Origin: Pelagibacterales bacterium SAG-MED15 | GTDB taxonomy: Bacteria > Pseudomonadota > Alphaproteobacteria > Pelagibacterales > Pelagibacteraceae | Assembly: GCA_014654065.1 (NCBI GenBank) | Contig: JACWDM010000006.1 | Span: forward strand, 1 to 64,000 | Reading direction: 5' to 3' | DNA length: 64,000 nucleotides | Shown here: piece after piece, positions 1 through 64,000 of the stretch | Layout: every line of letters begins with the position of its first letter | Numbering within the stretch: the first letter of the stretch is position 1 | The notes under the pieces: model-generated | Told to the model about the DNA's origin: nothing | Database searches by the model: none | What the model saw: only the letters and a program-made list of their open reading frames with translations | Position numbers and translations under genes: made by a program

Positions 1-2
1 GA

Positions 3-3000
3 AAAAAATCTCGTGATGTAGTCGAATACGGCATTGAAGCTTTAAAAGCTGTCTGGCATAGGGGAGCTATAGATGCAGATGGTAAAACAGGCGACGGTGC
101 AGGAATTCATTTAGAAATACCTAAAGATTTCTTTATAGAAAAAATAGAGATAACTGGACATAAATTTGATAAAGCTGAAATTTGCGTAGGCATGATCTTT
201 TTACCAAGAAATAATTTTGAGTCACAAGAAACATCAAGAACGATTATAGAGAGAGAATTAACAAAAAGTAATTTCAGTATATATGGATGGAGACAAGTTC
301 CAGTAAATCCAAAGGTCCTTGGAGAAAAGGCTGATAGCACTAGACCAGAAATTGCCCAAGTTTTATTTAAACATAATGATATCGACCTCAACGGTAAAGA
401 CTTGGAGAGACGCCTTTATGAAACCAGAAGAAAAATTGAAAATGAAGCTATAAAAAATTCGTTAGATGGACTCTACATATGTTCACTTAGCTCAAAATCT
501 ATAATTTATAAAGGAATGTTCTTAGCAGAGTCTATTTCTGATTTTTATATTGATTTACAAGATAAGCGTTTTATTTCCAGGTATGCAATTTTTCATCAAA
601 GATTTTCAACCAATACAGCCCCGAGTTGGGATCTTGCTCAACCTTTTAGAGCAATTGCACATAATGGAGAAATTAATACTTTCAGAGGAAATAAAAACTG
701 GATGAAAATTCATGAGCAAGAAATGGACAGTGAATTATTTGATAATATTGAAAACTTAAAGCCTGTTGTACAAGCAGGTACCTCAGACTCAGCCGCCTTA
801 GATAATGTTTTTGAATTACTAAATATTTCTGGTCAACCAGCTCCACTGGCAAAATTGATGTTAGTCCCGGATGCATGGTCTAAAAAAAGCAAAGTCTTAT
901 CCAAAGATCACCAGCAGTTATTTAATTTTTTAAACAGCACAATGGAACCGTGGGATGGACCTGCTGCAATTGCTGGAACAGATAATGAATGGGTTATAGC
1001 TGCAAATGATAGAAATGGATTAAGGCCATTAAGATATACAATTACAAAAGATAATTTTTTATTTGCTGGATCTGAAACTGGAATGATCAAACTAAATGAA
1101 AAAAAAATAGTAGCAAAAGGAAGATTGGGACCAGGTGAAATTATAGGTGTAAGAATTGAAAAAGGAAAAATATTTACTAACGAAAAAATCAAAAATTATT
1201 TGGCTAAGGAATATAAACATTTTAATAGTCAAATTGTTGATCTAGATAAAAAAATAACCGTCTCAAATGAAAAAGCTTTATTTAAAGGAAATGAATTAAA
1301 AAAAAGACAACATGCTTTTGGAATAAGTCTTGAGGATTTAGAATTAATTCTTCATCCAATGGCTGAGGATGCTAAAGAAGCTACAGGCTCAATGGGAGAT
1401 GATACTCCTCTAGCAGTTTTATCGGATAAATACAGACCACTTTATCACTTTTTTAGACAAAATTTTAGTCAAGTGACCAATCCACCGATTGACTCTTTAA
1501 GAGAAAACAAAGTAATGAGTTTAAAAACAAGATTTGGAAATCTAGGAAATATTTTAAACTTTGATAATTTAACAAAAGAAAATATTTATGTATTAGACTC
1601 TCCAATTTTATCAAATTCCCAACTTAAAAAATTTATTAACTATTTTGGTAAAAATTCATTTGAAATAGATTGTACATTTGAAAAGAATGAGAATTTAGAA
1701 ATTGCTTTAGAAAAAATTCAAAAACAAGCAGAAATTGAGGTAAGAAAAGGTGTTAAACAATTAATTCTATCCGATAAAAATATTTCTGAAAAAAGACTTC
1801 CAATACCAATGCTTTTATGTGTTGGGGCTATAAATACTTATCTAATAAAAAATAAATTAAGAGGTTACGTTTCAATAAATGTTCAAACAGGAGAAGCTTT
1901 GGATACTCATTCATTCGCAACTCTTTTAGGAGTTGGAGCGACAACAGTGAATCCATATTTAGCTTTAGATTGTCTCTATCAAAGATTTGAAAAAAAACTT
2001 TTCGGTAACTTTGAGTATGAAGACTGTATAAAAAGGTACATAAAATCAGTAAATAGTGGACTTTTAAAAATTATGTCAAAAATGGGCATATCTGTTTTAA
2101 GTTCATACAGAGGAGGATGTAATTTTGAAACAGTTGGATTGAGCAGAACGATAGTCTCAGATTATTTTCCAGGAGTGATATCAAAAATTTCAGGTATTGG
2201 TTTAACAGGAATTGAAAAAAAAATAAGAATTATTCATGATGAAGCTTTTGAGACTGAGGATACAGTTCTTCCAATTGGAGGAATTTATCGTTACAGAAAA
2301 AATGGAGAATTACACCAGTATCAAGGTAAGTTAATACATATGCTCCAAAGTGCAGTAGGCAGTGGATCTTATAAAGTCTATAAAAAATATGCAGAAGGTA
2401 TTTATAATCTCCCCCCTATAAATTTAAGAGATCTTATTGATTTTAGAAAAAGATATTTAAATAAACCAATTCAAGTAACAGAAGTGGAACCTATAGAAAA
2501 TATTCTAAAAAGATTTGGGAGTGGGAGCATGTCACATGGAGCATTATCTAAAGAAGCTCATGAAACTTTAGCTGTAGGCATGAATAGAATTAGAGGTGCT
2601 TCTTGTAGTGGAGAAGGTGGAGAAGATGAAAAAAGATTTGTTAAAATGGAAAATGGAGATAGTGCTAATTCTAGAGTAAAACAAATAGCATCAGCAAGAT
2701 TTGGGGTGACCATTAATTATTTAAATAACTGTAATGAAATAGAAATAAAAATGGCTCAAGGAGCAAAACCAGGAGAGGGAGGACAATTACCTGGTTTCAA
2801 AGTATCTGAGGAAATCGCAAAGTTAAGACATTCAACACCTGGGGTAACATTAATTTCTCCACCCCCACATCATGACATTTATTCAATCGAAGATTTAGCT
2901 CAGTTAATTTATGATCTTAAACAAATAAATCCTAAAGCAAGAGTTGGAGTAAAATTAGTTGCTTCCTCAGGAATTGGGACTATTGCTGCAGGTGTAGCTA

Positions 3001-4400
3001 AAGCAAAAGCAGATATAATTTTAATTTCTGGACATAATGGAGGAACAGGAGCTAGTCCACAAACAAGCGTAAAATATGTAGGTGTACCATGGGAAATGGG
3101 ATTGACTGAGGCAAACCAAGTTTTAACACTTAATAATTTAAGACATAGCGTAACCCTAAGAACTGATGGAGGAATTAAGACTGGGAGAGATGTGGTTATT
3201 GCAGCAATGATGGGTGCAGAAGAATTTGGAGTTGCAACTACAGCATTAGTAGCCATGGGATGTATTATGGTAAGACAATGTCATTCAAATACCTGTCCAG
3301 TGGGAGTGTGTACTCAAGATGAAAAACTTAGAGAAAAGTTTACAGGAACTCCAGATAAAGTTGTTAATTTATTTACATTTATAGCTACTGAGGTAAGAGA
3401 AATCCTTGCAGAACTTGGCTTTAAGTCACTTAATGAAATTATTGGAAGAACTGATCTTTTAAGACAGGTAAGTAAAGCTTCACCTAATCTAGATGATCTT
3501 GATTTAAACCCATTGTTTGTTCAGGCAGATCCAGGCGAAAATAAAAGATATTGTGAAAAACAAGAGATTAACAATGTCCCAGACACTCTTGATCAAAAAA
3601 TCTGGCCTGAAATTGAAAAAAAACTAGATGATACAAAATCAATAAAAGCTGAGTTTGAAATTGAAAATACTCATAGAGCAGTAGGAACAAGGATTTCTCA
3701 CAAACTATATAAAAAATTTGGACATGATAAGTTAGACGAAGGATTTTTAACTTTAAATTTTAAAGGATCTGCAGGACAATCTTTTGGAGCATTTGCAATG
3801 AAGGGATTAAAATTAGTTCTAAAAGGTGATGCAAATGATTACGTTGCAAAAGGACTCTCCGGAGCTACGATATCAATTAAATTGACAGATGAAAGTAATT
3901 TAATTTCTTCAGAAAATACAATTATTGGAAATACAGTATTATATGGAGCAACATCAGGTAAACTTTTTGCAGCCGGTCAAGCCGGAGAAAGATTTGCTGT
4001 AAGAAATTCAGGGGCCATTTCAGTAATTGAAGGATGCGACTCTAATGGATGTGAATATATGACAGGAGGCACTGTTATTATTCTTGGGGAGGTTGGCGAT
4101 AATTTTGCAGCGGGGATGACTGGAGGGATGGCATTTATTTATGATAAAAATAAACAGTTTGAAAAAAAGGTTAATCCAGAAACGGTTATTTGGCAAAATT
4201 TAGAAACAGATTATTGGAAAAACTTTTTAAAGAGTATGATTGAGGAACATTACAAGGAAACAAATTCAACTCTTTCCAAAAAAATAATTGAAAATTTTGA
4301 TGAAGAAATTTTGAATTTTTTACAAGTTTGTCCTAAAGAAATGTTGGATAAGTTAGATCATCCAATTACAATAAAATCTAATATTAAAAAAGTAAGTTAA
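3..4400 (+). CDS. gltB: glutamate synthase large subunit (5' end outside window)
   Basis: Makes glutamate from glutamine and 2-oxoglutarate, the main ammonium-assimilation step together with glutamine synthetase. The reading frame is open from base 3, and residues before the first ATG (192) already match the family (ALKAVWHRGAIDADGKTGDG). So 192 is not the start, and only about 30 residues are missing, including the N-terminal catalytic Cys. Visible in order: N-terminal amidotransferase domain (FHQRFSTNT, HNGEINT), central domain, FMN/synthase domain (GSGSMSHGALSKEAH near base 2520), the 3Fe-4S cysteines in CHSNTCPVGVC near base 3280, and the C-terminal glycine-rich beta-helix. The downstream gene follows after one base. 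The small subunit gltD is not in this window. Confidence 0.97.
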   Translation, partial: KKSRDVVEYGIEALKAVWHRGAIDADGKTGDGAGIHLEIPKDFFIEKIEITGHKFDKAEICVGMIFLPRNNFESQETSRTIIERELTKSNFSIYGWRQVPVNPKVLGEKADSTRPEIAQVLFKHNDIDLNGKDLERRLYETRRKIENEAIKNSLDGLYICSLSSKSIIYKGMFLAESISDFYIDLQDKRFISRYAIFHQRFSTNTAPSWDLAQPFRAIAHNGEINTFRGNKNWMKIHEQEMDSELFDNIENLKPVVQAGTSDSAALDNVFELLNISGQPAPLAKLMLVPDAWSKKSKVLSKDHQQLFNFLNSTMEPWDGPAAIAGTDNEWVIAANDRNGLRPLRYTITKDNFLFAGSETGMIKLNEKKIVAKGRLGPGEIIGVRIEKGKIFTNEKIKNYLAKEYKHFNSQIVDLDKKITVSNEKALFKGNELKKRQHAFGISLEDLELILHPMAEDAKEATGSMGDDTPLAVLSDKYRPLYHFFRQNFSQVTNPPIDSLRENKVMSLKTRFGNLGNILNFDNLTKENIYVLDSPILSNSQLKKFINYFGKNSFEIDCTFEKNENLEIALEKIQKQAEIEVRKGVKQLILSDKNISEKRLPIPMLLCVGAINTYLIKNKLRGYVSINVQTGEALDTHSFATLLGVGATTVNPYLALDCLYQRFEKKLFGNFEYEDCIKRYIKSVNSGLLKIMSKMGISVLSSYRGGCNFETVGLSRTIVSDYFPGVISKISGIGLTGIEKKIRIIHDEAFETEDTVLPIGGIYRYRKNGELHQYQGKLIHMLQSAVGSGSYKVYKKYAEGIYNLPPINLRDLIDFRKRYLNKPIQVTEVEPIENILKRFGSGSMSHGALSKEAHETLAVGMNRIRGASCSGEGGEDEKRFVKMENGDSANSRVKQIASARFGVTINYLNNCNEIEIKMAQGAKPGEGGQLPGFKVSEEIAKLRHSTPGVTLISPPPHHDIYSIEDLAQLIYDLKQINPKARVGVKLVASSGIGTIAAGVAKAKADIILISGHNGGTGASPQTSVKYVGVPWEMGLTEANQVLTLNNLRHSVTLRTDGGIKTGRDVVIAAMMGAEEFGVATTALVAMGCIMVRQCHSNTCPVGVCTQDEKLREKFTGTPDKVVNLFTFIATEVREILAELGFKSLNEIIGRTDLLRQVSKASPNLDDLDLNPLFVQADPGENKRYCEKQEINNVPDTLDQKIWPEIEKKLDDTKSIKAEFEIENTHRAVGTRISHKLYKKFGHDKLDEGFLTLNFKGSAGQSFGAFAMKGLKLVLKGDANDYVAKGLSGATISIKLTDESNLISSENTIIGNTVLYGATSGKLFAAGQAGERFAVRNSGAISVIEGCDSNGCEYMTGGTVIILGEVGDNFAAGMTGGMAFIYDKNKQFEKKVNPETVIWQNLETDYWKNFLKSMIEEHYKETNSTLSKKIIENFDEEILNFLQVCPKEMLDKLDHPITIKSNIKKVS

Positions 4401-4401
4401 A

Positions 4402-5265
4402 GTGTCAAACATTTTTTGTTTTGGTTACGGGCAGGTCGCACAAGGGTTTGTTAACAATTTATCAAAAAAAAATATTAAATTTAATTTATCTTATACCTCT
4501 CGATCAATTGAGAATAAAAATAACATCAATTCACAGAAAATCTTTAAACTCAATGAAAATTCTTATGATTCAGAAATTATACAAGAAATTCATAATTCAG
4601 ATTTTATATTAATATCTATACCTCCTATTAACGGGAATGATATCGTTATAAAACATTTTTCAGAAGTATTTAAAAAAGTTAAAGCTAAATGTATAATATA
4701 TTTATCTGCAACGAGTGTTTATGGAAATCATAAAGGTAAATGGGTAACTGAAAAAAGTTCGACAGAACCTACTTCAGAAAACGGAATTAATAGATTGGAA
4801 GCTGAAAAAAAATGGATTTTTATTTCTGAAAAATTAAGTTTACCAATTCAAATTTTTAGACTTTCTGGGATTTACTCTAATACCAATAACATTTTAAAAA
4901 GATTAGAAGCAGGCACTGCCCGAATTATTAATAAAGATAATCATTTTTTTTCAAGAATTCATGTAGATGATATTGCTAATATTTTAACTAAATCAATGAC
5001 ACATTTTCAATCTGGTGAAATTTTTAACATATCTGATGACAGGCCAGCTTCTACTGAGGAGGTAACTGAATATGCTGCAGGTTTAATTAATGCAAAAATT
5101 CCTAAAAAAATTGATTTAGAAGATTTAGAAAATGGAATGCTTAAAAATTTTTATAAAGACTCTAAAAAAGTTAATAATGAAAAAATGAAAAAATTTTTTA
5201 ATTATAATCTCAAATTTCCCTCTTACATTGAGGGTTTAAAACATATTAGAGACAATAGTTTTTAA
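4402..5265 (+). CDS. NAD(P)-binding epimerase/dehydratase-like protein (YeeZ-type SDR)
   Basis: 287 aa starting with GTG one base after the gltB stop, so translation is probably coupled. An N-terminal Rossmann fold with a glycine-rich loop (GYGQVAQG, residues 8-15) is followed by YLSATSVYGNHKG, typical of extended SDR proteins of the YeeZ/NAD-epimerase type, and FRLSGIYS. The canonical YxxxK catalytic pair is not clear, so the reaction is uncertain. The 3' end overlaps the convergent hydrolase gene by 30 bases. Substrate cannot be inferred from the neighbours; a nucleotide-sugar or similar oxidoreductase role is the general family expectation. Confidence 0.8.
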   Translation: MSNIFCFGYGQVAQGFVNNLSKKNIKFNLSYTSRSIENKNNINSQKIFKLNENSYDSEIIQEIHNSDFILISIPPINGNDIVIKHFSEVFKKVKAKCIIYLSATSVYGNHKGKWVTEKSSTEPTSENGINRLEAEKKWIFISEKLSLPIQIFRLSGIYSNTNNILKRLEAGTARIINKDNHFFSRIHVDDIANILTKSMTHFQSGEIFNISDDRPASTEEVTEYAAGLINAKIPKKIDLEDLENGMLKNFYKDSKKVNNEKMKKFFNYNLKFPSYIEGLKHIRDNSF

Positions 5266-5991
5266 TTCAGTTGTAATCCTTTTTAAACTGTTTTTGTCAG
5301 ATAAACTGTGGTCACCTTTTTTAATAATAACTAACTTTTTTTTTGCATAAGGAAAAAGTTTTAAAACTTTTTTTGAAAAAATTGTTGGTACCACTTCATC
5401 TTTACTTCCATGTATCATGGTAACGAAAATTTTTGATAGAATTTTTTTATTTAATACTTTATTTTTTTTCCCATCCTTTATTATTTGATAAGTAATTGGA
5501 TACTCATAATCTCCGTTTTTTAAGAGATAAAGCCCTTTTGATATAATTTCTTGTTTAATCTTTTTTGAAAATTTATTCCACATTAATTTTTCTAAAAACT
5601 CAGGAGCAGAACCTATTCCAATAAATCCTTTTATTTTTTTTGAAAAATATTTGAATTGTTTTAATCCTATCCATGAGCCCATACTTGAACCAATTAAAAT
5701 AATATTTTTATTTTTAGTTATTTTATTAATTATTTTTTTAGTATCATCGGACCAAATACTTATATTTCCTCTAACAAACTTACCCGAAGATTTTCCATGA
5801 CCAGAATATTCAAACCCAAGAAAACCAATTTTTTTATTTTTACAAAATTTTAATAAACTTTTGGGTTTATTTCCCTCAAGATCGGACATAAATCCGTGAA
5901 GAAAAACAACACAAAGGTTTGCTTTATTGTTTATCGATAAATATCTTATCTTTTTATATTTATTCAATTTTAGGTATTTGTATTTAGTCAT
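5236..5991 (-). CDS. alpha/beta hydrolase (serine hydrolase)
   Basis: 251 aa with an alpha/beta-hydrolase layout: oxyanion motif FLHGF (residues 30-34), nucleophile elbow GSSMG (101-105, Ser103), acid residue in HGSKDE (Asp198) and catalytic His in GDHSL (His228). The sequence resembles small esterases/acyl-hydrolases of the YqiA/BAAT-like kind; substrate unknown. There is no signal peptide, so it is probably cytoplasmic. It is convergent with and overlaps the upstream dehydrogenase gene by 30 bases, and is divergent from the GT4 gene with 43 bases between starts, which must hold both promoters. Confidence 0.85.
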   Translation of the reverse strand: MTKYKYLKLNKYKKIRYLSINNKANLCVVFLHGFMSDLEGNKPKSLLKFCKNKKIGFLGFEYSGHGKSSGKFVRGNISIWSDDTKKIINKITKNKNIILIGSSMGSWIGLKQFKYFSKKIKGFIGIGSAPEFLEKLMWNKFSKKIKQEIISKGLYLLKNGDYEYPITYQIIKDGKKNKVLNKKILSKIFVTMIHGSKDEVVPTIFSKKVLKLFPYAKKKLVIIKKGDHSLSDKNSLKRITTELKTIVSNMF

Positions 5992-6034
5992 ATAAAGTTT
6001 ATTTACATCAATTGATAATGTATATTTTAATTCA

Positions 6035-7189
6035 ATGGCATCAAAATTAAAAGTATTACAAGTTATACCTAGGCTAGGTTACGGGGGTGCAGAAACTGGT
6101 TGTTATGATTTAGCTCATTATCTATATGAGCAAAAATGTAAGTCATACATAGTTACTAGTGGTGGGGAACTTTTGGAATATATAGATAAAAAAAAGGTAA
6201 AGCTAATAAAACTACCAGTCCATACTAAAAACCCTATTTTAATTATTATAAATAGTATTATCCTTGCCGTATTAATTTTATTTTTAAATATCTCTATTGT
6301 TCATGCAAGAAGTAGAGCACCTGCCTGGTCCTGTTATATTGCCACAAAACTTACAGCTCGTAAGTTTGTAACAACTTTTCATGGTACATATAACTTTAAA
6401 AGTTCTATTAAAAAATTTTATAATTCGATAATGGTTAAATCTGATCTGCTGATTGCAGGTTCAAATTTTATCTTTTCACATATTTCAGAAAATTATAAAA
6501 GATTTTTAAATTCTAAAAAAAAATTTTTAGTTATCTTTAGAGGTATTAATACTGAATATTTTGATGCTGATACAATAAAGCTTAAAAATGTAGAAAAATT
6601 AAAAAATTCTTGGAAAATTGAAGAAAATAAAAAAATTATATTATTACCTGGAAGACTTACTGCTTGGAAAGGGCAAGAAATGTTTATTGAAGCAATAAAT
6701 TTATTTCAGTTAAAAAATCCTGAATTAGATTATGTTGCAGTAATTCTAGGAAATGATCAAGGAAGAACTGTCTATAGAAAAAAATTAGAGAGACTTGTTC
6801 AGCAATTTAACCTTACTCAAAAAATTAAATTTGTTGATAATTGTAGAGATATGCCCTTAGCTTATCACATATCAGATGTAATAGTTTCATCTTCAATTGA
6901 GCCCGAGGCATTTGGTAGAGTTTCAGTAGAAGCTCAAGCAATGAAAAAACCAATAATTGCAAGTAATATAGGAGGATCCAAAGAAACTGTAATAGATAAT
7001 AAAACTGGATTATTATTTGACAGTGGAAATCCCAAATCATTATGCGATAAACTTGATGAAATAATAAAATTAGACAGTTTAACTTTAGATTTAATGGGTA
7101 GAGAAGGAAGAAAAAACGTTATAAATAGATTTAATATTGATAAAATGTGCTTAAACACTTATTCAGAATATAAAAAATTAATAAATTAA
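6035..7189 (+). CDS. glycosyltransferase family 4
   Basis: 384 aa GT-B fold glycosyltransferase. The N-terminal motif VIPRLGYGGAET is the acceptor-side glycine loop of GT4 enzymes. The C-terminal half has LLPGRLTAWKGQ, then the EX7E donor site (EPEAFGRVSVE) and ASNIGGSKE. It probably transfers a sugar from a nucleotide donor to lipopolysaccharide core or another surface glycan; the actual acceptor is unknown. It ends in TAATG, overlapping the thrS start by one base, so it is read into the thrS translation operon although functionally unrelated. Confidence 0.9.
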   Translation: MASKLKVLQVIPRLGYGGAETGCYDLAHYLYEQKCKSYIVTSGGELLEYIDKKKVKLIKLPVHTKNPILIIINSIILAVLILFLNISIVHARSRAPAWSCYIATKLTARKFVTTFHGTYNFKSSIKKFYNSIMVKSDLLIAGSNFIFSHISENYKRFLNSKKKFLVIFRGINTEYFDADTIKLKNVEKLKNSWKIEENKKIILLPGRLTAWKGQEMFIEAINLFQLKNPELDYVAVILGNDQGRTVYRKKLERLVQQFNLTQKIKFVDNCRDMPLAYHISDVIVSSSIEPEAFGRVSVEAQAMKKPIIASNIGGSKETVIDNKTGLLFDSGNPKSLCDKLDEIIKLDSLTLDLMGREGRKNVINRFNIDKMCLNTYSEYKKLIN

Positions 7190-9108
7190 TGCCAAATATT
7201 ACGCTACCAGATGGTAAACAAATAAAATTTGATAAACCTGTTAGTGGTTTTGATATATGTGATAAAATTAGCAAATCTCTAACAAAAAATGCACTTATAA
7301 TGAGTGTTGATGGTAAACAAAAAGACTTATCGTTTAATATCGAAACAGATTCAAAGGTAAAAATTTTCACAGCTAAAGATAAAGAGGGATTAGAGACTAT
7401 AAGACATGACACTGCCCACATTATGGCAATGGCAGTTCAAGAATTATACCCTGGAACGCAAGTGACCATCGGACCAGTTATTGAAAATGGATTTTTTTAT
7501 GATTTTGCAAGAAAAGATCCTTTCACAGATGATGATCTTAAAAAGATCGAAAAAAGAATGTCAGAGATAATAGATAAAGATGTTAAAACAAGAAGAGAGG
7601 TTTGGGACAGAGATAAAGCAATTGGTCATTTTAAAAAAATTGGCGAAAAATATAAAGCTGAAATAATTGAAAGTATTCCCAAAAATGAAGAACTTTCTAT
7701 TTATCATCATGGGGATACCTGGCATGATTTGTGTCGAGGTCCACATCTAGTTTCCTCAGGAAAAATTGGTAAAGCATTTAAATTGACAAAAGTTTCAGGA
7801 GCATATTGGCGTGGAGACTCCGATAATGAAATGCTACAAAGAATTTATGGTACTGCTTGGTCATCTCAAAAAGAGCTAGATGACTATTTAAAACGAATTG
7901 AAGAGGCCGAAAAAAGAGATCACAGAAAACTTGGAAAAGAAATGGATCTATTTCATTTTAGAGAAGAAAGTCCAGGTTCAGTATTTTGGCATGAGCGAGG
8001 ATGGAGTCTTTTTCAAAAATTAGTTGATTATATGAGATATAGACAAAAAAAAGCAGGTTATAAGGAAATAAATACACCTGAGATTTTAGATAGGAGTCTC
8101 TGGGAAAAATCAGGTCATTGGGAAAAATTTGGTGAGCATATGTACACATCAACAACACCAGATGAAAAAATATTTGCTATTAAACCCATGAATTGTCCAG
8201 GATGTGTTCAGGTTTTTAATCAAGGTTTAAAAAGTTATAGAGATCTGCCTTTAAAAATGTCAGAGTTTGGTAAAGTTCACAGGTATGAGCCATCAGGAGC
8301 ACTACATGGATTAATGAGAGTAAGAGCTTTTACTCAAGATGATGCTCACATTTTTTGTACTGAGGATCAAATAACTAGTGAGTCATTAACTGTTACAAAT
8401 CTAATTTTAAATATTTATAAAGATTTAGGTTTTAATAATGTAATTTTAAAATATTCAGATAGACCTGATGTACGAGTTGGTGAAGATCAGGTCTGGGATA
8501 AGTCAGAGGCAGCATTACTTGAGGCTGTTAAAGCAACAAAACTTGAATATAGCATCAATAAAGGAGAAGGTGCATTTTATGGACCAAAGATTGAGTTTGT
8601 ATTGCGAGATGCAATAGGTAGAGATTGGCAGTGTGGAACATTGCAAGTTGATCTAAATTTACCAGAGAGATTAGGGGCAACTTATGTTGATAAGGATGGA
8701 TCTAAAAAAATTCCAGTCATGCTTCATAGAGCATTATTCGGTTCGCTGGAAAGATTTATTGGAATATTAATAGAAAACTATGCAGGTAAATTACCATTTT
8801 GGATAAGTCCTCTCCAAGTTGTTGTAATTCCTATATCAGATGATTTTGATGAGTATGCAAAAAAAGTTTCTGAAAAATTAAATGATTCAGATATAAATTC
8901 TATAGTTGATTTAAAAAATCACAATTTAAATTACAAAATAAGGGAACATTCTTTGTCTAAAATACCAGTTCTGTTAATTTGTGGTAAAAAAGAAGTTGAC
9001 AGTAATAGTGTAACTATTAGAAAGTTAGATAATAATAAACAAGAAACTATGAAGTTAGAAAAATTTTTAGAACAATACACTGCTTTAAGTAAAGTACCAT
9101 CAAATTAA
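7189..9108 (+). CDS. thrS: threonyl-tRNA synthetase
   Basis: Charges tRNA-Thr with threonine in the cytoplasm. 639 aa, full length. Order: N-terminal TGS domain (about 1-60), editing domain with HDTAH (73-77) and CRGPH, then the class II catalytic core with zinc site residue in MNCPGC, motif 2 (FGKVHRYEPSGALHG) and C-terminal anticodon-binding domain. The ATG lies in the stop of the GT4 gene (TAATG), and infC starts immediately after the thrS stop. thrS-infC-rpmI-rplT-pheST is the classical bacterial order. A tRNA-Thr(GGT) gene with an unusual elbow lies elsewhere in the window (38399-38474). Confidence 0.98.
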   Translation: MPNITLPDGKQIKFDKPVSGFDICDKISKSLTKNALIMSVDGKQKDLSFNIETDSKVKIFTAKDKEGLETIRHDTAHIMAMAVQELYPGTQVTIGPVIENGFFYDFARKDPFTDDDLKKIEKRMSEIIDKDVKTRREVWDRDKAIGHFKKIGEKYKAEIIESIPKNEELSIYHHGDTWHDLCRGPHLVSSGKIGKAFKLTKVSGAYWRGDSDNEMLQRIYGTAWSSQKELDDYLKRIEEAEKRDHRKLGKEMDLFHFREESPGSVFWHERGWSLFQKLVDYMRYRQKKAGYKEINTPEILDRSLWEKSGHWEKFGEHMYTSTTPDEKIFAIKPMNCPGCVQVFNQGLKSYRDLPLKMSEFGKVHRYEPSGALHGLMRVRAFTQDDAHIFCTEDQITSESLTVTNLILNIYKDLGFNNVILKYSDRPDVRVGEDQVWDKSEAALLEAVKATKLEYSINKGEGAFYGPKIEFVLRDAIGRDWQCGTLQVDLNLPERLGATYVDKDGSKKIPVMLHRALFGSLERFIGILIENYAGKLPFWISPLQVVVIPISDDFDEYAKKVSEKLNDSDINSIVDLKNHNLNYKIREHSLSKIPVLLICGKKEVDSNSVTIRKLDNNKQETMKLEKFLEQYTALSKVPSN

Positions 9109-9651
9109 GTGGCAGATAAAAAAAATTATTTTCAGAGAAGAACTAAAGACATAGGTCCAAGGTCCAATAATCGGATCTATTCACCAGAGGTGCAGGTCAT
9201 CTCTAGTGATGGAGAAAATCTTGGTGTTCTAAATACAACCCAAGCAATTTCAATGGCAAAGAACGATGGTTTAGATTTAATAGAAATTTCTCCAAATGCG
9301 AAGCCACCAGTTTGCAAAATTATGGATATGGGTAAATATAAATATGATGCTCAAAAAAAAGCTAATAAAGCAAAAAAGAAACAAAAAAAAATTGATCTCA
9401 AAGAAATAAAACTTAGACCAGTCACCGAGTTACATGATTATACTTTTAAGATAAAAAATGCTCAAAAATTTTTATCTAAGGGGGATAAAGTAAAATTCAC
9501 AATTAGATTTAAAGGTAGAGAACTACAGCATAAATATCTTGGCAATGAGCTAATGGAAAAAATAAAATCTGATATCTTAAATATAGGTAAAATCGAACTT
9601 CATCCTAAGTTTGATGGTAAACAAATGATAATGGTAATTCAGCCTTTATAG
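9109..9651 (+). CDS. infC: translation initiation factor IF-3
   Basis: 180 aa. Binds the 30S subunit, prevents premature 50S joining and proofreads the start codon. N-terminal domain with NNRIYSPEVQVI and LDLIEISPNAKPPVCKIMD, a Lys-rich linker, then the C-terminal domain with IKLRP and KFTIRFKGRE. The start is GTG directly after the thrS stop codon. The first residues (MADKKNYFQRR) fit family N-termini, and no ATG lies nearby. In E. coli infC uses the rare AUU start for autoregulation; here GTG is used, so that kind of control is not obvious. Confidence 0.96.
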   Translation: MADKKNYFQRRTKDIGPRSNNRIYSPEVQVISSDGENLGVLNTTQAISMAKNDGLDLIEISPNAKPPVCKIMDMGKYKYDAQKKANKAKKKQKKIDLKEIKLRPVTELHDYTFKIKNAQKFLSKGDKVKFTIRFKGRELQHKYLGNELMEKIKSDILNIGKIELHPKFDGKQMIMVIQPL

Positions 9652-9668
9652 CTATCATTAAATTAAGG

Positions 9669-9697
9669 TTGTAAAATTAAAATTATATTTGTATAAG
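9669..9697 (+). promoter_or_regulatory. candidate sigma-70 promoter for rpmI-rplT
   Basis: TTGTAA (9669-9674), 17-base spacer, TATAAG (9692-9697) in the infC-rpmI gap. The expected transcript start is about base 9704, right at the rpmI ATG (9705), so a transcript from here would be leaderless or nearly so. Motif match only; AT-rich DNA gives chance matches. Confidence 0.4.
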
Positions 9698-9704
9698 TTC
9701 GCCC

Positions 9705-9911
9705 ATGCCAAAACTAAAAACAAAAAGTTCAGCAAAGAAAAGATTTAAAATTTCTGCTAAAGGTAAAGTAATAATGGCTCAAGCAGGCAAAAGGCATGGA
9801 ATGATTAAAAGAACAAATTCACAAATAAGAAAACAAAGAGGCACGACTACAATGTCAAAGCAAGATGGAAAAATTGTAAAATCTTATATGCCTTACAGTT
9901 TGAGAGGATAG
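9705..9911 (+). CDS. rpmI: 50S ribosomal protein L35
   Basis: 68 aa, very basic. The signature start [20 protein letters not shown] identifies L35. It is followed one base later by rplT, the invariant bacterial pair. No Shine-Dalgarno sequence is visible in front of the ATG (preceding bases TTCGCCC), which fits the leaderless promoter candidate just upstream. Length is close to the family norm of about 65 aa. Confidence 0.97.
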
Positions 9912-9912
9912 A

Positions 9913-10269
9913 ATGGCAAGAGTTAAAAGAGGTGTAACAAGTAGAGCAAAACATAAAAAAGTTTTGAAAGCTGTTAAAGGTCAATGGGGTAGAAGAAAAA
10001 ATACTATACGAATAGCAAGACAAGCCATGGAAAAGGCTATGCAGTATGCTTATAGAGATAGAAGAAATAAAAAAAGAGAATTTAAATCTTTATGGATCCA
10101 AAGAATAAATGCTGGAGTAAGAGCAGAGGGCTTAACCTATTCAAAGTTTATAAATGGTTTAAATAAATCAGGAATTAAATTAGATAGGAAAATTCTAGCA
10201 GAAATAGCATATGATAACCCAGAGGCATTTAAAACTATAGTTAAAAAGGCTCAAGCAGCTTTAAACTAA
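9913..10269 (+). CDS. rplT: 50S ribosomal protein L20
   Basis: 118 aa, basic, binds 23S rRNA early in 50S assembly. Recognised from [19 protein letters not shown], then [17 protein letters not shown] and [20 protein letters not shown]. Starts one base after the rpmI stop. In enterobacteria L20 represses its own operon by binding the infC-rpmI leader; here that intergenic gap is only 53 bases and shows no obvious L20-binding mimic. Confidence 0.98.
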
Positions 10270-10312
10270 TCTTCTCTATTGTTTTTCCTAAGTTAAGAAA
10301 TATTCTAAAGAA

Positions 10313-11380
10313 ATGTCTGATATTATAAAAATAAAAAAAGAATATCTTAGCAAATTAAATAATGATTTAGATTTAAATAGTATTAATCAAATTAAGTCAG
10401 AATTATTTGGTAAAAGTGGAAAAATTACCAATGAGTTTAAAAAAATAGGATCAATCTCAGCAAATGAAAGAAAAAAATTTGCTTATGACCTGAACTTAGC
10501 CAAAGATGAGCTGCAAAACATTATAGAAAATAAACTCAAAGATAACGAAATAAAAGAAATAAATTTAAAACTTCAAAATGAACAGGTTGATGTAACTTTA
10601 CCTGAGAGGAGTTTTAATAGAGGTAGAATACATCCAGTATCTCAAGTTATTGATGAAATATCATCTATATTTTCTGAAATAGGTTTTAGTGTTGCTGAAG
10701 GTCCTGATGTTGAAAATGAGTATAATAATTTTACAGCTCTTAATACTCCAGATAATCATCCAGCAAGAGATATGCATGACACTTTTTATTTAGATGATAA
10801 AAAAGAATTTTTATTACGAACTCATACTTCTCCTGTTCAAATAAGGACAATGCAAGGAGGAAAACCGCCATTTAAAATTATTGCTCCTGGAAGGACATAT
10901 AGGTCTGATAGTGATCAAACCCATGCTCCAATGTTCCATCAGGTCGAAGGTCTTCATATTGATAAAAATATTAATATGGGCCACTTAAAGGGATGCTTAA
11001 ATTATTTTATAAAAGAATTCTTTGAAGTTGACAAAATTCAGATGAGGTTTAGACCAAGTCATTTTCCATTCACTGAACCATCTGCTGAAGTTGACATTGG
11101 CTATAAACTTAAGAATGGTAAAATAATAATTGGTGAGGGAGATAAGTGGTTAGAGATTTTAGGATGTGGAATGGTTCATCCAAATGTTTTGAAAAATGTA
11201 AAAGTAGATCCTTTAAAATATCAAGGTTATGCCTTTGGAATGGGAATAGATAGATTAGCAATGTTGAAATATGGTATTAACGATTTGAGAGCTTTTTTTG
11301 AAACTGATTATAGATGGTTAAATCATTTTGGATTTGATCCTTTAGATGTCCCTTCAAATTATAGAGGTTTAAGTAGATGA
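10313..11380 (+). CDS. pheS: phenylalanyl-tRNA synthetase alpha subunit
   Basis: 355 aa class II synthetase subunit. An N-terminal coiled-coil arm (about 1-95) precedes the catalytic domain with GRIHPVSQV, motif 2 ([19 protein letters not shown]) and motif 3 ([15 protein letters not shown]) near the C-terminus. It forms an alpha2beta2 enzyme with PheT, whose gene overlaps the pheS stop (ATGA, 11377-11380). The pheS start follows rplT by 43 bases without a clear terminator, so pheST may be read from the ribosomal operon. The cognate tRNA-Phe candidate is at 42585-42657. Confidence 0.98.
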
Positions 11381-13785
11381 AATTTACAATCGACTGGCTT
11401 AAAGAGCACCTAGATACAAAACTAAACGATCAAATGATAATTGATAAGTTAACAAATATAGGTTTAGAGGTTGAAAGCTTTGAAAGTCAGCAATCTGAGT
11501 TTGATCAATTTATTGTTGCTAAAATTATTAATGCTGAAAAGCATCCTAATGCCGACAGATTAAGCTTGTGTGATGTTGATATTGGACAAGGGAAAACTGT
11601 TAAAGTTGTTTGTGGAGCACCGAACGCAAAAAAAAATCTTTACACCGTGTACGCGCCTCCGGGAGCTTTAATTCCTAAGAGCCAAACAAAATTGGCTATA
11701 AGCAAAATAAGAGGAGTAACTTCCTATGGTATGCTTTGTTCAGAGTCAGAATTGAAATTATCAAATGAAAGTGAGGGGATCATAGATTTATCTTCAAAAA
11801 AATATACTGGAGAAGTTGGAAAAAAATATTTTGCTAATAAAAATCCGAAGGTTGTTGATATTTCAATTACACCAAATAGAGCAGACTGTCTCGGTTTAAA
11901 AGGTATAGCAAGAGATTTAGCTGCAGCAGGAGCAGGTAAATTAAAAAAAAAAAATGAGGATAAAATTAAGTTTTCAGGATCACAAAATATTAAAGTTAAA
12001 ATTGCTAATGATAAAAATCAGGGATGCACAGCATTTGGTAGTTGTTTAATAAAAGGAATAAAGAATACTGATAGCCCTAAATGGTTAAGAGATAAAATTC
12101 TTTCATTAGGTCAAAAACCGATCTCTGCAGTAGTTGATGTAACTAACTATGTTATGATTGATTTAAATAGACCCTTACACGCTTATGATGCTGATAAAAT
12201 TGATCAAGGTATAATAGTTCGAAACTCAAAGAAGGGTGAGAGCTTTGAAGCGTTAGACAACAAAAAATATACACTTGAGGAAAATATGTGCGTAATATCC
12301 GATAAATCTGGTGTTTTAGGTTTAGGTGGTATCATAGGTGGGACTAGATCAGGCACAGAAAAAGATACTAAAAATATACTCTTAGAATCTGCTTATTTTG
12401 AACCAAAATCAATTAGATCTACCTCAAAAATACTCAATTTAGAAACGGATGCCAAGTATAGATTTGAAAGAGGAATTGATCCTAATTCAATTAATGAAGG
12501 ACTGATAAAGGCAGCAACACTAATTCAAAAAATATGTGGTGGATCAATCAGCAAACTAGATATTTCAAAAAATAAAAAATTTAATAATACACTTATAAAA
12601 TTTTCATTAGGTTTGTTTCAAAGTATAACTGGATTTAAGGTTTCTGACAAAGAAACAGTTAAGATTTTATTAGATTTAGGTTTTGTAGTTAAAAAGAATA
12701 AAAAGATCTTTAATCTTACTGTACCTTCTTGGAGACCTGATATTACCCAACCAATTGATATAGTTGAAGAGATTGTAAGAATAAAAGGTTATGATCAAAT
12801 AAGAACTGAAACTCCAGATAAAATTAGAAATAAACAAACTTTAAATTATCAGCAAAAATTATTTCATTTTTTACAGAGATCTGTAGCGTCTAAAGGTTAC
12901 TACGAAACTGTGACATGGTCATTTACAGACGCCAAAATAAACAAAATGTTTAAAGAAGATAAAAATGAAGTTAGAATAGTAAATCCGATAAGTTCAGATT
13001 TAAATGTTCTTAGAAGTTCTATTTTCTCAAATTTACTTTTTTATTTAAAAAAAAATTTGGATAGAGATATAACAGATATATCCCTTTTTGAAATTGGACC
13101 AGTATTTACTGGAAAAAAACCTGGCCAACAAGAGATTGTTATTTCTGCACTTAGATCTGGAATGGTATCAAGACTTAACTGGATTGAAAAAGAAAGAAAA
13201 GTAGATGTTTTTGATGCTAAAAGGGATGTAATTCAAAGTTTGATTGAGGTAGGCTTGGATCAGAAAAAATTTCATATAAATTCTAAAGTTCCAAATTATT
13301 ATCATCCAGGGAAATCAGGAGCTATTTATCAAAATTCAAGCTCTGAAAAGCCAGTGGCCTTATTTGGAGAAATTCATCCGAATATCATCCAAAAATTGGA
13401 TATTAAAACTGAAGCATTGATAATATTTGAGATCTTTTTAGATAAAATAGGTCAATTTAAGAATAAACTTAAGGATCAAAAAAAGAAATATCAATATTCA
13501 GATTTTCAGAAATCTGAAAGAGACTTTGCATTTATAATAGATAAAAACTTTAAAGTTCAAGAATTGGTTAAAATAATCTCAGAAATTGATGAGAAACTTA
13601 TTAGAAATGTAAAAATTTTTGACTTATATGAGGGAGAAACTATTCCAGGGGATAAAAAATCAGTTGCTTTGAGTGTGACTATTCAGTCTTTAGAAAAATC
13701 CTTAAATGATCAAGATCTGGAAAACATAAATAATTTGATTATTTCAACAGTTGAATCTAAATCTGGCGCGAAAATTAGATCATAA
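11377..13785 (+). CDS. pheT: phenylalanyl-tRNA synthetase beta subunit
   Basis: 802 aa, full length. Order: N-terminal OB-fold tRNA-binding domain ([18 protein letters not shown]), B3/B4 editing region ([20 protein letters not shown], then [20 protein letters not shown]), B5 domain ([17 protein letters not shown]), catalytic-like core and the C-terminal FDX anticodon-binding domain ([13 protein letters not shown]). Starts within the pheS stop (ATGA). The lepA ATG follows one base after the pheT stop. Confidence 0.98.
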
Positions 13786-13786
13786 A

Positions 13787-15592
13787 ATGTCTGCAATTGA
13801 TAATATTAGAAATTTTGCAATTATAGCACATATAGATCATGGCAAATCAACAATCGCAGATAGAATAATTCATAAATGTGGTGGATTAACAGAAAGAGAA
13901 ATGAAAGCACAAGTTTTAGACTCTATGGATATTGAAAGAGAGCGAGGAATAACAATTAAAGCACAAACAGTTAAACTAAACTACAAGTCCAAAGATGGAA
14001 AAAATTATATCCTTAATATTATAGATACCCCGGGACATGTAGATTTTAGTTATGAGGTAAGTAGATCATTATATGCTTGTGAAGGATCAATTTTAATTGT
14101 TGATAGCACTCAGGGTGTAGAAGCTCAGACATTGGCAAATGTTTATCAAGCAATGGATATTAATCACGAAATTATTCCAATTTTAAATAAAATAGATTTA
14201 CCAGCCTCTGAAATTGAAAAAACGAAAAATCAAATTGAAGATGTGATAGGTATAGATACTTCTAATTCAATTGCATGCTCTGGAAAAACTGGAGAGGGTA
14301 TTGAAGAGATACTAGAAAAGATAATTCAAATTTTGCCACCACCAAAAGGAAATGAAAATGATATTTTAAAATGTCTATTAGTGGATAGTTGGTACGATTC
14401 TTATCTTGGTGTTGTAATTTTAATTAGAGTAATTGATGGTAAAATTAAAAAAAATATGAAAATAAAAATGATGTCTACTAATCAAGAGTATATTATTGAA
14501 AAGGTTGGAGTTTTTACACCTAAGCCAAAAGATATGGAAGAGCTTAATTCTGGTGAAATTGGTTTTATTATTACTGGTATAAAAAATCTTTCTGACACAA
14601 AAGTTGGTGATACAATATGTGAAGCTAATAGCCCTCTAAAAGAAGCATTACCAGGTTTTAAACCAAGTAAACCAGTGGTATTCTGCGGACTATTTCCAGT
14701 CGATAGCTCAGAATATCAAAAACTAAAAGATGGACTAGCAAAGTTAAAATTAAATGACTCTAGCTTTTCATTTGAACCTGAATCTTCCTCAGCACTTGGA
14801 CTTGGTTTTAGATGTGGTTTTTTAGGCCTTTTGCATTTGGAAATTATAACAGAAAGACTAGAAAGAGAATTTGATATTAACTTATTAACTACTACTCCTG
14901 GAGTCGTTTACAAAGTTCATTTAAACAATAGTAAAGTTTTAGATTTGCAAAACCCTTCAAATTTACCAGACTCAACAATAATTGAGTATATTGAAGAACC
15001 TTGGATTAAGGCTACAATTATTACACCTGATCAGTATTTAGGATCAATAATAAAAATATGCCAAAATAAAAGAGGAATTCAGACAAATTTAAATTATTCA
15101 GGTAATAGAGCAGTTCTTAATTATGAAATACCACTTAATGAAGTTGTTTTTGATTTTAATGATAGATTAAAATCAATAACTAGTGGATATGCAAGTTTTG
15201 ATTATGAAATTATTGGTCATAGAGAGGGAGAATTAGTTAAATTATCGATACTAGTAAATGGTGAGACAGTAGATGCATTAGCAATGATGGTTCATAAAGA
15301 TTTTGCTCAGACGATCGGAAGAGAAGTATGTGAAAAACTTAAAGATTTAATACCAAGGCATAACTTTATGATACCAGTTCAAGCTGCAATTGGAGGAAAA
15401 ATTATTGCAAGAGAGACAATAAAGGGATTTAAAAAAGATGTCCTAACAAAAATTCATGGTGGGGGAGCAAGAGATAGGAAAAGAAAGTTACTAGATAAAC
15501 AAAAGAAAGGTAAATCAAGATCCAAACAATTCGGCAAGGTTGAAATACCACAAGAAGCATTTATTGGAGTGTTAAAAATTAACAAAGATTAA
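13787..15592 (+). CDS. lepA: elongation factor 4 (LepA) GTPase
   Basis: 601 aa translational GTPase that back-translocates or helps ribosomes under stress. The frame is open from 13751, but that extension lies in pheT and lacks homology. The ATG at 13787 gives the family start [21 protein letters not shown] motifs: [17 protein letters not shown] and NKIDLP, followed by domain II, EF-G-like domains and the LepA C-terminal domain with [16 protein letters not shown] and KFGKVEIP-like ending. Sits one base behind pheT, at the end of the translation block. Confidence 0.97.
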
Positions 15593-15593
15593 A

Positions 15594-16442
15594 ATGAATA
15601 TTAAAACATTTTACACAATTTACTACAGACACAGAATCCAAAAAGCTAATATATTATTAAAAATATATATTTTATTAATATTGCCTATTAGATATTTATT
15701 AAATATTCCATTTTTACCAAAAAAAATAAATCTTGATGAACACTCAAAATCTAATACTGAATTATTTAAAAAAGATTTAGATTATTTATTTGAGTATTTT
15801 AACAGTGATAAAGGCGATTATTATATTAATCAATATATGCAACCAATTAAAAAAAAAAATAAAAGAATTGATGCCCATGGTTATTCTAAAATATACGAAA
15901 GATACTTTGAAAAAATAAGGAATGGTAATTTAAATGTTTTAGAATTAGGATCTTTTTATGGAAATGCAGCTGGGGCATTCTTTTACTATTTCAAGAATTC
16001 AAGTATTTATTCTGGGGACATATGCCCTGATTTATTCAGGTATAAATCGCAAAGATTAAAAAACTTTTACATAAATACTTCAAGTGAAGTTTCAATTAAA
16101 AAAGACCTTATAGATAATCAAAGAATATTTAATGTTATCATTGAGGATGCATCACATACCTTGAGGGATCAAATTATAAGTTTATTTATGCTGTTTAAAA
16201 TCTTATCACCAAAAGGAATTTTTATTTGTGAAGAACTTGATTTTCCAGAAACAAGAAAAGACATGAATATAAATAATGAATACCCTGATCTTAAGAATAT
16301 TTTAAAAGCGATAAAATCGAATAGAGACTTTAATTCCAAATATATAAAAGAAGAAGATAAAAAATATTTTTTAGATAATTTTAATACTATAGAAATTTTT
16401 AAAGGTAAAATTAACGAAGTTGCCGTGATACAAAAAAAATAA
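15594..16442 (+). CDS. SAM-dependent methyltransferase-like protein
   Basis: 282 aa, starting one base after the lepA stop. The central part has a class I methyltransferase SAM-binding motif (LNVLELGSFYGNAAGAF) and IIEDASHTLRDQI, a D-x-S-H pattern found in the MycE/CmcI-like sugar or macrolide O-methyltransferase group. The N-terminal about 45 residues are hydrophobic and basic, so membrane association is possible. With the GT2 gene after the tRNA-Ser, a role in modifying surface sugars is a reasonable inference, but the substrate is not known. Confidence 0.65.
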   Translation: MNIKTFYTIYYRHRIQKANILLKIYILLILPIRYLLNIPFLPKKINLDEHSKSNTELFKKDLDYLFEYFNSDKGDYYINQYMQPIKKKNKRIDAHGYSKIYERYFEKIRNGNLNVLELGSFYGNAAGAFFYYFKNSSIYSGDICPDLFRYKSQRLKNFYINTSSEVSIKKDLIDNQRIFNVIIEDASHTLRDQIISLFMLFKILSPKGIFICEELDFPETRKDMNINNEYPDLKNILKAIKSNRDFNSKYIKEEDKKYFLDNFNTIEIFKGKINEVAVIQKK

Positions 16443-16445
16443 TTC

Positions 16446-16535
16446 GGAGAGATGGCCGAGCGGTTTAAGGCGCACGCTTGGAAAGTGTGTGTACCCTCAC
16501 AGGTACCGTGGGTTCGAATCCCACTCTCTCCGCCA
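16446..16535 (+). tRNA. tRNA-Ser (anticodon GGA)
   Basis: Full cloverleaf with acceptor GGAGAGA (16446-16452) pairing TCTCTCC (16525-16531), discriminator G and an encoded CCA (16533-16535). Anticodon GGA at 16480-16482 reads UCC/UCU. The long variable arm between the anticodon and T arms is the class II hallmark of tRNA-Ser, and the T loop TTCGAAT is standard. It begins three bases after the methyltransferase stop, so it may be processed from a longer transcript. Confidence 0.97.
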
Positions 16536-16579
16536 CATATTTTTTGATTAATTGTTATTATAAGTTAATATTATATAAT

Positions 16580-17431
16580 ATGAAATTTAATGATATATCA
16601 GTTGTAATTTTATTTTATAAAACATCTTATAAAGTAATTAAGAATCTCAGTAATTATAAAAATTTTGATATTTATATTTTAGATCAAAGTAACGATATTA
16701 TTTTAAAAAATAAAATTGAAAAAAAATTTCCTAAAATTAAATATTATGGAATTTCAAATAAAAATAATGGATTTGCAAAAGGTATTAACTTTTTAGTAAA
16801 AAAAACAAAATCAAAATATTTTCTTTGTACACAACCTGATACAAATATTACACAAAAATCAATTTTAAAATTAAAAAAAACATTAAAAATTAAAAAAGAC
16901 TCAGTTATATCGGTTCCTAAAATAAAGGGATTTAAAAACTACTCAAATAAAAAAAAAGATATGAAAATATTTCCGGTAAAAAAAATTTTAGGGGCAGTTT
17001 TTCTTGCGGATAAAAAAAAATTTATGGAGTTAAATATGTTTGATGAGAGATTTTTTTTTTATTGGGAGGATGTGGACTTATGCAAAAAAATAGAATTATC
17101 TAATTTAAATATATATCTAAACAGTAGTGTTGTAGCCAAGCATAAAGGTGAAGGATCAGTCAAAGCAAACTTAAAAACTTTTATAATTAGAAAAGTCAAT
17201 TTTAAATATGGAGAGTATTTATACCAATCAAAATATAGTAAAATAAAAATTATTAAAATTTTACGAGAGCCAATTAAATTTTTATTACTGTTAATTTTTT
17301 ATACATTTACATTTCAGTTTAATAAAGCTGTTGAGTCCTTATGTTCAATATATGCAATTGCAAAATTTTTATTAAATAGTGGGGTAAATTTAATTAAAAA
17401 TAGTTTTTTTCAAAAAAAGGCAATAAATTAG
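16580..17431 (+). CDS. glycosyltransferase family 2
   Basis: 283 aa. The frame is open back into the tRNA-Ser gene, so the ATG at 16580 (MKFNDISVVILFYKT) is taken as the start. Features of rhamnosyl-type GT2 enzymes: SVVILFYKT strand, GISNKNNGFAKGINF, a DxD-like QPDTN (substrate-metal site) and FFYWEDVDLCKKI near the C-terminal third. Hydrophobic segments near the C-terminus suggest membrane contact. Probably builds surface polysaccharide; donor and acceptor unknown. Confidence 0.85.
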   Translation: MKFNDISVVILFYKTSYKVIKNLSNYKNFDIYILDQSNDIILKNKIEKKFPKIKYYGISNKNNGFAKGINFLVKKTKSKYFLCTQPDTNITQKSILKLKKTLKIKKDSVISVPKIKGFKNYSNKKKDMKIFPVKKILGAVFLADKKKFMELNMFDERFFFYWEDVDLCKKIELSNLNIYLNSSVVAKHKGEGSVKANLKTFIIRKVNFKYGEYLYQSKYSKIKIIKILREPIKFLLLLIFYTFTFQFNKAVESLCSIYAIAKFLLNSGVNLIKNSFFQKKAIN

Positions 17432-17490
17432 GCAAATATCTGCTGTTTTTGTTAAATAGAAAAAAAAAAAGTTCGTTACCGAAAAAACGT

Positions 17491-17523
17491 TTAATTGCAG
17501 TGCTTTTTTAAGCATTCAATTAA
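17491..17523 (+). terminator. hairpin between GT2 and gyrB, possible terminator
   Basis: A 14-bp stem: TTAATTG (17491-17497), one bulged C, AGTGCTT (17499-17505), TTTT loop, AAGCATT, CAATTAA (to 17523), with a single G-T wobble. It lies after the GT2 gene and before gyrB. No strong U-run follows the stem, so a classical intrinsic terminator is uncertain; it could also be a structured leader of gyrB. Confidence 0.45.
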
Positions 17524-17530
17524 ATCTGAT

Positions 17531-17559
17531 TTTATTTAAATTTTAAAAAATGTTATAAT
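17531..17559 (+). promoter_or_regulatory. gyrB promoter candidate (extended -10)
   Basis: TGTTATAAT at 17551-17559 is an extended -10 (TGnTATAAT) with a consensus TATAAT hexamer. The -35 position 17 bases upstream reads TTTATT, a weak match. Expected start near 17566 gives a 14-base leader before the gyrB ATG at 17580. Confidence 0.5.
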
Positions 17560-17579
17560 TATTTTTTCCAAAAAAATAA

Positions 17580-19637
<2,058 letters not shown>

Positions 19638-19640
19638 TCA

Positions 19641-20927
19641 ATGAAGTTTTTTGAGACTTCTAAATTCTATTCTCTTAATAGACTTGAATATATAAAATTA
19701 AGATGGATAGCTATAATTGGTCAATTGATAACTATCAATATTGTAAAATTTTTTTTTAATTTTGAATTTGATTATTTTCTTTCAAATTTAATAATATATT
19801 TTGGAGCACTAAGTAATTTATTTTTAATATATTATTATAAAAGAAATCAAATTACCGATAGATCTTCATTTGTTTTTCTCTGCTTGGATATCTTTCAATT
19901 GAGCTCTTTGCTTTATTTAACTGGTGGAATAGTAAATCCTTTTTCTATATTTATTATTATACCTAGTATTTTTTCGTCGATATACCTTGCAAAAAGATCA
20001 AGTATTTTACTGGTCATTTTAACAGTATTATCAATAATCATATTAACATTTTTTAATAGAGATTTGCCATCACCTCTTAATCAACATTTTCATGTAAGTG
20101 ACTACTATTATTATGCAATTCCATTATCTCTTATTGTGGCTTTACTTTTTTTGAGTTTTTTTTCTATTACCTTTGGTGTTGAAAGAAAAATTAGAGAGCG
20201 GGCCTTAAATAAAATGGAATCTATTATAGCAAAGGAGCATGAATTGGTCTCACTTGGGGGGCAAGCAGCAGCGGCTGCTCATTCACTTGGTACACCACTT
20301 TCCACCATTAAGATAATTTTATCAGATTTAAATAAAGAGTTTAAAAACACAAAAAATTTTAATAAAGATTTAGAGCTACTATCAAGTCAAGTAGATAGAT
20401 GCATAGAAATTCTTAAAAAATTAAGCATGAATCCAAATATTGATGATGAGTTTTTAGATAAAAATATTACATTAAAAGATTATTTAGTTCAAATCATAAG
20501 ATCTTTTGAGGAAATAAGTAAAAAAGAATTCAATTTAATTGTAGATCAATTTAATAATCCTATAACATTACCAAAAAAAATTGAGGTCGTATATGGTCTA
20601 AGAAATTTCATTGGTAATGCAAATAAATTTTCAAAAAAAAAAATATTTATTAATTTAAAAAGTGATATTGAAGAGACTATTATAAAAATAGAGGATGATG
20701 GAGAAGGATTTCCAAAAGATATTATTCATAAAATAGGAGAACCTTATTTAAAGAGTATGGCTGGAAGTAATAGTAAAATGGGAATGGGTCTAGGAGTATT
20801 CATTGGAAAGACATTACTTGAAAAAAATCTTGCAACCATTTCATGTAAGAATTCAAAAACGAGATCTGGTGCTGAAATTACTATTGTTTGGAAAAATAAA
20901 GATTTAAATTCTTTTAATTTTAGTTAA
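19641..20927 (+). CDS. regB: RegB/PrrB-type redox sensor histidine kinase
   Basis: 428 aa with about six N-terminal membrane spans. It has the RegB ubiquinone-binding heptapeptide GGxxNPF (GGIVNPF, 95-101), the H-box around His214 ([14 protein letters not shown]), and a redox-box Cys254 in [10 protein letters not shown], equivalent to the RegB cysteine in RCRxIL. ATPase boxes follow: NANKFSKK (N), DDGEGFP (G1), GMGLGV (G2). In relatives RegB senses quinone pool and oxygen and phosphorylates RegA; no response regulator gene is next to it. It is three bases behind gyrB and overlaps convergent cobT by 8 bases. Confidence 0.85.
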
Positions 20928-22713
20928 GTTTTTTTTTATCACTAAACAAATCACTTAATTGGTTTATCATGACATCACCAAGCTCTTGAACATCTGTTAT
21001 TTTTATCGCTTTTGAGTAATACCTTGAAACATCATGACCAATTCCTATCGCTAATATTTCGATGTTGCTTTTGTTTTCAATAAATTTAACAGTTTTTTTC
21101 AAGTGTTTTTCAAGGTAATCGCCATAATTTACACTCAAAGTACTGTCATCGACAGGTGCACCATCAGATATAACCATAAGTATTTTCCTTTCTTCTTTGC
21201 GTTTTTGTAATCTATTAAATGCCCAATTAATTGCTTCTCCGTCTATGTTTTCTTTTAATAATCCTTCTTTAAGCATTAAACCTAAATTATTTTTTGAAAT
21301 TCTCCATTGTGTATCTGCACTTTTATAAATTATATGTCGTAGATCATTTAATCTTCCTGGATTTTTTGGTTTGCTGTGTTTGTTCCAACTTTCTCTTGAT
21401 TGTCCTCCTTTCCAATTTTTTGTTGTAAAACCAAGAATTTCAACTTTGACTGCGCATCTTTCAAGTGTTCTAGATAAAATGTCTGCACATATTGCTGCAA
21501 TAGTTATAGGTCTCCCTCTCATAGATCCAGAGTTGTCAATCAAAAGCGTAACAACTGTATCTTTAAATTCATAATCCTTTTCTTTCTTAAAAGATAATGA
21601 ACTATGAGGATCCATTATTACTCTAGTTAATTTTGATGTGTCTAATAAGCCTTCCTCTAAATCAAATTCCCATGCTCTTTTTTGGCTTGCTAATAATTGT
21701 CTTTGAAGTTTATTGGCTAATTTAGTTATCAAATCTTGAAAAGTTATTAGTTGCTGATCTAAATTTTTTCTTAATTTAGATACTTCCTCTAAATTTTCCA
21801 GATTTTCAGCTTTAGAAATTTCATCAAATTCTTTAGTAAATACCTTATAGTCTTTATCATTAAATTCTGTCCCATACTTTTGAATAATTGTTTCACTAGT
21901 TTGATTTTCAGAGTCTGATTCCACAGATTGATCTTCAATTTTGTGTTCACTAAAATCATATTCAGAGTCTATGCCTTCTTGATTATCTTCTTGTTGTTTC
22001 TTCGCATCATTTTCATCAGAATCAGGTGACTGGTTATCTTGATTTTCATCAGATTGATCAATTTCATCTTGCTGATTGTTTTCGTTTGTACTTTCATTTG
22101 TATCATCGAATATGTTTAGTTCTTGCAAAATTTCCGAAACTTTAGAGTTGTAAATTTCTTGATTTTCTAAATTTTTTGATAAAAATTCTAAATGATCTTT
22201 TAATGATTTATCAAAATCATTTTTCCAAAAATTTAAAATTTTTTCATTTTGATGATTTAATTTAATATTAAAAAAATTTTCAAGCATATATAATTCAAAA
22301 GCTTCATTAACATTGACATCTTCCTTTGAAATCAATTGATCGTTTTTTTTTAATGAAATTTTATTAATATAATTTTCTTTAAGATTAGCACCTACACCCT
22401 TTAGAATTTTTGAACCCAATAATTCACACCTAATTTTTTCTGATAACTCATAAAGATTTTTATATGATAAATTTTTAGGAAGGTTTTTTTTATATACTTC
22501 TGTATTTGAAAATTTTTTTTTTAAAGCGCTTGAATCGCTCTTAGCTCTATATTTTATAAAATCATGTCTTGTTTCTAATTTTTCAAGTTCAAATAGATCT
22601 ATTTTTTTATTATTAACTTTATGCTTTTCAAACGAGAAATCATCAGATATTGCATTAGCAGTTGATATAAGAGCTAGTTTAAATTTTTCTTTAATATTAT
22701 TTTCTTTACCCAT
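20920..22713 (-). CDS. cobT: CobT, VWA-domain cobaltochelatase-type subunit
   Basis: 597 aa. The N-terminal helical part is followed by a long acidic Asp/Glu/Gln/Ser-rich stretch (about residues 205-275), then a C-terminal von Willebrand A domain with the MIDAS motif in [11 protein letters not shown] and [13 protein letters not shown]. This is the classic CobT layout. CobT forms a ring with the AAA+ ATPase CobS (gene directly upstream, 8-base overlap). In B12 makers the pair drives cobalt insertion with CobN. No other cobalamin genes are in this window, so the client could be different. Confidence 0.93.
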
Positions 22714-23686
22714 TTAGTTTTGAATTAACCATTGACTCTGGCAATTCTTCACCAAAGCATCTCTGGTAGTATTCTGCAATAATATTCTTTTCAATTTCAT
22801 CACATTTATTTAAAAAAGTTACCCTGAAACCGTAACCAATGTTTTTAAAAATCTCTGAATTTTCTACCCAATGTAAAACCGTCCTTGGGCTCATAACCGT
22901 GGAAATATCACCAGCAACAAAACCCTTCCTTGTAAGTGTTGCTACTTTAATCATATTTGCAACTTTTTCCTTACCTTTTGAATTATTCAGACTTTTATTT
23001 TTTGCAAGAATTATTTCCATTTCTTTTTCAAGACTCAAATAATTTAATGAAGTAACAATATTCCACCTATCCATTTGGCCTTGGTTGATTTGTTGAGTAC
23101 CATGATAAAGACCAGTTGTATCACCTAATCCTATTGTGTTTGATGTTGCAAACAATCTAAAATATTTATTTTGTTTTATTACTTTATTTTTATCCAATAG
23201 AGTGAAACTCCCGTCAGCCTCTAACACTCTTTGTATGACAAACATAACATCTGGCCTTCCTGCATCATATTCATCAAAAACTAAAGCTACAGGATTTTGG
23301 ATAGACCATGGCAAAATTCCTTCTTTGAATTCTGTTATTTGTTTGCCATCTTTAATTGAAATTGCATCTTTTCCTATTAAATCAATTCTACTTACGTGAC
23401 TATCTAGATTTATTCTTATGCACGGCCAATTTAGTCTCGCAGCAACTTGCTCTATATGCGTAGATTTTCCAGTTCCGTGGTAGCCTTGTACCAAAACTCT
23501 TTTATTAAATGAAAAGCCTGACAATATTGCAAGTGTTGTATCTTTATCAAAAATATAATTTTTATCAATTTCAGGAACATATTCATTTTTCTTTGAGAAA
23601 GCTTCAATTTCTAAGTCGGAGTCTATCCCAAAAGTTTGTTTAACTGATAGTTTAATGTCTGGTTTTATATCTAAATTATTTATCAA
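22706..23686 (-). CDS. cobS: CobS, AAA+ (MoxR-like) ATPase
   Basis: 326 aa. Walker A GYHGTGKS (68-75), Walker [12 protein letters not shown], sensor-1 region [10 protein letters not shown] and arginine-finger region [10 protein letters not shown]. This is the CobS/MoxR-clade signature. It partners the VWA protein CobT encoded just downstream. It overlaps the J-protein gene by 11 bases at its start, so the three are one translationally coupled minus-strand unit: J-protein, CobS, CobT. Confidence 0.95.
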
Positions 23687-24203
23687 TTTTATTCCTGTAT
23701 GTATTCTTTAACTGTGTATATGCTAAAGTTATTACCTTAAGTTTTTCCTCATAATTTTTATCCCCAGAATTAATATCAGGGTGAAATTTTTTAACAAGTT
23801 TTTTAAACTTCTGCTGTATTTTGTCCCATTTTAAACCAACAGAAATACCAAGTACAGCAAATGCTTTTATATCATTATTGTTAAATTTTAAATTTCTCTC
23901 ATTATTTAAATGTTTTTTAAATTTTAAATCATCAAATCCTTCATTTAATACATTATTCCATAAAACTTTAAAAAAATTATCTGAAGAGCTGAAACCCTGT
24001 GTTGGTTTATGCCATGTAACGTCACTTTTTAGAAAGTTAATTACTTCTTCGTCATTCATACCAGAAAAATAATTCCAGTTCTTATTAAATTCTTTAACGT
24101 GCTTTAGACACAAAAGTCTGAAATTCTTACTATTGTCCTTTTCAATTGGCGCTCTATACTCCCCTATTTCAAAGCAATTATTCCAATCACAAATTGTTTT
24201 CAT
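23676..24203 (-). CDS. J-domain protein encoded with CobST
   Basis: 175 aa. The J domain is at the C-terminus, with VLGISVGLKWDKIQQKFKKL and the HPD tripeptide in KKFHPDINSGD (near residue 156), so it should stimulate a Hsp70. The N-terminal half has Cys residues in CDWNNCFEIG. In many alphaproteobacteria a J-protein of this shape precedes cobS and is divergent from bolA, exactly as here. It may load or remodel clients of the CobS-CobT ring (inference). Confidence 0.85.
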   Translation of the reverse strand: MKTICDWNNCFEIGEYRAPIEKDNSKNFRLLCLKHVKEFNKNWNYFSGMNDEEVINFLKSDVTWHKPTQGFSSSDNFFKVLWNNVLNEGFDDLKFKKHLNNERNLKFNNNDIKAFAVLGISVGLKWDKIQQKFKKLVKKFHPDINSGDKNYEEKLKVITLAYTQLKNTYRNKIDK

Positions 24204-24226
24204 AATGTATAATAATATATATTTTT

Positions 24227-24487
24227 ATGGATATAAAAACATTAAATTTAAAAATCAAAAAGAAAATATTTGATAATATTTCATGTCAGTCTTTGTCAAT
24301 TGAGGACAAAACGTTTTTACATGAAAAACATAAAAGTCATAACAAAAATAAATTTCATATTAAATTAATTATTAAGTCAAAAGAATTAAAGTTATTAAAT
24401 AAAATTGACTCGAATAAAAAGATTTACTCAATTCTCTCGAATGAAATAAAAGAGTATATTCATTCAATTCAAATTCAAATATTATAA
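24227..24487 (+). CDS. bolA: BolA family protein
   Basis: 86 aa. The middle LSIEDKTFLHEKHKSHN and FHIKLIIKSKELKLLNKI match the BolA fold (class II KH), with the conserved His in FHIKL. BolA proteins pair with monothiol glutaredoxins in Fe-S trafficking and stress. Divergent from the J-protein/cobS/cobT operon with a 23-base gap, a conserved alphaproteobacterial arrangement. The 3' end overlaps convergent aroB by 6 bases. Confidence 0.85.
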   Translation: MDIKTLNLKIKKKIFDNISCQSLSIEDKTFLHEKHKSHNKNKFHIKLIIKSKELKLLNKIDSNKKIYSILSNEIKEYIHSIQIQIL

Positions 24488-25582
24488 AAATTGGTTTCTA
24501 ATAAATTTTGAAATTTCTTTTAATTCAAAGAAATTATTGTAAGAAACTTGACCTATTTTATTAATTAAAATTAGATTAATTTTTTTACTAATATTTTTTT
24601 TATCATTTTTAATATAACCTAAAAGTTTGTTTGTATCTTTTTTATTAAAATAATTATTTATTTTTAATGAATTATTTATTTTAGAAATATGATTTATTAT
24701 AAGTTTATATTCTTTATAGTTTAACAGATTTTTTTTAAAGCTAAATTCAGATGCACTATTAATACCAAGTAGCACAGCCTCCCCATGATTGAGTCCTTTT
24801 GAATATTTATATGTTGCTTCATACGAATGCGCAAAAGTATGACCTAAATTAAGAGTCTTTCTTAAATTTTTTTCCTTTACGTCTTTTTCAACAATTTTTT
24901 TCTTTATAAAACAACTTTTATAAATTGCTTGATCTATATATGGTTTTTTTAAGTTAATTATTTTTTCAAAATTATTTAGCAAAAAATAAAAAAATTTTTT
25001 ATCACTAATTATTGAATGTTTGAATATTTCGGCATATCCACATATTAATTCTCTTTTAGGAAGATATTTTAAAAATTTGATATCAGCTATGACTAGATCT
25101 GGTTGGTAAAAGGATCCAATCAGATTTTTACCATAATCGCTATTAATTCCAGTTTTTCCACCAATACTACTATCCACCTGGGCTAATAAAGTTGTAGGGA
25201 TATTAATAAATTTAAGACCTCGTTTAAAAATGCTTGCAGCAAATGCAGAAACGTCTCCAATTATACCACCTCCTACTGCAATTAAACAATCATTACGATT
25301 GAAATTATTTTTAAGCATTATATTCAAAATTTTATTTACACTTTTTTGATTTTTATTTTTTTCACTTGAATAAAATTTGTGAAAAATAATATTTTCTTTA
25401 ATTTTTTTTCTTAGGATATTAATTATTTTAAATGGAACCTTGCTATCATAAATAATTAAAAAGTTTTTTGCATTAATTTTATCTTTTTTTAAAATTTTAT
25501 TAATTTGAGCGATTAGATTCGACCCTACATAAATATTATAATTAGAATCTTTGGAATTGATTAATATCTTTTTATTTTTCAT
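24482..25582 (-). CDS. aroB: 3-dehydroquinate synthase
   Basis: 366 aa. Second step of the shikimate pathway, cyclising DAHP to 3-dehydroquinate with NAD and a metal. Motifs: AVGGGIIGDVSAFAAS (NAD/substrate loop), PTTLLAQVDSSIGGKTGIN, and metal ligands in LGHTFAHSYE and LNHGEAVLLG. Overlaps the upstream aroK by 11 bases, the standard aroK-aroB pair feeding aromatic amino acid synthesis, including the trp genes at 53-55 kb. Confidence 0.96.
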   Translation of the reverse strand: MKNKKILINSKDSNYNIYVGSNLIAQINKILKKDKINAKNFLIIYDSKVPFKIINILRKKIKENIIFHKFYSSEKNKNQKSVNKILNIMLKNNFNRNDCLIAVGGGIIGDVSAFAASIFKRGLKFINIPTTLLAQVDSSIGGKTGINSDYGKNLIGSFYQPDLVIADIKFLKYLPKRELICGYAEIFKHSIISDKKFFYFLLNNFEKIINLKKPYIDQAIYKSCFIKKKIVEKDVKEKNLRKTLNLGHTFAHSYEATYKYSKGLNHGEAVLLGINSASEFSFKKNLLNYKEYKLIINHISKINNSLKINNYFNKKDTNKLLGYIKNDKKNISKKINLILINKIGQVSYNNFFELKEISKFIRNQFL

Positions 25583-26075
25583 AAATTTCTAAAATTTTTT
25601 TTACAATTTCATTTTTATTCATTTTATCACAATTAACTTTAAACTCTGATAAAGAGTATATTTTAGACCTATTATCGATCAAGTTGATTAAATCTTTTCT
25701 TTTTAAATTGTAGGTTATTGGTCTTTTTTTACTTTTAGTTAATCTAGATATTAAGGTATTTTTTTCCCATTTAAGCCATATTGAACAATCATTTTTGAGA
25801 ATCCTAGATCTTATTTTTTCGCTAAGAAATGCACCACCACCTAGTGCGATAATATTATTAGACATTTTTAAAATATTTAATGTAATTTTTTCCTCTAACT
25901 TTCTAAAAAAAACCTCACCTTTTGTTTCAAAAATAGTTGCAATTTTTAAATCTAGTTCTTTTTCAATCAATCTATCAATATCATAAAGTTTTAAACCCGT
26001 AACTTTAGCAAGTAATAGACCTATACTGCTTTTACCGGACCCCGACATTCCTAATAAAACAAGGTTTTTTTTCAT
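25572..26075 (-). CDS. aroK: shikimate kinase
   Basis: 167 aa. P-loop GMSGSGKSS (9-17), shikimate-binding DIDRLIE and GEVFFRKLEE, IALGGGAFLS and the lid region KSKKRPITY. Phosphorylates shikimate in the aromatic pathway. First gene of the aroK-aroB unit and divergent from the small membrane protein gene, with 67 bases between starts. Confidence 0.96.
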   Translation of the reverse strand: MKKNLVLLGMSGSGKSSIGLLLAKVTGLKLYDIDRLIEKELDLKIATIFETKGEVFFRKLEEKITLNILKMSNNIIALGGGAFLSEKIRSRILKNDCSIWLKWEKNTLISRLTKSKKRPITYNLKRKDLINLIDNRSKIYSLSEFKVNCDKMNKNEIVKKILEIYEK

Positions 26076-26142
26076 TTATATAAATAATCTGTATTGAAAA
26101 AACATAATATTGTCTTAATTTGATTTATTATAAAAACGTTAT

Positions 26143-26328
26143 ATGTATTTTCAAAAAAAGCAAGCAATTGGTAAATCAAACTATTTATTAAAGCTGATTA
26201 TTAAAATTGCTTTAGTATTTTTTTTATTTTTTATAATATTGCTTTTGGTAGATCAAATAAATTTTCCATCTCCAAATAAAAAAATTGAAAAAATAATTCC
26301 AAATGAGAATCTTAAAATTATTAAGTAA
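26143..26328 (+). CDS. small single-span membrane protein, unknown
   Basis: 61 aa: a short basic N-terminus, one clear hydrophobic span (about 22-41, IIKIALVFFLFFIILLLV), then a polar tail. Function not recognised. Its 3' end overlaps the start of the next exported protein by 26 bases, suggesting co-translation and perhaps a shared function at the membrane. The divergent position relative to aroK and the clean frame support a real gene; being short and AT-rich it could still be a chance ORF. Confidence 0.55.
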   Translation: MYFQKKQAIGKSNYLLKLIIKIALVFFLFFIILLLVDQINFPSPNKKIEKIIPNENLKIIK

Positions 26329-28057
26329 ATTTTTTTTTTTTAATATTTTTTACACATTTTTGCTTTGTCAAAATGTTAGTTCAAATGAACCTGTGGATAT
26401 TTGGACTATAAATAATAATTCTATCGAGCAAAACGAAGAAATCAAAGATAAAGTTAATAAAGATGAGGAAAATTTTATTGAATTCCAAAGTCTCGAAAAA
26501 AATATTTTAAATTCAGTTAAGTTGGAAGATAATTTAAAAAATAAAGAAAAAACCTACTTAGTAGGAATATTTGACCCTGCAGATAATGATCTTAGTTTAA
26601 ATATGTGGGAACTAACGGATGGAAAAAAAATATCAAAAATAATAAAAAAAATAAATAATCTAAATTTATCAGATGATGCTAAAGACTTATATAATAAGTT
26701 ACTTTTAACAAATGCACTTCCCCCAAAAAATAATTTTTCAGAAGATGAATTTATTAATTTAAAAATAAGTTGGTTAATTAAAAATAATGATATAGATTTA
26801 ATATATGAGTTTTTGATCAGTAATAATAAAAAAGTTAACCATGAACTTTTGCAATATTATGTTGACCAAAACTTATCAAAAAATAACTTGAACAAATCTT
26901 GTGAAATATTTTCGAAGATTAAATCAATTAAATTAAATAACTATTTACTAAAATTTAAAATTTATTGCCTAATTTACAAAGATCAAAAAGAAATTGCACA
27001 AATGCAATATGATCTATTAAAAGAGAGTGGATTTAAAAACAAATTTTTTGAACAAAGATTTAATTATTTAATGGGATACGAAGAAAAAATAAATGTAGAT
27101 ATTTCTGAAAAAAATATATTAAATTTCCACCTATCACATAAAACTAATCCAGATTTTACGTTTATTCCAAGTGAAAGCACTAATCAATTAATCTGGCATT
27201 ATTTACAAAATAATAACTTATTACAAAAATTGGATGAAATTGATATTGAAGATGACCAGAAAGTTATTTCTATAGAGAAAGAGACTCATAATGGAAATTA
27301 TTTAGAAAAGGATTTATTAGGATTATACACTAGATATAAGTTCAGTATTAATCAGCTTATTTCAATAGAAGATACATATAAATTGCTTCCAGAAAATAAA
27401 TCTAGAGCATTATTATATCAAGGTTATTTAATTTCAAAAGACGTTCCGTCAAAAATTAAACTTTTAAAAATTTTAAAAGAAAGTTTCAAAAAAAGTGAAA
27501 TTAATAATGCTTTAAATGTTGAATTAGTTGATATGCTTGAAAGTTTAAAAGAAGATGAGATACCAAATGAATATTTAGAGTTTTATAATTACTACTTAGC
27601 AGAGAAAATAAATGAAAATAAAAAAATTAAATTAAATAATAAAATTATCCACCAATCTAAATTGATTAATTATTTTCAGGATAATATGGATATCGGCCAA
27701 GCTGAAAAAGAAATTAATAAAATGTTAAAAAAAATTAAAAAAAAACAAAAATATTATTTTTCAACAAAGGATATCATTATTATCGAGTCCTTAATATCAG
27801 ATGGAGCAAAAATAGATCACAAAAATCAAGAATATCTCGAACTTGATAAGGCTAATATTCCAACAGATATTCAAGTAATGATTAATGATGGGGAAGTCGC
27901 GATGATTCTATTGCGTTTAGTAGAGATAATCGGAGAGGATAATTTAAAAGATTTAGGTACCGAAAGCCTATATTTTATTTTGACTACACTTAATAAATTA
28001 GGAATTGATAAAATTAGAAATGAAATGATTATTAAAACTATTCCTTTAAAAGCTTAA
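26303..28057 (+). CDS. large exported protein of unknown function
   Basis: 584 aa. The N-terminus MRILKLLSKFFFFNIFYTFLL is a signal peptide with likely cleavage near VSS/NEP (about residue 28), so the protein should be periplasmic. The rest is Lys/Asn/Asp/Leu-rich and mostly helical in character, with no catalytic motif that I recognise; helical repeats are possible. Overlaps the small membrane protein gene and is followed 23 bases later by def. Most likely a lineage-conserved alphaproteobacterial protein of unknown role. Confidence 0.75.
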   Translation: MRILKLLSKFFFFNIFYTFLLCQNVSSNEPVDIWTINNNSIEQNEEIKDKVNKDEENFIEFQSLEKNILNSVKLEDNLKNKEKTYLVGIFDPADNDLSLNMWELTDGKKISKIIKKINNLNLSDDAKDLYNKLLLTNALPPKNNFSEDEFINLKISWLIKNNDIDLIYEFLISNNKKVNHELLQYYVDQNLSKNNLNKSCEIFSKIKSIKLNNYLLKFKIYCLIYKDQKEIAQMQYDLLKESGFKNKFFEQRFNYLMGYEEKINVDISEKNILNFHLSHKTNPDFTFIPSESTNQLIWHYLQNNNLLQKLDEIDIEDDQKVISIEKETHNGNYLEKDLLGLYTRYKFSINQLISIEDTYKLLPENKSRALLYQGYLISKDVPSKIKLLKILKESFKKSEINNALNVELVDMLESLKEDEIPNEYLEFYNYYLAEKINENKKIKLNNKIIHQSKLINYFQDNMDIGQAEKEINKMLKKIKKKQKYYFSTKDIIIIESLISDGAKIDHKNQEYLELDKANIPTDIQVMINDGEVAMILLRLVEIIGEDNLKDLGTESLYFILTTLNKLGIDKIRNEMIIKTIPLKA

Positions 28058-28080
28058 AATTAATAATAAAGTAATTTAAA

Positions 28081-28605
28081 ATGTCTTTAAAAAATATAAT
28101 AACTGTACCTGACGAAACTTTAAGAAAGATATCTGATCCTATTGAAACTGTTGGGAAAAATGAAAAATTATTTATAAAAGATTTATTTGAAACAATGTAT
28201 CATAATAAAGGCATAGGTTTAGCAGCAATTCAGGTTGGAATACCAAAAAGAATAATTGTTTTAGATGTAAATCAAAAAGATGAAAAAAAAAATCCTCTAT
28301 GTTTTATTAACCCTGTTGTAAAAAAAATAAGTAATGAAAAATCGACTTATGAAGAGGGTTGTTTAAGTCTACCAGAAACTTTTATTGAGATCGAAAGACC
28401 AAAAGTTTGTTTAGTTGAATATATTGACATTGAAGGAAAGAAAAAAGAAATGGAGTGTGATGATCTTTTATCTACTTGTATACAACATGAAATTAATCAT
28501 CTAGATGGAAGATTAATAATCGATTTTTTATCAAAACTAAAAAGAGATGTAATAATTAAAAAATTATCAAAAAATAAACCAAATACTGATAGAATTGTTG
28601 TTTAG
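28081..28605 (+). CDS. def: peptide deformylase
   Basis: 174 aa. Removes formyl from nascent N-terminal Met. All three motifs are present: GIGLAAIQVG, EGCLSLPE (metal Cys) and QHEINHLDG (metal His residues and catalytic Glu). fmt follows two bases later, so the enzymes that add and remove the formyl group are co-expressed, with truA next. Confidence 0.97.
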   Translation: MSLKNIITVPDETLRKISDPIETVGKNEKLFIKDLFETMYHNKGIGLAAIQVGIPKRIIVLDVNQKDEKKNPLCFINPVVKKISNEKSTYEEGCLSLPETFIEIERPKVCLVEYIDIEGKKKEMECDDLLSTCIQHEINHLDGRLIIDFLSKLKRDVIIKKLSKNKPNTDRIVV

Positions 28606-28607
28606 AA

Positions 28608-29528
28608 ATGCTTAAAAAAATTGTTTTTATGGGTACACCGATATTCGCAGTTCCCATCTTAAAATCACTTTATCAGAATGGCTATCAAGTGTCCGCTGTC
28701 TATACTCAGGCACCTCAAAAATCCAATCGAGGAATGAAAGTAACAAAATCTCCAGTCCATTTAATTTCAGAAACATTAAGCTTAGAGATAAGAACACCAA
28801 GAAGTTTTAAAAATAATAACGAAGAATATCAATATTTGAAAAAGTTAGATCCTGATTTAGTATTAGTGGTTGCATATGGTCAAATTATACCAGAAAAATT
28901 TTTAGGAATTGCGAAAAAAGGTTTTATCAATATTCATGCCTCTTTACTTCCAAATTATAGAGGTGCTGCACCAATTCAAAGAGCAATTATGAATTTGGAT
29001 AAAGAAACAGGAATAAGTATAATGAAAATAAACTCTAATTTAGATGAAGGACCAGTTTGTAATTCTTACAAAATACAAATTGATGAAAAAGATAATACAG
29101 AAACTTTATCAGAAAAGTTATCTTTGCTAGCAGCTGAAAATTTTTTAGATGATATTGACGATATATTGGAAAACAGAGCTAATTTTAAAGACCAAGATCA
29201 TACTAAAGCAACATACGCTAAAAAAATAGACAAAAAGGAAGCAAGTATTGATTGGAATATCTCAGCAAAAAATATTATAGCAAATATCAATGGTTTAAAT
29301 GGTTCTTATTTTTTCTTTAAAGGTACAAGGTATAAAATTCTCAAGGCCGAACTAGGTTATTCAAATGGAAAAGCTGGCGAAATTATTAGTAATAACCTTG
29401 AAATTGCATGTAGGGAAAGGTCTATTAAAATATTGACGATTCAAAGAGAGGGTAAAAGACCACAAAAGATATCGGAATTTTTACTAGGTTCACAAATGAA
29501 AAAAGGATTTATATTGGACAATGTATAG
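28608..29528 (+). CDS. fmt: methionyl-tRNA formyltransferase
   Basis: 306 aa. Formylates initiator Met-tRNA using 10-formyl-THF. N-terminal formyltransferase domain with FMGTPIFAVPIL, VVAYGQIIPEKF, and the catalytic INIHASLLPNYRGAAPIQ; C-terminal OB-like domain near 205-300. Two bases behind def; the truA start overlaps its end by 8 bases. Confidence 0.97.
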   Translation: MLKKIVFMGTPIFAVPILKSLYQNGYQVSAVYTQAPQKSNRGMKVTKSPVHLISETLSLEIRTPRSFKNNNEEYQYLKKLDPDLVLVVAYGQIIPEKFLGIAKKGFINIHASLLPNYRGAAPIQRAIMNLDKETGISIMKINSNLDEGPVCNSYKIQIDEKDNTETLSEKLSLLAAENFLDDIDDILENRANFKDQDHTKATYAKKIDKKEASIDWNISAKNIIANINGLNGSYFFFKGTRYKILKAELGYSNGKAGEIISNNLEIACRERSIKILTIQREGKRPQKISEFLLGSQMKKGFILDNV

Positions 29529-30261
29529 GTACCAAATATTAATTGAGTATGACGGAACAAAATTTATTGGTTGGCAAATTCAAAAGAAAGGAAAAACAAT
29601 TCAAGGATTAATTCAAAGAAAATTTTCAAGAATCTTAAAAGAAAAAATAATATTAACAGCTGCAGGCAGAACAGATACGGGAGTACATGCGCACGAGCAA
29701 TCTGCACATTTTGATTGTAAAAAAAGGATAAATCAATTAGGAAAATTTTTAAAATCAATGAATTATTTTTTAAATAAAGATGGTATCGCAATTCTAAAAA
29801 TTAAAAAAAAGATAAATAGTTTTCATGCAAGATTTTCTGCTAAACTTCGAATATATCAATATAATATTATCAATCGTTTGAGTGCACCAGTTTTAGAAAA
29901 AAACAGAGCTTGGCACATTATCAAGAAACTAGACTTAGAATTAATGAAAAAGGGTGCAAAAAAGTTAATTGGAACAAAAGATTTTTCTACTTTTAAGGCT
30001 TCTAGTTGTAAAGCAAAAAGTCCAATCAGAACAATGAAATTAGTAAAAATTAAGTCTACAAAAAATATAATTAAAATAGAATTTAGATCCCAATCATTTT
30101 TACAACAGCAAGTACGCTCAATGGTTGGTTGTTTAAAGTATTTAGGAGAAAAAAAATGGACTTTAAAAAAATTTGAGAGTGTTTTAAAATTAAAAAAAAG
30201 GGCTTTGTGTGCACCACCTGCACCCCCTGAAGGCCTTTATTTAAAGAGAGTTATTTATTAA
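29521..30261 (+). CDS. truA: tRNA pseudouridine synthase A
   Basis: 246 aa. Makes pseudouridine at tRNA positions 38-40. Catalytic Asp in AAGRTDTGVHAHEQ, plus EYDGTKFIGWQIQ at the N-terminus and SFLQQQVRSMVGCL near the end. Overlaps fmt by 8 bases in the def-fmt-truA operon and runs 21 bases into the convergent SET gene. Confidence 0.96.
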   Translation: MYRYQILIEYDGTKFIGWQIQKKGKTIQGLIQRKFSRILKEKIILTAAGRTDTGVHAHEQSAHFDCKKRINQLGKFLKSMNYFLNKDGIAILKIKKKINSFHARFSAKLRIYQYNIINRLSAPVLEKNRAWHIIKKLDLELMKKGAKKLIGTKDFSTFKASSCKAKSPIRTMKLVKIKSTKNIIKIEFRSQSFLQQQVRSMVGCLKYLGEKKWTLKKFESVLKLKKRALCAPPAPPEGLYLKRVIY

Positions 30262-30732
30262 CCTTTTTTTATTACTCATTGAAAACTTTTTACTTATACG
30301 CCATCTAGACTCTTCTCTAACTATATAACCGCAACAATTTTTAGAACGACATTTACATGGAAATTGCTTGTAATCTTTATCAAAACTAAAACCATAATCA
30401 GCTGTAATTTCCTCACCCTTTTTTATATCTTTCATTGCCATTATCCAGATTTTTAAACCTTTGCCATCGTATTCAGAGTTAGGGTTGCAGCTATGATTGA
30501 TCAACCCTGCAGTATTCCATGAAAAGTCTCCATCTAAGGTATATCGCTTATTTAAAGTAAATAAATATATTGGTTTGCCATTATCGTATTTATCAGACTC
30601 ATCAACTTCTTTGTTTGTAACTATTTTTCCTTTGTAATTAATAATTTTTGTTCCAGCTTTAATATTTTTCGCTGCATAAAGCCCACGGCCCTTATTATCG
30701 ATATTTGACTTTTTAATCTTATATAATGTCAT
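30241..30732 (-). CDS. SET-domain protein (lysine methyltransferase-like)
   Basis: 163 aa. Core SET motifs: GRGLYA (15-20), NHSCNPN (79-85) and EEITADYG (107-114), plus a post-SET zinc motif C-x-C-x4-C at Cys126, Cys128 and Cys133. It therefore has the parts of an active SAM-dependent lysine methyltransferase. The substrate in a bacterium is unknown; ribosomal or DNA-binding proteins are possible. The gene lies 30 bases downstream of a histone-deacetylase-family gene on the same strand and overlaps convergent truA by 21 bases. Confidence 0.9.
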   Translation of the reverse strand: MTLYKIKKSNIDNKGRGLYAAKNIKAGTKIINYKGKIVTNKEVDESDKYDNGKPIYLFTLNKRYTLDGDFSWNTAGLINHSCNPNSEYDGKGLKIWIMAMKDIKKGEEITADYGFSFDKDYKQFPCKCRSKNCCGYIVREESRWRISKKFSMSNKKRLINNSL

Positions 30733-30762
30733 GAATATTTTTTATATTTTATTAAAAATTTA

Positions 30763-31686
30763 TCAATTAAATTCTATAAGTGCGTTAACATGTTCATTAG
30801 CACTTTCAGCAAGTGCGCTTAGATCGTAGCCACCCTCAAGTACTGAAACAACTTTACCATTTGTATATTTATTGGTTGCACGCAAAGTTCTTTTAGTTAT
30901 TTCATAAAAATCTTTAGAACTTAATTCGAACTGAGCTAGAGGATCATCTTTATGGGCATCAAATCCTGCAGAAAATAAAAGAAAATCAGGTTTAAAATTA
31001 ATTAATCTATCTAGCACTCTATTAAAAGCATTAAAATATTGTTCAGAATTTGTGCCAGCAGGTAAAGGAATATTTAAGGAATTGTCAAAATTTCCTTTAT
31101 CTTTATCCGTCCCACCACCTGGATAAAAAGGATATTGATGAGTTGAAATATATAGTGCATTTTTATTATTACGCATCACATCGTAATTTCCGTTACCCCA
31201 ATGTACGTCAAAGTCTACGCAGGCAATTTTTTTGTATTTAAACTTATTTACTAAATAATTTAATGCCACTCCTGCTTGGTTTATTACACAAAAACCCATC
31301 GCTTTATTTTTTTCTGCATGATGTCCTGGTGGTCTTACTGCACAAAAAGCATTTTTAAATTCCCCTTTTTCAATACCGTTAATAGCTCTAATTACAGAGC
31401 CAGCTGCATCATATATTGCTTTTTTACTTCCCGGTGAAATTACAGTGTCTCCATCCAAGAACTTTAGGCCATTTCTTGGAAATGATTCTTTTATATTTTT
31501 AATATATTCATTAGAATGTGTAATTTCTAATATTTTACTTGGAACCTTATCAGGTTCTTGCCATATTAAATCCTTTCTAGTTTTTAATTTTCTTTTAATA
31601 AACCAAATTCTTTTTGGTTGCTCAGGATGGCCATCCCCAGTAAGATGTTGTTCAGAAGCCTCAGAGCTTATAATTGCAGTTTTCAC
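30763..31686 (-). CDS. histone deacetylase / acetylpolyamine amidohydrolase family protein
   Basis: 307 aa zinc-dependent deacetylase. Catalytic His122-His123 in RPPGHHAEK, zinc ligands Asp160 and His162 in VDFDVHWGNGN and Asp243 in GFDAHKDD, and LEGGYDL near the C-terminus. Bacterial members act on acetylated polyamines, acetoin-pathway proteins or other small acyl amides. The GTG start overlaps the dapE stop (GTGA), so it is the distal part of the argB-dapD-dapE unit. The SET gene follows 30 bases later. Confidence 0.9.
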   Translation of the reverse strand: MKTAIISSEASEQHLTGDGHPEQPKRIWFIKRKLKTRKDLIWQEPDKVPSKILEITHSNEYIKNIKESFPRNGLKFLDGDTVISPGSKKAIYDAAGSVIRAINGIEKGEFKNAFCAVRPPGHHAEKNKAMGFCVINQAGVALNYLVNKFKYKKIACVDFDVHWGNGNYDVMRNNKNALYISTHQYPFYPGGGTDKDKGNFDNSLNIPLPAGTNSEQYFNAFNRVLDRLINFKPDFLLFSAGFDAHKDDPLAQFELSSKDFYEITKRTLRATNKYTNGKVVSVLEGGYDLSALAESANEHVNALIEFN

Positions 31687-32840
31687 TTAAAATAATATTC
31701 TAAAATATTTTGGTAAATCTTAGTTAAATTTTTTAAATCTTTCAAAGATACCGCTTCATCAACTTTATGCATAGTTTTGCCAACTAAACCAAATTCTAGA
31801 CAAGGCGATATCTTCCTTATAAACCTAGCGTCTGAAGTACCTCCAGTAGTAGAAAGTTTTGGTTTAATTTTAGTTATTTTTTTAACAATACTTTGTATCA
31901 TAAAAGTTGTTGAATTTGGTTTAGTTAAAAAAGCTTCACCAGAAACTCTATAATCTATTTTAAATGTAGATCTATTTTTTTTACTAATTCTTCTAAAAAT
32001 TTTATTAAGTTTTTTTTGAATAGATTTAGATGAATGCTTATTATTAAATCTAATATTAAAAGCTGCTTCTGCAGATCCTGGTATTACATTATCAGCATTA
32101 TTATCAATATTTATTTTAGTTACCTCTAAATTCGTTGGTTGAAAATTTTTTGTCCCTTTATCAAATTTAATATTTTTTAATTCATTTAAAATTTTGATAA
32201 TTGTTGTTGAGGGATTATTTGCTCTATGTGGATATGCAACATGACCCTGAATACCATTTATTGTAAGTTTACCAGTCAAGCTTCCTCTGCGCCCTATTTT
32301 CATCATTTCCCCTAATTTGTTCGGGTTTGTAGGTTCACCAACTAAACAAAAATTAATCCTCTCTTTTTTCTTTTTAAGGTAATCAACAACTTTTTTTGTA
32401 CCATTTATCGCGTCACCCTCTTCATCACCAGTTATTAGTAAACTAATCGACCCTCTAAATTTTTTATTTTTAACTAAAAAACCACTGATAGCGGCAACAA
32501 AAGCAGCAATGGAGCTTTTCATATCATTAGCACCCCTTCCAATTAAATGACCTTTTTTAATTGATGGTTTAAAAGGGTTTACTGTCCAATCATTTATATT
32601 ACCAGGTGGGACAACATCCAAGTGTCCTGCAAAGCAAAAATTTGGATCTTTACTCCCCAACCGAGCATATAAATTTTTAACTGGTTTAAAGTTTTTTTCT
32701 CTAAATTCGATTATTTTAGTTTTAAAACCCAATCTCTTAAGTTTTTTTTCTAAAAATTTCATTACCCCAGCATCAATCGGTGTAATTGATGGAAACTTAA
32801 TTAGCTCTTTAGCTAATTTAACCTCATTTAAAATCTCCAT
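31683..32840 (-). CDS. dapE: succinyl-diaminopimelate desuccinylase
   Basis: 385 aa M20-family metallohydrolase in the succinylase branch of lysine/DAP synthesis. Metal ligands in FAGHLDVVPPG (His, Asp), catalytic/metal Glu pair in GDEEGDAING, GRRGSLTG in the lid domain, and STTGGTSDARF and MHKVDEAV near the C-terminus. Five bases after dapD, and overlapping the next gene at the stop codon. Confidence 0.96.
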   Translation of the reverse strand: MEILNEVKLAKELIKFPSITPIDAGVMKFLEKKLKRLGFKTKIIEFREKNFKPVKNLYARLGSKDPNFCFAGHLDVVPPGNINDWTVNPFKPSIKKGHLIGRGANDMKSSIAAFVAAISGFLVKNKKFRGSISLLITGDEEGDAINGTKKVVDYLKKKKERINFCLVGEPTNPNKLGEMMKIGRRGSLTGKLTINGIQGHVAYPHRANNPSTTIIKILNELKNIKFDKGTKNFQPTNLEVTKINIDNNADNVIPGSAEAAFNIRFNNKHSSKSIQKKLNKIFRRISKKNRSTFKIDYRVSGEAFLTKPNSTTFMIQSIVKKITKIKPKLSTTGGTSDARFIRKISPCLEFGLVGKTMHKVDEAVSLKDLKNLTKIYQNILEYYFK

Positions 32841-32844
32841 GATT

Positions 32845-33672
32845 TTACTCTCTTAAAAGGTCATTAATTGATGTTTTTGATCTTGTTTTTTCATCAACTT
32901 GTTTGATTATTACAGCGCAGTATAAAGATGGCGCAGATGAATTATTTTTATCTGGTAAAGAGCCAGGAACAACAACGGAGTAAGGAGGAATTTTGCCATA
33001 GGTTATTTCACCTGTTTTTCGATTTACTATCTTCGTTGATTGACCGATATACATCCCCATACTCAAAACTGATCCTTTACCCACGATTACTCCCTCAACA
33101 ACTTCTGACATTGCTCCTAAAAATACATTATCTTCAATTATTGTTGGCAATGCTTGAGCAGGTTCCAACACACCCCCAACACCTGATCCAGCAGATATAT
33201 GGCAATTTTTTCCAATTTGACAACAACTTCCAGCACGTGCAAATGTATCAATCATCGTACCTTCATCGATGTATGCACCAATATTTACATAGCATGGCAT
33301 TAAAACCGCATTCTTTCCAACAAAGGATCCTTTTCTTACTGGTGAGTTAGGTACCATTCTAAAACCAGCTTTTTCATGATCTTCTTTAGTCCAACCAGCT
33401 GTTTTACCTTTAAGTAAATGGGCTTTATCGTACCAACTGCTATAAGGACCACTTAGCGCTTCCATTCCATGAATTCGAAAACTTAACATGATCCCCTTTT
33501 TAATATACTGGTGTGTTACCCATTCACCATTAATTTTTTCAGCAACTCTTATCTTTCCACTGTCTAAATCATTGATAATTTGATCAATTGAGTCCTTAAT
33601 TTTTTTACCAGAATTAGGGCTAACTTGATCTTTGTTTTCCCAGGCTTCATTTATAATATTTTCAATAGACAT
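32845..33672 (-). CDS. dapD: tetrahydrodipicolinate N-succinyltransferase
   Basis: 275 aa. Succinylates tetrahydrodipicolinate in DAP/lysine synthesis. An N-terminal helical domain is followed by left-handed beta-helix hexapeptide repeats (VRKGSFVGKNAVLMPCYVNI, GAYIDEGTMIDTFARAGSCC). C-terminal PPYSVVVPGSLP is family-typical. Lies between the HAD phosphatase gene (3-base gap) and dapE. Confidence 0.97.
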   Translation of the reverse strand: MSIENIINEAWENKDQVSPNSGKKIKDSIDQIINDLDSGKIRVAEKINGEWVTHQYIKKGIMLSFRIHGMEALSGPYSSWYDKAHLLKGKTAGWTKEDHEKAGFRMVPNSPVRKGSFVGKNAVLMPCYVNIGAYIDEGTMIDTFARAGSCCQIGKNCHISAGSGVGGVLEPAQALPTIIEDNVFLGAMSEVVEGVIVGKGSVLSMGMYIGQSTKIVNRKTGEITYGKIPPYSVVVPGSLPDKNNSSAPSLYCAVIIKQVDEKTRSKTSINDLLRE

Positions 33673-33675
33673 AAT

Positions 33676-34368
33676 TTATTTACTTTTTAATAACCTTATT
33701 TCCTTAAGAAATAAAGATAGATTTTCAATTTTATGAGAAATATAATCTTTATCAGAGTCCATCTTTCCGAAATGTTCATCATTAATTAACCAAACAGTTG
33801 TGCACCCACGCTCATGTCCAATACTAAGGTTTTTTGCAATATCTTCGACATAGATCGTTTCTTTAGGGACAATACCAAACTTTTTGACCATTAAGTCAAA
33901 AGTCTTTGCTTCAGGTTTAGGTATATATCCTGCATCTTTAATATCAAAAATTTTATTTCTTCCAAATAAATCATATATTCCAAGATGTGTTAAAATATTT
34001 TTTGCATGCTCAGCACTTCCATTAGTAAAAATATATTTTTCCATATTTAATTGCTCTAGTTCATTTCGCATTATTCTATCTTCTTTCATAAATGTTAAAT
34101 CAATTGCGTGAACATATGATAAAAATTCTTCAGGTGGTATATCATGATGAATCATCAGACCATTAAGACTTGTATTGTATTTATAAAAATAATTTTTTTG
34201 TAGTTCCTTTGCAGCATCAAGACTTATTTTTAATCTTTCAGAAATAAATTTTGTCATTCTTTTTGATACTTGACCAAATACTTTTTCTAGAGGATAGTTA
34301 TTATGTTTACCATAAACACATCCATCTAAATCTAAAAGTAGATATTTCATTTCTTTTAAATTGCTCAT
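33676..34368 (-). CDS. HAD-family pyrimidine 5'-nucleotidase-like phosphatase
   Basis: 230 aa. HAD motifs: LLLDLDGCVYG (nucleophile Asp), IFTNGS (motif II), KPEAKTFDL (motif III Lys region) and YVEDIAKNL (motif IV). The arrangement resembles the SDT1/PHM8-type pyrimidine 5'-nucleotidase family, seen in alphaproteobacteria between argB and dapD. Probably dephosphorylates UMP/CMP or related metabolites; substrate not provable here. Overlaps argB by 4 bases. Confidence 0.85.
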   Translation of the reverse strand: MSNLKEMKYLLLDLDGCVYGKHNNYPLEKVFGQVSKRMTKFISERLKISLDAAKELQKNYFYKYNTSLNGLMIHHDIPPEEFLSYVHAIDLTFMKEDRIMRNELEQLNMEKYIFTNGSAEHAKNILTHLGIYDLFGRNKIFDIKDAGYIPKPEAKTFDLMVKKFGIVPKETIYVEDIAKNLSIGHERGCTTVWLINDEHFGKMDSDKDYISHKIENLSLFLKEIRLLKSK

Positions 34369-35213
34369 TTTCTAATTAATGTTCCTGAACCTTTATCTGA
34401 AAATAGTTCAAATAATATTGAATGCTTTTTTCTACCATCAATAATACCGACTGCGGTAACACCATTATCTACAGCATCTAAGCAAGTATTAATTTTAGGT
34501 ATCATACCCTTGGTAATAGTTTTATTTTTAATCATTTCTGAAATTTCGGAAGATGAGATTTCTTCTATTAGTTTATTTTCTTTATTTAAAACACCTGCTA
34601 CATTAGTCATTAATAGCAATCTTCTAGATTTTAAGGACTTTGCTATTGCACCTGCGGCTGTATCACCGTTAATATTATAAGTTTGATTATTTTCTCCTAA
34701 ACCAAGTGGAGAGATAATAGGGATAGAATTTTTTTCTATTGTATTTTTTATAATATCTATATTAATCTTATTTGGTATTCCAACAAATCCAAGTTCTTCC
34801 GATTCAGGAATTATTTCAATAATATTATTTTCTTTTGTATTTATAGAAGTTGCTTTAGAACCAGCATTTTTTAAAGAATTTACAATATCATTGTTAAAAT
34901 CAATAAGAACAGATTCTACAATATTTATAATTTTTTTATCAGTTACCCTTAAACCTCTTATAAATTTTGTTTCAATATTTGATCTATCTAATTCTCTTTT
35001 TATTCTTGGACCACCTCCATGTACTATTATAATCGAAAGGCCTAATTTATTTAGAATACTTATATCTAAAATGAAATTATTAAATATATCTCTATCTATA
35101 AAAACATTTCCTCCATATTTTATAACAATTAATTCATTTTTATATTTTTGAATATACTTAGAAACCCCTTCTATTGGCGGTCCATTTTTAGGTAATATTT
35201 TTTCGAAATTCAT
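34365..35213 (-). CDS. argB: acetylglutamate kinase
   Basis: 282 aa. Phosphorylates N-acetylglutamate in arginine synthesis. IVIKYGGNVFID, VHGGGPRIKREL, NINGDTAAGAIAKSL and TKGMIPKINTCLDAVDNGV are family motifs. The gene lies 10 bases downstream of yidC. In other alphaproteobacteria I recall the GTPase gene engB/ysxC between yidC and argB; it is not here. Confidence 0.97.
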   Translation of the reverse strand: MNFEKILPKNGPPIEGVSKYIQKYKNELIVIKYGGNVFIDRDIFNNFILDISILNKLGLSIIIVHGGGPRIKRELDRSNIETKFIRGLRVTDKKIINIVESVLIDFNNDIVNSLKNAGSKATSINTKENNIIEIIPESEELGFVGIPNKINIDIIKNTIEKNSIPIISPLGLGENNQTYNINGDTAAGAIAKSLKSRRLLLMTNVAGVLNKENKLIEEISSSEISEMIKNKTITKGMIPKINTCLDAVDNGVTAVGIIDGRKKHSILFELFSDKGSGTLIRK

Positions 35214-35223
35214 TTAGAAAAAC

Positions 35224-36900
35224 TTAAACTGTTTTTACCTTTGTTCTTTTCATTATGACAATTTGTTGTGCCATAGTCAGTACGTTATTTACTGTCCAAT
35301 AAATCACTAAGCCCGATGGGAAAGGTGCCAAAATAATTGTTAAAAATAAAGGAAAGAACATAAATATTTTTTGCTGTATTGGATCAGGAGGTGTTGGATT
35401 TAACTTCTGCTGAAACCACATTGTTAGACCCATTAAACAGGGCCAGATTCCGATTAACAAAAATGATGGTGGATCCCATGGAATTAATCCAAATAAATTA
35501 AATATTGAGGTTGGGTCTCGTTCGGATAAATCTTTAATCCAACCAAAAAATGGCTGGTGCCTCATTTCTAATGTTACAAATAAAACTTTATAAATTGCAA
35601 AGAAGAAGGGTATTTGTATAAAAATTGGTAAACAACCTGAAACTGGATTTACTTTCTCTTTTTTATATAATGCCATCATTGCTTGTTGTAGCTTCATTTT
35701 ATCATCTTTATGAAGCTCTTTTAATCTCGTCATTTCTGGTTGCAGTACTTTCATTTTTGCCATTGATCTGAATGAGTAATTAGCAAGTGGAAAAAAAACA
35801 ATTCTAATACAAGCAGTAATTAAAATTATGGCTATTCCAAAGTTTCCAGTTAATTTAAAGAAATAATCAATTGCGAAGAAAAAATTTTTTGTAAAAAAAT
35901 AAAACCAACCCCAGTCAATTGCTAAGTCAAACTTATTTATTTTTAAATTATCAGCATAACCATCGATGACATCAACTTCCTTTGCAGCAATTATTATATT
36001 TGTTTTACTAGATATAGATGTATTTGATGATACCTCCATTGGTTCAGTTTCTATGAAACTTGCTCGATATTTATTTTTAAAATCAAAATCTGATCTAAAC
36101 TCTTTATTATTTTGAGGTATAAGTGTTGTAATCCAATATTTATCTGTAATTCCTAACCATCCATTATTGGTATTTTTTGTAAATTGTTTTTCCTCTATAT
36201 CATCGTAATCTTTTTCAACTAACTCCTCATCAAAGACACCTATAAGACCTTCATGAAGAATATAAAAATTTGTTATTTCTGGAGCCTTATTTCTTATAAT
36301 TTGACCGTAAGGATAAAAATTAAATATTTTATCTGATCCATTTATAATTTTTTGATCTACAGTAAATAAAAATTTATCATCAATTTTAAAAACTTTTTGA
36401 AATTCTAAGTTTTGTTTATTTTTCCAAACTAATGTTACAGGGTTTCTAGGAGAAAGCTTGCTGTTACCTTTTACACCCCATTGAGTTTTTGAATTTGGAA
36501 GTTCAATATTTTTATTATTTGATACCCAACCAGTCTCAACGTAATAGCCCTTATCCATTTGTCTTGGGTTCAGTAATACAATTTTGTCATTACCATTAAG
36601 AGTTTCCGTATAATTTTTAAAAATTAAGTCATCAATTACACCTCCAATTAAAGATATAGATCCTTTTATATTTTCATTTTCAAAATTAAATCTTTTATTT
36701 TCATTTAAGGCATCTTCTCTTGATAGCTTTGGTAAATTTTCATTTACTTCAAGCAGAGGAGTATCTGAGCTTTGTTCTTTTTTTATATTTTCATTATTTA
36801 TTTTTTTTACCTCCTCAGGGGTTGGAGCAAAAAATAAGCTATATAAAATAATAACAGCTGCACTTAAAGATATTGCAGCAATTACATTTTTAGAGTCCAT
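35224..36900 (-). CDS. yidC: membrane protein insertase YidC
   Basis: 558 aa. Inserts proteins into the inner membrane alone or with SecYEG. N-terminal signal-anchor (residues 6-26), large periplasmic P1 domain (about 60-330), then a C-terminal five-helix insertase core with FFPLANYSFRSMAKMKVLQP, NPVSGCLPIFIQIPFFFAIY and LVIYWTVNNVLTMAQQ. Three bases downstream of yidD in the standard rpmH-rnpA-yidD-yidC order. Confidence 0.97.
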   Translation of the reverse strand: MDSKNVIAAISLSAAVIILYSLFFAPTPEEVKKINNENIKKEQSSDTPLLEVNENLPKLSREDALNENKRFNFENENIKGSISLIGGVIDDLIFKNYTETLNGNDKIVLLNPRQMDKGYYVETGWVSNNKNIELPNSKTQWGVKGNSKLSPRNPVTLVWKNKQNLEFQKVFKIDDKFLFTVDQKIINGSDKIFNFYPYGQIIRNKAPEITNFYILHEGLIGVFDEELVEKDYDDIEEKQFTKNTNNGWLGITDKYWITTLIPQNNKEFRSDFDFKNKYRASFIETEPMEVSSNTSISSKTNIIIAAKEVDVIDGYADNLKINKFDLAIDWGWFYFFTKNFFFAIDYFFKLTGNFGIAIILITACIRIVFFPLANYSFRSMAKMKVLQPEMTRLKELHKDDKMKLQQAMMALYKKEKVNPVSGCLPIFIQIPFFFAIYKVLFVTLEMRHQPFFGWIKDLSERDPTSIFNLFGLIPWDPPSFLLIGIWPCLMGLTMWFQQKLNPTPPDPIQQKIFMFFPLFLTIILAPFPSGLVIYWTVNNVLTMAQQIVIMKRTKVKTV

Positions 36901-36902
36901 AA

Positions 36903-37139
36903 TTATTTAACTTTCTTTTTTTCAATCGGATCGTAGCCTTCTCCTCCACCTAAAAATTTTATTGGGTGACAGGATAATAATCTTTTAGTTCCCATGTATG
37001 AACCCTTGATAAGTCCAAATTCATTTAAACAATCTATAAAATAATCAGAGCATGTTGGAAGATATCTACAATTGTTTCCAATTAAAGGGGAAATAAGATA
37101 TTTATAGATTTTAATAATGTAGATAAGAATATATTTCAT
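36903..37139 (-). CDS. yidD: YidD membrane protein insertion efficiency factor
   Basis: 78 aa. Contains YLPTCSDYFIDCL and GTKRLLSCHP, the three-Cys signature of YidD, with an N-terminal amphipathic/hydrophobic helix (YILIYIIKIYKYLISPLIG). Sits between rnpA (1-base gap) and yidC (3-base gap). Confidence 0.95.
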   Translation of the reverse strand: MKYILIYIIKIYKYLISPLIGNNCRYLPTCSDYFIDCLNEFGLIKGSYMGTKRLLSCHPIKFLGGGEGYDPIEKKKVK

Positions 37140-37140
37140 T

Positions 37141-37485
37141 TTACGTTTTAATTTTTTTTAAATCAGCTGTTAAAATACCTTTAATTTTTTTAAAATCATC
37201 ATCAAAAACATTTTTTTTTGCTAAAAACAAATAACAATAATCAAAACTGACATGTTTTTCCTTTATAATACCATTTATTATATTTTTTAATCTTCTTTTA
37301 ATTTTATTTCTAATTACTGCGTTACCTATCTTTTTTTTTGCTACAAAACTTACATTAAGACATTTATAATTTTTATTTTTTAATTTCTTAAAAAAAATAG
37401 TTGAATATTTGTTTGCAATCTTGTTTCCATTTAAAAGTGAAAGAAACTCCGAGTTCTTTGAAAGACTAACTATCTTTGATTTCAT
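37141..37485 (-). CDS. rnpA: ribonuclease P protein component
   Basis: 114 aa, basic. The RNase P protein signature is AVIRNKIKRRLKNII, preceded by VSFVAKKKIGNA. It helps the RNase P RNA mature tRNA 5' ends. The ATG shares one base with the rpmH stop (TAATG), so translation is coupled. Confidence 0.94.
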   Translation of the reverse strand: MKSKIVSLSKNSEFLSLLNGNKIANKYSTIFFKKLKNKNYKCLNVSFVAKKKIGNAVIRNKIKRRLKNIINGIIKEKHVSFDYCYLFLAKKNVFDDDFKKIKGILTADLKKIKT

Positions 37486-37619
37486 TAGACGGTTAGTTTT
37501 TTTCTCCCTTTTGCTCTTCTTCTAGCTAACAACTTTCTACCTCCCTTAGAATTCATTTTAGATCTAAAGCCATGTCGTCTTTTTCTAACTTTTCTACTTG
37601 GTTGATAGGTTCTTTTCAT
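37485..37619 (-). CDS. rpmH: 50S ribosomal protein L34
   Basis: 44 aa. Reading the minus strand from 37619 gives [20 protein letters not shown], then [18 protein letters not shown], unmistakably L34 at the normal length. The stop overlaps the rnpA ATG by one base. It is the first gene of the rpmH-rnpA-yidD-yidC block. Confidence 0.98.
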
Positions 37620-37675
37620 AAGGTTTCAATTATGTAGTATTAAATTTTTAGTACTTATAATGTAAATTCTATAAT

Positions 37676-38398
37676 ATGCAAACCATGAAAAATATAAAAA
37701 TATGGTTAGGTTTGGCCTATATAGTATTCCTAGGATTATTTCTTTATTTTTTACTTACAAGGATTGGTCTTGATCAGTTAACATCCTATGATTTTTTGAA
37801 ATCTAATAGTGAGTATTTAATCAATTTTAAAAAAAGCAATATAATTTTTTCATTATTTGTATTTATTTTATTTGGGGTAATTTGGATTTCAGTACTTCAA
37901 GGATTTGGTTCCCCACTCGGATTAATTTGTGGATATATTTTTGGTCCTTATTTAGGAACATTAATTTTTTCTTTTACATTTGCTTTGGGTGCCAGTGTAA
38001 CTTTTGTTGTAGCAAATTTTTTTTTCAAAGACTTTATAAAAGAAAAAATTCAAAATAATTTTAATTATTTAAATAATAAAATTAGAGATAATCAATTTTT
38101 TGCTGTTGCTCTTTTAAGATTTTTAGGAGGGATACCAACTCAAATACAAAATTTAATTCCAGTTTTGTTTGATATAAAATTAAAATTTTATTTTTTAGGG
38201 ACTTTAGTAGGTGTTGTAATTCAAGCATTAATTGTTTGTTCATTAGGTTCTGCTTTAGAAAAAAAAATCTACGAGAGTGATAGCCTACCTTCATTTAAGG
38301 ATATGTTAGTATCACAAGAAATTTATATACCAATATTAGCAATAATATTTTTATTTTTATTCACCCTTATTCTAAGAAAAAAATTTTTTAAGAAATAG
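37676..38398 (+). CDS. VTT/TVP38 (DedA-like) membrane protein
   Basis: 240 aa integral membrane protein. The VTT-domain core is visible: GSPLGLICGYIFGPYLGTL, a re-entrant-type segment, and RFLGGIPTQIQNLIPVLFDI, plus several hydrophobic spans. TVP38/TMEM64 proteins are thought to act in lipid scrambling or membrane homeostasis. The start at 37676 or the Met three codons later (37685) are both possible. It is divergent from rpmH, and its stop abuts the 3' end of the minus-strand tRNA-Thr. Confidence 0.85.
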   Translation: MQTMKNIKIWLGLAYIVFLGLFLYFLLTRIGLDQLTSYDFLKSNSEYLINFKKSNIIFSLFVFILFGVIWISVLQGFGSPLGLICGYIFGPYLGTLIFSFTFALGASVTFVVANFFFKDFIKEKIQNNFNYLNNKIRDNQFFAVALLRFLGGIPTQIQNLIPVLFDIKLKFYFLGTLVGVVIQALIVCSLGSALEKKIYESDSLPSFKDMLVSQEIYIPILAIIFLFLFTLILRKKFFKK

Positions 38399-38474
38399 TG
38401 GTGCCCCTTGCCCGACTTGCACGGACGACTTTTTCCTTACCATGGAAATACTCTACTACCTGAGTTAAAGGGGC
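38399..38474 (-). tRNA. tRNA-Thr (anticodon GGT) with unusual elbow
   Basis: Minus-strand cloverleaf, 76 bases with encoded CCA. Acceptor GCCCCTT pairs AAGGGGC, D stem ACTC/GAGT, anticodon stem TTTCC/GGAAA with loop ATGGTAA (anticodon GGT at 38439-38441), T stem GTCCG/CGGGC. The D loop is AGGTAGTA and the T loop TGCAAGT, so positions 18 and 55 are A and G instead of G and T. The CCA end directly abuts the stop of the convergent VTT gene. Stems are intact, so it is probably functional. Confidence 0.9.
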
Positions 38475-38489
38475 AAAATAGAAACAGCA

Positions 38490-38518
38490 AATCTACTGTA
38501 TAAATTTAATTTTTTCAA
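38490..38518 (-). promoter_or_regulatory. tRNA-Thr promoter candidate
   Basis: On the minus strand TTGAAA (38513-38518), 17-base spacer, TAGATT (38490-38495), placing a start about 10 bases before the mature tRNA 5' end at 38474. Motif match only. Confidence 0.4.
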
Positions 38519-38572
38519 ATTATTGCCTTATTTTTTTTTTAAAATAGTCTATAAATTATTAATAATAATGTT

Positions 38573-38782
38573 ATGGGAATTCACTACGATTATAAATCTA
38601 CACGAGGGGCAAAGGCTATGGAGAAGCAAGCTAAAAGAGAGAAAAAACTTGCTGATAGAAAGGCCAAAAGAGCCGCTAAAGAAGGATTCAAGGAAAATAA
38701 AAGCGAGTCAAGCATGCATGATATTGCAAAACCAATTACCCTTGAAGATTTGACAAACCCTGAAAAGAAAAATGACAAATAA
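38573..38782 (+). CDS. small charged protein, unknown
   Basis: 69 aa. The N-terminus MGIHYDYKSTRG is followed by a Lys/Glu/Ala-rich helix and a tail with DIAKPITLEDLTNPEKK. No known function recognised. The frame is preferred over the overlapping +1 frame from 38523, which begins with a low-complexity Phe/Ile run. It overlaps the next small basic ORF by 11 bases and shares its direction with dcd-murA. No strong Shine-Dalgarno is visible. Confidence 0.6.
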   Translation: MGIHYDYKSTRGAKAMEKQAKREKKLADRKAKRAAKEGFKENKSESSMHDIAKPITLEDLTNPEKKNDK

Positions 38783-38873
38783 AGATAAAGATTTAAAGTT
38801 AGGAATTGCTTTAAAAAAAAATTTAAAAAAAAGAAAAATCTTCCAAAAAAAAAATAAAAAAAAGAATAAATAA
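38772..38873 (+). CDS. very small basic protein upstream of dcd
   Basis: 33 aa: MTNKDKDLKLGIALKKNLKK followed by a Lys/Asn-rich tail. The pattern LGIALKKNLKKRK resembles short alphaproteobacterial proteins I recall near murA (LAALKANLQRRK-type), so it is probably a real conserved micro-ORF. It overlaps the 69-aa gene by 11 bases, and its TAA is immediately followed by the dcd ATG, giving a tight three-gene start to the dcd-murA unit. Confidence 0.5.
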   Translation: MTNKDKDLKLGIALKKNLKKRKIFQKKNKKKNK

Positions 38874-39428
38874 ATGCCAGTCCTTTCAGACAAATGGATA
38901 AAAAGAATGGCAAAAGAACAAGAAATGATATCTCCATTTGAAGAAAAACAGATTAGAGGAAACAGCATTTCTTATGGAGTATCTTCTTATGGTTATGATG
39001 CAAGAGTTGCAGACGAATTTAAAATTTTTACAAATGTAAATACTGAAATTGTAGATCCTAAGAATTTTAAATCTACAAGCTTTGTAAGTAGGAAGGGTTC
39101 AGAATGTATAATACCTCCCAATTCTTTTGTTTTAGCTAGTACTGTCGAATATTTTAAGGTACCAGAAGATGTACTTGTTATATGCTTAGGAAAATCAACT
39201 TATGCAAGATGTGGAATAATTGTAAATGTAACACCATTGGAGCCCGCATGGTGTGGTCATGTTACTTTAGAATTTTCAAATACAACACCTTTACCAGCTA
39301 AAATTTATGCAAACGAGGGAGCCTGCCAATTTATTTTTTTAAAAGGTGATGAGAGACCTAATACTACTTATGCGGATAGAGATGGGAAATACATGGACCA
39401 GCAAGGTGTAACTTTACCTAAAGTTTAA
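38874..39428 (+). CDS. dcd: dCTP deaminase
   Basis: 184 aa. Deaminates dCTP to dUTP for thymidylate synthesis. Motifs [31 protein letters not shown] and [18 protein letters not shown] (catalytic Glu) are clear. Starts directly after the 33-aa ORF; murA follows two bases later. Confidence 0.97.
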
Positions 39429-39430
39429 TA

Positions 39431-40696
39431 ATGGACAAATTTGTAATAAAAGGTCCTTCTAAGGTTAAAGGGACAGTCGATATCTCTGGTAGTAAAAATG
39501 CTTCACTTCCAATATTAGCAGCATCAATTCTTTTTGATGAATCAGTAGAAATAAACAACTTACCAAAAGTAAAAGACATAGATACTATGCTCTTATTAAT
39601 TCAATCATTGGGTTTTAAAATTAAAAAAAATAAAAAAAAAAATTCTGTAAAAATTATTAAAACTAAAAATATTCACACTTTCGCCCCATATTCTTTAGTT
39701 AAAACAATGAGAGCTGGTATACTTGTTCTTGGTCCATTGGTTACAAAATTTAAAAAAGCTAAAACGTCACTTCCTGGAGGGTGCTTGATAGGAGCCAGAC
39801 CAATAAATTATCATTTAAATGCCTTAGAAAAACTTGGAATGGTTTATAAAATTGAGAAAGGATACGTTCATGCTTCATCGCATTCAAATTTAAAAGGTGC
39901 AAAAATAATTTTCCCAAAAATATCTGTAGGTGCAACTGAAAATGCTATTCTTGCATCAGTCCTAGCATCTGGAAAAACTATATTAAAAAATTGTGCAATA
40001 GAACCTGAGATTAAGCATGACTTAACTAATTTTTTAAATAAAGCGGGTGCAAAAGTTACATGGACTGGAAAAAGAACAGTTGAAATAATTGGAGTAAAAT
40101 CATTAAAAAAAATAAGTTACACAGTTATGGGTGATAGGATTGAATGTGGAACATTTTGTGTAGTTGCAACTATTTCACAAGGAAATTTAAAAATTAAAGG
40201 TTTTGATGCAAAATTAATTAAAACGGAGTTAAACCTTTTAAAAAGGGTTGGTGCAAAAATAAAAACTTACAAAAATCTCATTTCAATTATAGGACCAAAA
40301 AAAATTAAAAATATTAAGCTTATTGAAACAAAAGAATACGACGGCTTTCCAACAGATCTTCAAGCACAATTTATGTCTCTTTTATGCAAAGCAAATGGAA
40401 AATCTATAATTTCTGAAAGTATTTTTGAAAATAGATTTATGCATGTTGCAGAGCTTAGACGATTGGGAGCAAAGATTACGATTAAAAATAACAAAGCAAA
40501 TATATTTGGCAATACAAACTTCCAAGGTGCTGAACTTATGTCTAGCGATTTAAGAGCATCAGTGGCTTTAGTTTTAGCGTCAATTGTGGCTAACGGGACC
40601 TCAGTTATTAATAGAATTTATCATTTAGACAGAGGGTACGAAAGTATCGAAAAAAAATTAAGTAAAATTGGAGTAGATATTAAGAGGGTTTCTTAA
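39431..40696 (+). CDS. murA: UDP-N-acetylglucosamine 1-carboxyvinyltransferase
   Basis: 421 aa, first committed step of peptidoglycan synthesis. ISGSKNASLPILAASIL (UDP-GlcNAc-binding), the catalytic Cys in LPGGCLIGARPINYH (fosfomycin target), and DLRASVALVLASIVANG near the C-terminus. Its stop overlaps the next start by one base (TTAATG). Confidence 0.97.
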   Translation: MDKFVIKGPSKVKGTVDISGSKNASLPILAASILFDESVEINNLPKVKDIDTMLLLIQSLGFKIKKNKKKNSVKIIKTKNIHTFAPYSLVKTMRAGILVLGPLVTKFKKAKTSLPGGCLIGARPINYHLNALEKLGMVYKIEKGYVHASSHSNLKGAKIIFPKISVGATENAILASVLASGKTILKNCAIEPEIKHDLTNFLNKAGAKVTWTGKRTVEIIGVKSLKKISYTVMGDRIECGTFCVVATISQGNLKIKGFDAKLIKTELNLLKRVGAKIKTYKNLISIIGPKKIKNIKLIETKEYDGFPTDLQAQFMSLLCKANGKSIISESIFENRFMHVAELRRLGAKITIKNNKANIFGNTNFQGAELMSSDLRASVALVLASIVANGTSVINRIYHLDRGYESIEKKLSKIGVDIKRVS

Positions 40697-41094
40697 TGGG
40701 CAAGGCGTATTTAAAAAAAATTATTGCTAGATCAGCAGAGGACTTGAAAGTTATTTCGGCGTGTTGCTCAGAAGGAAAAGTAAAAATTAATGATATAAAA
40801 TATTTAAAAAAAAACAAAATTTTTCTTATATATATTAATAGAATCGCAAAAGAGATCGAAAATTCATCAAATAAACTTAATAGTATTATACGATTTGAAT
40901 ATATTCAGGCATCAAAGTCAAAAAACATAGACCAAAAAAAACAAAATCAAGATTTAGAGCTAATATCAATTGATATATTTAAAAAAAATAATATTTTTGA
41001 AATAACACTTTTATTTATGAATAATAAAATTATAACTCTTACCGCAGAAATTATAGAAGTAACCTTAGAGGATCAAAATAATATCAATGATTAA
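40696..41094 (+). CDS. DUF2948 family protein
   Basis: 132 aa. ARSAEDLKVISACCSEGKV and the beta-strand-rich remainder fit DUF2948, an alphaproteobacterial family of unknown function found between murA and hisD, exactly as here. Overlaps murA by one base and hisD by 8 bases. No catalytic motif is evident. Confidence 0.8.
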   Translation: MGKAYLKKIIARSAEDLKVISACCSEGKVKINDIKYLKKNKIFLIYINRIAKEIENSSNKLNSIIRFEYIQASKSKNIDQKKQNQDLELISIDIFKKNNIFEITLLFMNNKIITLTAEIIEVTLEDQNNIND

Positions 41095-42361
41095 ATTAAT
41101 AGATTGCAAGGATAAGTCATACCTTAGTAGAGTAAATAAAATTTTAAGTAAAAGAAGAAATGCCAAAAATCAGGATGTAAAAATAGTAAAGAAAATTTTA
41201 AATGATGTAAGGAAAAATGAATTAAAAGCTTTGAAGAAATATGAAATAAGATTCAGTGGCAATAGTGAAATTAGAATCACAAATGAGAAATTAAAAAAAT
41301 CTATTAAGAAACTAAATCCAAAAGTTAAAAAAGCTATAGATTTTGCATATAAAAGAATATCTAATTTTCATTACAGACAAAAAAAAGATCTTAAAAATAT
41401 TTATTATAAAGATAGCTTTAGTAATAAGTTAGAATATAAAAATGTGCCAATAGACTCGGTTGGATTTTATGTTCCTGGAAACTTACCATCAACATTATTA
41501 ATGAATACCATACCTGCAAAAATAGCTCAGGTTAGAAGGTTAGTTTTGGCAACACCGAAAGTAAATGGCAAACTTAACTCAGCAGTACTTTATGCAGCAA
41601 AGAAAGTAGGTATAAAGGAAATTTATTCTATGGGCGGAGCACAAGCCATTGCTAGTTTGGCATATATACAAAAGGTTAACAAAATAGTTGGACCTGGTAA
41701 TAAATTTGTTGCTGAGGCCAAAAAACAATTACCTAATAATTTAGTTGGAACAGAGTCTATGTATTGTGGTGCTTCAGAAATATGTGTTTTGGCTGATAAA
41801 TATACCGATGTAAATCAAATTGCTACTTCTTTAGTATCTCAAGCTGAACATGATTCCGATAGCCAGTGTATACTAGTTACAAAACAAAGAGGTTTAATAA
41901 ACAAAGTAAAAAAAGAAATGAACAAAATTTTAAATACTATTCCTCGGAAAAAAATTGCTATTAGTTCTTTAAAAAAGAATGGTTTAGCAATCAAAGTATA
42001 CTCTGATAAGCAAGTTGTTGATGTAATAAATGAATTAGCTCCTGAACATTTAGAATTAAACGTAAATAATTATAAAAGATATGAAAAAAAAATTATAAAT
42101 GCCGGAAGTATTTGTAATGGTAAGTTTACTCCAATGAGCCTCTCAGATTATACTGTTGGTACAAACCATGTTTTACCGACATCTGGTTCAGCAAAGTTTA
42201 GCTCAGGACTAAGTTTGAGTGAATTTGTTAAAAAAATATCTATTGTTACTCTTAGTAAATTAGGGGTAGAAAAAATTGGAAATCAAGCTATAACTCTTTC
42301 CGAGTTTGAGGAGTTATTTGCTCATACTCAAAGTATAAAATCAAGAATGAGGAGAAATTAG
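41087..42361 (+). CDS. hisD: histidinol dehydrogenase
   Basis: 424 aa, last two steps of histidine synthesis. Motifs [37 protein letters not shown], zinc and catalytic residues in [10 protein letters not shown] and APEHLELN. Overlaps DUF2948 by 8 bases; infA starts 2 bases after its stop. The other his genes in the window (hisZ, hisG) are 3 kb downstream. Confidence 0.97.
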
Positions 42362-42363
42362 GT

Positions 42364-42579
42364 TTGTCAAAACAAGATCTATTGCAATTTAATGGTCAAG
42401 TAATTGAGTTGCTTAAGAACGCTATGTTTCGTGTAAAATTAGAAAATGGACACATGGTTACAGCACATACAGCTGGCAAACTAAGAAAAAATCGTATTCG
42501 AGTACTCCAGGGAGACAATGTTACTGTAGAAGTAACTCCTTACGATTTAACTAAAGGAAGAATCATTTTTAGATTTTAA
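42364..42579 (+). CDS. infA: translation initiation factor IF-1
   Basis: 71 aa OB-fold protein. [28 protein letters not shown]-like [20 protein letters not shown] and [13 protein letters not shown] identify IF-1. The start is TTG two bases after hisD, which gives the expected family length. tRNA-Phe begins five bases after the stop. Confidence 0.96.
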
Positions 42580-42584
42580 TATTA

Positions 42585-42657
42585 GGGTCTCTGGTGTAGC
42601 TGGTGCGCACGAACGCCTGAAAAGCGTTAGGACCTGGTTCGTTTCCAGGGGGACCCA
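42585..42657 (+). tRNA. tRNA-Phe (anticodon GAA), divergent, no encoded CCA
   Basis: Acceptor GGGTCTC (42585-42591) pairs GGGACCC (42650-42656), D stem GTGT/GCAC, anticodon stem AACGC/GCGTT with loop CTGAAAA (anticodon GAA, 42619-42621), T stem CCTGG/CCAGG. The discriminator is A (42657), followed by CCT rather than CCA, unlike the other tRNAs here. The T loop is TTCGTTT, with T where A58 is expected, and the D loop AGCTGGTGC ends in C instead of A21. In other alphaproteobacteria tRNA-Phe lies downstream of infA, supporting the assignment. Confidence 0.85.
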
Positions 42658-42692
42658 CCTTAAAATCATTAATATTAGTAAGAATAATACCC

Positions 42693-42721
42693 TTGCAATA
42701 AATTTTAAAATCTAATAATTA
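42693..42721 (+). promoter_or_regulatory. cold-shock gene promoter candidate
   Basis: TTGCAA (42693-42698), 17-base spacer, TAATTA (42716-42721), giving a leader of roughly 48 bases before the csp ATG. The leader contains the inverted repeat AGCTAA-T-TTAGCT (about 42728-42740). Motif match only. Confidence 0.4.
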
Positions 42722-42775
42722 GTCTTCAGCTAATTTAGCTATAAGTTAACAACAAGAAGAAAGAGTAAAATAAGT

Positions 42776-42988
42776 ATGAGTACATTAAACGGGAAGGTCA
42801 AGTGGTTCAACGGTAAGAAGGGCTACGGATTTATAGAAAGAGAAGACAAAGAGAAGGACGTGTTCGTTCATGCGAGCGCAGTTAGAGATGCAGGACTTCG
42901 TTTTTTAAATGAAGGTGATGAACTGCAATTTGAAATAGAAGATGGCCCAAAAGGACCTTCAGCTGTTAAGCTTCAAAAAAAATCTTAA
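42776..42988 (+). CDS. cspA: cold shock domain protein
   Basis: 70 aa single cold-shock domain. RNP1 [10 protein letters not shown] and RNP2 DVFVHASAV are intact after [10 protein letters not shown]. Binds single-stranded RNA/DNA and melts RNA structure. Codon use at its 5' end is richer in G and C than in neighbours (AAGGTCAAGTGGTTCAACGG), as expected for a highly expressed gene. Monocistronic between tRNA-Phe and the structured region before tRNA-His. Confidence 0.96.
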
Positions 42989-43011
42989 TTTTTCAATAAA
43001 TATATAATTTG

Positions 43012-43170
43012 TATAGGTGTAACTAGTCATTTGGCTAGTACCCTATGCAATTAATTCTTGCATTAAACTCTTTTAATGTTAATAACCTACCAATGATTAA
43101 AAAAGTAAACATCTTAAAAGACACTCACAGACATCACTCACATGGCTGCTAAGCCAGCTATTAATCATTT
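43012..43170 (+). other. structured intergenic region, possible small RNA or 3' UTR
   Basis: Between csp and tRNA-His no ORF is seen, but nested inverted repeats are dense. ATAGG (43013-43017) pairs CCTAT (43042-43046) around ACTAG/CTAGT (43022-43026 with 43035-43039). ATGCAA (43045-43050) pairs TTGCAT (43058-43063), mutually exclusive with the first outer stem. AATGATTAA (43092-43100) pairs TTAATCATT (43161-43169), enclosing TGGCT/AGCCA (43143-43147 with 43152-43156). The layout suggests a folded RNA, perhaps processed from the csp 3' end or independent. No known family recognised. Confidence 0.4.
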
Positions 43171-43212
43171 TAAAATTTAAATTTAATAACAATTAGTATA
43201 AAATATAGAAAG

Positions 43213-43287
43213 GCCCTGGTGGTGAAATGGTTATCACGAAAGTTTGTGGAACTTTAGTTTTTGGTTCGATCCCAAGCCAGGGTACCA
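43213..43287 (+). tRNA. tRNA-His (anticodon GTG), A73 and G1:U72 type
   Basis: Acceptor GCCCTGG (43213-43219) pairs CCAGGGT (43277-43283) with a G1:U72 wobble; discriminator A73 (43284) and encoded CCA (43285-43287). D stem GTGA/TCAC, anticodon stem AAAGT/ACTTT, anticodon GTG at 43246-43248, T loop TTCGATC. A73 with G1:U72 instead of C73 is the known alphaproteobacterial variant that lacks the G-1:C73 identity pair. The hisS ATG is only 4 bases after CCA, so the two are very likely co-transcribed. Confidence 0.95.
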
Positions 43288-43291
43288 AAAA

Positions 43292-44689
43292 ATGGAAAAA
43301 AATAAAAAACTTATACCTGGATTACCTACAGGTTTTGAAGATAGATGGGGCAAAAAATTATACCTTAAGAAGGAACTCATTAAGTTAATTGAGGAAAATT
43401 TTATAAAATATGGTTTTGAACCATTAGAGACGCCATCATTTGAAATTAGTTCAAATATAGGATCATTTCTTGCAGATGATGACAGTAATCCTATGTCTGA
43501 TGTTTTTACTTTTAACGATGGAGAAAAAAATATTACACTTAGATATGATTTATCCAGTCCTTTAGCTAGGTTCGTTGCACAGAATAACCAAGAACTTCCA
43601 CTTCCTTATAAACGTTATGCTATACAAAACGTTTTTAGAAATGAAAAAGCTGGTAATGCTCGTTACAGAGAATTTACTCAAGCGGACTGCGATATAGTTG
43701 GAAATGCAAATCCATCTCAATCAAATGCAGAATTATGCAATTTAATTGCAAGCACATTAATTAATTGTGGTCTTAAAAAAGATCAATTTATTATTAATGT
43801 GAGTAATCGAAAAATAATTCAAGGTTTATTGGAGGATTTAAAAATTCCAGAAGGAAAACAACTTAAAGTAATGAGAGCAATTGATAAGCTTGATAAACCA
43901 GGCTTTGGATTAAAAGGTGTTGAAGATTTATTGAAAAAGGAAAGAAAAGATAAAAGTGGAGCGGTTACAAAAGGTGCAGATTTAAATAATGATCAAGTAT
44001 TACAAATTATTAATTTTTTGAAAATTACAGAACTTAAAGAATTAAAGAAAAATTTTAAAAATCCTTTAACTCAACAGGGTATTAATGAGATTGAGGAATT
44101 ATATGATGTTTTAACCTATGGTGATTTTATCGATCAGGTTAAAACAAATTTCACAATTGTTAGAGGACTAGCATATTATGATGGGTTTTGTGTTGAAACT
44201 AATCTTAAATTTAAAGTGTCAAATAGCAAAGGTAAAGAAGTTGATATTGGAAGCATATGTTCAGGTGGACAATATAATAAGTTAATTTCGAGATTTAAAG
44301 GAGTAGATATTCCAGGTACAGGATTTAGCATTGGAGTAGATAGATTATTGTTTGCTATTTTGCAGTTAGATCAAATAAAAATCAAAGATCAAAAACCAGT
44401 AATTGTATGTGTAATGGATAAAAAATATATCAAAAATTACTATGGAATTTTAAAAACTTTAAGAGATAACGGTATTAATTCAGAAATTTTTTTAAATAGT
44501 GACAAAAATCTTGGAAAGCAATTGACCTATGCTAATAAAAAAGGATGCCCCGTCGCGGTAATTTGTGGAGAAAATGAATTTAAAAATAACTCTATTACAA
44601 TAAAGAATTTATTAGGACCAAAAGAAGAAAATAATCAAATTACAATTCCAAAAGAAAACTTAATTAATGAAATTAAAAAATTTATCTGA
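43292..44689 (+). CDS. hisS: histidyl-tRNA synthetase (alphaproteobacterial type)
   Basis: 465 aa. The frame is open back into tRNA-His, so the ATG at 43292 is chosen. Class II synthetase: PGLPTGFEDRWG, motif 2 loop FRNEKAGNARYREFTQADCD, the histidine-site sequence GLAYYDGFCVET and motif 3 GFSIGVDRLL, then a C-terminal anticodon-binding domain. The motif 2 loop differs from the common FRHERPQKGRYRQF form, as expected for HisRS enzymes that recognise tRNA-His with A73. hisZ overlaps the end by 23 bases. Confidence 0.95.
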   Translation: MEKNKKLIPGLPTGFEDRWGKKLYLKKELIKLIEENFIKYGFEPLETPSFEISSNIGSFLADDDSNPMSDVFTFNDGEKNITLRYDLSSPLARFVAQNNQELPLPYKRYAIQNVFRNEKAGNARYREFTQADCDIVGNANPSQSNAELCNLIASTLINCGLKKDQFIINVSNRKIIQGLLEDLKIPEGKQLKVMRAIDKLDKPGFGLKGVEDLLKKERKDKSGAVTKGADLNNDQVLQIINFLKITELKELKKNFKNPLTQQGINEIEELYDVLTYGDFIDQVKTNFTIVRGLAYYDGFCVETNLKFKVSNSKGKEVDIGSICSGGQYNKLISRFKGVDIPGTGFSIGVDRLLFAILQLDQIKIKDQKPVIVCVMDKKYIKNYYGILKTLRDNGINSEIFLNSDKNLGKQLTYANKKGCPVAVICGENEFKNNSITIKNLLGPKEENNQITIPKENLINEIKKFI

Positions 44690-45719
44690 AAAAATCCTTA
44701 GATCGGTAAAAACTATGGGTTTTAAATATATAGAATTACCTTCAGTAATTGAAGCAAATCATATTGTTAAAAGATCCGGGGAAAATTTTAGAAAGTTTAT
44801 ATTTTCATTTTCTGATCAAAATGGAAATGAATTATGTTTAAGGCCTGATTTAACGATTGTTTCTTGCTTGAGATATTTGGAAAATAAATTTAAGGGAAAA
44901 GAAAAAATATTTTATAGTGGACAGGCATACAGAAAATCTCAAAATAAAAAAGATTCAATTATAAGAAATCAAATTGGATTTGAGATAATCGGCTCACAAA
45001 ATGAAAAAAATGACGATAAGGAGATAATAAATACTTCTTTGAAATCATTAAAAAATTTAAAATATTCATCTGGGACATTAACACTTGGTAACGTTGAGAT
45101 ATTCAATACTCTAATATCTAAATTAGATATTCCAAAAAGATGGAAGTTAAGACTTTCTAGACATTTTTGGAGAGAGGAATATTTCAATGACTTATTAAAA
45201 AGATTAGAAACAAATTCAGATGTCGACCCAACGATTGTTGAAATTGATAAAAAACGTTATTTTAAAATGTTGAAAGAAAATAAATCATCAATTATTGCCG
45301 GTAGATCTATAGAAGAAATTTTGAGTAGATTTGAAAAAAAAATTAAAGACCCAAGACGGCCAAGTAAAGGAAAAAATGTATCAAAAATTATTAAAGAATT
45401 TTTAAAAATCAAATGTCCAATCAATAAAGCTTCAGGAGAGTTAAATAAATTTTTTAAAAAATATAAAATTAATCTAGTTGTAGACCAAAAATATTTTCCT
45501 ATATCAAATAATAAAATTTCAAAACTTAATGTTATTTTTTCAACATCTTTTGGAAGACAACTTGAATATTATACAGGGATGGTTTTTAAAATTGATATTA
45601 AATTAAAAAACAAAGTGACGAATATTTATAATGGTGGAAGATATGATCATTTAATTTCTGATCTAGGGTCAACAAAAGAAATACCTGCGGTTGGAGCTGC
45701 AATAAATTTAAATAATTAA
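44667..45719 (+). CDS. hisZ: ATP phosphoribosyltransferase regulatory subunit
   Basis: 350 aa HisRS-like paralogue lacking the full synthetase. It keeps LRPDLTIVSCLRYL and YSGQAYRKSQ, similar to class II motif 2, and RQLEYYTGMVFKI. HisZ makes the short HisG active and histidine-sensitive. Overlaps hisS by 23 bases, with hisG three bases later, so first-step histidine synthesis is co-expressed with tRNA-His and HisRS. Confidence 0.92.
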   Translation: MKLKNLSEKILRSVKTMGFKYIELPSVIEANHIVKRSGENFRKFIFSFSDQNGNELCLRPDLTIVSCLRYLENKFKGKEKIFYSGQAYRKSQNKKDSIIRNQIGFEIIGSQNEKNDDKEIINTSLKSLKNLKYSSGTLTLGNVEIFNTLISKLDIPKRWKLRLSRHFWREEYFNDLLKRLETNSDVDPTIVEIDKKRYFKMLKENKSSIIAGRSIEEILSRFEKKIKDPRRPSKGKNVSKIIKEFLKIKCPINKASGELNKFFKKYKINLVVDQKYFPISNNKISKLNVIFSTSFGRQLEYYTGMVFKIDIKLKNKVTNIYNGGRYDHLISDLGSTKEIPAVGAAINLNN

Positions 45720-45722
45720 CTT

Positions 45723-46409
45723 ATGAAAAATATAATCAATATAGGAATTCCAAGTAAGGGTAGGTTAAGAAAAGACGTTTTAAATATTTTTAAAAATAAA
45801 AGATTAAATCTTATTTCAGAAAGAGGAAAGAGGGATTTAATTGGTTCAATTAAAAACATAAAAAATGTAAAAATACTTTATTTACATGCAAGAGAAATAG
45901 TTGAAAGATTGGGTGATGCCTCTTTAGATATTGGCTTTTCAGGGTATGATTTACTTAGAGAAAGTGAAATCAATACGCAAAAAAAAATTAGTGTTGTAAA
46001 AAAATATGAATTTGGAAAAGCAAATTTGGTTGTTGCTATCCCAGATCCATGGATTGATGTTCAAACAGTAGCAGATCTTGAGGAAATTGCGTTTGAATTT
46101 AGAGATAAAAAGAAAAAAAGATTAAGAGTTGCAACAAAGTACCCAAATTTAACTAGAGAATTTTTGTTTTCAAAAGGCGTTACACAATTCCAAACTGTTG
46201 AAAGCTTAGGTGCTACTGAAGCATATCCCTTTACAGGTTCTGCTAATTTAATAACAGATATTAGCTCTACAGGAGAAACAATTAAAAGTAATAATTTACG
46301 TATTTTAAAGGATGGTCAAATTTTAAAATCCCAAGCATGTATTTTTGTTTCAAAAAAAAGTTTAAAAAAAAAGGGATTAAAAAAACTAACTAATTTACTT
46401 TCCGAGTAA
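45723..46409 (+). CDS. hisG: ATP phosphoribosyltransferase, short form
   Basis: 228 aa, first step of histidine synthesis (ATP + PRPP). The short HisG lacks the C-terminal regulatory domain and needs HisZ, encoded three bases upstream. IGIPSKGRLRKDVL, DIGFSGYDLLRE and VATKYPNLTREFL are typical, and the PRPP loop region DISSTGETIKSNNL is near the end. Last gene before the 362-base gap that precedes the nuclease cassette. Confidence 0.95.
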   Translation: MKNIINIGIPSKGRLRKDVLNIFKNKRLNLISERGKRDLIGSIKNIKNVKILYLHAREIVERLGDASLDIGFSGYDLLRESEINTQKKISVVKKYEFGKANLVVAIPDPWIDVQTVADLEEIAFEFRDKKKKRLRVATKYPNLTREFLFSKGVTQFQTVESLGATEAYPFTGSANLITDISSTGETIKSNNLRILKDGQILKSQACIFVSKKSLKKKGLKKLTNLLSE

Positions 46410-46526
46410 TTTATCTTTAAAATAAACTAAGATTATTTTAATAACATCTAAATTTCTTAAAATTGCGCAAAGGGTTACAATACAACCTATTATAAATATA
46501 ATTTTTAAAAATAAATATAATTCCAT
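46395..46526 (-). CDS. possible 43-aa single-span membrane protein
   Basis: Minus-strand ORF with start ATG at 46524-46526 and stop at 46395-46397, overlapping the hisG end by 15 bases. It begins MELYLFLKIIFIIGCIVTLC and has one hydrophobic span followed by a basic tail (VYFKDKLLGK). No clear ribosome-binding site. It points away from the promoter at 46561. It could be real or chance in AT-rich sequence; nothing else occupies this part of the gap. Confidence 0.25.
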   Translation of the reverse strand: MELYLFLKIIFIIGCIVTLCAILRNLDVIKIILVYFKDKLLGK

Positions 46527-46560
46527 TAAAAATATTAAAAGTTTTTACCTTAAATAATTA

Positions 46561-46589
46561 TTGACATTTAAAACTAAGTAATATATAGT
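46561..46589 (+). promoter_or_regulatory. near-consensus sigma-70 promoter of the nuclease cassette
   Basis: TTGACA (46561-46566), exactly 17 bases, then TATAGT (46584-46589): a perfect -35 and a 5 of 6 match at -10. It is the best promoter seen in the window. A start near 46596 would give a roughly 175-base leader before the ATG at 46772, containing both copies of the tandem element. Confidence 0.75.
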
Positions 46590-46604
46590 TATTTTACTAA
46601 GTTA

Positions 46605-46738
46605 AAGCTACTTATTTAGATGCAAACAATTTAGTTTCTTATAAAATTTCATCTAAATATTAATACTTTAAATTGGAACGAAGCTACTTGTTTAGACGCG
46701 GAGTTTATAATTTATTTTAAATTTCCTCACTAAATAGT
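46605..46738 (+). repeat. two tandem copies of a stem-loop leader element (76-base period)
   Basis: Copy 1 starts at 46605 and copy 2 at 46681. Both begin AAGCTACTTnTTTAGAyGC (n = A/G, y = T/C) and end in AAATTTC followed shortly by CTAAATAnTAA. Copy 1 folds into a 10-bp stem, TATTTAGATG (46613-46622) with CATCTAAATA (46650-46659), around a 27-base loop. Copy 2 can pair TTTAG (46691-46695) with CTAAA (46730-46734), extended by ACT/AGT. The middle of the loop is poorly conserved. No known riboswitch family recognised. Confidence 0.7.
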
Positions 46739-46771
46739 AACTCAAAAATAAAAACTAAAGAGGTACTAAAT

Positions 46772-47077
46772 ATGAGAAATGATCTTAATGAAATAATCAA
46801 AGAAAGATTAGAAAATAGGTGTTTATGGAGATCTTATTTGAAATGGCGATTGACCCATAAAAATTTATCAAATTTGGCAAAAAAGGAGTTTTATAAGGAT
46901 AAACTATTTTTAGGACTTATAATTAAACTATACTTCTTACCTTATAATTTATTTAAATATTTTATTTATGTTAGTGAGAAACATAAATTAGATATGATTA
47001 ATAAGGAAATTGAAATTTTAAATAAATTTCAAATTGATAAAAATGATACAAAATTATTAAATGGAGAAAAAAAATGA
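46772..47077 (+). CDS. 101-aa protein of unknown function, first gene of nuclease cassette
   Basis: 101 aa, basic. GAGG (46760-46763) lies 8 bases before the ATG, a good ribosome-binding site. The middle (about 48-68, LGLIIKLYFLPYNLFKYFIY) is hydrophobic/aromatic and could be a membrane-associated helix. The N-terminal half is rich in Arg, Trp, Lys and Asn. No family recognised. The end overlaps the DUF2130 start by 4 bases (ATGA), so the two are translationally coupled and probably work together. Confidence 0.7.
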   Translation: MRNDLNEIIKERLENRCLWRSYLKWRLTHKNLSNLAKKEFYKDKLFLGLIIKLYFLPYNLFKYFIYVSEKHKLDMINKEIEILNKFQIDKNDTKLLNGEKK

Positions 47078-48273
47078 GTCAAAAAGTTAAATGTCCAAGA
47101 TGTAAAAACATCTTTTCTATAGAAGATGCTCATGAACAAGAAATTAAAAATTTAAAAGAAAGAGCAAAAAAAGAAGCTTTAGCAGAAGCACAAGTAGAAA
47201 AAGCAAAAGCTGATAAAGAAATTAAATTAAAAAAACAATCATTAGAAGCTGAAAAAGAAAAACTGAAGAAAGATGCAAAAAAAGAAGCTTTAGCAGAAGC
47301 ACAAGTAGAAAAAGCAAAAGCTGATAAAGAAATTAAATTAAAAAAACAAGCATTAGAAGCTGAAAAAGAAAAACTCAAGAAAGATGCAAAAAAAGAAGCT
47401 TTAGCAGAAGCACAAGTAGAAAAAGCAAAAGCTGATAAAGAATTAAAACAACTAAAATTAGATTCAGAAAAAAAGGCAAGAAAGGAAAAAGAGGCTCATC
47501 AAGAAGAAATGAGGAAGAAGGACATAGCTCATCAAAAAGATGTTGCAAGAATGAGAAAAAAAGCAGAACAGGCTGCAATGGCCGCTAGCCAATCACCGAT
47601 TGAAAGAAAAGGTGAAGTCAAAGAAGAAATAATTGAGGAATTTTTAAAAAAAGAGTTTCCCGATGACAAATATAAAGATGTAGAAAAAGGAAAAAAAGGT
47701 GCAGACGTAATACAATTTGTTCAATCTAAAAATCAAACAATAGGTAAAATTCTTCACGAGAGTAAAGACGTTATAAAGTTTGATGAAAAATGGGTTGGTA
47801 AACTTTTAAATGATATGTCTATGGAAGACGCAATAATTGGTATCATTTTTACTGAAGCAATGCCAAACAAATCTAATGGTTTAGTTGAGGAAAGAGAGGG
47901 TGGGCGAATAATTATTTGTTCAGAATATCCAATATATAGACAAATAATTTCAACTCACAGAAAATTAATAAAACAAATTCACTTAAATAAATTAGATAAT
48001 AGTGATGCTTCCTCAAAATTAGAAAGTCTATATAACTATATTAATAGCAATGAGTTCAAACTACAGTATAGAAAAGCTATGAAAGGAATTAATAAAGAAG
48101 GTTCCCAAATAGATAAAGATGAAAGGTCATTTGAAATACAGATAAAAAATCGTAAACAAAATCATGGAGAAAATAAGAAAAATATTAATTCAATTATTAC
48201 ATCTATAATTTCAAATAGTCATTTGTCAGAAGATCTCCTTGATATAGAGAGCTCAGACAACTTAATAGAATAA
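47074..48273 (+). CDS. DUF2130 protein (coiled coil plus PD-(D/E)XK-like domain)
   Basis: 399 aa. The N-terminus has KCPRCKNIF, a single Cys pair (7 and 10). Residues 31-170 form a long highly charged coiled coil that contains perfect or near-perfect 37-residue repeats. The C-terminal domain has GADVIQ (Asp211) and GKILHESK (Glu229-x-Lys231), a D-(x)n-ExK arrangement seen in PD-(D/E)XK nucleases and typical of DUF2130. A DNA-acting nuclease role is inferred, not shown. Lies between the 101-aa protein and a RecB-type nuclease gene (15-base gap). Confidence 0.85.
   Translation: MSQKVKCPRCKNIFSIEDAHEQEIKNLKERAKKEALAEAQVEKAKADKEIKLKKQSLEAEKEKLKKDAKKEALAEAQVEKAKADKEIKLKKQALEAEKEKLKKDAKKEALAEAQVEKAKADKELKQLKLDSEKKARKEKEAHQEEMRKKDIAHQKDVARMRKKAEQAAMAASQSPIERKGEVKEEIIEEFLKKEFPDDKYKDVEKGKKGADVIQFVQSKNQTIGKILHESKDVIKFDEKWVGKLLNDMSMEDAIIGIIFTEAMPNKSNGLVEEREGGRIIICSEYPIYRQIISTHRKLIKQIHLNKLDNSDASSKLESLYNYINSNEFKLQYRKAMKGINKEGSQIDKDERSFEIQIKNRKQNHGENKKNINSIITSIISNSHLSEDLLDIESSDNLIE
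47167..47442 (+). repeat. 111-bp in-frame tandem repeat inside the DUF2130 gene
   Basis: Units 47167-47277 and 47278-47388 differ at only about two bases (TCA/GCA and CTG/CTC), and a partial third unit runs 47389-47442. Each unit codes for KKEALAEAQVEKAKADKE plus about 19 further residues (37 in total). Near-identity at synonymous positions points to recent expansion rather than old protein repeats. Confidence 0.95.
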
Positions 48274-48288
48274 TTAGAAGAAAAAACT

Positions 48289-48969
48289 ATGAAATGGAAT
48301 AATAAATTTAATTATCCAAAATCATCAAGATCTATTGAAGATGGTTTGAGAAAATATTTATTTGGAGATCGTAAACTTCCAAGTGTTACATCTATTTTAA
48401 GTGCTACTAAATCTGAAGAGGATAAAGCATCACTAGAATTGTGGAAGCAAAGAGTAGGTTACAAAGAAGCTAATAGAATAAAAACTGAGGCTTCATCTAG
48501 AGGTTCCTCTCTCCACTTATACATTGAAGATTATCTTAAAGGTCGAGTGAATGAAAGTTTTTTTGAAAGCAATGAACAATATAAAATTATGGCCAAAGAA
48601 ATAATTGAAAAAGGTATTAAAGGCAAATTAGAAGAAATTTATGGAATTGAGGAAACATTATATTACCCAGAAAAGTATGCTGGTACCGCAGATTTAATTT
48701 GCAAGTATCAGGGCCAAGATGCTTTAGTAGATTTTAAACAATCAAATCGACCAAAAAAATCAGATTATATTCAGGATTATTTTTTACAACTTGGAGCATA
48801 TACTTTAGCTCATGACGTAGTGCATGGAACAAAAATGAAAGCTGGAATTATACTTTTGTGTACTGTGGATAACTTATATCAAGAATTTAAAATAGAAGGT
48901 AATGAATTAGAAATGTACCAAAATTTATTTTTAGGAAGAGTTAAAAAATTTAATGAAATGAAAAATTAA
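48289..48969 (+). CDS. RecB-family PD-(D/E)XK exonuclease (MGME1-like)
   Basis: 226 aa. RecB/Cas4-type nuclease motifs in order: RGSSLH (His76), AGTADLI (Asp135), LVDFKQS (Asp148-x-Lys150) and QLGAY (Gln167-Tyr171). This is the pattern of mitochondrial genome maintenance exonuclease 1 and phage-type RecB nucleases, which cut single-stranded DNA ends. LPSVTSILSAT at the N-terminus also fits MGME1-like proteins. 15 bases behind DUF2130; the ExoI-like gene follows 3 bases later. Confidence 0.85.
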   Translation: MKWNNKFNYPKSSRSIEDGLRKYLFGDRKLPSVTSILSATKSEEDKASLELWKQRVGYKEANRIKTEASSRGSSLHLYIEDYLKGRVNESFFESNEQYKIMAKEIIEKGIKGKLEEIYGIEETLYYPEKYAGTADLICKYQGQDALVDFKQSNRPKKSDYIQDYFLQLGAYTLAHDVVHGTKMKAGIILLCTVDNLYQEFKIEGNELEMYQNLFLGRVKKFNEMKN

Positions 48970-48972
48970 TCT

Positions 48973-50403
48973 ATGAATTTAGTTATTTGGGATATCGAAT
49001 CCTCTAGTGCAAATACTGATTTTGGAAGCATTATTGAAATTGGCGGTATACTAGTTGATGAAAATTTTAAGGAAAAAGATCGTTTTAATTTAAGATGTCG
49101 CTTACCAGAGGGAGAAATTCCTCAGGCAATGGCCTTAATAGTTAATAAAACAAGTATTGATCAGTTAACAAAGGTAAATTTAAGCCATTACCAAATGTTA
49201 GGGGAGGTAGAAAAAATATTCAAAAAATGGAGTCCGGCAATTTTTCTTGGATGGTCTAATATAGGTTTTGATGATGAGATGATAAGAAAAGAATTTTTTA
49301 AAAGTATAAGATATCCATATATTACTAATGCAACACCCAATAAACGGCATGATGGACTTAATATAGCAAGAGGAGCTTATGCTATAGATCCATCGGTTCT
49401 TGAAACAGAAATAAATCAAAAAAATAATCCTGTTTTTAAGCTAGAGTCTTTAAGTAGAATGAATGGTTTTGATTCAAGCGATGCGCATTCAGCACTTGTA
49501 GATTCTCAGCTGACTGGCAAGGTATTAAATTTAATCAAAACAAGACAACCAAACACTTGGAACAACTTTCTGAGAACCGCAAATAAATCAGATACTGAAA
49601 CAATATTTAAAAAAGAAAAAATCATTACTTTAAATGAATATTTTTATGGAAAATCTAGATTATATCTTTGCGCACCACTTCATCCAAATCATTGCATTCA
49701 CCCAATATATCAATGGGGACAGGCTATAGATTTGCGTGTTGATGTAGAGCCTTTAATAGACATGTCCATAAATGAACTTAAAGCTGAGATGAAAAAGACA
49801 CCTAAATTTTTACGAACAATTAGATCGAATAAAGCCCCAATTATAATTGATGCAGAGTATGGAATGAAAGTAGAACCATATAATGCGATGGATCCAAGCT
49901 TAATTAAAAAAAGAGCGAGCTTAGTAAAAGAAAATGAAGAATTTTCTAAAAAAATTTTAACTGCATTAAGAGAAATTGCTGAAGAAAAAGAACAATTAAA
50001 ATCCCAAGAAGATATTTACGCAGAAGAAAGTATTTATAAAAAATTTACATCAAATAAAGATACAGCCTTATTTCCTGCATGGCATGCAGCACCATGGAAA
50101 GAAAAATTAAAATTATTGGATAAATTTGATGATGATAGACTTGTTGGTTTTGGAAAAAAAATAATTTATCAAGAGGCTCCAGAAGTTTTACCAGAGGACA
50201 TGTTCCGTAAAATTAAAAGTGAAATTGCAAGACGGATATTAAGTGAAAAAAAAGAAAAATTTTGGACGGTAAAGGAATGTTATTTTGAAATTGATAATTT
50301 AAGAAATAAGTATTCAGAAGAAAATGATGAAGAAAAATTAAAATTTTTAGATCAACTTAACGATTTCGTCATGTTAATACAAAAAAAATACGAAAATTCA
50401 TAG
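48973..50403 (+). CDS. sbcB: exodeoxyribonuclease I-like DEDDh exonuclease
   Basis: 476 aa. DEDDh catalytic residues: Asp7 and Glu9 in WDIES, Asp100 in NIGFDDEM, His172 and Asp177 in AHSALVDSQLT. The length and C-terminal accessory regions resemble ExoI, a 3'-5' single-strand exonuclease in recombination and mismatch repair. Three bases after the RecB-type nuclease, so both end-trimming nucleases are co-expressed. trxA follows at 50438. Confidence 0.88.
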   Translation: MNLVIWDIESSSANTDFGSIIEIGGILVDENFKEKDRFNLRCRLPEGEIPQAMALIVNKTSIDQLTKVNLSHYQMLGEVEKIFKKWSPAIFLGWSNIGFDDEMIRKEFFKSIRYPYITNATPNKRHDGLNIARGAYAIDPSVLETEINQKNNPVFKLESLSRMNGFDSSDAHSALVDSQLTGKVLNLIKTRQPNTWNNFLRTANKSDTETIFKKEKIITLNEYFYGKSRLYLCAPLHPNHCIHPIYQWGQAIDLRVDVEPLIDMSINELKAEMKKTPKFLRTIRSNKAPIIIDAEYGMKVEPYNAMDPSLIKKRASLVKENEEFSKKILTALREIAEEKEQLKSQEDIYAEESIYKKFTSNKDTALFPAWHAAPWKEKLKLLDKFDDDRLVGFGKKIIYQEAPEVLPEDMFRKIKSEIARRILSEKKEKFWTVKECYFEIDNLRNKYSEENDEEKLKFLDQLNDFVMLIQKKYENS

Positions 50404-50437
50404 TTGACTTTATGGTTAATATAATTAAATAAACATT

Positions 50438-50755
50438 ATGCTTATAGATTTTACAGACTCAGACTTTGAAACAAAAGTAAAAAACGAAGAAGTATCTATA
50501 TTACAATTTTCAGCCGCTTGGTGTGCACCTTGTAAAGTTTTAAAACCAATTATGGAAAAATTATCCGACGAGTTTAAAGATAAAGCTAATTTTTATTATG
50601 CTGATATAGATGAAAAAGCAATTAACTCTGCGTCAGCTGCAGCGGTGCGTGGTGTACCGACAGTGGTTGTTTATAAAAAAGGTTTAGAAGTTGCCAGAAA
50701 AGTCGGTGGACTACCAGAACAACAAATGAGAGATTTTTTAAAAGAAAATCTTTAG
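50438..50755 (+). CDS. trxA: thioredoxin
   Basis: 105 aa thioredoxin fold. Active site WCAPCK (Ala in place of the usual Gly), then RGVPTVVVYKKG with the cis-Pro. Reduces disulfides in the cytoplasm. It overlaps convergent folC by 4 bases. In alphaproteobacteria trxA commonly lies next to folC, with addA on its other side. Confidence 0.94.
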   Translation: MLIDFTDSDFETKVKNEEVSILQFSAAWCAPCKVLKPIMEKLSDEFKDKANFYYADIDEKAINSASAAAVRGVPTVVVYKKGLEVARKVGGLPEQQMRDFLKENL

Positions 50756-52020
50756 TTTAAATTTAGAATTTCCCCAACCAAATATAGCGAACCCAAACAA
50801 AGAGTAATAGAATTATTATTTTTTGAAAGAGTTTCAATTGCTTCTTTAATACCTGTAGAAAGTTCAACATTTAAATTTAAATTATTTATTTTTTTTTTAA
50901 ATTCTTCTTTAGAAATAGCTCCATCTTGTCCATGTATATCAATCAATATAACTCTATCTACAATGTTTTTAAATATACTCATAAATTCATGATGGTCTTT
51001 GTCTTTCATCATTCCAACAATTAAATTAACTTTTTGATTTTGCTGTTTTATCCAATCAGCAATGACCAAACTGGAACTAATATTATGTCCTCCATCTATA
51101 ATTAATCTATTATTTCCTGCAATTTCTTTTAAATTTCCTGATTTAATTTCTTGAAGTCGTCCTTTTAAAGAAATGTTTTGAACACCTAATTTAATATCAT
51201 CATCTTTCACTTTAAAAACTTTTCTTGATGCTGCAATCGATGTGCTTATGTTATAGAGTTGATGATCACCTAAAATATTAGGCTCTGGAAGTATTATTTC
51301 ACCTATGTCATCTTGGTATTTAATAAAATTATTAGCAGATCTCAAAATATTAAAATCTTTATTAAAAAAATATTTTTTCGACGAATTTTTTGCTAGAGAT
51401 TGTTCAATTTTTTCTCTTATTTCTTCATTTACTTGTTTATTAATAAAAATATTTGAATTTAAAAGCTTAGATGTTTTTTCATGTATTACCCCATCAATTG
51501 TTTTATTCTCTAGCCATTGATAATGGTCGCTATGTATAACCCCAAGCAATGTGGCTAAATTATCTTTAAAAACATTAGTGCTGTCGTATTGATGAAAAAG
51601 TCCAGCTTCAATTATATTTATATTATCTTTAAAGTTTTCTGCATACTTAATGAAAGCACATGTTATAGCTTCAAAAAGAGTACATTCATCATCACCTAAA
51701 ATTTTTTCAATGTCATTTAATAAATCAGCTAAATTTTCTTCACTTATTTCACTATCATTAAAAACAAAACGTTCTGTATATGATTGTAAATGTGGAGAAG
51801 TATACATATTACACTTATATCCTCCTTTATTTAAAATAGATTTTAAACTACTGCATAAAGATGCTTTCGAATTTGTACCAACAACGGTAACGATGTTTTG
51901 AAGCTTATTTTGAGGATTTCCAAGTTTTTTTAGGAGATTAAAAGTTCTATTTAAAGATAAGTCTATTTTCCGTTTATGATGCGACTCTAGTTTGGATACT
52001 AATTTCTGAAGTTTGTTCAT
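50752..52020 (-). CDS. folC: folylpolyglutamate/dihydrofolate synthase
   Basis: 422 aa Mur-ligase-family enzyme that adds glutamate to folates. Recognised by KRKIDLSLNRTFNLLKKLGN, the P-loop region VVGTNSKAS (residues 47-54), HSDHYQWLENKTIDGVIHEK and RLIIDGGHNISSS. The P-loop is normally GTNGKGS, so two glycines are replaced. The ATG lies 47 bases inside accD, an unusually long overlap for this genome; a downstream start would cut the conserved IDL region. Confidence 0.9.
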   Translation of the reverse strand: MNKLQKLVSKLESHHKRKIDLSLNRTFNLLKKLGNPQNKLQNIVTVVGTNSKASLCSSLKSILNKGGYKCNMYTSPHLQSYTERFVFNDSEISEENLADLLNDIEKILGDDECTLFEAITCAFIKYAENFKDNINIIEAGLFHQYDSTNVFKDNLATLLGVIHSDHYQWLENKTIDGVIHEKTSKLLNSNIFINKQVNEEIREKIEQSLAKNSSKKYFFNKDFNILRSANNFIKYQDDIGEIILPEPNILGDHQLYNISTSIAASRKVFKVKDDDIKLGVQNISLKGRLQEIKSGNLKEIAGNNRLIIDGGHNISSSLVIADWIKQQNQKVNLIVGMMKDKDHHEFMSIFKNIVDRVILIDIHGQDGAISKEEFKKKINNLNLNVELSTGIKEAIETLSKNNNSITLCLGSLYLVGEILNLN

Positions 52021-52909
52021 TTTTTAATGAATTTACTTCAGAGTTTTTATTTAGCAATAACTTAATTATACCTATAATTTTTTTATTAATTTCTTTTCTA
52101 TGATAAACACCATCACACATTCCTTTATCTAGGAGAGTTTCAGAAGATTGAAATCCCTCTGGTAAATTTTCGCGTGTCTGATTTTTTACTATAGCTTGAC
52201 CAGCGAAACCCACTAAAGAGGGTTCAGCCAGAGTTATGTCTGCTATGCTTGGACCAGCAAAACTAGCTGTGATACCCCCATAGCACTTGTTCGTATAAAT
52301 ATTAATTAATGGCATACCACTATTTTTTTTAAAAGTATTTGCAGCTAAAACTGTTTTTACCATAAAATGTAATGAGAGCGCAGATTCCTGCATAGCCTGA
52401 CCTCCACCTTCACACCATCCAACAACAGTGGCCTGGTCATCAATTGCCCTCTGGTACGCAGCAACAATCGCTTCACCAGCTGCAGAATTTATTGAACCAC
52501 CATTGAATCTTGAATCGATCGCAAAAGAAATAATATCTAATCCCTCAACTGTACCTTTTGCAACAACAACAGCACAATGTTGACCTGTTAACTTTCTTCC
52601 TCTCTCTAGTTTTTCTTTATAACCCGGAAAATTTAGCATGTCATCTGGTGGGGAAGGTGTATTAATAATTTGATAATTATTTTTTCCATAAAAATGATTA
52701 AATCTCTCTGTAGGATTGAAAGGATAATGTTTCTGACATTTAGGACATGTATTTAATTGTTCGTCATTAAATATTTCAGATTTTAATATAGGTCCAGAAC
52801 AACAGGAAATCCAAGGTGAGTTTGCTTGTTCTTTTTTTGATGGAAACTTCTTTTGAATATTAAATTTAATATTCTCACCTATTTTTTTGATTCTAGTTAA
52901 CCAGTTCAT
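51974..52909 (-). CDS. accD: acetyl-CoA carboxylase carboxyltransferase beta subunit
   Basis: 311 aa. Transfers carboxyl from biotin to acetyl-CoA for fatty acid synthesis with AccA. The crotonase-like core is typical: GSINSAAGEAIVAAYQRA, WCEGGGQAMQES, YGGITASFAGPSIADITLAEP and IGFAGQ-like VGFAGQAIVKNQTRE. The N-terminal zinc ribbon is altered: Cys36-Cys37 and Cys55-x2-Cys58, where the family has two CxxC pairs. Overlaps trpA by 4 bases and folC by 47. Confidence 0.95.
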   Translation of the reverse strand: MNWLTRIKKIGENIKFNIQKKFPSKKEQANSPWISCCSGPILKSEIFNDEQLNTCPKCQKHYPFNPTERFNHFYGKNNYQIINTPSPPDDMLNFPGYKEKLERGRKLTGQHCAVVVAKGTVEGLDIISFAIDSRFNGGSINSAAGEAIVAAYQRAIDDQATVVGWCEGGGQAMQESALSLHFMVKTVLAANTFKKNSGMPLINIYTNKCYGGITASFAGPSIADITLAEPSLVGFAGQAIVKNQTRENLPEGFQSSETLLDKGMCDGVYHRKEINKKIIGIIKLLLNKNSEVNSLKNEQTSEISIQTRVAS

Positions 52910-53706
52910 ATTATTCTTGCCTTAAGTTTTTTTACCATATTACCTACATTTGTGACAGGATTTTGTCTTTTTTTAATACTATCACTGATTTTTTTACATA
53001 TTGCACTGCCAACCACCAACCCATCTGCAGATTTCAATTTTGAAATTGTCTTATCTGTAATACCAAAACCAATTACCAAATTTTTTTTTGAATTAATATT
53101 TTTTATTTTATTATAATTTTCTAATATTTTTTTTGGCGAAACTTTAAGTTTACCACCTGTAGTAGATAGCATTGATATATAATAAATCATATCATGGGAC
53201 GCTTTTACTATTTTTTTCATTCTATCTTTAGAGGTTGTAGGTGATAAGAGTTGTATAAAGTTTATTGAACTTTTTTTACACTTATTAGCGAAATTTTTAT
53301 TTTCTGGCCAAGGCAAATCAACACAAATAACTCCTGACACACCTACTCTTCTACAATCTTTTAAAAATTTATTTTCTCCATAATTAAAAATCATATTATA
53401 GTAGCCCATTAATATAATAGGTTTTGAAATTTTAGTTTTTTTGTATGCTCTTACAATTTGAAAAATATCTCTCATTTTGAAACCATTCTTTATTGCTCTA
53501 TAAGAACTGGTCTGTATTTGTGAACCATCGCCTATTGGTGTAGAAAAAGGAAAACCAACTTCTGCTATGTCCACATGGCTAGAAATTGACTCTAAAATTT
53601 TCAAAGATTTTTTCTTATTAGGATCAGATGCAACTGTATAAGAAATTAAAGCTGGTCTATCCTGATTTCTACATTTTTCAAAAGCTAGTTGAATCTCTGA
53701 TTTCAT
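52906..53706 (-). CDS. trpA: tryptophan synthase alpha subunit
   Basis: 266 aa TIM barrel. The catalytic pair Glu49 (AEVGFPFS) and Asp60 (PIGDGSQIQ) fall at exactly the canonical numbers, so indole-3-glycerol-phosphate cleavage should be possible. Other motifs differ from the usual form: PFSTP for PFSDP, and MLSTTGGK where SVTGVTGA is typical. Overlaps trpB by 4 bases (ATGA) and accD by 4 bases. Confidence 0.92.
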   Translation of the reverse strand: MKSEIQLAFEKCRNQDRPALISYTVASDPNKKKSLKILESISSHVDIAEVGFPFSTPIGDGSQIQTSSYRAIKNGFKMRDIFQIVRAYKKTKISKPIILMGYYNMIFNYGENKFLKDCRRVGVSGVICVDLPWPENKNFANKCKKSSINFIQLLSPTTSKDRMKKIVKASHDMIYYISMLSTTGGKLKVSPKKILENYNKIKNINSKKNLVIGFGITDKTISKLKSADGLVVGSAICKKISDSIKKRQNPVTNVGNMVKKLKARII

Positions 53707-54941
53707 CTTAAATATGAGCCTAATCTTTTTTTAATTATATCTTTATCCTTCAAGCTATCACCACAACTGTTGACCACAATTACTGTATCTTTACTTAGTT
53801 TAGGTGCAATTTTTATTGCTTCTGCAAATGCATGAGCTGGTTCAAGAGAAGGTGAAATATTTTCCATACTTGAAACTAACTTATAAGCACTTAGTGCTTC
53901 TTCATCAGTCGCCGAGGTGTATCTCGCACGTTTTGCATCCTTCAAAAAACAATGAAGTGGAGAAATTCCACTATAGTCAAGTCCCGCCGAAATAGAATCT
54001 GTTAGACCTATCTGACCATCTTTATCTTGAATAACATATTGAGCAGCTCCATGCAGTATTCCAATTTTAGAATTATTCGTTAGTGGAGCAGCATGTAACT
54101 TACTATTTTTTGGTCCCCCAGCCTCTATTCCAACAAATTCAACTTGTCTTTTATCGTAATCCATAAACGAACTCCAAAACCCATAACTTGAAGAACCACC
54201 ACCACATACATTTAATAATTTTAATCGTTTTGGTATTGTGCCAAATTCATCTCTGATTTGCACTATGAGTTCTCTAGAAATCTGAGATGTTGAAAATCCA
54301 CATATCTTAACAAATATATTTGGCCCAACTGTGCTTCCTACTACAAGGTGACTGTGTAAGCAGTTGGCAACCCAATATCTCATACATTCACTTACTGCAT
54401 CAATTAAGGTTTGACTTCCAGAGGTGACAGGAACAACTTCAGCTCCAAATTTCTTCATGGCATCTACATTAGGTTTTTGCCTTTTAATATCTTTAAGACC
54501 CATAAAAATTTTGCACTTTAGACCAAACTTTTTAGCAACCATGGCAAGAGTTTTACCCGCCATTCCAGCTCCTGTGTCTCCACAGACAAATTTTTTCTTT
54601 GCTCTTTTAGCAATTAAACAATGAACTATTGCGTTATAAATTTTATGCGCTGTTCCCGGGTTTTCAGATACTACTTTAGCCCATATCTCTGCACCGCCCA
54701 AATGATTAGTTAAATTTTCTAATTTTATAAAGGGCGTAGGTGCTCCAACGTAATTCTTAAAATAATGGTCTCTCTCTTTAATAAAACTTTTATCTTTTCT
54801 AAGTTTCGCAAAAAGATCAGTAAGATCTTCAATTGGTTTTTTTAATGTTTCTGGAACAAAACTTCCTCCAAATTTTCCACCCCACATTCCATTTTTGTCA
54901 TGTTGGTCTATCAGAGGTACGTTTTTTTTAATTTTAAGCAT
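53703..54941 (-). CDS. trpB: tryptophan synthase beta subunit, divergent active site
   Basis: 412 aa PLP enzyme. The overall fold matches TrpB: GGSFVPETLKKPIEDL, NYVGAPTPFIKLENL, Schiff-base Lys100 in GTAHKIYNA, CGGGSSSYG phosphate loop, and SISAGLDYSGISP. But the sequence before the Lys is VVSENPGTAHK rather than EDLNHTGAHK, and the COMM-domain ETGAGQHG motif reads DTGAGMAG. Using the constant offset of 13 from Salmonella numbering, Glu109 is Asp122, Gln114 is Met127 and His115 is Ala128. Overlaps trpF and trpA. Confidence 0.88.
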   Translation of the reverse strand: MLKIKKNVPLIDQHDKNGMWGGKFGGSFVPETLKKPIEDLTDLFAKLRKDKSFIKERDHYFKNYVGAPTPFIKLENLTNHLGGAEIWAKVVSENPGTAHKIYNAIVHCLIAKRAKKKFVCGDTGAGMAGKTLAMVAKKFGLKCKIFMGLKDIKRQKPNVDAMKKFGAEVVPVTSGSQTLIDAVSECMRYWVANCLHSHLVVGSTVGPNIFVKICGFSTSQISRELIVQIRDEFGTIPKRLKLLNVCGGGSSSYGFWSSFMDYDKRQVEFVGIEAGGPKNSKLHAAPLTNNSKIGILHGAAQYVIQDKDGQIGLTDSISAGLDYSGISPLHCFLKDAKRARYTSATDEEALSAYKLVSSMENISPSLEPAHAFAEAIKIAPKLSKDTVIVVNSCGDSLKDKDIIKKRLGSYLR

Positions 54942-55551
54942 TTAATTCTTTCAAATTATTTAAAAAAGTATCTACTTTTTTTAAATCTTTATTATCTTCT
55001 GTTTCAAGACTGCCTGACAAATCTATTATATTTGCAATTTTTTTGAAATTATCAAGGTTGTCATCGTATTTTATATCTCCAGCTATCATTTTTTCAATAT
55101 TATTTGGTAAATCCTCCAACAAAGAATGCTGAAAACCTATTGATTTTTCATAACCTTTTCCATCAAATAAAAAAATATCTGAAATATTTAAGTAATCTTT
55201 GTACTTATTGACATCTTTTTTATCTTTAATTGTTAATGCAGTAATAATCTTTTTTTTATATTTAGTAAGTATGATTTTAGTTCTTTCAGGGCTTACGTCA
55301 TATAATTGATAGTAATCAAAATTAAAATTTTTTATTTTTTCTAAAATTTCATCGGATGGATCAACTAAAACTGCAACAAATTTTACATTTTTTCTATTTA
55401 TATTTGTTAAGTACTTGAGTTTATCTATTTCAATAAATCTCTTTGATTTAGGAAAATTACTAATAAAACCAATAAAGTTGGGTGGATACTTATGATCTAA
55501 TATAAATCTTAAAGTTTTTTCATCCTTAACACCACAAATCTTTGCTTTCAT
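54934..55551 (-). CDS. trpF: phosphoribosylanthranilate isomerase
   Basis: 205 aa TIM barrel. N-terminal KICGVKDEK with catalytic Cys6, PKSKRFIE, and the catalytic Asp130 in FLFDGKG. Other typical strings are altered: VQLHG reads YQLYD, and the GGTG phosphate loop region reads GKGYEKSIGF. Together with changes in TrpB and TrpA, the whole trpF-trpB-trpA unit looks fast-evolving. The end overlaps the trpB start by 8 bases. Confidence 0.85.
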   Translation of the reverse strand: MKAKICGVKDEKTLRFILDHKYPPNFIGFISNFPKSKRFIEIDKLKYLTNINRKNVKFVAVLVDPSDEILEKIKNFNFDYYQLYDVSPERTKIILTKYKKKIITALTIKDKKDVNKYKDYLNISDIFLFDGKGYEKSIGFQHSLLEDLPNNIEKMIAGDIKYDDNLDNFKKIANIIDLSGSLETEDNKDLKKVDTFLNNLKELNA

Positions 55552-55552
55552 T

Positions 55553-56443
55553 TTAATCTAACCATTTACTATAAATCTGTGGATTATTTTTTAAATAATT
55601 CGGAATTTCGTCAGAATTAATTTTTATAAGCTGGGGTCCTTCTCCAAACTTACTCTGTCTCTTGTCAGCATTAACATCGTAAATTGCTTTTTTACTTTTA
55701 ATAATTTTTTCAATTTGCCCTAAATTAATGTGATTAGCTTCGAACTCTTGATGATGTAAATAAGACCTAAGTTTATATTCAATTTCTTTAGCATTTTTCA
55801 TATTAGTATAATGCCAACCTCCATCTTCAATAAATTTTAGATTTCTATATTTGGTGGATGAAAAAAAAGTATCAAATCTATAAAATGCAAATTTTTTATC
55901 TTTTACACTTCTAAGCCATTGCGGACTTATTAATTTTTTCATTTTACAAGCTTTAGAGCCAGTCCATTTAAAATTAGAAAGTTTAAGATTAAATTTATAA
56001 TAAAACATATCTTGTCTAAAAACTAGAATTTCATTTTTAATCTTATTAAAATTTATTTTTTCTAATTTTGGTATTTCATCTACATCTGAAATTATAATTA
56101 AATCATCCAGGGATGCATTTTTTAGACCTTGGGAAATTAAATTTCTTTGAGCATTTTCCCTTTTATAAGCATTAAATATATATTTACTATCTATATCGTG
56201 TTTTGTGTCCTCTTTTTCAAATTTATAAAGGTCCGATGGTTGTTGGTCGTAAATTATATAAATTATTTTTTGTTCAAATTTTTTAAATTTTTTTATATCA
56301 AAATTTAGTTTTTTAGCTTCCCCCTTATGGTTATACTTACTTTCAACTATAACAAAATAATCAACATATTTATCAAGCAAATTTAGTCTTAATTCTAATA
56401 CTAAATTTTCATCAAAAAACATGAAACAGTCGTATACTTTCAT
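55553..56443 (-). CDS. glycosyltransferase family 17
   Basis: 296 aa. YDCFMFFDENLVLELRLNLL and FVIVESKYNHKGEAK are hallmarks of GT17 (N-acetylglucosaminyltransferase III-like) enzymes. IISDVDEIPKLE holds the acidic D-x-D type site and GGWHYTNMKN is conserved. Probably adds a sugar to a surface glycan; donor unknown. First gene of the minus-strand run leading into trpF one base later, and divergent from the phosphoribosyltransferase gene. Confidence 0.85.
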   Translation of the reverse strand: MKVYDCFMFFDENLVLELRLNLLDKYVDYFVIVESKYNHKGEAKKLNFDIKKFKKFEQKIIYIIYDQQPSDLYKFEKEDTKHDIDSKYIFNAYKRENAQRNLISQGLKNASLDDLIIISDVDEIPKLEKINFNKIKNEILVFRQDMFYYKFNLKLSNFKWTGSKACKMKKLISPQWLRSVKDKKFAFYRFDTFFSSTKYRNLKFIEDGGWHYTNMKNAKEIEYKLRSYLHHQEFEANHINLGQIEKIIKSKKAIYDVNADKRQSKFGEGPQLIKINSDEIPNYLKNNPQIYSKWLD

Positions 56444-56485
56444 ATATTTATTTAATTAAACTTAATACTATATTAAAAGATTAAA

Positions 56486-57007
56486 ATGGAAAAAAAATTA
56501 ATCATTAGCTTCAACGAATACCTTGATACAGTAGAAAAACTTGCAATAGAGATAAATAAGGATTTTAAACCTACTGTACTAGTGGGAATAATGAGGGGCG
56601 GTGCACCAATAATTGATATATTATCAAGAATTTTTAAATTACCAACAGCTTACATTGTTATTCAATCATATTCTGGAAAAGGTATGGAAGATAAGCAAGG
56701 TGAATTGATATTTGCTCGAGAAATAAGCTCAATAGCTAGCGAAAAGGATTTTGAAAAAGTTTTATTAGTAGATGATTTATCAGATACAGGCTTAACTTTA
56801 AATAAGAGTATCGAATGGTTAAAAAAATATGATCCAGTTAAAAACTACATTAAAGAGATAAAAACTGCATGTTTATGGAAAAAGAAATCATCCATATTCA
56901 ATCCAGATTATTGTTCTGTAAAACTTGATAGTGATCCATGGATAGTTCAGCCAACCGAACACTATGAGGAATTATCTATTGAAAAATTAGCTTTAAAACA
57001 CAAATAG
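56486..57007 (+). CDS. purine phosphoribosyltransferase (hypoxanthine/guanine-type)
   Basis: 173 aa type I phosphoribosyltransferase. PRPP motif VLLVDDLSDTGLTL (92-105) with adjacent acidic pair, GIMRGGAPI loop (34-41), and DPWIVQPTEHY near the C-terminus, similar to Gpt/Hpt enzymes. Salvages a purine base to its nucleotide. It is convergent with a purine permease gene and shares a bidirectional hairpin terminator with it, which fits purine uptake and salvage. The exact base cannot be fixed. Confidence 0.8.
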   Translation: MEKKLIISFNEYLDTVEKLAIEINKDFKPTVLVGIMRGGAPIIDILSRIFKLPTAYIVIQSYSGKGMEDKQGELIFAREISSIASEKDFEKVLLVDDLSDTGLTLNKSIEWLKKYDPVKNYIKEIKTACLWKKKSSIFNPDYCSVKLDSDPWIVQPTEHYEELSIEKLALKHK

Positions 57008-57031
57008 GGCTAGAAAAATCTAGCCCTATTT
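57002..57031. terminator. bidirectional intrinsic terminator between PRT and purine permease
   Basis: Perfect 13-bp stem AAATAGGGCTAGA (57002-57014) / TCTAGCCCTATTT (57019-57031) with an AAAA loop and T- or A-rich flanks on both sides. It serves both convergent genes. The phosphoribosyltransferase stop codon (57005-57007) lies inside the left arm. Confidence 0.85.
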
Positions 57032-57044
57032 ATTAATTTTGATT

Positions 57045-58355
57045 TTACGCAACTGTGAAACTTATCACGCTTAAAATTGCAATCACCCAAATAGCAGGAG
57101 ATGTAGCAGCAAATTTACCAGTTAAAATTTTTATTAATGCGTAAGATATAAATGCTAAAGCAATTCCATTACTTATACTATAAGTAAGTGGCATAGTAAT
57201 CATTGCAACGATAGCAGGAGCTGACTCAGCTATGTCATCCCACTCAATATCAGTTATATTTCTTACAAATAATACCGCCACATAAAGCAAAGCAGCACCA
57301 TCTATTTCTTTTGGTAAACTCGTAGCAAGTGGTGAAAAAAATAAACACATTAAAAATAGAACACCAATAACCAATGATGTCATTCCAGTCCTACCTCCTG
57401 CTTTAACACCAGCTCCAGACTCAACATAACTAGTTACTGTAGTTGTCCCCATTAAAGCACCAGCAACTGTCCCAACACTGTCTGATAACATGGCTTTATT
57501 TATATCTTGAACTCGACCTTTGCTATCAACTTTACCAGCTACGTTTGCAACTGAAGTTAAGGTTCCAGCTGTGTCAAAAAAATCTATAAATAGTAAAGTA
57601 AATACTACAGTCGACATGCTAGCGCTCAATGCAGCCTTAAGATCAAAGTCGAACAAATAGGTCATTGGAGGGATTTCACCAACAACTCCATTAAATTTTG
57701 CTAAGCCTGTAACCCAAGCAATTATACTAAATGCAATGATACCAATAATTATGTTACCTTTAACTTTAAGTTTTTCTAAAACAACCATTGCAACAAATGC
57801 AAGACATCCTAATAGAACAAGAGGATTTTTAATATCTCCTAATGTCACTAATGTTACTGGGTGATCTCCAACAACACCCATAATCTCCAAGCCTATTATT
57901 GCAAGAAATAATCCTATACCAGCTCCTATACCTAGTTTTAAACTTCTTGGTATTGAATTAATCAACCACGCACGAATTGGTGTTAAAGAAATTATTAAAA
58001 ACAATACACCCGCAACAAGTACTGCCCCTAAAGCAGCTTGAGGTGTATATCCCATTCCTGCAACCACACCAAATGCAACAAATGCATTAATTCCCATTCC
58101 CGGAGCAAGTCCAATTGGCCATGTTTTTCCGTAGAAAGCCATTATAAAACAAGCTATCGCAGTTGCTAGTATTGTAGCTGTAAACACAGCACCAAAATCA
58201 AAAAATCCAGCTTCAGGTCCAGCAAATTCTCCACTTAAAATAAATGGATTTAAAAACATGATGTAAGCCATTGTCAAAAAAGTAGTTACTCCAGCAATTA
58301 CTTCTGTTTTAAAATCAGTCTTATGTTTTTTATATTCAAAATATTTATCTAACAT
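57045..58355 (-). CDS. purine permease, NCS2/AzgA-type
   Basis: 436 aa with about 12 membrane segments. FKTEVIAGVTTFLTMAYIMFL and NPFILS at the N-terminus, GLAPGMGINAFVAFGV, and GTTTVTSYVESGAGVKAGGRTG are AzgA-subfamily signatures. It should import adenine, guanine or hypoxanthine with protons. AGGAGG lies just before the ATG (a strong ribosome-binding site). No purine riboswitch aptamer was recognised in the upstream 120 bases. Confidence 0.92.
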   Translation of the reverse strand: MLDKYFEYKKHKTDFKTEVIAGVTTFLTMAYIMFLNPFILSGEFAGPEAGFFDFGAVFTATILATAIACFIMAFYGKTWPIGLAPGMGINAFVAFGVVAGMGYTPQAALGAVLVAGVLFLIISLTPIRAWLINSIPRSLKLGIGAGIGLFLAIIGLEIMGVVGDHPVTLVTLGDIKNPLVLLGCLAFVAMVVLEKLKVKGNIIIGIIAFSIIAWVTGLAKFNGVVGEIPPMTYLFDFDLKAALSASMSTVVFTLLFIDFFDTAGTLTSVANVAGKVDSKGRVQDINKAMLSDSVGTVAGALMGTTTVTSYVESGAGVKAGGRTGMTSLVIGVLFLMCLFFSPLATSLPKEIDGAALLYVAVLFVRNITDIEWDDIAESAPAIVAMITMPLTYSISNGIALAFISYALIKILTGKFAATSPAIWVIAILSVISFTVA

Positions 58356-58479
58356 TTTTCCTCCTAAATTAGATCAATATTCGATTCTTTAAAATTATTC
58401 TCTTTAAAAATATTGTTTGTTAACATTATTCAACTTAGAAGTTAGTTTTAGTTAATATTATAGATGTTACAATCCTATT

Positions 58480-58773
58480 ATGAGAAAAATAATATTACTC
58501 GGAGTATTTTTTTTTATTATCGGTTGTAACACTATTAAAAATAAAACTGATGATATTGTAAAAAAAGAAAACGAAAAATTAAGCCAATTTATTGGTCAAC
58601 CAGTTTCTGAATTAAAAATAGTCATGGGAATACCCGATAAAGAAGAAAAAAATGAATTAGGTTTAGAAGTATTATTTTATAAAACAAAAAAATACGGTAT
58701 CCCGTGTGAAAGAAAGTTTGAGATTAACACAAAGGGAATTGTAATTGGATTTGTTTCTAAAGGATGCTTTTAA
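58480..58773 (+). CDS. small lipoprotein (SmpA/OmlA-like fold)
   Basis: 97 aa. Hydrophobic N-terminus with lipobox FIIGC (Cys16), so it is processed by signal peptidase II and anchored by lipid. The mature part has FIGQPVSELKIVMGIPDKEE, then ELGLEVLFYKTKKYGIPCERKFEI, a short alpha/beta pattern like SmpA/BamE-related lipoproteins. Two Cys residues near the end (CERKFEI, KGCF) may form a disulfide. Convergent with the hsp20 gene. Confidence 0.75.
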   Translation: MRKIILLGVFFFIIGCNTIKNKTDDIVKKENEKLSQFIGQPVSELKIVMGIPDKEEKNELGLEVLFYKTKKYGIPCERKFEINTKGIVIGFVSKGCF

Positions 58774-58778
58774 TACTC

Positions 58779-58795
58779 GTGGGGAATTCCCCCAC
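58779..58795. terminator. short GC-rich hairpin between lipoprotein and hsp20
   Basis: GTGGGG (58779-58784), 5-base AATTC loop, CCCCAC (58790-58795), in the 36-base gap between the convergent lipoprotein and hsp20 genes. Such GC content stands out here. No U-run follows on either side, so terminator function is likely but not certain. Confidence 0.5.
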
Positions 58796-58809
58796 AAGCA
58801 AGGTTTAAC

Positions 58810-59256
58810 TTATTTAATTTCTATAAGTTTCTTTTTTTTATACTCTGGTACAATTCTTTCACAAGCTATAGTCAAAAGACCATCCTTTAATTCTGCACCA
58901 TTTACTTTTACATCGTCTGCAATTGTAAATGATCTTGCAAATTGTCTTTGAGATATACCCTTATGAAGAATTTCGCCATTTTCGATGTTATCTTCAGTTT
59001 TGTTTACTTGTTTAGTTCTAACAGTCAACAAATTATCTTCGAACTCAACTTCTACATCTTTTCTTGAAAAACCAGCTAAAGCAACCTCAATTGAGTATTT
59101 GTCTTTACCTGTCTTTCTAATATTGTAGGGAGGATAATTTGACTGCATTGCCAAACTTCCATTCCCTAACAAATTTTCAAATTGGTCAAACATATCGTCA
59201 AAACCAATTGAAAAGGGTCGTAGTGAGTTAAATATAGATAGATCCTTACTTGTCAT
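58810..59256 (-). CDS. small heat shock protein, Hsp20 family
   Basis: 148 aa alpha-crystallin-type holdase chaperone. SLRPFSIGFDDMFDQFENLL at the N-terminus is IbpA-like; the core has YSIEVALAGFSRKDVEVEFE and GISQRQFARSFTIADDVKVN. The frame is open to 59301, but AGGAGG sits 5 bases before the ATG at 59256, which gives the family start MTSKDLSIFN. Upstream there is an RpoH-like promoter and a ROSE-like leader, so it should be heat-induced at two levels. Confidence 0.95.
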   Translation of the reverse strand: MTSKDLSIFNSLRPFSIGFDDMFDQFENLLGNGSLAMQSNYPPYNIRKTGKDKYSIEVALAGFSRKDVEVEFEDNLLTVRTKQVNKTEDNIENGEILHKGISQRQFARSFTIADDVKVNGAELKDGLLTIACERIVPEYKKKKLIEIK

Positions 59257-59304
59257 TTTTCCTCCTTTGTTAGCAAGGTTTTTGCAAGCCCCATAAGGCA
59301 ACTT
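59257..59304 (-). promoter_or_regulatory. hsp20 leader with ROSE-like RNA thermometer
   Basis: About 48-base leader. A first hairpin can form from AAGTTGCC and GGGGCTT. The last 3' hairpin is CCTTGCTAACAAAGGAGG, in which TTGCT faces the AGGAGG ribosome-binding site, as in ROSE elements (U-U/C-GCU opposite AGGA). It would hide the site at low temperature and open on heating. Structure by eye only. Confidence 0.55.
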
Positions 59305-59311
59305 ACGAATT

Positions 59312-59341
59312 TTATATAGGAATTAATTTTATATATTCAAG
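59312..59341 (-). promoter_or_regulatory. RpoH (sigma-32)-type heat-shock promoter of hsp20
   Basis: On the minus strand CTTG (59338-59341), 17-base spacer, CCTATATAA (59312-59320), an exact match to the alphaproteobacterial RpoH pattern CTTG-N17/18-CYTATnT. The predicted start is near 59305. Confidence 0.7.
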
Positions 59342-59349
59342 ATATGAAA

Positions 59350-61425
59350 TTATATTTTTTTGGATACTTTAAGTATGAAACCATAATCAAAAGCAATTTC
59401 TTCAATAGCTCCATCTCTACCAGATTTTCCACCATGACCTGCATTCATTTCAGTTTTTAATAATAGTAAGTTGTTATCAGTTTTGTAATCTCTTAATTTA
59501 GCTGTAAATTTTGCAGGCTCATCAAATAAAACTCTATTATCACTCAAACTAGTTGTAATTAAAATATTTGGGTAATCCATTTTTTTTATATTATTATAAG
59601 GTGCATAAGAATAAATATAATCAAAATGGTCTTTATTATCTTTGGCATTTCCAAATTCATCAAATTCTCCAATAGTCAATGGTAAAGAATGATCTAGATT
59701 TGTAGTCAAGCTATCAACAAATGGTACGGCCATAACCATTCCACAAAATAATTCAGGAGACTCATTTACAACAGCTCCCATTAATAAACCACCTGCAGAA
59801 CCACCCATTCCAATAATTTTTCCTTTTGATGTGTATTTTTTTTCAATTAAAAATCTCGCAACAGCTAAATAATCTTTAAAAGTATTTTTTTTGTTTAAGA
59901 GTTTTCCCTCTTTCCACCATTTCATTCCTCTCTCTAAACCTCCTCTAATATGTGCTGTTACCCAAATGATGTCCCTATTAATTAGACTAAGTCTGGTAGA
60001 AGAAAAACTAGGCGACATTGAATTTCCATATGATCCATATCCATACAGTAATAGATTTGCATTTCCGTTAATTTTGGTTTTCTTATGTCTAGTAATAGTT
60101 AGTGGAACTTTTCTACCATCGTGTGAAACACATTCTAATCTCTCAACAATATAATCTTGAGAATTATGCCCCGAAGGGATGATTTGCTCTTTAACTAATT
60201 TTTTTTCTTTAGTTTTTAAATTATATTTATAAACACGTGATTGGGTTTTAGGTGTAGAATATGAAATATGAATTAGATCAGTATTTTTATCTTTCTGTAT
60301 TAAAGAAATTCCACCATCATATACTTCTTCGTCTGAAAAAATTAATTCTTCCTCTATATTATTCTCTAAATTTTTTACAAATATTTTCCCTAATGCATTA
60401 GTAACTTCTGATCTGATTATCCAATTATTTAAAAAGGTTAAACCACCAATTAATGTTTCATCTTTTGCTGGCACGTATGACTCCCAGTTTTTAAAATTTA
60501 TATCACTGGTTTTATCAATTTTAAAATCTTCAGCATTCTTGTTGGTATGCATGTAAAAACTACCATCCCAGGAGTTAACACTATAAATAATTCCTTTTTC
60601 TCTTTTTTGAATTAATTTAGGTTTTGGGCTTTGTTCATTTACAGAAAAATAATATTGTTCTGAGGTATTATGGTCAGAACTTACAATAAAATAATATTTT
60701 TCGTCTGAGCTTAAACCGATACTAACAGTGAATGCTTCTGTTTTTTCTTCAAAAATTAAAATGTCCTCTTGGATTGGTGTACCTAGCTTATGTCTAAAAA
60801 TTTTTCTTGGTCTATGATTGTCATCTAATTTAGAGTAAAAAATATATTTATCGTCTAAGCTAAATAAAATAGAACCAGATGTATCTTTTATTTCTTCTGT
60901 GATTAATTTACCTGTTTTTATATTTCTAATAAAAATAGAATAATATTCTGACCCTTTAAGATCTAAAGAATATCCTAGAAGCTCATCGTCCCAGCTTACT
61001 TCTAGATCACCAACTCCAAAATATTCTGTTTCTAATTTTTTCTTTTCTTGATCACCATTCCAAATTTCTTCCTCGATTTCAGTTCCAATTTTTTTTCTAA
61101 GCTTTATGGAATAATTTCCTTTTTTAGTTGTTTTGGTCCAATAAATAAATTTTTTATCTTTAAATGGTAAAGATTCATCGTCTAGCTTAATTCTCCCTTT
61201 GATTTCGTCGAAAAGTTTTTTTTGATGTTCTTTTGTATCTTTTAAATGAAACTCGGTATAAGCATTTTCTTCCTCTAAATATTTTCTTACCTCAGGGATA
61301 AGTTTTGTGCCATCCTTGAGGACTTCAAGAATATTTTTTTGATGTATCCAACTATAATCATCCTCCCAAATTGTATTGTGACAAGATTTTTTTTCCGGTT
61401 TTTTGGCTAATTGTGGTATTTTCAT
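59350..61425 (-). CDS. ptrB: oligopeptidase B (S9A family)
   Basis: 691 aa. N-terminal beta-propeller (about 70-400) and C-terminal alpha/beta-hydrolase domain. Catalytic Ser in GMGGSAGGLLMG, Asp in SDNRVLFDEPAKF region and His in NAGHGGKSGR. YGYGSYGNSMSPSFSSTRLSL and AHIRGGLERGMKWW are family-typical. Cleaves short peptides after basic residues in the cytoplasm. Divergent from the J-protein gene with 13 bases between starts. Confidence 0.95.
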   Translation of the reverse strand: MKIPQLAKKPEKKSCHNTIWEDDYSWIHQKNILEVLKDGTKLIPEVRKYLEEENAYTEFHLKDTKEHQKKLFDEIKGRIKLDDESLPFKDKKFIYWTKTTKKGNYSIKLRKKIGTEIEEEIWNGDQEKKKLETEYFGVGDLEVSWDDELLGYSLDLKGSEYYSIFIRNIKTGKLITEEIKDTSGSILFSLDDKYIFYSKLDDNHRPRKIFRHKLGTPIQEDILIFEEKTEAFTVSIGLSSDEKYYFIVSSDHNTSEQYYFSVNEQSPKPKLIQKREKGIIYSVNSWDGSFYMHTNKNAEDFKIDKTSDINFKNWESYVPAKDETLIGGLTFLNNWIIRSEVTNALGKIFVKNLENNIEEELIFSDEEVYDGGISLIQKDKNTDLIHISYSTPKTQSRVYKYNLKTKEKKLVKEQIIPSGHNSQDYIVERLECVSHDGRKVPLTITRHKKTKINGNANLLLYGYGSYGNSMSPSFSSTRLSLINRDIIWVTAHIRGGLERGMKWWKEGKLLNKKNTFKDYLAVARFLIEKKYTSKGKIIGMGGSAGGLLMGAVVNESPELFCGMVMAVPFVDSLTTNLDHSLPLTIGEFDEFGNAKDNKDHFDYIYSYAPYNNIKKMDYPNILITTSLSDNRVLFDEPAKFTAKLRDYKTDNNLLLLKTEMNAGHGGKSGRDGAIEEIAFDYGFILKVSKKI

Positions 61426-61438
61426 GGTTGTTTAATAT

Positions 61439-61948
61439 ATGAATATTTTTTTTTTAACACTATTATTTTTTGTCCTAGTTTATTTAGCGCTTAATTGGTT
61501 TATTAAAACATCAAGTGCCAAAATATCAAAAAGCATAAGGACGTTTGTAATAATATTCTCTTTGATTTTAGCGGCGGTAATGGCCTACGCAGGTAGATTT
61601 ATTTTTTCATTACCTTTTTTAATGATGATACTTCCATTAATTAAAACAAAGGCTGGGTTTACATTGCTACAAGTTTTAAGATTTTGGAGTTTACTAAGAA
61701 TATTAAAAAATTCTGGAAGATTTAGTTTTAATCAAATGGGTTCAAACTTAAATACTAAAAATATTTCTCGAGATGAAGCATATAAAATATTAAATCTAGA
61801 TCCAAGCAAAAGGTATACTAAAGAAGAAATTTTAAAGTCCTATAAAAAAATTATGAAAAAAATTCATCCTGACATTAGCCCAGAACTAACTAGATTAGCA
61901 TCTATAGTTAATGAAGCTAAAGAAGTTGTGATAAAGGATCTAAATTAA
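61439..61948 (+). CDS. membrane-anchored J-domain protein (Tim14/DjlA-like)
   Basis: 169 aa. Two N-terminal hydrophobic spans (about 2-20 and 36-75) and a C-terminal J domain: EAYKILNLDPSKRYTKEEIL and the HPD tripeptide in KKIHPDISPE, ending EAKEVVIKDL. The N-terminal anchor plus C-terminal J-domain layout is the one of mitochondrial Tim14/Pam18 and its alphaproteobacterial relative TimB. It presumably recruits Hsp70 to the inner membrane. Overlaps convergent GT9 by 4 bases. Confidence 0.8.
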   Translation: MNIFFLTLLFFVLVYLALNWFIKTSSAKISKSIRTFVIIFSLILAAVMAYAGRFIFSLPFLMMILPLIKTKAGFTLLQVLRFWSLLRILKNSGRFSFNQMGSNLNTKNISRDEAYKILNLDPSKRYTKEEILKSYKKIMKKIHPDISPELTRLASIVNEAKEVVIKDLN

Positions 61949-62910
61949 TTTAACAAAGACTGAAATTTCTCAAAAATTTTTAATGGATTTATTTTATCTT
62001 TACCTAGAGTATTATGCTTTACCTCACTTACCCCATCAGGAAGTATTGGATGCATTTGTGGGCTATAGCTTCCATATATAATTGGAGTATCAGCCATTAA
62101 AACTATTGTCGGAAGACCTAGGGCTGCTGACAAATGGCTAAAACTAGAATCATTACATACAGCTATATTACAATTTTTTATGAAAGGTAATGTTTCTAAT
62201 AAATTAAGTTTGTCAAGCTGCAAACATTTAGACTTAAATTTTGAATTAAATATTTCATTTAATATGAATTGTTCATCTTTATTTTTACCAGTTGCTAAAA
62301 AAAAACGACAATTGTATTTTTGATTACAAAATTCCATGAACTTTAAAAACGTTTTTGCTGGAATTTTTTTTGTAACACCTGATCCGCCAATACCTAAAAG
62401 AATATTTTTTTGATCATCTAAAATATTATATTTTTTTTTAATATGCTCTATTTCCTTTTCACTAATCACTATCTTAGGATTGCTCTCTACATCAATGTCT
62501 AACTTAGCTTTAAGAAAATTTTGTGCAGTTTTGGTAATATTTTGATTTTTTTTTGCAAGTAAGGGATATTGGAAAATATCTTTAATTGATGACAATCTAG
62601 CAATCAGATTAAATCTAAGAGAGGAATTAAAAATAAATATTTTATCAAATTTATAGCTTTTGATTTTCTTTACAAGTGAAAATGTTCCAGCTAATCCATC
62701 ATGAATTCCATTATTATTTTTATTATCTCTATCTAGAATAATAATCTCTTTGATATTTTTATTGTTCTTCATTAATTCAGTTGCTTTTGAATTTTCTTTT
62801 GCAAGAAGATAAATTTTAGTTGCAAATTTTTTTGCTATAGCTTCAATGTAAGGTAAGTATATAACCAGATCGCCTATACCTTTTTTATTTTGTACAATTA
62901 AAATTTTCAT
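61945..62910 (-). CDS. glycosyltransferase family 9 (heptosyltransferase-like)
   Basis: 321 aa GT-B enzyme. KILIVQNKKGIGDLVIYLP is the N-terminal GT9 motif; LGIGGSGVTKKIPAKTF and AVCNDSSFSHLSAALGLPTIV form the donor site (ADP-heptose-type). Probably acts in lipopolysaccharide core assembly or related glycans. Divergent from the DapA-family gene. Confidence 0.85.
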   Translation of the reverse strand: MKILIVQNKKGIGDLVIYLPYIEAIAKKFATKIYLLAKENSKATELMKNNKNIKEIIILDRDNKNNNGIHDGLAGTFSLVKKIKSYKFDKIFIFNSSLRFNLIARLSSIKDIFQYPLLAKKNQNITKTAQNFLKAKLDIDVESNPKIVISEKEIEHIKKKYNILDDQKNILLGIGGSGVTKKIPAKTFLKFMEFCNQKYNCRFFLATGKNKDEQFILNEIFNSKFKSKCLQLDKLNLLETLPFIKNCNIAVCNDSSFSHLSAALGLPTIVLMADTPIIYGSYSPQMHPILPDGVSEVKHNTLGKDKINPLKIFEKFQSLLN

Positions 62911-62960
62911 TTACTTTCTAATATGTTTACTAAATTTTTTTTTTTATATAAGCTTAATTT

Positions 62961-63827
62961 ATGAGTAAAATTAATGGCATTTATGCGGCTGGAGTGTCTA
63001 TTTTAGATCAAAATTTAAAACTTGATGTGAATAAGACTATTTTGCATTCAGAAAATTTAATTAAAAATGGTTGTCACGGAGTTGTTTTATTTGGTAGCAC
63101 TGGTCAATCTCAACTAATTTCATTAGATGAAAAATTTAAACTAATAGAGCAAATTTCTAAAAGTGATTTAAAGGATCAATTTATTATTGGTACAGGACTT
63201 AATTCTTTGCAAGATACAATATCACTTTTAAATTTAAGTATTTCTTTCAAATTAAATAAATTTTTAATAATGCCACCAGCTTACTACATGTATGAAGATA
63301 AGGATGTTATTAGATTTTATAAAAAATTATTAGAAAATGTTAATGATTGTGAAATTATTTTATATAATTTTGAAAAATTATCAGGTTATAAATTTAGCAT
63401 TGATTGTGTAAAAAAGTTAGTAAATTATTTTCCTAAACAGATCATTGGTGTAAAAGATAGTTCTTATAATCTATTTGAAAAATTAAAAATTGAAAATTTT
63501 TCTATATTACCAGGATCAGAAACAAAACTTCTAAAAGGTTTACAAATTGGTTGTTCAGGCATTATTACTGCCACTTGCAATGTTACTGCTAGTTTATCAA
63601 GAAAGGTTTATGATGATTTTTTTAATCAAAAAGAACAATTATATAATGATAAACTATGCAATGTAAGATTGGCCTTTGATAAATTCAATCTAATTTCTGG
63701 TCTGCACACTTTACTCTCAGAAAAAGATAATTCTTTCAAAAATATGTTGCCACCACTCGATTTACTCAATGATATTAATAAAAAAAAACTACTTGATGAT
63801 TTAAAAAAATTGAATTTTAATTATTAG
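62961..63827 (+). CDS. DapA/N-acetylneuraminate lyase family aldolase
   Basis: 288 aa TIM-barrel class I aldolase. GVVLFGSTGQSQLISLDEK corresponds to the GTTGE substrate loop (changed to GSTGQ), YNFEKLSGY has the catalytic Tyr region, and IIGVKDSS contains the Schiff-base Lys. The changed loop suggests a substrate other than aspartate semialdehyde, so this may not be the lysine-pathway DapA. Followed 21 bases later by the cfa-like gene. Confidence 0.8.
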   Translation: MSKINGIYAAGVSILDQNLKLDVNKTILHSENLIKNGCHGVVLFGSTGQSQLISLDEKFKLIEQISKSDLKDQFIIGTGLNSLQDTISLLNLSISFKLNKFLIMPPAYYMYEDKDVIRFYKKLLENVNDCEIILYNFEKLSGYKFSIDCVKKLVNYFPKQIIGVKDSSYNLFEKLKIENFSILPGSETKLLKGLQIGCSGIITATCNVTASLSRKVYDDFFNQKEQLYNDKLCNVRLAFDKFNLISGLHTLLSEKDNSFKNMLPPLDLLNDINKKKLLDDLKKLNFNY

Positions 63828-63848
63828 TTTTTAGAAATTGATTAATAT

Positions 63849-64000
63849 ATGAAACTTGTTAACTTTTTAAATAAGCTGATAAAGAAAGATGGTTTTGTTC
63901 TTATAGATGCAAATCAGAATAAATGCACAATTGGTAAACCAATAAAAGAAATACCTATTATACTTAAAATTTTAGATAAAAAACTTCACCATAAATTGCT
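63849..64000 (+). CDS. cfa: cyclopropane-fatty-acyl-phospholipid synthase-like protein (3' end outside window)
   Basis: The first 50 residues are visible: MKLVNFLNKLIKKDGFVLID, then a strand-rich segment ending ILDKKLHHKL. This matches the N-terminal domain of the CFA/mycolic-acid synthase family (LxxLIKxGxLxLIDANG and RLHDxxLxxKL patterns). The SAM-binding domain lies beyond the window edge, so activity cannot be judged. Confidence 0.6.
   Translation, partial: MKLVNFLNKLIKKDGFVLIDANQNKCTIGKPIKEIPIILKILDKKLHHKL

Follow-up and report, generated by a model that had tools for sequence, protein, structure and literature searches.

The locus examined here lies in a SAR11-like genome, in a window (the whole stretch of DNA that was analysed, 64,000 nt) in which 362 nt separate the stop of hisG (Pfam HisG) at 46409 from the next ATG at 46772. 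It raises the question of whether two similar copies of a short element in this gap form a leader that controls the genes downstream and, if so, through which structure. The genes 3' of the leader are, in order, a 101-aa ORF, a DUF2130 protein, a phage-type exonuclease and an ExoI-like enzyme (Table 1), and the closest named relatives of the DUF2130 protein belong to Pelagibacteraceae. Every part described in the original prediction was present in the sequence, including the tandem cores with a period of 76 nt, the CCTC at 46725-46728 and the GAGG of the ribosome-binding site. The fold of the window leader by itself was unremarkable (z -1.22; 24 of 200 shuffles were as good), and the two copies are considered to be beyond chance because the element recurs in many relatives at the same operon.

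Table 1 Positions in the window of the leader parts and of the genes downstream of them
Feature	Coordinates	Strand	Basis or partner
Promoter-like site TTGACA-N17-TATAGT	46561..46589 (TTGACA 46561-46566; TATAGT 46584-46589)	+	sequence
P0 flanking stem, copy 1: 5' strand ACTAA	46596..46600	+	partner TTAGT 46631-46635
Copy 1 core 17-mer GCTACTTATTTAGATGC	46607..46623	+	model match E 2.0e-8 (window among the model's sequences)
Copy 1 distal arm CATCTAAATA (46650-46659)...CTTTAA	46650..46671	+	can pair with 46602-46623
Copy 2 core 17-mer GCTACTTGTTTAGACGC	46683..46699	+	model match E 3.4e-7 (window among the model's sequences)
Copy 2 distal arm ACTAAATAGTAACTC	46729..46743	+	possible partners: copy 2 core or ribosome-site region
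GAGG ribosome-binding site of the 101-aa ORF	46760..46763	+	sequence
101-aa ORF, without convincing family	46772..47077	+	profile searches
DUF2130 protein	47074..48273	+	Pfam PF09903 1.3e-21
Phage-type exonuclease gene	48289..48969	+	phrog_298 'exonuclease' 3.8e-49
Exodeoxyribonuclease I (ExoI/SbcB-like)	48973..50403	+	Pfam PF08411 3.5e-15; NCBIfam PRK11779 9.7e-40, under its cut-off

A DNA search of 200 relatives gave matches at E<=0.01 in 94 of them. Many of these were short A+T-rich stretches, and the informative matches among the 94 relatives were those spanning the copies; the 15 such loci that were inspected in context were all located in leaders of exonuclease genes. The shared core, GCTACTnGTTTAGAyGC, was found 3' of a TTGAC motif in the leader of a single operon, which begins either with exoI or with rmuC/DUF2130 ahead of exoI. 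The pattern GCTACTNGTTTAGAYGC, with one mismatch allowed, occurred in 84 of 300 same-genus genomes, compared with 1 for the reversed control pattern, and in 79 of 300 after five coding-like matches were dropped, which confirmed that homologues of the element exist in related genomes. A constant position before the same gene or genes, as expected of a cis-regulatory leader, was observed for 89 of 94 distinct sites, which lie on the same strand as, and 5' of, the genes of this operon, and for 81 of the 99 genomes of the order with a match to the covariance model described below. The 17-mer matches outside the 89 (L050, L066, L091, L102 and L107) were in coding-like sequence where the operon is absent. 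An SOS (LexA) box was rejected as a candidate, as all of the 94 sites read, except these five, were in the leader of this single operon.

Two arrangements were observed. In the commonest, mostly one copy precedes exoI, about 40 nt past the stop of the phage-type exonuclease gene; in the other, the element is located before rmuC (an identity confirmed by Pfam for two loci), DUF2130 or the 101-aa ORF, and two copies are often present. The expectation of tandem structured copies before an ORF was thus borne out as far as a conserved leader element is concerned, but the tandem is dispensable, a single copy before exoI being the commonest form. A type III toxin-antitoxin system was likewise considered; no ToxN-like family was found among the downstream genes of the window, and single copies are common elsewhere. 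The DUF2130 protein of the window (47074-48273) and a Pfam RmuC protein (L010, 1998-3047) occupy the equivalent operon slot in close relatives.

The ExoI gene was found in 174 of 201 genomes of the genus and in 30 of 30 good genomes; the element is therefore retained by only part of the lineages. We picked 40 exoI loci without the exact 17-mer, plus G241. In 30 of these exoI loci, the exonuclease gene and exoI touch or overlap, leaving no room for a leader. The other ten carry variants, namely GCTAATTGTTTATATGC and GCTAATCGTTTATATGC, AGTACTTGTTTAGATCT with GGTACTAGTTTAGATCC, and GTTACTTGTTTAGACAC. In one relative, a single TAG interrupts the ExoI frame (G079, contig C1, 54114-55592).

The covariance model was built from 44 sites and searched in 297 genomes of the order at E<=0.1. 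Matches in the leader of this operon came from the genus of the window, plus one genome of a second genus in its family, in which the first and last positions of the core (1/17) are A-T (L227); three of the 81 genomes (G039, G080 and G086) were counted by coordinates beside exoI only. All 13 model matches in a sister family (f2) were inside long ORFs (8 + 5) and were dropped, as were weak matches outside this operon in five genomes (G460, G447, G488, G033 and G516) and a second match in G386. At the gathering score of Rfam 15, the window gave three tRNAs alone and no family for the element, and the region gave two chance matches only at E up to 10.

The promoter-like site ahead of the core had been called the best sigma-70 promoter in the window. 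It is the sole 11-of-12 match on the + strand, but by match count it is only tied for best because two 11-of-12 matches are present on the - strand. Promoter-like sites in the region showed no excess over chance (10 observed, 10.2 expected). Across relatives, 36 of the 37 non-redundant first copies have TTGAC 38-48 nt 5' of the core, where about 0.014 would be expected per site; this spacing is variable, and a fixed DNA geometry is therefore disfavoured. Judged by eye, most exoI leaders have a poor -10 box, and a good one is present in the hisG-linked leaders and in some of those linked to rmuC. Many single-copy exoI leaders (e.g., L012, L024 and L053) keep TTGACT with a poor -10, which is AGAAGA or AAAAGA at 17 nt and is recurrent in itself, possibly reflecting an unusual promoter type. 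An intrinsic terminator or attenuator, i.e., a GC-rich hairpin followed by a U run, was not found in 45700-47200 of the window.

To describe the structure of the core, we used a gap-free alignment of 44 non-redundant sites. The pairs 1/17, 2/16, 5/13 and 6/12 were standard in all 44 sites, and RNAalifold, unaided, returned the identical four pairs. Three of the four were changed on both sides (GC/AU; CG/GC/UA; CG/AU), with no one-sided changes. The predicted covariation in the stems was thus seen, though it comes from few independent two-sided events, because the sequences are related. The invariant core positions (3, 4, 6, 9-12 and 14) are asymmetric save for pair 6/12, and the four pairs leave a near-invariant, asymmetric 13-nt loop, UACUnGUUUAGAn in most copies. 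The small host hairpin by itself is very weak, with a mean of -1.9 kcal/mol for the host cores. The original prediction that the arms are conserved and the loop is not needs to be amended: the 5' strand, which contains the 17-mer, is the most conserved part, while the 3' arm drifts in sequence and keeps its ability to pair.

Two further pairings extend beyond the core. The flanking stem P0 scored -5.6 in window copy 1, compared with -2.0 for shuffled sequences (p 0.025). Over the 44 sites its mean was -3.99, compared with -3.25 +/- 0.21 when partners were swapped and -2.10 when they were shuffled, and 0 of 300 swaps were as good. Taken singly, P0 reached p 0.05 in 11 of 44 sites, and most second copies, like the L042/L058 clade, have a poor P0. 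The second possible pairing is between the core, together with its left flank, and an arm farther downstream. This core-arm duplex had a mean of -12.0 over the 44 sites, compared with -6.7 after shuffling and -9.24 +/- 0.32 after swapping of the downstream partners (0 of 200 as low), and reached p 0.05 singly in 29 of 44 sites. Taken together, the conserved core-arm pairing and the core pairs show one conserved strand with two alternative partners.

In the window, the stem of copy 1 was stronger than that of copy 2, as had been described: the core-arm duplex of copy 1 scored -12.7 versus -7.7 for shuffles (p 0.027), and copy 2 was weak throughout (duplex p 0.117; fold z -0.68; ribosome-site pairing p 0.074). 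Long hairpins of second copies were compared in 10 of the 11 listed, one near-duplicate being omitted. Those of six of the 10 lineages reached z -3.9 to -6.6, and those of the window, L172, L239 and L112 (z -0.28 to -1.36) were no better than shuffles. In the alignment of second copies, 8 of 26 pairs were changed on both sides, a count reached by 5 of 500 shuffles and one that is favoured because the structure was derived from the very sequences scored.

Pairing of the CCTC in copy 2 with the GAGG ribosome-binding site had been put forward as a means of control. As a general mechanism this did not hold up, since the complementarity is not conserved across the tandem leaders and the effect of masking the core has no consistent sign. 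Complementarity of the ribosome site to the preceding stretch gave p 0.02-0.08 in the three leaders of the window's clade and 0.036 in L038, and p 0.41-0.66 in L011, L014, L171 and L172, which make up four of the 8 tandem leaders. With the core masked, modelled access to the ribosome site went down in 6 and up in 1 of the 8 tandem leaders, and went up in 14 and down in 5 of 30 single-copy leaders. Sequestering of the ribosome site was therefore rejected as a common output, as only half of the tandem leaders (4 of 8) showed complementarity at p 0.02-0.08, and three of these four belong to one clade. What stood of the proposed cis-regulatory RNA before the nuclease cassette is a conserved, covarying leader element, without the ribosome-site mechanism.

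The loop of the host core was also found in viruses. The exact 17-mer matched 70 viral stretches, many of them in open frames, and the viral set was restricted to sites with stems. In at least 16 viral loci, stems of 6-15 bp carry the identical 13-nt loop, UACUUGUUUAGAU. The loop TACTTGTTTAGAT had 146 distinct viral sites among the matches listed, with a stem of at least 6 bp in 18 and at least 9 bp in 11; among the matches listed for the controls, stems of at least 6 bp were found at 0 of 53 sites for the reversed loop and at 1 of 73 for the sister loop TACTAGTTTAGAT. The viral set comprises 16 of the 18 stem-bearing sites among the matches listed and includes several near-duplicates, so there are perhaps eight truly different stems. 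L265, whose site falls within a 113-codon open frame, and L521 were left out of the viral alignment, although both have stems of at least 6 bp. The stems include GGCGGGC, GTGGCGGC, TGGGGGC, GTCGGTTGC, GCCTGGGCC, GGCGCC and others. In this alignment, 96.9% of positions in pairs were paired and 7 of 10 pairs were changed on both sides; these counts are biased because the sequences were chosen for having stems, and the fair test is the comparison of stem lengths with the control loops. Rfam 15 gave no match for 14 viral loci.

The viral hairpins differ from the host cores in strength and context. They range from -13.8 to -21.6 kcal/mol, and a downstream complement of the loop is absent on average (mean z +0.48), whereas host cores have one (mean z -1.11). 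A same-strand ORF stop lies 16-25 nt ahead of the loop in 13 of 16 viral loci. The gene before the hairpin ends in EEMPF, EDMPF, EEIPF, EELPF or EDIPF in eight loci (L268, L270, L297, L311, L315, L325, L331 and L451), endings of small viral genes that we take to resemble the acidic tip of single-strand DNA-binding proteins, which is bound by ExoI. ExoI relatives were not found in viral contigs with six exact peptide patterns.

SAR11 cells are the presumed hosts of the hairpin-carrying viruses, and both carriers tested have pelagiphage relatives. The closest annotated phages to the exonuclease of L331 are 023Pt_psg01 (53%) and the Pelagibacter phages HTVC027P (51%) and HTVC023P (47%), and the window exonuclease (48289-48969) shares 47% identity with the gene of this viral locus. 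The terminase of L277 is 60% identical to that of an uncultured marine phage and 59% to those of pelagiphages and rhizobial phages. By eye, 023Pt_psg01 (L541) and HTVC027P (L540) have, like the carriers, a hairpin on a GC-rich stem in the equivalent gap, but their loops are unlike UACUUGUUUAGAU, and the viral model scored these two phages only weakly, with E 0.11 and 0.01 for matches located elsewhere. When these two loops were sought in the fetched host loci, scattered near-matches were found and none was recognised in an exoI leader. The 30-nt viral hairpin had no match at 80% coverage in isolated phages. A longer second inverted repeat, approximately TGATCCCTGGTCC...GGACCTGGGATCA, was seen by eye behind the hairpin of HTVC023P-like viruses in a long non-coding gap (L280, L289, L311, L315 and L331; L540, about 17.4-18.2 kb, - strand; L541, about 16.1-16.7 kb, - strand).

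In cellular genomes, a model of the viral hairpin matched 67 of 250 genomes of the genus, at the known leaders, at two coding-like sites and at ten weak places, all ten of which were within long open frames. In 337 genomes of the class it gave 6 weak matches, none convincing: four lacked either the loop on a stem or any similar loop, L575 was a chance-like half match, and that in G802 was in an open frame.

On balance, the element is probably a structured RNA close to the promoter of the SAR11 exoI operon, and a putative factor would bind its loop in competition with the core-arm fold. This trans-acting factor, most likely an RNA-binding protein, would recognise the 13-nt loop. By holding the loop in the small hairpin form it would prevent the long core-arm hairpin, and the competition between the two would set the expression of the nuclease genes. 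The viral hairpin carries the same loop locked on a strong stem, without the competing arm, as would be expected of a binding site or decoy. The identical loop in the host leader and in marine viruses suggests a shared control element. More tentatively, one factor may read the same loop in host and phage, with the host element acting as a switch on the exonuclease leader and the phage element as a decoy, or with the host element being a copy of a phage signal.

A DNA operator is the strongest alternative, because at the DNA level the paired changes are symmetric too. A dimeric repressor would bind the 17 bp GCNNCTNNNNNAGNNGC, a partial palindrome just behind the promoter that is present twice in tandem leaders, and the symmetric changes would represent co-evolution with the repressor. 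Helix-turn-helix dimers typically bind a dyad of 17 bp whose half-sites are spaced by about 11 bp, the pairs 1/17, 2/16 and 5/13 change strictly symmetrically without wobble pairs, and the TTGAC motif is close ahead of the site. We nevertheless consider an operator somewhat unlikely, given that the invariant positions are mostly asymmetric (e.g., T3 versus the variable position 15), that all 89 operon sites share one orientation, and that the 38-48 nt distance to TTGAC does not keep the helical face; the core-arm pairing is moreover conserved beyond the 17-mer, and viral stems extend to 15 bp.

A metabolite riboswitch, in which a ligand such as a nucleotide released by the nucleases stabilises the small hairpin, would account for the leader position, the invariant unpaired bases and the two mutually exclusive folds. 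It appears unlikely, since this operon is the sole carrier in the genomes searched, with no metabolic gene linked, viral copies are mostly behind stop codons, and the core is small for an aptamer and has no Rfam match. A processing or stability hairpin, whose loop would be read by an RNase of host or phage origin or by a protein that protects RNA, would set mRNA half-life in host leaders and at phage 3' ends. It would fit the strong viral stems, the location directly behind an ORF stop in 13 of the 16 viral loci and, in the host, the proximity to the expected 5' end; a 13-nt invariant loop is needless for mere stability, and the alternative core-arm pairing of the hosts is left unexplained, which makes this quite unlikely. 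HK022 put RNAs are small phage leader hairpins that act on operon expression, and a hairpin that RNA polymerase or a NusG relative reads to prevent termination or pausing would likewise be promoter-proximal at the head of an operon, found also in phages and present in one or two copies. Such a role is very improbable here, as no terminator-like site was found in 45700-47200 and viral copies are mostly at gene ends.

Comparisons of intergenic regions have already identified structured leaders in this group of organisms. For Ca. Pelagibacter ubique, the parts of Meyer et al. 2009 (PMC2704228) considered here give the motifs rpsB, rhtB, pntA, bablM, SAR11_0636, SAM-V and glycine, list the intergenic region before the 'exonuclease' SAR11_1165 without a motif, and name none for exoI or rmuC, unlike the present element. 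The LoaP dfn hairpin, as described in the portion of PMC12691694 considered, is likewise a small leader hairpin acting on operon expression, with a loop of the UNCG type and a terminator that has to be read through, whereas the SAR11 exoI-leader element has a 13-nt loop with inner pairs and no terminator was found. PMC12753301 covers SAR11 infection transcriptomes (HTVC027P and HTVC022P on HTCC1062), and exoI and rmuC are not named in the portion considered. No paper describing the element was found in the open-licence literature. Leaders with two competing folds under the control of a bound protein are of a known kind, in which exclusive structures share one conserved strand; the exoI-leader element differs in that its loop recurs in viruses. 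Protein-binding or switching leaders are therefore known as a kind, and a loop common to a host nuclease leader and viral hairpins is new.

SAR11 genomes have very little non-coding DNA and few known regulators, and a leader element kept across many species therefore marks a real control point, here over DNA-degrading enzymes. If one factor does read the loop in both host and phage, a phage decoy would pull it off the nuclease leader, or a host leader that copies a phage signal would sense infection. The identical viral loop offers a concrete connection, open to testing, between infection and the control of host nucleases in cells and viruses that are among the ocean's most abundant.
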